23,512 nt of DNA from a virus. Positions 1-23,512 of this stretch are shown here, one piece after another. Location of the stretch: the IMG/VR virus record IMGVR_UViG_3300030329_003382, positions 1 to 23,512 of that record. One strand, 5' to 3'. Position 1 is the stretch's first letter; each line of letters starts with the position of its first letter. Both the position numbers and the translations under genes were made by a program. The notes under the pieces are model-generated. The model made no database searches and was not told where the DNA came from. It saw only the letters and a program-made list of their open reading frames with translations.

Positions 1-824
1 GCCAAATCATGCTCGACCACCGCTATATCTTCTTGTGTGTACGCGCTGAACCCTGGCAAATCTGCGGGTGTGCTGCGCGGCTCAGGCACCAAGCGCGGTG
101 GCGGTGGCTTGGCAAAGCCGTAGTATTCTTTGAACTTCGCGCGGCTTAGAACAGTGCCAAGACCGTGTTGCTTCTCACGTAGAAAGACCGCTCGGCGGTG
201 GCTTGAGCTGACCCACCAGTTGACCACCGCAAAAAGCTTATCCTCTCCATCTTCTGCCAATCGCGCTTTGATCAACCGTCGCGCTCGCTGGTCAAACTCC
301 AGCTTCTGGTGCTCATCGAAAATGTGATCAGCCTTTTTCTTAATCTCTAAAAACACACACTCTGCCTTCTGCCGGTAAGCCTCAGCGCTCTTTGTGTGTT
401 TAAGAATATGTGTTTTGTTTTTTGTGTTTTGTTTTAACGCGCGTGGGGAGGTTTCTTGGAGGTTTTCTGGAGGCTTTGCCGAGGCGCGTTCTTGTGTTTT
501 CAATGGTTTAGGTGCTGCATTCCGGTTGGTCATCGGTTGGTCATCGGTTGGTTTCCGGTTGGTTTTTCTCATTTTCTTAGGCTTTCCCCATATCTCTTCG
601 GCCTTCATTGCCTGGCGTGCTTTCCAATCGGACCAACCCCAGCGAGCACACAACGCCGGGCGGCTCGGGCGTCTGTGTCTGCCCTGCTCTTCTTGGTCAG
701 CGTACCACCTGAGATCCATATAGACCGCCTCGGGCGGCCACGGGCGTGGCAATGTGTCGGCAATCGTTGGCCACCAATGGAGATCCATGGCCAGCCAAGG
801 GGTGCGTGCTTGTCTGTCTTTCAT
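1..824 (-). CDS. Phage replication initiator-like protein (partial, runs off the left edge)
   Basis: The frame is open from the ATG at 822-824 to the window edge, giving 274 codons with no stop; the C-terminus is missing. The ATG follows GAGGTG at 833-838. The N-terminal part (residues about 35-75) reads like the winged-helix domain of phage replisome organisers, with RPSRPALCARWGWSDWKARQ as the likely recognition region. Residues about 85-130 are a low-complexity, Pro/Asn/Thr/Lys-rich linker. The distal part contains FAVVNWWVSSSHRR followed by LSRAKFKEYYGF, resembling the C-terminal domain of DnaD/O-type initiators, which ends in a K-F-x-x-Y motif. By family it would bind the phage origin and recruit or load helicase. 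It is the last gene of the recombination/methylation block, 111 bases after the cytosine MTase. The linker-coding DNA holds two arrays of 11-bp-period repeats and an AT-rich tract, as in lambda O. The family call is by eye and the exact family is not fixed. Confidence 0.75.
   Translation of the reverse strand, partial: MKDRQARTPWLAMDLHWWPTIADTLPRPWPPEAVYMDLRWYADQEEQGRHRRPSRPALCARWGWSDWKARQAMKAEEIWGKPKKMRKTNRKPTDDQPMTNRNAAPKPLKTQERASAKPPENLQETSPRALKQNTKNKTHILKHTKSAEAYRQKAECVFLEIKKKADHIFDEHQKLEFDQRARRLIKARLAEDGEDKLFAVVNWWVSSSHRRAVFLREKQHGLGTVLSRAKFKEYYGFAKPPPPRLVPEPRSTPADLPGFSAYTQEDIAVVEHDL
391..438. other. AT-rich tract, candidate DNA unwinding element
   Basis: Only 11 of 48 bases are G or C, and the plus strand is strongly T-biased. 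The 12-mer GTGTTTTGTTTT occurs twice, at 410-421 and 424-435 (period 14). Repeated AT-rich 12-13-mers beside iterons are typical of duplex-unwinding elements. Confidence 0.5.
447..479. repeat. Iteron array B: three GGAGG(T/C)TTt repeats
   Basis: Copies start at 447, 458 and 469, again with an exact 11-bp period: GGAGGTTTCTT, GGAGGTTTTCT, GGAGGCTTTGC. The sequence differs from array A but the spacing rule is the same, and the codon phase again rotates. It lies between array A and the AT-rich tract. Confidence 0.6.
523..563. repeat. Iteron array A: four perfect CGGTTGGT octamers
   Basis: CGGTTGGT occurs at 523-530, 534-541, 545-552 and 556-563, each separated by three bases, giving an exact 11-bp period (about one helical turn). 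Because 11 is not a multiple of 3, the octamers are read in all three codon phases (phases 0, 2, 1, 0 relative to the gene), so protein-level selection cannot explain their identity. This favours a protein-binding array on DNA, most simply for the initiator encoded by the same gene. Confidence 0.8.
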
Positions 825-843
825 GCGTCTTTCACCTCATGCC

Positions 844-901
844 CACCGGCCGACACCGCCCAGGAGCTACCTGGGCAGCGGGCAAAAGCCCTAAGCCGGT
901 G
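844..901 (-). promoter_or_regulatory. Branched inverted-repeat element in the initiator leader
   Basis: On the minus strand, CACCGGC (895-901) pairs with GCCGGTG (844-850) as a perfect 7-bp outer stem. It encloses two perfect hairpins: GGGC-TTTT-GCCC (880-891) and GCCCAGG-TAGCT-CCTGGGC (858-876). The element ends about six bases before the initiator's Shine-Dalgarno sequence (833-838). It is not a tRNA: there is no T-loop, anticodon-arm geometry or CCA. Possible roles are a translational control structure, an attenuator, or a replication or primer structure. Confidence 0.5.
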
Positions 902-911
902 AAAGCTGTAA

Positions 912-923
912 GCCCTATCGGGC
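912..923 (-). other. Short hairpin just after the cytosine MTase stop
   Basis: GCCC-GATA-GGGC on the minus strand, 12 bases past the MTase stop. It is followed by CTTACAG rather than a T-run, so a terminator call is weak; it may be part of the structured leader at 844-901. Confidence 0.25.
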
Positions 924-935
924 GTGTTGTATTTA

Positions 936-1661
936 TCACGATCTGAATTCTTCGCTCAGTATTTCAAATGCGAGCGCTGCCACTGCTGGAACTTGTCCAT
1001 TGCCAATGGCTCGCAATCGGTCCAACCTATGGGCCACCCCATGACCACTTCCACAAATATTGGGCAAAGCTGGCCACCGCGTTCGCGAGCTATGCCGTGC
1101 AGCGTCAACCGCACCGCCGCGCCTGGGCTCAAGCTGCGGTTGCTCCAATGGGTCGAGACACTCGGAGTCGGTAGCCAAGATCCAGAACCTATCTCGCTTG
1201 TGAGGCGCTCCGGCATGGTGAGCGCCAACAATTCCCCATCTCGCATCATACCCCAGCGCGTGCAAGTCCCCGAGTACTCTGCGCCATCCCCTGTTAGCAA
1301 GCAGCGCTGGCGAGTTCTCACCAAAGAAGTACCGCGGTCTAATCTCCCCCAAGATGCGGGCCACTTCCACCCAGAGCCCTGATCGCTCTCCTTCGAGTCC
1401 TTTGGCAGATCCGGCGACGGACACGTCTTGGCACGGCCAGCCCGCCGAAAGCACGTCGATATGTCCTCTCCAGGGCTTGCCGTCAAAGGTTCGCACGTCG
1501 TCCCAGATAGGGAATCGTGGCAGCATGCCGTCTCGTTGTCTGGCGAGCAGTACCCGTCTTGCGTAGGGATCAAGCTCAACAGCGCATCGGGTGCGCCATC
1601 CAAGCAGATGTCCTCCCAAGATGCCACCGCCTGCCCCTGCAAATAGTGCCAACTCATTCAC
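936..1661 (-). CDS. C5-cytosine DNA methyltransferase
   Basis: This 241-aa protein carries C5-MTase motifs in order: SAM-binding FAGAGGG at residues 7-13 (motif I), the catalytic loop GWPCQDVS with Cys77 (motif IV), GENS at 114-117 (motif VI, where ENV is usual), PHKRDRFWI at 153-161 (motif VIII), and RAIGNGQVP from about 217 (motif X). It would methylate C5 of cytosine in a specific DNA sequence, probably protecting phage DNA from host restriction. The stretch between motifs VIII and X is only about 55 residues, so the target-recognition region is very short; this is common in compact phage enzymes. The start is GTG at 1659-1661, preceded by GGGAGGG, and overlaps the upstream MTase-like gene by 4 bases. 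No cognate endonuclease gene is adjacent. The recognition sequence cannot be read from the protein. Confidence 0.93.
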   Translation of the reverse strand: MNELALFAGAGGGILGGHLLGWRTRCAVELDPYARRVLLARQRDGMLPRFPIWDDVRTFDGKPWRGHIDVLSAGWPCQDVSVAGSAKGLEGERSGLWVEVARILGEIRPRYFFGENSPALLANRGWRRVLGDLHALGYDARWGIVGAHHAGAPHKRDRFWILATDSECLDPLEQPQLEPRRGGAVDAARHSSRTRWPALPNICGSGHGVAHRLDRLRAIGNGQVPAVAALAFEILSEEFRS

Positions 1662-2194
1662 GCGCCCTCCCTAAAAAGGGGTGCTTGTTTCCAAGCTTTG
1701 CCCGTGCGTCTTGCCATTGCTTCACCCATCGATCTGGTGCCCGGAAACAAATCTTCAAGCGTGTCGCCATCTTGAAGCCCTAAAAGATCACAAATCCAAT
1801 CACAAAACGCTGGAGGTTTAGCGCCAGGCAAGCCCTTTTTTAAGGTGATGTTGGCGCTTACCCAATCCCGCACTGTGTCTTCTGTCCGCTCACGCTTCCG
1901 AGCACCAACAAAGATTACCGGCTCCCAACAATAAGCCGGATTTACGCCAGGCTTAAAAGCTGCAAATGGTTTTACCCAAGCGCCAACCCTGGCATCGTCT
2001 GGACAAAGCGGCAAGATTTGACGCAACGATGGCGCATGCAAAGACATGGCCCAGCCGTCATATTCTGCGAGCTTTTCTATCAGCTCTTTGTGTGCGTCTA
2101 ACGAATCCCAAACAGCCGCCTCTGGATGATGCTGCTTGTAGAACTTAGCACCGCAGCCCAAATATGGGGGATCTGCGTAGGCGTATCGTTTCAT
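1658..2194 (-). CDS. DNA adenine (N6) methyltransferase-like protein, phage type
   Basis: This 178-aa protein has YADPPYLG at residues 6-13, the DPPY catalytic motif of amino-methyltransferases. Near the C-terminus, GDTLEDLFPGTRSM resembles the FxGxG SAM-binding motif with its second glycine replaced by Arg. The order (catalytic motif first, SAM motif last) matches a circularly permuted, beta-type arrangement. Many phages carry short proteins of this kind annotated as DNA methylase. Start ATG at 2192-2194 after GGAGG; overlaps its neighbours by 4 bases on each side, so it is translationally coupled to the cytosine MTase. Activity is uncertain because of the short length and the altered SAM motif. 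Confidence 0.75.
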   Translation of the reverse strand: MKRYAYADPPYLGCGAKFYKQHHPEAAVWDSLDAHKELIEKLAEYDGWAMSLHAPSLRQILPLCPDDARVGAWVKPFAAFKPGVNPAYCWEPVIFVGARKRERTEDTVRDWVSANITLKKGLPGAKPPAFCDWICDLLGLQDGDTLEDLFPGTRSMGEAMARRTGKAWKQAPLFREGA

Positions 2195-2406
2195 CGCCGC
2201 CTCCGCTTTCTATCGATCGCCTGGTACACCTCGCGCAAATCTTTGGAGAGTAATTTGGCGTTGCCGCTGTTGCGCCTGGCCAGCCAAAAGGCGTGGTTGA
2301 TGTCGCCCTCGGCTATAGCCACCGCGATCGCTTCGTATCCATCCAACAGCGGCGGCAGCGTATTTAACAGCCGCCGCGTTCTATTGTCGAGTGCCGTATT
2401 ATCCAC
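2191..2406 (-). CDS. Small hypothetical protein (71 aa)
   Basis: Not recognised. The protein is helical and charged with an Arg-rich C-terminus (DRKRRRR) and no membrane segment. The start is GTG at 2404-2406, preceded by AAGGTGAG. It overlaps the upstream gene by 8 bases and the downstream MTase-like gene by 4, so it is a coupled member of the operon. The basic tail could contact nucleic acid; that is inference. Confidence 0.65.
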   Translation of the reverse strand: MDNTALDNRTRRLLNTLPPLLDGYEAIAVAIAEGDINHAFWLARRNSGNAKLLSKDLREVYQAIDRKRRRR

Positions 2407-2770
2407 CGCTCACCTTCTTAGATCTTCGCAGATAGAAAAACCCAGCCAAGCGCGGCTCTTCTTGCATCAGCAATCGAGAATAGAAAGGCGTCAGATTGTT
2501 GTTGAGCTTGAAGCTGTCGCCGGTCGTCTCAAACTTCTGTTGATAGCGCAGCACCTCAAAGAGCCCTTTGATAGAGTGCTTCTTGTGCCCTCGGTTTACA
2601 AGGTCAAGCGCGAGCTGGCGCAAGCGGTAATAGACGTGCAGGTTGGCGTTGTGGAAGGCCAGGTCTTCAGCGCTGGCCCACCAGAGCCGGCGGCGCTGCT
2701 CACGTTGGTAAGACGTGAGGCGCTGCCCAGTTGGATCGATGTCTACATATATGGTGGGGTCGTTGTGCAT
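2399..2770 (-). CDS. Conserved-type phage protein of unknown function (123 aa)
   Basis: Rich in aromatic and basic residues (RRLWWASAEDLAFHNANLHV; GLFEVLRYQ; LNNNLTPFYSRLLMQEEP), with a composition like small DNA- or replisome-associated proteins in phage early regions. I do not recognise a named domain or catalytic motif. The likely start is ATG at 2768-2770, coupled by TGATG to the stop of the putative annealing protein; a GTG one codon upstream is possible. It lies between the annealing protein and the methyltransferases, pointing to an early DNA-metabolism role, which is inference from context. Confidence 0.7.
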   Translation of the reverse strand: MHNDPTIYVDIDPTGQRLTSYQREQRRRLWWASAEDLAFHNANLHVYYRLRQLALDLVNRGHKKHSIKGLFEVLRYQQKFETTGDSFKLNNNLTPFYSRLLMQEEPRLAGFFYLRRSKKVSGG

Positions 2771-3540
2771 CACCGCAACGGCTCCCGGCGCATCGGCTCC
2801 CGACCAATTCGGTTTTCGCAGACTATGTTTTCGTACATCTCACCAGCAGTAGACCTCAACTGATCTAAAAGCTCCGCTCTTTCTTTTCGATTCATTTGTG
2901 ACGGGCGTTTGTCCGTTCCTGGCATGTTGTGTTTTACAAACAACACGACGTAATCCATCAGCCCCGAATTGGTTTTTAATTCGTCCCTTGAAATATCGGT
3001 GAGTGTCTCCATGCCGTTGTTCAAACAAATCTCCCGCGCGATTTGCATAAATTCTTTGGCATCTTCTTTCCACGTTGGATCCCACGGAAGTTCAGCGGTT
3101 TTTTGGTCTACTGGACCAGCGGGCAAATCTGGATCTGCCGAATCACCCACGCCCGGGATTTCTTCGGCGCTTGTATCAGCGACACCTGGCCCACGTAGAA
3201 CACGCCTAAGCGTGCGATTGATTGCGCGGGTTTCTGCCATTCGCAGTGTAGCGCTTTTGATATTTGTCCCCACGTTGTTTGGGGACGCATCACCCAAGCC
3301 GGTATGCGTTGCCCCGGTGGCGTCTACAATCTCAGCCTGCACAACCCAGAAGCCCTTTTCGGGATTGCACGCCCATTGCACAAGCGTGGTCTTTTGAGAC
3401 TGCACGCCCTGCTTTTTTGCCAGATGCTGCAAGCCCTTCTGGTTTATATACGGCTTATTAGAAACAAGCGTGATCCCGCCTATTTGCTGAAGCTCAGCCA
3501 TAAAAAGCTTTGTTCTTTCTTTGATTGTTTGATCATCCAT
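2770..3540 (-). CDS. Putative ssDNA annealing/recombination protein
   Basis: This 256-aa protein starts at ATG 3538-3540 after GGAGTCAAAA; the longer open frame to 3699 would overrun the ribbon-helix-helix gene. The N-terminal half has ITLVSNKPYINQKGLQHLAK, then VQAEIVDATG, THTGLGDASPNNVGTN and SATLRMAETRAINRTLRRVL. This layout (a compact alpha/beta domain followed by a basic R-x-A-E-T-R-A-x-x-R-x-L-R helix) recalls Rad52/Erf-like single-strand annealing proteins, which coat ssDNA and pair complementary strands. The C-terminal half is acidic and then helical, with a basic end (NRIGREPMRREPLR). Neighbouring ssb and rusA fit a recombination module. The family assignment is inference by eye; a different ssDNA-binding role is possible. 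Confidence 0.6.
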   Translation of the reverse strand: MDDQTIKERTKLFMAELQQIGGITLVSNKPYINQKGLQHLAKKQGVQSQKTTLVQWACNPEKGFWVVQAEIVDATGATHTGLGDASPNNVGTNIKSATLRMAETRAINRTLRRVLRGPGVADTSAEEIPGVGDSADPDLPAGPVDQKTAELPWDPTWKEDAKEFMQIAREICLNNGMETLTDISRDELKTNSGLMDYVVLFVKHNMPGTDKRPSQMNRKERAELLDQLRSTAGEMYENIVCENRIGREPMRREPLR

Positions 3541-3745
3541 TTTTGACTCCGTTGTTGATGATTTGTTGTTTGATTCTGTCTTCGATGATGGGCAGCCCAG
3601 CGCGGACAGCCTGCACAATAATGGTGGAGCGGCTTGGCTGTGCCACGTCGGTGGCGTTGGTTTTGCTCGCCAACTCTGCCAGCCGCTTGGCTTTGCCAAG
3701 CAAATCTCCAGGGATTCTAAGCGAGGTTAAGTGCTTTTTATTCAT
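3533..3745 (-). CDS. Ribbon-helix-helix DNA-binding protein (70 aa)
   Basis: Starts at MNKKHLTSLRIPGDLLGKAK (ATG at 3743-3745). The pattern is that of MetJ/Arc-type regulators: a short beta strand (TSLRIP), helix A (about residues 12-27), a turn, then helix B containing SRSTIIVQAVRAGL. Such proteins dimerise through the ribbon and bind short repeated operators, usually as repressors. It overlaps the upstream gene by 8 bases and the annealing gene by 8. It is the only obvious transcription factor in the window. The promoter region of its own operon has two TCACAGA direct repeats (4127-4145) that could be its operator; this is inference. Confidence 0.75.
   Translation of the reverse strand: MNKKHLTSLRIPGDLLGKAKRLAELASKTNATDVAQPSRSTIIVQAVRAGLPIIEDRIKQQIINNGVKNG
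3543..3550 (-). promoter_or_regulatory. Shared leader motif GGAGTCAA (annealing-protein gene)
   Basis: Shine-Dalgarno octamer GGAGTCAA followed by AAA and the ATG. The same octamer leads the 29-aa peptide gene and ssb. It decides the start at 3540. Confidence 0.7.
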
Positions 3746-4013
3746 GGTGTTTTCGGTCCTTGTTCGATTTCTGCAACACAACCTGTGTCTGCGTAGCCTG
3801 AGCCACCGCACGCCACCTGCTGCTAACGTCGGTGTGATGTGTGCAGTGCCATTCGGCATCGTTTAGCGCCTTAACGGCGGCTTCGTATTTGTCCTCATTG
3901 AGCCACAAATAGGCGACCAGCACACCCGAATCGATGTGCAGATCTATCTGTTGCCATGGCGTGGCGTCTAAGAACACGCGGGCCAATGGGTGCGCGGTGG
4001 TCTTGGCTGCCAT
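3738..4013 (-). CDS. Hypothetical protein (91 aa)
   Basis: Not recognised. The start is ATG at 4011-4013, joined to the 29-aa peptide by a TGATG stop-start overlap; the longer open frame to 4436 is rejected because it crosses the divergent promoter region and lies antisense to rusA. The protein is mixed alpha/beta, with DATPWQQIDLHIDSGVLVAYLW then a helical stretch (EDKYEAAVKALNDAEWHC) and a Gln/Lys-rich tail. No membrane segment. Its place at the head of the recombination operon suggests an accessory role. Confidence 0.65.
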   Translation of the reverse strand: MAAKTTAHPLARVFLDATPWQQIDLHIDSGVLVAYLWLNEDKYEAAVKALNDAEWHCTHHTDVSSRWRAVAQATQTQVVLQKSNKDRKHHE

Positions 4014-4102
4014 CACATCACCCCAGGATTGCAAGAAAAAGCAATACCGCCCATCACCAAAAGAAAGGCAATCACGTCGATTATCTTGTCTTTGTTTTTC
4101 AT
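4013..4102 (-). CDS. 29-aa single-pass membrane peptide
   Basis: A very short gene with a strong Shine-Dalgarno (GGAGTCAA at 4105-4112) and an ATG at 4100-4102. It encodes a basic N-terminus (MKNKDK) followed by IIDVIAFLLVMGGIAF, enough for one membrane helix, then SCNPGVM. Its stop overlaps the next start as TGATG, so translation of the 91-aa protein is probably coupled to it. It is the first gene after the likely promoter at 4133-4161. The role is unknown: it may be a leader peptide for coupling or a small membrane effector. Confidence rests on the ribosome-binding site and coupling, not on homology. Confidence 0.6.
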   Translation of the reverse strand: MKNKDKIIDVIAFLLVMGGIAFSCNPGVM

Positions 4103-4104
4103 TA

Positions 4105-4112
4105 TTGACTCC
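4105..4112 (-). promoter_or_regulatory. Shared leader motif GGAGTCAA (29-aa peptide gene)
   Basis: GGAGTCAA followed by TA and ATG; preceded by AT, so the leader reads ATGGAGTCAA. Same octamer as before ssb and the annealing gene. Confidence 0.7.
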
Positions 4113-4121
4113 ATTTGGTTG

Positions 4122-4151
4122 TTGTTTCACAGACCGTATCACAGATGTAAC
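4122..4151 (+). promoter_or_regulatory. Weak candidate promoter for rusA
   Basis: TTGTTT (4122-4127) and TGTAAC (4146-4151) with an 18-base spacer, overlapping the leftward promoter. The match is poor; it is listed because rusA stands alone on the plus strand and needs a promoter here. Confidence 0.2.
4127..4145. repeat. Direct repeats TCACAGA, candidate operator
   Basis: TCACAGA at 4127-4133 and again at 4139-4145, 12 bp apart, overlapping the -10 region of the leftward promoter. Paired short direct repeats are a usual target for ribbon-helix-helix repressors, and one is encoded 0.4 kb downstream. Confidence 0.35.
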
Positions 4152-4161
4152 ACAACAGCAA
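4133..4161 (-). promoter_or_regulatory. Sigma70-like promoter for the leftward recombination/methylation operon
   Basis: On the minus strand, TTGCTG (4156-4161) and TACGGT (4133-4138) are separated by 17 bases, with TG one base upstream of the -10 element (extended -10). Predicted start about 4126, leaving a short leader before the 29-aa gene at 4102. It lies in the only divergent intergenic gap of the window. Confidence 0.45.
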
Positions 4162-4190
4162 GACGCTAAAAAACTTGTTATGGTTTCGGC

Positions 4191-4604
4191 ATGGTTTGGA
4201 CTGTCAAAATCCCGCTTGAGCCTATGGGTAAGCAGCGCCCACGAATCACCAAGGTGGGCAATTTCTCGCGGGCATACACACCGCCCAAGACAAAGAAGTG
4301 GGAGAAAGACGCGGCCTTGGTTTTGCGGGCAAACTGGCGCCGCCCACCGCTTGAATGTGCTGTGTCTTTTGAGGTCGTCGCCTTTCGTGAGCGCACCAAA
4401 GAAATGCTCCGAAAGAAAAACCTGGCGATCAAGCATTGCACCACCAAGCCAGATGGAGACAACATCTTAAAAATCTGCCTGGATTCGGCGGTAATTGCAG
4501 GCGTTCTAAAAGACGACAACATCGCCGCTTATATTTCTTGCGGCAAGCAATGGGCAGATCCAGGCTTGAAGGGCTACCTTGAGATCCGAATAGCCCTGCT
4601 ATAG
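4191..4604 (+). CDS. rusA: RusA-family Holliday junction resolvase
   Basis: This 137-aa protein, the usual length for the family, has the N-terminal strand and basic motif PMGKQRPRIT (residues 11-20). The acidic active-site pattern follows: KPDGDNILKICLD (Asp88, Asp90, Asp98), then GVLKDDN (Asp108, Asp109). RusA dimers cut four-way DNA junctions symmetrically; in phages they resolve recombination and replication intermediates before packaging. It is the only plus-strand gene in the window, facing ssb and divergent from the recombination operon, and has its own terminator at 4670-4704. No good Shine-Dalgarno precedes the ATG at 4191, so translation may be weak or the start slightly different. 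The orientation suggests an independently acquired cassette. Confidence 0.92.
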   Translation: MVWTVKIPLEPMGKQRPRITKVGNFSRAYTPPKTKKWEKDAALVLRANWRRPPLECAVSFEVVAFRERTKEMLRKKNLAIKHCTTKPDGDNILKICLDSAVIAGVLKDDNIAAYISCGKQWADPGLKGYLEIRIALL

Positions 4605-4624
4605 TTGCGCGGCTGTGTGAAATA

Positions 4625-4666
4625 CCCTAAGATCTTTCTGGGTTGGAAAGACCTAACTGTTTAGGG
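4625..4666. other. Alternative stem-loops between rusA and its terminator
   Basis: CCCTAA (4625-4630) can pair with TTAGGG (4661-4666), enclosing a TCTTTC/GAAAGA hairpin. The same TTAGG can instead form a tight hairpin with CCTAA (4652-4656; loop CTGT). The two folds are mutually exclusive. This could be a 3'-UTR regulatory element or a remnant of a cassette boundary. Confidence 0.35.
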
Positions 4667-4669
4667 AGT

Positions 4670-4704
4670 GCCCGCCGGTCTGAGCATGTGCCGGCGGGCT
4701 TTTT
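4670..4704 (+). terminator. Rho-independent terminator of rusA
   Basis: Perfect 9-bp stem GCCCGCCGG (4670-4678) / CCGGCGGGC (4691-4699) with a 12-base loop, followed by TTTTTCGTTTTT on the plus strand. The minus-strand copy has no T-run, so it acts for rusA and not for ssb. Confidence 0.9.
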
Positions 4705-4713
4705 CGTTTTTGC

Positions 4714-5079
4714 TTAGAACGGAACTTCTGCGCTGTCGTTGTATGGCATTCGGTCGGGCGTTTCTGGCTGGTCAAACTTTACGCGCTTCCCCATGCCTTG
4801 AAAGTGGTCAGCGACCAGCTCAAGATCAAAGCCCTTCTCGCCGTTGCGCTTCTCGTATTCGCGCACCTCGAGCCGCCCCGTGGCGCTGATCGTGTCGCCT
4901 TTGTTGATGTATTGGGCGGCGTATTCAGCACGCTGGCCCCAGCACGTCACCGTGTACCAGGTTGTCTCGCCTCGATTGTTTGAGGCCACCCGGTGCTTGG
5001 TCACTTTCTTTCCGTTGGCTGTGACCTTCAGATCGCCTACCTGGCCGACGTTTCCCGTTAAATGCATAATAGCGGACAT
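4714..5079 (-). CDS. ssb: Single-stranded DNA-binding protein
   Basis: This 121-aa OB-fold protein starts at MSAIMHLTGNVGQVGDLKVT (ATG at 5077-5079, after GGGAGTCAAT); a longer frame from 5103 lacks a ribosome-binding site. Recognisable SSB features are TWYTVTCWGQRAEYAAQYINKGDTISATGRLEVREYE, with the W-x-x-V-x-x-W/F-G core and the G-x-x-V/I-x-V/A-x-G-R-L strand pair (quoted in separate pieces: TWYTVTCWGQRAEY and KGDTISATGRLEVREYE). The C-terminus ends AEVPF, keeping the terminal Pro-Phe used to recruit partners, though the acidic tail is short. It would coat ssDNA in replication and recombination. Its leader has the GGAGTCAA motif and a branched inverted repeat at 5124-5183. Its 3' end faces rusA. 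Confidence 0.93.
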   Translation of the reverse strand: MSAIMHLTGNVGQVGDLKVTANGKKVTKHRVASNNRGETTWYTVTCWGQRAEYAAQYINKGDTISATGRLEVREYEKRNGEKGFDLELVADHFQGMGKRVKFDQPETPDRMPYNDSAEVPF

Positions 5080-5080
5080 A

Positions 5081-5088
5081 TTGACTCC
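5081..5088 (-). promoter_or_regulatory. Shared leader motif GGAGTCAA (ssb)
   Basis: GGAGTCAA followed directly by T and ATG; identical octamer to those before the 29-aa and annealing genes. It decides the ssb start. Confidence 0.7.
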
Positions 5089-5123
5089 CTTTGTTTGTGC
5101 CATCTAAACATAACCCAGGCAAA

Positions 5124-5183
5124 GCAGACCAGGCCACCAGAGAGGGAGTCTGGCTGTCGAGACACAAACGCGGCCTGATCTGC
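5124..5183 (-). promoter_or_regulatory. Branched inverted-repeat element upstream of ssb
   Basis: GCAGACCAGGCC (5124-5135) and GGCCTGATCTGC (5172-5183) are inverted copies with 11 of 12 positions pairing. Inside are a CCAGA/TCTGG hairpin (5137-5153) and a small TGTC/GACA hairpin (5155-5164), giving a three-way-junction layout. It fills the gap between ssb and the next gene upstream. On the minus strand the outer stem is followed by TTTGCC, so weak termination is possible; regulation of ssb or a single-strand initiation structure are alternatives. Confidence 0.5.
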
Positions 5184-5187
5184 AAAG

Positions 5188-5295
5188 CTATTTCTTCTTC
5201 TTTGTCCGCTTGCCGTAATATGCCTTTACCTGCTTTGGTGTGTAGCTTTTACCGCTTGGGCTTTTGTATTTCTTACCCTTCTTTTTGAACGGCAT
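5188..5295 (-). CDS. Small basic protein (35 aa)
   Basis: Starts at MPFKKKGKKYKSPSGKSYTP (ATG at 5293-5295) and ends KRTKKKK; over a third of the residues are Lys or Arg. The central SPSGKSYTPKQVKAYYGKR resembles tiny basic proteins seen in many environmental phages, of unknown role. It overlaps the upstream TM/Pro-Glu-rich gene by 23 bases. The ribosome-binding site is weak, so translation may depend on coupling. The longer frame from 5439 is low-complexity readthrough antisense to nothing useful and is not preferred. Confidence 0.55.
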   Translation of the reverse strand: MPFKKKGKKYKSPSGKSYTPKQVKAYYGKRTKKKK

Positions 5296-5497
5296 CTTTG
5301 GGCTCTTCTGCTGGTGGCTCTGGTGCGGGCTCGGCGGGCTCTGGTGCGGGCTCAACCTCTGCGCCAGCTTCTTGGCCTTGCTCGCCAAGCTCAAGCTGAC
5401 AACTCCCCCACGCACCCGCCACAACCAGCGCACCTCCAAGGAATGCCACGCGGGTGTTTTGCCGGGCGGCGTCTATCTGTTCTTTGATCTTGCTCAT
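5273..5497 (-). CDS. Single-TM protein with Pro/Glu-rich tail (74 aa)
   Basis: N-terminal amphipathic stretch (MSKIKEQIDAARQN), one hydrophobic segment (VAFLGGALVVAGAWGSC, residues about 17-33), then an acidic proline-rich tail (VEPAPEPAEPAPEPPAEEP). The Cys after the hydrophobic segment is only a poor lipobox (W-G-S-C). It is coupled to the endolysin-like gene by an ATGA overlap and has a good GAGG ribosome-binding site. In the lysis context a Rz1-like outer-membrane spanin is conceivable, since those are Pro-rich lipoproteins, but the lipobox is not convincing; it may simply be a tail-exposed membrane protein. Confidence 0.6.
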   Translation of the reverse strand: MSKIKEQIDAARQNTRVAFLGGALVVAGAWGSCQLELGEQGQEAGAEVEPAPEPAEPAPEPPAEEPKDAVQKEG

Positions 5498-6129
5498 CTC
5501 AAGTCCTCTTCATTTATTAGGGTGTAGGTGTAAGTGGTCCAGCTGGGGTGTGCGTCGATCTGTAGGTGGCAGAGATCCATGAATTCGTTGAAGTCACGCT
5601 CGCGTTTGAAAACCTGGCAGCCAGCCGACCACGTGTATTTCTTGCCGGTGCGTGAATTCACCCCCGATATTTTGCGCGAATCCTTTCCGGCTTTGTGCAA
5701 ATTACAGCCGTAGAAGCCAGTCTCTTTTTTGTCTTCGGACATCTCAAAAACCAGATCCCGATCTGCATCCCTGTAGATTGTGATTGGCTTTGGCCCACGC
5801 TGCACAAGCGCTTCGTAGCTGTTGCGGTGGAGCCCGATCACATAGGCCGACCGATACTGGCCCGGCGCTATTATCGCTGTCCCATCGGCGTTGTACATCT
5901 CCGGAAACCGCAACGCCATAGCACCCGGATCGGTGGTGGCTGCCCAGGCTTTGGTGATAAACCGCGAGCCGTCTTCTTCTTGATAGGTACACGTAATTAG
6001 ATCGTCGAATTCATCAGCGCTTTGATCGCGATTCGCTGCCCTGATTCCTACGATATTTAGGTTGTACTTACCCTGAAAGACTGCATAGCCTTTGCTTTTC
6101 AATACTTGCAGAATTGGCGGCAGCATCAT
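5494..6129 (-). CDS. Putative endolysin with an L,D-transpeptidase-like active site
   Basis: This 211-aa protein has GFYGCNLHKAG (His145) followed by KKYTWSAGCQVF (Ser168, Cys171). This matches the H...S-x-G-C signature of YkuD-type L,D-transpeptidase folds, in which Cys is the nucleophile. Upstream, FITKAWAATTDPGAMALRFP and GTAIIAPGQYRSAYVIGLH (about 58-100) look like a substrate-channel beta domain. No signal peptide or TM is present, so export would need a holin. Starts ATGATG at 6124-6129 and overlaps its neighbours by 4 bases on both sides. Position amid several small TM proteins supports a lysis role. The fold assignment is by motif; peptidoglycan hydrolysis rather than transpeptidation is inferred. 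Confidence 0.65.
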   Translation of the reverse strand: MMLPPILQVLKSKGYAVFQGKYNLNIVGIRAANRDQSADEFDDLITCTYQEEDGSRFITKAWAATTDPGAMALRFPEMYNADGTAIIAPGQYRSAYVIGLHRNSYEALVQRGPKPITIYRDADRDLVFEMSEDKKETGFYGCNLHKAGKDSRKISGVNSRTGKKYTWSAGCQVFKRERDFNEFMDLCHLQIDAHPSWTTYTYTLINEEDLR

Positions 6130-6356
6130 TTTGCACCCTGCCTAAACAACAGATCATGGACTACATCGATCGTAAAAGCGATCAACTTCTCTTCTGTCTT
6201 TTCTCCAATGAGTGGGATGTCGATGTGCTTGTTTAGAAACTGCACAACCCATTCTTTTTTCGCCTTGCCGGACTTGGGCTCTGGAAACAGATCTTCGGCT
6301 ATGAGAATAGCCTTTTTAATAATCGCGGCGCGTTTTGCTTTTCTTTTCTCTTTCAT
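6126..6356 (-). CDS. Small charged protein in lysis cluster (76 aa)
   Basis: Lys-rich N-terminus (MKEKRKAKRAAIIKKAILIA), then EDLFPEPKSGKAKKEWVVQF and a C-terminal helix (KLIAFTIDVVHDLLFRQG). No convincing TM. The pattern recalls small phage proteins sometimes grouped with Holin_LLH-like families (A-E-x-L-F-P ... GKAKKE ... helix), but the assignment is weak. Good ribosome-binding site (AGGGAG) and 4-base overlap with the endolysin gene. Confidence 0.65.
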   Translation of the reverse strand: MKEKRKAKRAAIIKKAILIAEDLFPEPKSGKAKKEWVVQFLNKHIDIPLIGEKTEEKLIAFTIDVVHDLLFRQGAK

Positions 6357-6365
6357 GCTTTCTCC

Positions 6366-6617
6366 CTATTCTTTGCATTCGAGTAACTCTTTGAGAATCA
6401 GTTGGTAGCTTTCCACCATGCCGTTGAAGTTCTGCCACGCATCGGCGGCGCGGTCTTCTGCTGCCCTGCATTCGCCCAGGCTGGGCGCTGGCGCTGGCGG
6501 TGGAGCGTTGGTGCTGTTGTTGAACTGCAAGCCGCCCAGCGTCCCACCACCGCCCAAGAGCGCGGCAATCCAAAGCCACGGCGGCCCACTGCTTGCTTTG
6601 CTGTCTTCATTGCTCAC
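6366..6617 (-). CDS. TM/Pro-rich/coiled-coil protein, spanin- or holin-like (83 aa)
   Basis: Short polar N-terminus, one hydrophobic segment (PPWLWIAALLGGGGTLGGLQ, residues 12-31), a proline-rich hinge (APPPAPAPS), then a helical C-terminus (CRAAEDRAADAWQNFNGMVE...LLECKE). The layout is that of an N-terminally anchored protein with a periplasmic helix, as in i-spanins. The start is GTG at 6615-6617, overlapping the upstream gene by 4 bases. No homology recognised; function is by context. Confidence 0.6.
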   Translation of the reverse strand: MSNEDSKASSGPPWLWIAALLGGGGTLGGLQFNNSTNAPPPAPAPSLGECRAAEDRAADAWQNFNGMVESYQLILKELLECKE

Positions 6618-6931
6618 TTTCCACGGCTCTTGGCGATTCGCGCCAGGCGCTCGTTCTGCATCTCTTTTAAGCCCTCATCCAGCTTGGCCGAGATGTCACG
6701 CAATAAGGTATCGCGCTCGCCGTCATATTTGGCAATCACCTCGTCGTATCTATCTCGGATTTTATCGAAGCCTTTTTCTCTTTCTTCTTCGATTGTTTCC
6801 AAGGTCTTAAGCAGCCGGTCAACATAGGCATCTAAGCGCCGCGATTGCTCGCGGGTTGTCGCCATTAGATACAGCAAAAAGACGCCAGTGATCCCGGCGT
6901 CTATTAGGCTTGCTGCGAGCTGGCTTTCCAT
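6614..6931 (-). CDS. N-terminal TM plus long coiled-coil protein (105 aa)
   Basis: A hydrophobic segment (LIDAGITGVFLLYLMAT, residues about 9-25) is followed by 75 residues of nearly continuous charged heptads (LDAYVDRLLKTLETIEEERE ...) ending in a basic tail. Resembles BhlA-type holin-like proteins, or an i-spanin if the coil faces the periplasm. Its ATG overlaps the previous stop as TGATG. It pairs with the next upstream gene, which has the mirror layout (coil then TM). Confidence 0.65.
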   Translation of the reverse strand: MESQLAASLIDAGITGVFLLYLMATTREQSRRLDAYVDRLLKTLETIEEEREKGFDKIRDRYDEVIAKYDGERDTLLRDISAKLDEGLKEMQNERLARIAKSRGK

Positions 6932-7122
6932 CAGCCCAGAATCAGAATAGACAAGCTCTGAGCTATGCAGACAATGGCACAGATCAAGCCTTGAGCCCTG
7001 GCTATATCTTGCCGGATCAACTTTAGATCAGCTTTGATCATTGCCACATCTCCCTCGAGCACATCTGCCCGGTTTTCTAATACCGCCACTTTTTGCTCTG
7101 CGGCCCGTAGCCTTTGTTCCAT
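6931..7122 (-). CDS. XhlA-like coiled-coil/tail-anchored membrane protein (63 aa)
   Basis: Starts at MEQRLRAAEQKVAVLENRAD (ATG at 7120-7122, after GGGGG); the longer frame to 7200 would overlap the upstream gene. A 40-residue heptad coil is followed by a C-terminal membrane segment (GLICAIVCIAQSLSILILG). Coil-then-TM with this size is the XhlA (haemolysin/holin accessory) layout. It would sit in the inner membrane with the coil in the cytoplasm. It opens the lysis-like cluster. Confidence 0.65.
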   Translation of the reverse strand: MEQRLRAAEQKVAVLENRADVLEGDVAMIKADLKLIRQDIARAQGLICAIVCIAQSLSILILG

Positions 7123-7132
7123 TGGTCGCCCC

Positions 7133-7414
7133 CTATAGCTTGCCGCGTAAATACCATGCTTTTTCGTTGGCGGTGGCATCTGTGAAGCTTGACACGTCAT
7201 CTTCTGTACTGCTCAAAGATACATCTTCGGGAATAACATCAGTGATTTGCAAGGCTCTGTTGGCGGTGCATTCAACTAAAACAAACTTAGAATAAGAACA
7301 GCTTTTAGATGTGGTGCCCATATCAACGCCCCACAACTCACCAGCCGCCACCGCACTAACAAGGTCTTCGGCTGCGCTTGTGCTCTTCGTTTCAAACAAA
7401 CAAATCGAGGCCAT
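7133..7414 (-). CDS. Hypothetical protein following the virion genes (93 aa)
   Basis: Not recognised. Begins MASICLFETKSTSAAEDLVS and contains two Cys-containing strands (SKSCSYSKFVLVECTANRAL), then an Asp/Ser-rich stretch (EDVSLSSTEDDVSSF). Small all-beta proteins of this type sit after tail genes in many phages and may be virion parts. Starts two bases after the upstream stop (TAATCATGG), the same junction as at 8394, so it belongs to the late operon. Confidence 0.6.
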   Translation of the reverse strand: MASICLFETKSTSAAEDLVSAVAAGELWGVDMGTTSKSCSYSKFVLVECTANRALQITDVIPEDVSLSSTEDDVSSFTDATANEKAWYLRGKL

Positions 7415-7416
7415 GA

Positions 7417-8394
7417 TTACTCCAATGCAGCGCGTGCAGATAAGGGTTGAAGCAACATGCGGAACTTAGAAATCCGTATAACGCCGCCTTTTTTACCGTT
7501 GGCATCGAAACCAAACCAGCACGCCAGATATAAATGCTTCCCGCCAAAACGGCATGAGTTGTTCGTGGTCTGCGTGGTTTTTACCATCGGCCCAAACGGA
7601 TCGGTTGTTGAGTAAGAACCGGACAACATCTCTTCATTGTTTGAGCCGATAGGGTGTGATGTGATGTTTGTTGATAGACCGGCCTGGAAAACAATGGCAT
7701 CGTGAGACGTTGTGTCCGAGCCTGGTTGATTGCGCCATATGCGCCCTTCGCCCGGCCCTTTGCCCAATCTGGAAAAGATGCCCGACTTATACATGCTAAG
7801 CTTTTGGGAAGCGTTGCTAAAGCTGTTTGGATCGTTGGCCCGGTTTTTCGTTACATACGCACCCGCATAGTTGTGAGTGTTGCTTGGCAAAACCGGATCT
7901 GTGCCTTGGTCGGAATCATAAGCAATAATCCCACAAGCCGCGTGGACTTGGTGCCCATAGGATTGATCCGAATTGCCATTGATTGGCCCGTTGGTGTGAT
8001 CGAACTGCATTTCAAGTTTTAGCAACGTGCTTTCGCTTTGAAAGTTGCCTGCTTGGCCGGTGGGTGTCGCTTGGTTTTCCCATGGATCCAGCTTTACTTT
8101 GCGAATGAACCAAAGCCCTTTTTGCTCGTTGCCTTGGTTGCGGCAGTTGTATCCGCTGCCAATATCGGGGAACGTGATGTGCAGTTGATCGCCAGACATC
8201 GCCGCCGTCACGTCAATCGATCCGATTCCGGCACCCTCGATTTTTTTCCAGTCAGAGCCATCGGCGATCTTTGACATGTCAAAATCTGACCACGTCTCCC
8301 ACTTAGCGGTAGAGCCGCCACCGCCGCCGCCCGCTTGATCTTGGCGTCTGCGCGTACCCCGGTTTCCTGTAAATACTGGTCTTGCAATGCCCAT
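7417..8394 (-). CDS. Putative virion surface protein, beta-rich (325 aa)
   Basis: Starts at MGIARPVFTGNRGTRRRQDQ (ATG at 8392-8394); the frame could begin at a TTG three codons earlier, which is less likely. A basic N-terminal arm and a GGGGGG linker (residues about 22-28) lead to a 290-residue beta-rich region. Aromatic and polar residues are frequent and blocks such as EGRIWRNQPGSD and RFGGKHLYLACWFGFD recall lectin- or glycanase-like jelly-roll domains. I recognise no catalytic motif. Position just after the baseplate hub and a decoration-like protein suggests a fibre or tail-tip appendage, perhaps polysaccharide binding. Confidence 0.65.
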   Translation of the reverse strand: MGIARPVFTGNRGTRRRQDQAGGGGGGSTAKWETWSDFDMSKIADGSDWKKIEGAGIGSIDVTAAMSGDQLHITFPDIGSGYNCRNQGNEQKGLWFIRKVKLDPWENQATPTGQAGNFQSESTLLKLEMQFDHTNGPINGNSDQSYGHQVHAACGIIAYDSDQGTDPVLPSNTHNYAGAYVTKNRANDPNSFSNASQKLSMYKSGIFSRLGKGPGEGRIWRNQPGSDTTSHDAIVFQAGLSTNITSHPIGSNNEEMLSGSYSTTDPFGPMVKTTQTTNNSCRFGGKHLYLACWFGFDANGKKGGVIRISKFRMLLQPLSARAALE

Positions 8395-8396
8395 GA

Positions 8397-8783
8397 TTAC
8401 CAACCCGCTTGAATGAAATACACTGTGGTCACTGCATTGGCGGCCCCGCCGCCCGATGTGTCACAAACCGTGCGGTGGTATAGCGTGCCGTTGTCTACAT
8501 GGTATCGGCTCGGCGGCTCAAAAGAATTGCTTTGATCTGCTGCGGCTGTTGCCTGGCATACCGTCTCCACGGCAGCACTTGATCCGGCGGCTGTTACTAA
8601 AATTGGTGCTACTGTGGTAGCAGTCCCAGATGCTTTAGTGCATAGTTGAGCCAACACCCGGCCTTTTGTTGGTAGACCGTTGATGGTGGCTTCTGTAGCT
8701 GCTCCCGCTTCAGTTTCTGAAATGACCAGTTTATAGTCTCTGCCCCCTATGTGTGTGAGGGTCGCCGTTGCCGAATATGCCAT
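8397..8783 (-). CDS. Small virion-type protein (128 aa)
   Basis: Strong ribosome-binding site (AGGAGG). Begins MAYSATATLTHIGGRDYKLV with alternating strands (ISETEAGAATEATI), an Ala/Thr-rich middle and a C-terminal strand (VTTVYFIQAGW). The Ala/Thr/Gly composition is that of phage structural proteins. I do not recognise a named family; a tail or baseplate decoration protein is the likeliest role. Its stop is two bases before the next start. Confidence 0.65.
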   Translation of the reverse strand: MAYSATATLTHIGGRDYKLVISETEAGAATEATINGLPTKGRVLAQLCTKASGTATTVAPILVTAAGSSAAVETVCQATAAADQSNSFEPPSRYHVDNGTLYHRTVCDTSGGGAANAVTTVYFIQAGW

Positions 8784-8798
8784 ATTGTGGGCCTCCTA

Positions 8799-10421
8799 TT
8801 ATCCCGTGGGTATTGTATCGCGCGGCAAGTCTGCCACGATCAAAAAAGTGAACAGTAGATCCGTTTCGCCCCATTCGATGCTTTGAACGATTGCAACTTG
8901 ATCGGATAAATGCAGCTCGCTATCGGTAAGCGCAATAACGTCTCCAACCTCAAGCCAGCCCAGGCGCTGCGGTGCGCTGTATTTGATTGTTCTATGTCGG
9001 CCACAATAGGCACGCGACATCCAGTTAATCACCCGCCCGGCGCTTGCTCGGCTGGTGATCATCTCGGTTTCCAATTCCATACTCCGCAAGCCGTAGCGGC
9101 TCATGCTTGCCACCGCGTAATCGTTACGCCACAAAAAGCCGCTGGTGCGTTTGTGCAGATCCCCGGTAACGGTAACCGCTTTTTTAAGCCGGTTATATCT
9201 GACGTTGTGCCGGTATTTAATCGAGATCTCGTTGGCGATTTCGTTGCTCTCAAAATCAACCAAGCCATCGCGGAAGATCTCCCGGTCTGCCGTCAGCTTG
9301 GCCACCGCGTCTTTCGTTGTGGCGTCATAGCGCCAGACCACCGGATAGATCCCTTCACTTGAAGCACGCAAAGAGCACGGCAACAGCGGCAAGATTTCAT
9401 CTTGTAGAAAGCTCATGACGTCGACGCGCTCACCGATAAAGCCCTCGAATTGGATCGAGTTTAGAAATGGCGCGGCTGTTACGCACCTGCCGTCGTCAAT
9501 CTTTGCGCCGGTCTGGTGTAATAGATAGCGGACAAGATCACCGCCACCGGTCAAATAGGTGGGCGTGTTGTCGCCGTTAGAATCGATGCCAACTGAATAG
9601 GGATTCAGTAGCCCGCCGCCGCCCTCATTAAACATCGCGAAGAAAGTGTCGCCTTCCGTATATTGCCCGGTCATGGCTACATAGGCGTATGTATTGCCGT
9701 TGCTGTCTTGCGCTGTGTAGAGCGTCTTAGGCGAATAGGCTGTCGATGTGCCGTTGGTTTGTACGCGCAACACTTGCACAGTAGCAGCGGTGCAAGCATG
9801 GCCCGCCACCAAACCAAGCACCGTCCCGCTTGAGGTGCCGTCATCCACAATATAAATCGGCGAGCCGCTGAAAGTCTGACGCCCTGGCGCACCAATGATA
9901 ATCGGGTAGGTGTTGCCTTCTGCGTTATCGTCCGCGTCATCAAAAACCAAATCGTCAATCACTTGCGTGGCATTAGGAATGCTGCGGCTTTTTCTCAGCC
10001 AATCGGCCTCGATGCTGAAGGTAACCGGCTCGCCAACAGCGCCGTAGCTTGGCACATCGACCCGGCCTTCTATAAGCACTTGGCGGTCGTCGTAATCGTT
10101 GCCATCGATCCAGAGCGCGAGCTGTGCGGTGGCCGAACCCAAATCGACGCCTTGAGCTATTCGCTTTGCGATGTCTTCGCGAAAGGTGACCGCAACTGCA
10201 GCGCTCGGCATTTCAAAATCTGGCGACACAAACTCCAAGCTGCTGGCGTAGTCTACATTGCTGAGCGTGCCATGGTAGAGCAGCGAATCCGAACCATCTG
10301 TAATGCTTACGGTTTCCGTAGCGAAGCGATAAACGACACCGCCCAAGGTGAGATCCAAGATCCAAATCGGATCGGCTCCCAGCCTAAGCTCTGCCTCAGT
10401 AAATCGCCGCCCTGTCTTCAT
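8799..10421 (-). CDS. Tail hub/baseplate protein (540 aa)
   Basis: Residues 1-150 form a beta-rich entry domain (ADPIWILDLTLGGVVYRFAT ... SSLEFVSPDFEMPSAAVAVT). The C-terminal half (about 350-530) has FESNEIANEISIKYRHNVRY, then SMSRYGLRSMELETEMI and LGWLEVGDVIALTD. The N-E-I-x-x-x-Y...YG-x-R...L-E...GDVI pattern is typical of tail-hub/gp27-like baseplate proteins of siphophages. It would form the ring at the tail tip, linking the tube to fibres and to the tape measure. Starts by ATGA overlap with the large tail protein. Order (tape measure, large tail protein, hub) supports the call. Confidence 0.7.
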   Translation of the reverse strand: MKTGRRFTEAELRLGADPIWILDLTLGGVVYRFATETVSITDGSDSLLYHGTLSNVDYASSLEFVSPDFEMPSAAVAVTFREDIAKRIAQGVDLGSATAQLALWIDGNDYDDRQVLIEGRVDVPSYGAVGEPVTFSIEADWLRKSRSIPNATQVIDDLVFDDADDNAEGNTYPIIIGAPGRQTFSGSPIYIVDDGTSSGTVLGLVAGHACTAATVQVLRVQTNGTSTAYSPKTLYTAQDSNGNTYAYVAMTGQYTEGDTFFAMFNEGGGGLLNPYSVGIDSNGDNTPTYLTGGGDLVRYLLHQTGAKIDDGRCVTAAPFLNSIQFEGFIGERVDVMSFLQDEILPLLPCSLRASSEGIYPVVWRYDATTKDAVAKLTADREIFRDGLVDFESNEIANEISIKYRHNVRYNRLKKAVTVTGDLHKRTSGFLWRNDYAVASMSRYGLRSMELETEMITSRASAGRVINWMSRAYCGRHRTIKYSAPQRLGWLEVGDVIALTDSELHLSDQVAIVQSIEWGETDLLFTFLIVADLPRDTIPTG

Positions 10422-13400
10422 AGTTCTTCTTCGATTTCTACATTAGAGATCCGCAACACCTCGCCAGCGGTGGCGCTCAACTCTTCGCCCACAATAGAAT
10501 CGGTGCTTACGCCGGACATGATGCGCCCATAAATTTGGGCCATGCCTTGGATCGTCTTGGTGTCGTTGCCGCTGCTGCCCGCGTCAATCGCTGGGCAATA
10601 TACAATCGGCAGATTTGGCCCAGCGGTGTGTGCGTTAATTTGGTTGAGCGTTGAAGGCATATCGCCACGATAGCCAAACGGTAGAGCGCCCGAAGTGCTG
10701 GTGCTCATTACGTAATCGGGATCGGGTGTTGCGCCTTGGATCGCTGTAACGTCGACGCCTTCACCCCATCCAAACGACACCGCGCGGCGGTTGCTGGCTT
10801 TCTTAAAGCTTGAGCGGGAGCCGTCGCGATAGGTCACAACCTCGGTGTTTGGCTCAGTGCTCAGCGCCCTGCCCCAGCTATAATCGTGGCTAAACAAGTG
10901 CATTGGACCAAGCACCATTTGGCCGATCGTGTAATAGCCTTGCGGTGTGTTTTGGCTGGCCGCGATGACAAGCCGAAAGCCTTTATAGCTTTGCGCCAGG
11001 TTGTGGATCACGATCAGAATTCGTGGGCTCCAGATGTCAAGCGAGCCCGTGGTGCTAAGCACAACCGGCGTGCTTTCTATGGCAAGCGTTGTTCGTACAT
11101 GGCCAGCTTCTTGGGTCCATTGGCCGGCGCTGTTGGCTGTGATGCTACGCGAGAAAGCTGCCCCGCTTGATGGTGTCACTCGTACAACGCCACCGACCAA
11201 TTCGTTCATTTCAAAATATCGGCCTGGTGATGTGCTGCCCGCTGGATTGACAAACATTGAAGTGTCGCCTTGCGAATAAGCCAAAGACGTTTGGCCGCTG
11301 GCCATGTCAATGGCTGCAATCGTTGACCAGCTCGAGCCGTTCCACGCTTGGAGGTTGGCGTTTCGCCAGTTGCACCCTTCAAGGTATAGCCCTAACTCGC
11401 GGTAACGATTCACCCCGCCAAAGGTCCAAGCTATCGTTTGCTCGGTTTCGTCCGTTGAGCGCCAACCCTTGGCCGGGCTTGGTTGGCTGCCTGGGATCAC
11501 GTTGCTTATCGGGTATTCGTAGCGTGTATCAATATCCCAAGAATCGCCGGGCTTAGTTGGGCCATCGATGCCACGCACAAAGACACCGTCGTCAACATAG
11601 GTCTTGCGATAGCTGGAAAGCGGCGCACCGCTTAGATCGCCTGGGTTAGTGAAGCCTTCCGCATACGGCACACCGCCGGCCCACTCATCGCTTACAAACT
11701 GTAAGAAATACCACCGCGACGAAGCTGTGCTGCCAGCCAGATGACCAAAGCGTACCTCGCTTGAACCGGTGCCGCCGTCGCTCACCGTGGCGTTGCTGCA
11801 TACCTGCTGCCATTGTTTATCGGCGGCATTTGTACGGCTCCGCGCATAGCAAGTAATCTTGCCGCTTTTGAAATACGCCAACACCTCGACACCTGGATCG
11901 GTGGTATCAATCGACAACGTGCCCAGCGCCGCGCCTCCGTTGTTGTCTTCTACCTTTACCGTGGCGAGCCTGATTACAATATCAGCGACGTGCTCGTCGC
12001 TGCCGTCTGCTTGGGTAACCCTTACAACCACTTCGTCATTTACCGGCACAGATTGAGAAACCATCTCAACGCCAAAATAAACAATGATGCCTTCGGCAAT
12101 AGTGCCCGGCGCAGACTTGTAATAGAGCCGCCGCCCTGACGTGGTAGACACAGCAAGATAGCCGCTTGCCACATCTGCCGAGCTGGTGCCGCTGGTTGTA
12201 GCCGTCCAGCCTGCAAAGTTGTCTGGAGTATCAAAAGGCAGATAGGAATAATCCCAGCACACCCGGCGCGGGATTTCTCCGCTTGCGTCGAAGTCTCCCA
12301 AGGTCGCCGTCGTATACCCGCCGAGCCACATCACCGCCAAGCTGTTGTCTCGAGTTGAAGTGCTGGCGCTCCAATTATGAAACAACGCCAAGCGCCCTTG
12401 GCCGGCTGTTACTGACAACGCCACGGGGTGATCGTTGGTGTCTTGTGCCCAGTAGATCATGCCCTGCAATAGTGAACCAAAATCGGTCCCTTGGCCCATG
12501 ATCTCATAGTAGTTGATTAGATCGTTTCCACCGCTGCGATCCATATTGATCACAACGTCGCCGCGCTTGTTGCCCGTGGCAGCTTTACCACCGCGCGAGA
12601 TCAAATAGAGAATCCCATCTTCACCCACTGTCGAAGTCAAATCACCATCTGACCAAGTAGGACTCGACCAGTAGCCGGGATCGAAACCGCTTGCAAATAA
12701 CGGCCCGTTTAGATTGCTCGCGGTGGACAGCGGAACAAATGCGCTGGCCAGGTTTCTCCGTAGCACCACCTCATTAGATCCGGCCAAGCTCAGAAAGAAA
12801 ACATTGAAACCGTTCTCAGTTGCTACCGGCTCAGCTTGGGTGATGTTGAAGCTTGCCCCGTTGGTTGTTTCGACAAGCTGGAAGTTAAAGCCCAAGTCAC
12901 TACTCGCATATTGGAACACGCCATCACGGCATGCCAAGCTCGTGTTGTTTGCGCGGAAACAAATCAGCATGATCATTTGGCCGCCGCTATACCGAACGCG
13001 CATCTTAGCCGCTGGCCTTTCGTCAAGGTCATAACCAGCCGCGCCAGCACCAGCCGAGCCGCTAACGTCAATCGCTTCGTCAAGTGCGGCGGTGGATGCC
13101 AGCACCCAGTTAGCGCCGTCGTCGTCGCTATAGTCAACGCGGATCTGCACCTTTTCCTGGGCGATGTCTTCATAATAGGAAAACACCATCAGGCGGCCAT
13201 TTGGCATCTTTACGATAGACGGGTGCAAGCCTTCCGTGATCGCGGTGGTGGTGGTGTTTATGTCCACCGCTGTACTAAAGACACCTGCTGCGCTTACCGT
13301 TTGAAAGCGCGTTGCATAGGTATTCGTCACACCAGAGATAGATTTGCGGTGCCATACATAGGCGATCCGCCCGTCGTCTAATGTGGCCGAGTCTGGATCG

Positions 13401-13765
13401 AGCGCTTCAATGGTGCCGGAGCTTGCTAACGGGTTGCCAATGTTGATCGGCTCCCATCCGCTCATAGCGCTGGGTTGTGTCCAGCCTCGCCAAAGCGTGC
13501 CGGCGTCGGCTTCGTTTTTCCATCGGAAAGAAGCGCCACCGCGATCGGGATGCCCACCGCGCTGAGTAGCTATCCGCAATTGCTTAGACGCGCTTTGGCT
13601 GCCGCTTGCTTCAAGGTTTAGATCTGTGTCGGCTTGTGGCTCTGGTACGCCTGGCAGCGGCCCGGCCTGGCTGTAGCTGCTGTGTGTGCTGCTTAGGTTG
13701 CCTTCGGTGATGTTGTCATCTGGCAACAGCAAACCGCGAAAGGTTGATTTGTTAAATTGCGCCAT
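10418..13765 (-). CDS. Large tail protein with Asp-box and lectin-like regions (1115 aa)
   Basis: Largest gene here. Residues about 125-480 look like a beta-propeller: LDDGRIAYVWHR, HPSIVKMPNGRLMVFSYY and an exact Asp-box YSDDDGANW at 212-220 (S-x-D-x-G-x-x-W), then LYLISRGGKA. Residues about 505-690 resemble a concanavalin/LamG jelly roll (FAGWTATTSG ... VVVRVTQADGSDEHVADIVI ... RWYFLQFVSDEW). The C-terminal third is beta-rich with tail-tip features (YRELGLYLEGCNW). Asp-box propellers are seen in sialidases and other glycan-active proteins; only one perfect box is visible and catalytic residues cannot be assigned, so enzyme activity is open. Likely a tail-tip or fibre protein that contacts the host surface. 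Confidence 0.7.
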   Translation of the reverse strand: MAQFNKSTFRGLLLPDDNITEGNLSSTHSSYSQAGPLPGVPEPQADTDLNLEASGSQSASKQLRIATQRGGHPDRGGASFRWKNEADAGTLWRGWTQPSAMSGWEPINIGNPLASSGTIEALDPDSATLDDGRIAYVWHRKSISGVTNTYATRFQTVSAAGVFSTAVDINTTTTAITEGLHPSIVKMPNGRLMVFSYYEDIAQEKVQIRVDYSDDDGANWVLASTAALDEAIDVSGSAGAGAAGYDLDERPAAKMRVRYSGGQMIMLICFRANNTSLACRDGVFQYASSDLGFNFQLVETTNGASFNITQAEPVATENGFNVFFLSLAGSNEVVLRRNLASAFVPLSTASNLNGPLFASGFDPGYWSSPTWSDGDLTSTVGEDGILYLISRGGKAATGNKRGDVVINMDRSGGNDLINYYEIMGQGTDFGSLLQGMIYWAQDTNDHPVALSVTAGQGRLALFHNWSASTSTRDNSLAVMWLGGYTTATLGDFDASGEIPRRVCWDYSYLPFDTPDNFAGWTATTSGTSSADVASGYLAVSTTSGRRLYYKSAPGTIAEGIIVYFGVEMVSQSVPVNDEVVVRVTQADGSDEHVADIVIRLATVKVEDNNGGAALGTLSIDTTDPGVEVLAYFKSGKITCYARSRTNAADKQWQQVCSNATVSDGGTGSSEVRFGHLAGSTASSRWYFLQFVSDEWAGGVPYAEGFTNPGDLSGAPLSSYRKTYVDDGVFVRGIDGPTKPGDSWDIDTRYEYPISNVIPGSQPSPAKGWRSTDETEQTIAWTFGGVNRYRELGLYLEGCNWRNANLQAWNGSSWSTIAAIDMASGQTSLAYSQGDTSMFVNPAGSTSPGRYFEMNELVGGVVRVTPSSGAAFSRSITANSAGQWTQEAGHVRTTLAIESTPVVLSTTGSLDIWSPRILIVIHNLAQSYKGFRLVIAASQNTPQGYYTIGQMVLGPMHLFSHDYSWGRALSTEPNTEVVTYRDGSRSSFKKASNRRAVSFGWGEGVDVTAIQGATPDPDYVMSTSTSGALPFGYRGDMPSTLNQINAHTAGPNLPIVYCPAIDAGSSGNDTKTIQGMAQIYGRIMSGVSTDSIVGEELSATAGEVLRISNVEIEEEL

Positions 13766-16005
13766 TAAAGAAGCCCTCCGATTCTACCGCGCCGCCCTGC
13801 TCGAGCGCTCCGATTTAGAGCCGATCTAAGCGGGCCACCTTTGGCGATGTTGTCAGCCACTACAGCGTCAAAGACTCTTTGCTTGTATGTCATCTGAACT
13901 ACCACCGCACCACCACCACCGCCGCCAGCATTCAAGCTATTGGCAGAAGCGGCACCACCAAGCGCCGCCACCGCTTCACGATTCAAAACAACCTCTCCAC
14001 CTTGGGCGGTGATCTGCTGATCTCCAATGCCGCCAACGATGCCGCCTTGGTGAAACGCTGGCTGTTGTGCCGCGATAGTTGCCACCTGCGTGCCCGTGGT
14101 TGCCGCTACGAGCGCGGCCATTGCAAGACCAGCGGGATTGGGCCCCATTCCTTTTGGCGGTGGAGCCAGTGCGCCAATCGCGGCGCTTGCGCCGGACATA
14201 ATAGCGCTTGCTATATCGACGCCCTTTTGGAGTTTGAAAGCGCTGGCTAATTCTGTTTTGCGCCGGGCTTCGTATTCTTTGCGGATCTGTTCTTGGGCTT
14301 CTAAATCGTCACCAGCTCGCGCCAATGCTGCCTTCTCTTCTTGCTCGATGCCTTGTAGCGTTTGTTCGATTCCTGCCGCAGTTAGGTCGCCAAGTTGATT
14401 GGCAAAATTGCCTACCAGTTGAATCCGGTCTTGGATGGCTTGCACTTCTGCCGCCATCATATCGTCGCTGTATTTTGCTTGCAGTGCCTTCTCAGCAATT
14501 AAGAATTGCTCGAAGGTGATCAACTCAGCCTCAAGCGCTGTAGTTAGTTTGTCGTGCCTTTCGTCATACTGATTCTTAATTACGTCAATGTTGGATTGAC
14601 CCATAAGAAGCAATTGATCAGCTTCTTTCTGCGTCATTTCCTGCATTTTTTCGGTGCTTTTTTCTGTCTTCGTTTCTGCCGCCTCAATAGCGTCTGTCCG
14701 CTTTTTCCAAGCAGCCGCTACTAACTCAGCGGTTTTTTCGCTGGATAGTCCAAGGTCAGCGTCAAGCCTAGTGATCTCTTCGATTTCTTTGGCATATTGC
14801 CGTTCAGCTACAGCAAGCGCCCCTTGGCTTTGAGCGAGTAGATCAGCAACGCGAATTCGCTTCTGCTGTACCTTTAGCGCCTTTGCATCAGCTTTGTCTT
14901 TTCTTGCCTTCCGGCGGGCTCTACGCTCCTCTTTCTCGTCTTCGTCTTCTTTGTCCGACTTATCAATCTGGAACAGTTGATTCAGCTTTTTGCGCAGCTT
15001 GATCTCTTCTTCCATATTCGCGCGGACTTTGCGCCATGCTTTTGCACCTTTGCTAAATGCGGCCTGTTCTTCTTTTAGTGCATCGGTAGCTTTTATTCTT
15101 GCCTTTCTTGCTTTTTCAAGATCCTTCCTAATGTGGTGTCGGCGTGCACCTTTCTGTTCATTTTCTAATTTCTCTTCTAATTTCTTTTCTTTCTTAAGTG
15201 CCGATTCTACTGCATCGATGTGCTCTTTAAAGAAGGCGTCGGTTTGATCGAGCCGGCTTTTATAGCTTTGCTTGACCTGCTCTTCGATCTTCATGAAGTC
15301 AGCTTCGAGCTGCTCCATTTCGCCCTGTTGGACGGCGATCTCAAGCTTTACGCCCTCAACGCTTAGCGCACTTGTCCGCGCAGCCTCGAGCGCATCGCCA
15401 AGCGCCTCCATGTCCACCTTAGCGCCGCGTGCCTTCTTGCCCATGCCAAAGATGGCAGCGCCAACACCCACCGCCGCAACACCCATCAGCCCCAGCGGAA
15501 GCGCCAGCTTTGACGCAGCACCGCCAAACAGTTTGGTCAGCCGAGCGCCGCCTTCGATACCGCCGGACATCTCACCAAGAAACCAAAGATTCTTCCCAGC
15601 GCTTTTGGAGAATAGATCTACACCGCTTGCCGCGCCCTTAATGGCAGAATCAAACTCGCCGGTTTTATCGCGTAACGTGTCGAGCCCAACAACATTAGCA
15701 CCATTTGCCTTCGCCACTTCTTTGGCGGCTTTCTGCTGCTCTTTGGCTAAGCGCTTGGTGTCGGCGGTTGTTTGCTTTTGAAAATCGCTGATGGCCTTTT
15801 TCGTTTCTTTGAACGATGCGCCTGTCTGCTTTGACAACTGCTTAGCGGCTGCGTCAACATCGCCGATCATGGCGCTAAAGTCTTTGCCTGATTCTTTGGC
15901 CTGCTTGGCGAATCCTTCTAAGGCTTTGTTGACCAAGCCAAGCCCGGCGTTTGCGTCTTCGGGATTCACCTCTAAAGTGATTGCAATTGTTCCGTCAGCG
16001 GCCAT
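13765..16005 (-). CDS. Tail tape measure protein (746 aa)
   Basis: Starts MAADGTIAITLEVNPEDANA. It has an amphipathic helical N-terminus (1-135), a hydrophobic stretch (LALPLGLMGVAAVGVGAAIF, residues 167-186), then a long charged coiled coil (about 200-480, with EERRARRKARKDKADAKALK). The C-terminus is the usual tape-measure end: AAQQPAFHQGGIVGGIGDQQ, followed by GGEVVLNREAVAALGG. Such proteins fix tail length at roughly 1.5 angstrom per residue, which would predict a tail near 110 nm. It follows the tail chaperone pair and overlaps it by 11 bases. GC-rich Gly run (GGGGGG) near 700 is a linker. Confidence 0.92.
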   Translation of the reverse strand: MAADGTIAITLEVNPEDANAGLGLVNKALEGFAKQAKESGKDFSAMIGDVDAAAKQLSKQTGASFKETKKAISDFQKQTTADTKRLAKEQQKAAKEVAKANGANVVGLDTLRDKTGEFDSAIKGAASGVDLFSKSAGKNLWFLGEMSGGIEGGARLTKLFGGAASKLALPLGLMGVAAVGVGAAIFGMGKKARGAKVDMEALGDALEAARTSALSVEGVKLEIAVQQGEMEQLEADFMKIEEQVKQSYKSRLDQTDAFFKEHIDAVESALKKEKKLEEKLENEQKGARRHHIRKDLEKARKARIKATDALKEEQAAFSKGAKAWRKVRANMEEEIKLRKKLNQLFQIDKSDKEDEDEKEERRARRKARKDKADAKALKVQQKRIRVADLLAQSQGALAVAERQYAKEIEEITRLDADLGLSSEKTAELVAAAWKKRTDAIEAAETKTEKSTEKMQEMTQKEADQLLLMGQSNIDVIKNQYDERHDKLTTALEAELITFEQFLIAEKALQAKYSDDMMAAEVQAIQDRIQLVGNFANQLGDLTAAGIEQTLQGIEQEEKAALARAGDDLEAQEQIRKEYEARRKTELASAFKLQKGVDIASAIMSGASAAIGALAPPPKGMGPNPAGLAMAALVAATTGTQVATIAAQQPAFHQGGIVGGIGDQQITAQGGEVVLNREAVAALGGAASANSLNAGGGGGGAVVVQMTYKQRVFDAVVADNIAKGGPLRSALNRSARAGRRGRIGGLL

Positions 16006-16219
16006 GTTTCACCCTGTCCCGATTCGCGTACTCTTGGATCTTCTGTTTGATTAGCGCTTTTTTGTCACCCTTCGATTTTTTCCGGCGTTGATCCGGCGGC
16101 ATCATGTCGATTCGATACGCTGCCATCACCTTGATTTGCTCGGCTCTTGGCAACGTATAAAACCAATTAGGCTCCCGATTCCAAGCCTGGGCTATCTTCA
16201 GCGCTAGATAATCCAGCAT
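15995..16219 (-). CDS. Tail assembly chaperone, second frame (frameshift extension)
   Basis: The 74-codon region begins MLDYLALKIAQAWNREPNWF and ends KIQEYANRDRVKHGR. The W-F-x-x-L-P-x-x-E-Q-x-x-x-x-x-x-Y-R pattern (NWFYTLPRAEQIKVMAAYR) is typical of the downstream half of siphophage tail-chaperone pairs. It lies in the +1 frame relative to the first chaperone gene and overlaps its last 18 codons. Its own ATG (16217-16219) directly abuts GGGG, too close for that to serve as a good ribosome-binding site. The product is therefore more likely made as a C-terminal extension by +1 frameshifting at 16220-16223. The longer frame upstream to 16561 is a shadow of the first gene. Confidence 0.7.
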   Translation of the reverse strand: MLDYLALKIAQAWNREPNWFYTLPRAEQIKVMAAYRIDMMPPDQRRKKSKGDKKALIKQKIQEYANRDRVKHGR

Positions 16220-16592
16220 CCCCTTCGATAGGAAAGCTGTCGGCCTGATCAGCCACCTCCTTCTCTTTTGGAATGAGGTCGTAAAGCTCAAAGAAGAGCG
16301 GCCCGGTCTGCGTGTAAAAGCTGGCCAACTCAACCTTTTGACGCATAAGCCAATCGAGCATCTCACCGCCGTAAGCAATGATCTCCCCGTCGTTGACATC
16401 GTAAACCGGCGCAGCGGTGGCGTTCTTATCACTCCAACAAACGCCAAGAGCGGCGGCGCTAAGCCTTGCAAGCTTAGACCGCTTTTCTTGGTTGGCGCTA
16501 TATTCGGAGATGATGTCATTGATTGCCACGTAGCTTTTGGGCGGTTGCAGATGCACCTCACCCAATCCCTTGATCGTAATTGTGTCTCGCAT
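16167..16592 (-). CDS. Tail assembly chaperone, first frame (141 aa)
   Basis: Starts MRDTITIKGLGEVHLQPPKS after GAGGG. Helical, mildly acidic protein lying between the tail tube and tape measure, the diagnostic place for the gpG-like chaperone that coats the tape measure during assembly. Contains SKLARLSAAALGVCW and EMLDWLMRQKVELASFYTQT helices. It ends in a low-complexity stretch (AGLSSAEDSPGLESGA) that is replaced by a folded helical extension if the ribosome slips to the second frame. Confidence 0.75.
   Translation of the reverse strand: MRDTITIKGLGEVHLQPPKSYVAINDIISEYSANQEKRSKLARLSAAALGVCWSDKNATAAPVYDVNDGEIIAYGGEMLDWLMRQKVELASFYTQTGPLFFELYDLIPKEKEVADQADSFPIEGDAGLSSAEDSPGLESGA
16218..16223 (-). 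other. Candidate +1 ribosomal frameshift site GGGG
   Basis: Frame 0 reads ATC GAA GGG GAT; a +1 slip lets the GGG-decoding tRNA re-pair on GGG one base on (16222-16220) and continues as ATG CTG GAT into the second chaperone frame. Programmed shifts (-1, -2 or +1) are characteristic of siphophage chaperone pairs. Confidence 0.45.
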
Positions 16593-16612
16593 TGTGTCCC
16601 TCTCTATTTAGA

Positions 16613-17116
16613 TCAGCTTTGGCCGGTGCGCGTGATTCCGCCGTATACCTCGCCCTGAAAGTTGAGCACGTCGGGATCGCCCTCGCTAAAGTCAGCGGTC
16701 AGCAGCACATATTCAAACTGCACAGCCGCATCCGCTGAATCGCCGTGATCGGTGCCTTCACATGTCATCTTCACAGTGCACAAGAATTGCTCATATCCAG
16801 CGCCGCCCGTGGTGGTGAGCGCCGAGCCGGCTTGAGTGCCGTTGATAAAATCAAGCACAACGCCCGAAGCGCCTGCATTGGTAAACTCGCGAAAATGAAC
16901 ACTGAAACTCAAAGAGCCAACTTGATCGTCGCCTTTTCTAAGGCCAACGATTGTCCCACGGTCGCGAATGACGATCCGGTCTTCTTCGGCTCCAAGCAGA
17001 TCGGCGGTAAAGTTGCCGTCTTCATAATCTACCGTGAGCGTGACAGGCGAGCCGCCGCCGCTGGTTAATGTAATTGTGCCGTCGCGGCGTACCTTTACGA
17101 CGTTAGAAATTGCCAT
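16613..17116 (-). CDS. Major tail tube protein (167 aa)
   Basis: Nearly all beta: MAISNVVKVRRDGTITLTSG, VTLTVDYEDGNFTADL, EEDRIVIRDRGTIVGLRKGD, QVGSLSFSVHFREF and QFEYVLLTADFSEGDPDVLN. This alternation, with a central helix-poor loop (LDFINGTQ), fits the tube-protein fold shared with gpV/Hcp. Good ribosome-binding site (CGGAG). Position directly before the chaperone pair and after the tail-completion genes supports the call. It would polymerise as rings around the tape measure. Confidence 0.8.
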   Translation of the reverse strand: MAISNVVKVRRDGTITLTSGGGSPVTLTVDYEDGNFTADLLGAEEDRIVIRDRGTIVGLRKGDDQVGSLSFSVHFREFTNAGASGVVLDFINGTQAGSALTTTGGAGYEQFLCTVKMTCEGTDHGDSADAAVQFEYVLLTADFSEGDPDVLNFQGEVYGGITRTGQS

Positions 17117-17148
17117 GATTATCTCCGGTGGTGGTGGTGTTTATTCTA

Positions 17149-17697
17149 TCAGAGGTCGAACTCGAAAAACTCGCCGCCCTTATCAAGCCGCATGTCTCGC
17201 GTTTCTCTATTGTCAGAAAGCGCATTCAATATATTAATCAATAACTCGGTCTGAAAATCGGGCACAAGGTCCGTCTTTATCATGTCGATTACATCCAAAT
17301 AAAGTGGGCGGCTTGCGCCTGACTTCTGCACAAACGCCGCGTAATACTGGCCGACGTTGTTGTTGGAGTATGGCTTTGACGTGCCGCTTGGTCTGCCCCA
17401 ATACTTGGGCTCATAGGTGCCGGTGCGTGCTTGAACTTCGGCTTTGTTTTCTAACACAAAGCCAAGCGCAAACCGCCCGCCGTCACCCTTGGAAAGCTTA
17501 CGGGTGCGCCAGGATTCGCCCGAGGTGCCGCGCTGCTCTGGTGGGTAATACTCGCCATATTTAAAGCCCTTCCAAATATCGCCGGTCACTTTGTCCAGCA
17601 CTTGCCGCTCGAAAATGTGCAAGGTTTCGATCGTCGCTGTGTCGATCGCGTTGGTCACTTCTGGCAAATCTACGCTCATGCTTACGGATGCAGGCAT
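17149..17697 (-). CDS. Neck/tail-completion protein (182 aa)
   Basis: Starts MPASVSMSVDLPEVTNAIDT by a TAATG overlap with the upstream gene. Helical N-terminus, then WKGFKYGEYYPPEQRGTSGE and KLSKGDGGRFALGFVLENKA, a basic loop region as in HK97-gp10 or minor-tail relatives, then a helical C-terminus (DVIDMIKTDLVPDFQTELLI). No family is recognised with certainty; order argues for a protein joining the connector to the tail tube. Confidence 0.6.
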   Translation of the reverse strand: MPASVSMSVDLPEVTNAIDTATIETLHIFERQVLDKVTGDIWKGFKYGEYYPPEQRGTSGESWRTRKLSKGDGGRFALGFVLENKAEVQARTGTYEPKYWGRPSGTSKPYSNNNVGQYYAAFVQKSGASRPLYLDVIDMIKTDLVPDFQTELLINILNALSDNRETRDMRLDKGGEFFEFDL

Positions 17698-18284
17698 TAG
17701 AAAAACCTCGATAGGGCTTGGCCTAAGCGTTGCGTCTGCGTGGCTTTGCGCTGCGCTTCTTCAAGTATGGCCGCCGGGTTTGGCATTTTGCCTTGCCCTG
17801 CGAGCTGCTCGGCGCGGCGCTGGCTGTTGCCCTGAGCTTTGAGCGCCTCGATTTCTTTTTGCGTTTTATCTATCTGATCGCGTAGCCGCCTAATCAAGCG
17901 CGGCTTTCCCGCCTTCCATACCTGCGGCATTAGTTCGTGAAACCACGGCTCACCACCTGACGCCACCGCCTTGGATCCCTTGCGGACAATCCAGCCGGAA
18001 TAGTACACGGGGTTTTCAAACACGATTTCCACCGCGCCCATTCTCCCACTCACATAAAACGCCCAGCCTGCGCGGCTTGTGCCGGTGGCAACCGGCCAGT
18101 TCATCATTATCACCCTTAGCTGGGCGCTGGCCTCTTGGTTGAGTATCTGCACCTCTGTTGGCACCAGCGCACGCGGGCCGCCGTTCTTTCGCTTGATGTA
18201 GGCGTTTATCTCTGGCAGTTTGGCGCGGGCTCGTATCTTGCCCCGTCCGCTAAGCTCATCCCGCAATGACTTAGACAGTGCCAT
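17697..18284 (-). CDS. HK97 gp10-like neck/tail protein (195 aa)
   Basis: The core PVATGTSRAGWAFYVSGRMG followed by ENPVYYSGWIVRKGSKAVAS matches the P-x-x-T-G-x-S-R-x-x-W ... N-x-x-x-Y-x-x-x-I/V-x-x-G pattern of HK97 gp10-type proteins (tail-to-head completion). The C-terminus has a charged helix (RLRDQIDKTQKEIEALKAQG). TGATG coupling with the upstream gene. Confidence 0.7.
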   Translation of the reverse strand: MALSKSLRDELSGRGKIRARAKLPEINAYIKRKNGGPRALVPTEVQILNQEASAQLRVIMMNWPVATGTSRAGWAFYVSGRMGAVEIVFENPVYYSGWIVRKGSKAVASGGEPWFHELMPQVWKAGKPRLIRRLRDQIDKTQKEIEALKAQGNSQRRAEQLAGQGKMPNPAAILEEAQRKATQTQRLGQALSRFF

Positions 18285-18721
18285 CAGATCACCAGCGTTA
18301 ATTCGTAGGTCACACGAAGCGTGAAGGTGGTAACCATAAACGCGCCGCCGCCCTGGTAAACGTGCGTAGCTGGTTGAAAGATGATCGCGCCTTGCGTGGT
18401 TAGCGTGGTGCCAAAAGCGCTTATGTGTTTCATCGCAAGATGGAGATCTTGTAGTGCTTGGCTCGGCGCTTCTTGCCCGTCTCCAGGCTTGACCGAATGG
18501 CCCAACTCAATCTTGAAGGTCTGGTCAACCCGTAGGCCGTCCACCGCTGGCCGCCCTCGCCCTGGTGATGAAGACGGCGCGAGCCCTTGGGGCAAGACGG
18601 AAAAAGAACGGTTTACCCGCTGCGAGCTGGCCTTGGTTACGCCAAGGGGTGATCTTGCTTGCACCAGCCCGGCGGCTGTCAGGCGAGCGATCACCGCCGT
18701 TAGTGCTGCGTTGGGCGTCAT
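18284..18721 (-). CDS. Tail terminator-like protein (145 aa)
   Basis: An N-terminal helix (MTPNAALTAVIARLTAAGLV), a disordered Ser/Pro/Gly-rich loop (PQGLAPSSSPGRGRP), a strand (LRVDQTFKIELGHSVKPGD), a helix (SQALQDLHLAMKHI) and C-terminal strands (FMVTTFTLRVTYELTLVI). This helix-strand-helix-strand order is that of gpU-like tail terminators and related neck proteins. Supported by its position between the adaptor and gp10-like gene rather than by sequence identity. Confidence 0.6.
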   Translation of the reverse strand: MTPNAALTAVIARLTAAGLVQARSPLGVTKASSQRVNRSFSVLPQGLAPSSSPGRGRPAVDGLRVDQTFKIELGHSVKPGDGQEAPSQALQDLHLAMKHISAFGTTLTTQGAIIFQPATHVYQGGGAFMVTTFTLRVTYELTLVI

Positions 18722-18725
18722 CTGC

Positions 18726-19463
18726 CTACCACCTGCGGCGCGTGCCGCTCAGCATGATCACGCTTGAGCCGGTCTGCAACTCATCGCTGACGGTGTTGTC
18801 TTCGTCGTTGTCGATCGTGGATCGTAGCTGCTCCATATTGCGCTCGTAGGCTTGAGCGTATCGCTCAGCGAATGCAAAGTAGCGGTCATTCGATCCAAGC
18901 AGCGTGGCATAGTCAAAGAACAGCAATTCAAACGACCGATCGAAAAGCACTTGGCGCAAAGCGCTGGGTGTACGCCACCGCCAAAAGGGCACGCCGTCAA
19001 GATAGAGCCTATCGGTAATGTCTGCCCACGCCTGATCGATATACTGTTGCAGGCTGGTGATTGACGCGCCCAACAGGTTGGCCGCCTCGCTATGCCGAGC
19101 AACGAGATCCGTCTGCCCGATAGTCGGATACAGCCGGGCCAAGCAGAGCACCGCGTCATTGTAGAACGTATAGGTCGCGCCGGAGATCACCAGATCAACC
19201 TTGATCAACCAATTCTTGCCAAGCTCTTCTGCGCTGGTTGTAGCTGCTGCAATTGTGGCAGATGTGAAGACACCAGCCGCAACAGTGCCCGCCACCGCAT
19301 CCACAATAGGCTCGGTCGAGCCGGGCTTGTAAACGGTTAGCGTGCCACTGGTCAGGCTGACCGCCGCCCCGCTGCGCTCAATGGCAACGGAGACGGTCTG
19401 GTCTTTCCCACGCTCGATAAACGTAGGACCTGCCCATCTTGCTGAGTAGATGGTGTCGGACAT
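18726..19463 (-). CDS. Head-tail adaptor with an N-terminal beta-sandwich domain (245 aa)
   Basis: Residues about 110-245 are all-helical, with LARLYPTIGQTDLVARHSEA, SLQQYIDQAWADITDRLYLD, RQVLFDRSFELLFFDYATLL and FAERYAQAYERNMEQLRSTI, the pattern of gp6/gp15-type connector proteins that dock under the portal. Residues 1-110 are beta-rich with Val/Thr (KDQTVSVAIERSGAAVSLTS, GTLTVYKPGSTEPI), resembling an Ig-like or BppU-N-type domain, so this appears to be a two-domain fusion. Classical adaptors consist of the helical part alone. Confidence 0.7.
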   Translation of the reverse strand: MSDTIYSARWAGPTFIERGKDQTVSVAIERSGAAVSLTSGTLTVYKPGSTEPIVDAVAGTVAAGVFTSATIAAATTSAEELGKNWLIKVDLVISGATYTFYNDAVLCLARLYPTIGQTDLVARHSEAANLLGASITSLQQYIDQAWADITDRLYLDGVPFWRWRTPSALRQVLFDRSFELLFFDYATLLGSNDRYFAFAERYAQAYERNMEQLRSTIDNDEDNTVSDELQTGSSVIMLSGTRRRW

Positions 19464-19467
19464 CTGA

Positions 19468-19833
19468 TTAGCCCATTGCGATTGTGATCAAGCCCATTAG
19501 ATCCCAGCCATCATTCGCGTCGTCTGCGGCATCTGCGGGACAGAAAAACAATCCACTTTCGTTTTGATTGATGGTAGCGAGCGCAGTTGATCCATCGGCC
19601 TGTTTGACAGAAAGATTATCTGCGTCGCCTGAATGATTAAAGATCCAGAACCAAGCGCCCTTGCGGGGTGCGGGCAAAATAACGTCACGACCATCGCCGC
19701 CGCAATCAAGGCCGATAATCTGCGCGTCTGAGTGCGTCAGCGTTTTGTTTCCTGCGAGCGTTTGTTTTTCGTACCCGCCTGGGTTCCAGGTTTGGCGTAG
19801 AATTTTGAAAGGGTTTTTCCCGTCGAATGACAT
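19468..19833 (-). CDS. Beta-rich decoration or head-fibre-like protein (121 aa)
   Basis: Begins MSFDGKNPFKILRQTWNPGG, then TLAGNKTLTHSDAQIIGLDC, DVILPAPRKGAWFWIFNHSG, NLSVKQADGSTALATI and SGLFFCPADA. The repeated short-strand pattern (L-T...D...L-P...G-x-x-F-x-I-x-N) recurs in phage capsid fibres and decoration proteins. Good ribosome-binding site (AGAGG). Between the capsid gene and the adaptor. Confidence 0.6.
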   Translation of the reverse strand: MSFDGKNPFKILRQTWNPGGYEKQTLAGNKTLTHSDAQIIGLDCGGDGRDVILPAPRKGAWFWIFNHSGDADNLSVKQADGSTALATINQNESGLFFCPADAADDANDGWDLMGLITIAMG

Positions 19834-19857
19834 TTCAACCTCTTGGTTTTGTTGGTG

Positions 19858-20004
19858 TTATCGTTTCGCGCTGTTGCGCCTATCGTCTCTGATAGCTGAT
19901 TGGATCGCCTTCTTCTTGGCGTAATCTGGATTCGCGCCGCCCTTGACCATTTGGCGAACAGTCTTTGCGATCTTCTCGCGCTGCCCTGGGCGCTCGCCGC
20001 TCAT
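19858..20004 (-). CDS. Small basic protein (48 aa)
   Basis: Starts MSGERPGQREKIAKTVRQMV (ATG at 20002-20004), overlapping the upstream stop as ATGA, with GGTGG ahead. Highly charged, helical, ending DDRRNSAKR. Not recognised. The longer frame from 20115 is a shadow of the upstream gene. Confidence 0.6.
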   Translation of the reverse strand: MSGERPGQREKIAKTVRQMVKGGANPDYAKKKAIQSAIRDDRRNSAKR

Positions 20005-20696
20005 GTTGCCACCGTTGCTGTACGCTTGGTGGGGGCGCTTGGTGCTGTGTTCTTTGCTAAGCCGTCCGAATAGGCACGCCAGGCTTTCTCCATCGCCTCG
20101 AGCTTTGCTTCGCATTCTGCTAAGCGCTTGCCAAGGTGCGGGTTGCGGTCTACGCGGCCGATCAAGCTGTCGCGCTTATTGCGCTCACGCTCTACCATAC
20201 CAACAAAGACAGCCCGCAATAGCGGCGAGATCATCCCGCTGTCACGAATATAAGCCTGGAAAGTTTTCCAGCTTTCGCGCTGCTCGCTTGTATTCCAGAT
20301 GATCTCATCTGACGGCAGCACCACCGCGCTTTGGTTAAACTCAACGTAGTACTTGCCATTCTCTTGGCCACGTATTGGGTAGAAGCACACATAGTCTTGA
20401 TATTCGCCCAGGCGCTCATCTTTCGGATCAAGCACCGTGCCGCCGTTCTCTTGGACTTTGGCAAGCGTTAGCGCCATTGATCCGTTTTGCTTTACGCCGT
20501 TCAAGCCAGCGCGGGCCTTCATCTTCTTAATTGTAGGCAGAAAACCGAGTTCAAGGTCGAACGTCCACGCCTTGGGATAGTGCACATATACAAACTTGTA
20601 TGTGGGTTTATCGCGTGGTCCGATCGGCAAGCCCTCATCTTGCCGGATGACGTTCTTCTCTTTGGTTGGCTTTCTAAGGTGGAGCGTTTCTTTCAT
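20001..20696 (-). CDS. Hypothetical protein between capsid and connector genes (231 aa)
   Basis: Not recognised. Mixed alpha/beta N-terminal half (YKFVYVHYPKAWTFDLELGF; YQDYVCFYPIRGQENGKYYV; VVLPSDEIIWN), then a helical, highly charged C-terminal half (MVERERNKRDSLIGRVDRNP; AECEAKLEAMEKAWRAYSDG). The position between capsid and adaptor suggests a head accessory or virion protein. Its ribosome-binding site is weak (AGAGA), so it may depend on the structured region upstream. Confidence 0.6.
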   Translation of the reverse strand: MKETLHLRKPTKEKNVIRQDEGLPIGPRDKPTYKFVYVHYPKAWTFDLELGFLPTIKKMKARAGLNGVKQNGSMALTLAKVQENGGTVLDPKDERLGEYQDYVCFYPIRGQENGKYYVEFNQSAVVLPSDEIIWNTSEQRESWKTFQAYIRDSGMISPLLRAVFVGMVERERNKRDSLIGRVDRNPHLGKRLAECEAKLEAMEKAWRAYSDGLAKNTAPSAPTKRTATVAT

Positions 20697-20721
20697 GGTG
20701 TCTCTTTGGGGTGCGGCATAG

Positions 20722-20767
20722 CCGGGAGCGGTGGTGGTGGTATGGAGTCAAAAACCACCGCCCCCGG
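20722..20767 (-). promoter_or_regulatory. 14-bp hairpin directly after the major capsid gene
   Basis: Left arm 20722-20735 and right arm 20754-20767 pair over 14 bp with one G-U wobble; the loop is 18 bases and on the minus strand carries TTTTGACTCC. It lies 12 bases past the capsid stop and before the 231-aa gene. No T-run follows, so it is better read as a 3'-end stabiliser, processing site or partial attenuator that raises capsid output over downstream genes. Its loop is the exact complement of the shared early leader GGAGTCAA. Confidence 0.65.
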
Positions 20768-20779
20768 TGCCTGGGTTTA

Positions 20780-21703
20780 TCAGGTAGCGGAAGACAAGAT
20801 CTCTACGCCTCGGCTCTGATCAGCGACGGAAACGCCCATGATCATGGTTGCCCAGACTGAGCTTGCGCCGTCTGCTGCGGATCGATCCAACTCAACAACC
20901 AGCTCGCCAGCATCGACGATAAGGTTGGCCGGTGGCACTTGGCCAGCCATTGCCGAAACATTGCCCATCGCATAAGCGATCGCGCCTTGCGTAAACATGC
21001 CGCCTTGGTCGTTGCCGCCGTGAGTATCCACCGCATCAGCCACGAACACGTCGATCCCCATCCAAGATCCGCGATAGCCGGGTCCACGAGATGCGAGTGC
21101 TTCATTGGTCGCTGGCAAAAAGGTAGCGCTGCCGGTTTCCGAGCGTAGGCTGCTTTGGAAGTGATTCCACTGAACGGGACTTAAAACGCAGGTATAGGGG
21201 CCAGCATTCAAAGCGCTGTTGAGCGTAAACGCAGCATCGTAGATGTCATCGATCTGCAATGCCACGCCAGATGCGCCAACTTGAGCAGCAAAGGTCGGCA
21301 GTGCGTCACAGATAATAGACGTAAAGGTCAGCGCTACACCTTGCATCAGATTTGCCACCATGCGATCGATGTTGACAGGCGATCCACTTACGGGCAGCAA
21401 GTCAGCGGCAGCATAAGCGCGGCGGTATTGCACAAGAGAAATATCAAACTCTTGAGTGGTGTAAGCGGTGGCCGCCAAGCCCAAAGCGCCATTCTCACCA
21501 CTGAGCGCAAAGGCACCGGGTGCGATGTCTTGAATGACGTTGATGGTATCGGATCCAAATCCGTTCGAGGTGATGCGGGTACACACAGAGCGCAGATCGG
21601 TGGGATCAAAAAGTGCTTGTGTGATTTCAGCGCCGAGAATCTCGGCTACGGCTGCGCCGTTGGTTTCAGCCTGAGCATAAGTCAGAGCATTGGTAACTGG
21701 CAT
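20780..21703 (-). CDS. Major capsid protein (307 aa)
   Basis: HK97-fold-type protein: N-terminal MPVTNALTYAQAETNGAAVA, long beta strands and the spine-helix region (FDISLVQYRRAYAAADLLPV; NIDRMVANLMQGVALTFTSI), then GPYTCVLSPVQWNHFQSSLR and GYRGSWMGIDVFVADAVDTH (P-domain/A-domain strand and loop). The last part (FTQGAIAYAMGNVSAM; ELVVELDRSA) fits capsid C-termini. Preceded by scaffold and followed by a stabilising hairpin. Ribosome-binding site TGGAGA next to a leader hairpin. Confidence 0.85.
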   Translation of the reverse strand: MPVTNALTYAQAETNGAAVAEILGAEITQALFDPTDLRSVCTRITSNGFGSDTINVIQDIAPGAFALSGENGALGLAATAYTTQEFDISLVQYRRAYAAADLLPVSGSPVNIDRMVANLMQGVALTFTSIICDALPTFAAQVGASGVALQIDDIYDAAFTLNSALNAGPYTCVLSPVQWNHFQSSLRSETGSATFLPATNEALASRGPGYRGSWMGIDVFVADAVDTHGGNDQGGMFTQGAIAYAMGNVSAMAGQVPPANLIVDAGELVVELDRSAADGASSVWATMIMGVSVADQSRGVEILSSAT

Positions 21704-21713
21704 GGGTTCTCCA

Positions 21714-21750
21714 AAAGTCGGTTTTTATTTGTTTCTTTCAAGCCGACTTT
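21714..21750 (-). promoter_or_regulatory. Leader hairpin of the capsid mRNA
   Basis: AAAGTCGG / CCGACTTT, a perfect 8-bp stem (21714-21721 and 21743-21750) with a 21-base A-rich loop, directly abutting the Shine-Dalgarno TGGAGA. It could protect the mRNA 5' end or set ribosome access. Confidence 0.55.
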
Positions 21751-21795
21751 GGGTGCGTCACTATCGCAGACGGTCGCGTGTCGCGGCTTATTCTC

Positions 21796-21825
21796 TAAAT
21801 ACTGGGGCAAGCGTTGTCTTGTCAA
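21796..21825 (-). promoter_or_regulatory. Promoter upstream of the capsid gene
   Basis: Consensus -35 TTGACA (21820-21825) and -10 TATTTA (21796-21801) with an 18-base spacer, overlapping the end of the scaffold gene. Would give the capsid gene extra transcription within the late operon. Confidence 0.45.
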
Positions 21826-21828
21826 GCG

Positions 21829-22509
21829 CTACTTAATCCCGCTCTTTGCGCGGTGGTATGCCTTGATCTCTTCAGCGTGCGGGCCGAGCGTGCCGTTGTG
21901 GCGTGCCTTGACCTTGCGGATCTCTTCGGGTGTCCATTCCTTAGCGCGGTTGTCGGCAGGCTGAGAGGCTCCGGCGTTGGGGTTGCCGGTGAGCGCAGCG
22001 ATCAAGGTTTGCAATTGGTCGGTGGCTGCTGGTGCTGGTGTCGCGGTGGTTGGCGCTGTTGTAGCCTCGGCATTCGGCGCGGTGGCGGTTGGCTGGGCAA
22101 TACGATCGAAGTGTACCGAATACAACGGATCTTCGCGGTTGGCATCTAGCCAGGCGTCAAAGCCTGGGCGCTGATCGCCGGGCAGCTCTGAAACAGCCGC
22201 CTGATATTCGCGACGGAAAAAGCGCCGCACGCTTGGAGCGTTGAAGCCTTTTTCAATCAAGTGCATTTCTTGCTGGTGGCTTGTCTGAGTTGTCAATAGC
22301 TGGTTATTGGCAGCCTCGAGCTTTGCTTGAAGATCTGCGATTTGCTGCGCGGCGGTGGTGGCTGTTTCTTCTGCCTTGCGCTTGGCGCTGATTGCCTCGG
22401 CAAGCCTGAACGACGGCACCAGCTTCTCTTGCTGGTGGGGCATCTGTGCGCCGTTGCTTGTGCCGTTGCTGGTGGTGGATGGTGCCTGGGGTGTGTTCTC
22501 TTCTGACAT
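21829..22509 (-). CDS. Scaffolding protein (226 aa)
   Basis: Begins with a polar low-complexity stretch (MSEENTPQAPSTTSNGTSNG), then a coiled coil (AEAISAKRKAEETATTAAQQ ... LQAKLEAANNQLLTTQTSHQ). The middle is Ala/Thr/Pro-rich and the end basic (RAKEWTPEEIRKVKARHNG). Charged, helical, low-complexity proteins immediately upstream of the capsid are phage scaffolds, which guide procapsid assembly and then leave. Confidence 0.75.
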   Translation of the reverse strand: MSEENTPQAPSTTSNGTSNGAQMPHQQEKLVPSFRLAEAISAKRKAEETATTAAQQIADLQAKLEAANNQLLTTQTSHQQEMHLIEKGFNAPSVRRFFRREYQAAVSELPGDQRPGFDAWLDANREDPLYSVHFDRIAQPTATAPNAEATTAPTTATPAPAATDQLQTLIAALTGNPNAGASQPADNRAKEWTPEEIRKVKARHNGTLGPHAEEIKAYHRAKSGIK

Positions 22510-22512
22510 GAT

Positions 22513-23512
22513 CTATCCCTCGTTCGTGTCTGGTGTAGGTGCTTTGAAGCTGCTGCCCACCGCGCCCATGATTCGCTCGGCGGCTGGTAAAGGCAGATTG
22601 AAAAAGGCCGCCAGCATCTGCACGCCAGAAGCACGCGGCAGCATGCCCTCGGCCACCGCCTGCACAATACCCTGGGCCGCTTGGACCTGGGCACCGTTCA
22701 GCGCTGTTAGCTGTACGTTCTCCGCTTCGGTTGGCATGGCCGCCACTGGCGCGTCGTCGTCAACGTCAACGTCGCCATCTTCTACCCGCTCAAGGCCAGA
22801 CAACTCCGCTTCAACCTGGCGCACCCTTAGCAGGCGCTCAAGTGCGTCTTCGTCGCTTTCGATTTCTGGGTGCAGCTTTCGCAGCGCGTCAAGCTTTGAC
22901 ATCACGCCAAGGTCAACCTCGGCGCGGATTAGCTCAGCGGTGGCCTTCATCTCTTCGATCGATGGCTTGAGCGAGCGATAGCGGATCTTATATTCGCGCG
23001 GATCTTCGCTTAGCGTTGTGCCGTTGTAGAAGTTTGACAGCCTGGCAGCGGTGGCGAGTAGCTGTTGATCTGCAATCCTGAACGACGGCTCGACCATCTT
23101 TTGCGCCTTGCGTTGGCCGTCGCGGCTTACAACAATGGCATAGCCGCTCTGCGCTTGGGTGATCTGCAAGTCTGCCGGGTTGAGCCCAGCATAGACCGCC
23201 AAGCCCTGCTCGTATAGGCGCAGCGCCTCCGCAGCCTGTAGCGGATCCATCGCGGCGGCAAACTGCCCAAGCGAGCCGCCGCCCGGCCCCTTGCTGCTAA
23301 ACTTAAGAATGCTCTTTCTATCTACCGGCACCACGTCTACGGGCGTGCCGCCGATCGTTCTTGTGTGCCCGGCCTGGGTGTCCACGTCGAGCGCGTAGCG
23401 TTGAGGGTGCGCGGCATTCACAAAGCCATCGCCCCAATGCGTCCACAACGCTGCCAGCTTTAACGAACCATCGGTTAGCTCGATGCCATCTGTCCAAGAC
23501 CACAAGCGCGAA
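22513..23512 (-). CDS. Portal protein, C-terminal part (N-terminus beyond the right edge)
   Basis: The frame is open to the window edge, so the start is not in view (a TTG at 23505 is not a real start). 332 codons are visible: stem and wing strands (LAALWTHWGDGFVNAA; YALDVDTQAGHTRTIG), then ALRLYEQGLAVYAGL, KMVEPSFRIADQQLLATAAR and the terminal helical run GVMSKLDALRKLHPEIESDE, ALERLLRVRQVEAELSG. The helix G-x-x-S-x-x-D-A-x-R-x-x-x-P and R/K-x-x-x-E-x-E are typical of portal C-termini. Followed by scaffold and capsid genes in canonical order. Confidence 0.75.
   Translation of the reverse strand, partial: SRLWSWTDGIELTDGSLKLAALWTHWGDGFVNAAHPQRYALDVDTQAGHTRTIGGTPVDVVPVDRKSILKFSSKGPGGGSLGQFAAAMDPLQAAEALRLYEQGLAVYAGLNPADLQITQAQSGYAIVVSRDGQRKAQKMVEPSFRIADQQLLATAARLSNFYNGTTLSEDPREYKIRYRSLKPSIEEMKATAELIRAEVDLGVMSKLDALRKLHPEIESDEDALERLLRVRQVEAELSGLERVEDGDVDVDDDAPVAAMPTEAENVQLTALNGAQVQAAQGIVQAVAEGMLPRASGVQMLAAFFNLPLPAAERIMGAVGSSFKAPTPDTNEG

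Follow-up and report, generated by a model that had tools for sequence, protein, structure and literature searches.

A probable replication origin inside the putative initiator gene of a phage, marked by repeats spaced 11 bp apart which are also found in other phage initiators

The window, that is, the whole stretch of DNA which we have analyzed (23,512 nt), begins with a gene read from the minus strand and cut by the end of the record. The features found in this gene are shown in Table 1. In two close relatives (L033 and L039) the full-length gene codes for 311 amino acids. The protein encoded in the window has no match in Pfam, PHROGs or NCBIfam, nothing matched it in PDB, and a search against 50,697 phage records gave no match, even at E = 10. 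PHROGs 2514, 186, 345 and 391, which contain DnaD-like and O-like initiators, match neither this protein nor the one from L033, and we do not file it as a member of these families. No helicase or helicase loader gene was recognized in the window or in L033.

The architecture of the protein was predicted with AlphaFold2 from five sequences. The model has modest confidence and is better than the poor model obtained from a single sequence, with which Foldseek gave no usable match. It has two helical regions (residues 9–80 and 137–238), separated by a disordered one (residues 81–136). The N-terminal domain has block-mean pLDDT values of 72–91 over residues 11–80, and its helices 55–62 and 66–80 form a helix-turn-helix. 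The matches obtained in fold searches, with GntR-type domains and helical bundles, were only middling; VIA-align Z values for the N-terminal domain against GntR-type DNA-binding domains reach 5.4. The helix-turn-helix can also be aligned with a phage initiator profile (hhalign P = 0.0012, 25 columns). The C-terminal domain has a W..S..RA.fLR...TLL motif, conserved in the alignment with two distant homologues described below, and it is a candidate contact region for the helicase or its loader.

Table 1. Features of the putative initiator gene, with positions in the window.
Feature	Position	Strand	Basis and remarks
Putative replication initiator gene	3..824	-	ORF; 274 codons in the window, 3' end cut by the record end
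Helix-turn-helix, residues 53-80, ...PSRPALCARWGWSDWKARQAMKAEEIW	585..668	-	AlphaFold2, fold alignment, hhalign
Array 1: four putative iterons ACCAACCG	523..563	-	Starts 11 bp apart; encodes residues 88-101
Array 2: three to four weaker 11-bp units, GCCTCGGCAAA GCCTCCAGAAA ACCTCCAAGAA ACCTCC	447..485	-	Tandem Repeats Finder
AT-rich tract	388..442	-	Coding strand A-rich; second least stable 50-mer of the window starts at 388
Predicted helical C-terminal domain, residues 137-238	111..416	-	AlphaFold2; motif shared with L475 and L467

A preliminary description of this DNA had pointed out four exact copies of CGGTTGGT in the plus strand, starting at 523, 534, 545 and 556, which form a single tandem array with an 11-bp period. 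We find the array as it was described. Tandem Repeats Finder also calls it, at 523–563 and with period 11. The coding (minus) strand reads the unit as ACCAACCGNNN; in this strand each unit is ACCAACCG plus three bases, which gives ACCAACCGGAA, ACCAACCGATG (twice) and ACCAACCGG. The octamer has no further copy in the 23,512 bases, where 0.54 would be expected anywhere. Four identical octamers with one fixed spacing are expected about 3e-9 times per window of this kind (23,512 x 34 periods / 4^24). The copies do occupy all three codon phases, as had been claimed (coding-strand phases 0, 2, 1, 0). DNA has 10.5 bp per helix turn, so sites spaced by 11 bp drift by about 17 degrees each, and the four sites lie nearly on one face of the helix. 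GC skew gives no origin signal and is uninformative in this case.

A repeat inside a gene may reflect selection on the protein, in this case for a linker rich in T, N, Q and P. Many initiators of this type do have similar linkers (QPTTNQxPTNDQP). On the other hand, three-phase reading of a unit of 11 bp produces a peptide repeat of 11 residues, and for this reason the linkers of many initiators read alike. When the peptide TNRKPTDDQPMTNR is kept fixed and its codons are redrawn with the codon usage of the window, the octamers are lost: All four are kept with P = 3.3e-4, and the observed self-match at 11 bp is attained in only 1 of 2000 synonymous redraws. This P value understates the case, since the peptide itself is the product of such three-phase reading. 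Many other genes give the same result in such redraws. Selection for a protein repeat is therefore highly improbable, and the claim that the conservation is found at the level of DNA is borne out. Array 1 thus consists of direct DNA-level repeats within the coding sequence of a putative initiator. It is located, as previously suggested, in the linker between the helix-turn-helix and the C-terminal domain, which AlphaFold2 predicts as disordered.

Two other features of the gene add to the preliminary description. Array 2 has a CCTCC core, and only 2 of 2000 synonymous redraws reach its self-match; it is a candidate second iteron cluster of low affinity. The AT-rich tract, a candidate DNA unwinding element, contains a repeat with a 14-bp period, AAAACAAAACACAA. 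The counterpart in L033 of the 50-mer starting at 388 is also the second least stable one there. This tract is found about 80–135 bp from array 1, farther than is typical in other phages.

The gene in L033 and L039 is nearly identical, with 97% of the residues conserved and 17 nucleotide differences in 822, and array 1 is unchanged. These differences are too few, so L033 alone cannot show that the array is conserved. More distant relatives were sought with a DNA pattern for the helix-turn-helix, RWGW[ST]xxK[VA]R, which is found in 48 viral contigs. Two of them, L475 (= L492) and L467 (= L493), code for proteins which a profile search detects as homologues over residues 10–243, with 25% identity (E = 5e-17 and 8e-17, respectively, relative to the candidate stretches). 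Two others, L449 and L461, only have the N-terminal region with the helix-turn-helix in common with the window protein. The protein from L475 has a weak match with phrog_345, an O-like initiator (E = 0.021). The preliminary description called the gene an initiator gene; its architecture and its distant homologues agree with this name, but the protein falls outside any named family, and we call it a putative initiator.

Repeats were expected at the same place in relatives with an initiator of this kind. All four of these distant relatives carry repeats in the linker, behind the helix-turn-helix. A spacing of about 11 bp is kept in three of them, while the core differs in sequence and one array is irregular. 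In L449 and L461, TCAATCA is found at spacings of 11, 11, 53, 11 and 11 bp; L475 has runs of CCAAC at 11, 11, 12, 11 and at 11, 12, 11 bp; the linker of L467 contains the irregular array, made of GGACCC. There are two clusters of repeats in L449, L461 and L475, as in the window.

Two well-known phage origins have the same layout. The lambda origin lies inside gene O, and its iterons are bound by the O protein (PMC7466680). As in the window, four direct repeats occupy the middle of an initiator gene, in its interdomain region, and an AT-rich tract lies downstream (PMC7466680). The comparison with lambda made in the preliminary description is thus correct for the layout within the linker and for the octamer, which differs from the lambda repeats; the unit and its spacing differ as well. 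Lambda iterons have 18 bp and their starts are 20, 24 and 23 bp apart, a size and spacing which the window, with units of 11 bp built on a core of 8 bp, does not share. The two initiator families are also unrelated. In SPP1, oriL lies within gene 38, it contains direct repeats and an AT-rich unwinding element, and it is bound by the encoded gp38 (PMC6316719). The likeness to the window is one of layout, direct repeats in the initiator gene plus an AT-rich tract; a further origin, oriR, is present in SPP1.

The array might also be an operator, through which a DNA-binding regulator acts within its own gene, with replication starting elsewhere. The N-terminal fold does resemble those of GntR-type transcription regulators, and DNA binding by itself would not prove an origin function. 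Nevertheless, the array is deep within the gene, not at its start, and it has an AT-rich tract behind it. Genes with this architecture are named as replication initiators, and the position of the array is that of the origins of lambda and SPP1 (PMC7466680, PMC6316719). An operator is thus an unlikely explanation. Array 1 is very probably the part of a phage replication origin which binds the initiator, inside the gene for that same initiator. This origin is of a known type, that of lambda O and SPP1 gene 38, in a protein family which has no name. As the record covers just a fragment, there could be another origin beyond its ends.

The origin would work as follows. The N-terminal helix-turn-helix would bind the 11-bp units in a row, along one face of the helix, and the resulting nucleoprotein complex would destabilize the AT-rich tract which follows within the gene. 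The C-terminal domain, held by a flexible linker which is encoded by the origin DNA itself, would then bring in the replicative helicase or its loader.

Repeats with this period are not limited to the relatives of the window gene. Among 34 genes picked solely by their helix-turn-helix motif, 18 have a self-similarity at period 11 which surpasses every one of 200 synonymous shuffles. At other periods the same genes give 11 cases at 22, 6 at 34, 4 at 33 and at most 2 elsewhere. Isolate phages were gathered by similarity to a DnaD-like initiator, and then to its N-terminal domain alone. An 11-bp array, or a 22/33-bp multiple, is found right behind the DNA-binding domain in 22 of the 26 initiators examined, which include P22-type gp18, HK022 O and HK106. 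The exceptions are lambda O (20 and 23 bp), Mammaliicoccus phi31 and Vibrio 1.167; jenny 12G5 has a weak 33-bp match. Initiators with 11-bp arrays include SE1 gp18, HK022 O, HK106 and those of Listeria 293, phiAT3, Lc-Nu, Staphylococcus SA345 and JS01, Vibrio phages and Cellulophaga phi18:3. In P22/HK022-type O-like and in DnaD-like initiators, the arrays are independent of the peptide, they directly follow the winged helix and they have a related core, close to C[CA]AnC. Such arrays are the rule in these initiators, unlike in lambda.

The proteins themselves are different. P22/HK022-type and DnaD-like initiators have a full GWIKLHR...ITIVNYxxYQ domain, while the window protein has a MDLRW...RWGWS domain, and only the weak helix-turn-helix match joins the two. 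The window also differs from them in having a second array. Nevertheless, its array 1 looks like theirs: It goes beyond what synonymous shuffles give, it comes directly after the helix-turn-helix and its core is close to C[CA]AnC. When 23 arrays are aligned, they share a motif, approximately WTRaCMAnCRR, which reaches 3.93 bits, compared with 2.39 +/- 0.10 when the positions within the units are shuffled; the null ignores codon constraints and a few of the arrays are related, so one should not rely on the exact significance of this difference. The unit of the window, ATGACCAACCG, agrees with this motif.

Tandem repeats arise easily, and an array produced by slippage might be tolerated, with no function, in a linker which is predicted to be disordered. 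In fact, arrays with the same core are also found in genomes outside initiators. The frequency of repeats in different genes argues against this explanation. Initiators chosen by family, drawn from samples of 150 genomes, have tandem repeats in 26 of 46 cases (20 of 38 when the genomes reached through the repeat pattern are left out), compared with only 1 of 177 neighboring ORFs (Fisher P = 2e-20). Several periods are found among them; 11 is the commonest single one (5 cases, 3 without the pattern-reached genomes). The peak at 11 bp also appears in initiator genes which were chosen independently, it is absent at most other periods, and the core is common to phages whose hosts belong to different phyla. 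Slippage without function is thus very unlikely.

Searches for the core itself point to the same genes. Three copies of GGTTGGT at period 11 are found in 35 viral contigs, and most of the long ORFs which contain them code for replication initiators, of the DnaD-like, O-like or primosomal types. A shuffled core at period 11 gives 37 contigs, and the ORFs are again mostly replication initiators. Period 10 gives 15 contigs and period 12 at least 120; in these cases the ORFs containing the arrays are not replication initiators. Tandem repeats are common, so raw contig counts are not informative: What discriminates is the gene which holds the array.

In 30 genes, the 60 bp immediately behind the arrays show a drop in GC content of about 9.5 points, with A exceeding T. 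We tentatively suggest that winged helix-turn-helix phage initiators have one origin design in common, with 11-bp units, spaced by about one helix turn, which run through the three reading frames of the linker right behind the DNA-binding domain, a core close to C[CA]AnC and an A-rich tract behind. This design possibly extends over phages of Firmicutes, Proteobacteria and Bacteroidota, and over families with no detectable overall sequence match, among them that of the window protein. The widespread period of one turn, together with a shared core, may be a generalization which has not been described. The open papers which we searched describe the intragenic origins of lambda and SPP1, but none of them reports 11 bp as a general period; early work on P22 and lactococcal phages available only by subscription lies outside that scope, so this absence carries little weight. 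In a profile of nine DnaD-like N-termini, conservation was nowhere high enough for scanning. One match among 398 genomes, L434, was rejected as spurious.

These results place a testable, probable replication origin and a putative initiator in a phage in which no role in replication had been assigned to any of the early genes. An 11-bp signature which runs through all reading frames marks the initiator and the origin where protein similarity fails. If the design is indeed undescribed and holds true, the sequence alone would suffice to locate origins and initiators in thousands of phages. Two questions are raised: how one DNA-binding domain reads sites which are one turn apart, and how the core and the recognition helix change together. 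The same nucleotides are under both DNA and protein constraints, which makes these genes a good case for the study of overlapping information.

Some other repeats are worth mentioning. In many initiator genes, from isolates and from other viral sequences (such as L408, L415, L418, L448 and L452), the 11-bp arrays are directly followed by an AT-rich tract whose period is 9 bp or a trinucleotide (AATAATGATAATAATGA...), and such tracts encode runs of Asn, Asp and Lys; they could be unwinding elements with a period of their own. Many short dispersed arrays of GGTTGGT at 11 bp, similar to GTGCCAGGTTGGT, are present in a planctomycete MAG (L211, L232, L234, L235, L236, L300, L323, L327) and in bin Ja1_bin-1028 (L231, L242, L252, L253, L286, L295, L308), in both cases outside initiators. 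In two related viral fragments (L032 and L037), arrays of ACCAACCGGGT with 11-bp spacing are not spanned by any long ORF; they may be an intergenic form of this type of site. At 5316–5353 of the window, a 12-bp repeat gives a small membrane-like protein a Pro/Glu repeat of the PAPEP type; unlike the 11-bp array, this is a repeat at the protein level.

The neighborhood of the initiator gene also differs between relatives. A gene for a C5-type DNA methyltransferase (936–1661) and an unnamed gene (1658–2194) are absent from L033 and L039, which are otherwise collinear with the window: There, the initiator gene comes almost directly after the counterpart of the 2191–2406 ORF. The region 936–2209 is likely a swappable cargo pair adjoining the origin. 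Further along, a gene at 2770–3699 has a TGLGDASPNNVGTNIKSATLRMAETRAINR motif and matches only PHROG 22961, of unknown function; near it are a gene for SSB (4714–5103) and, in the opposite strand, one for a RusA resolvase (4191–4604). Its product is possibly a recombination protein.
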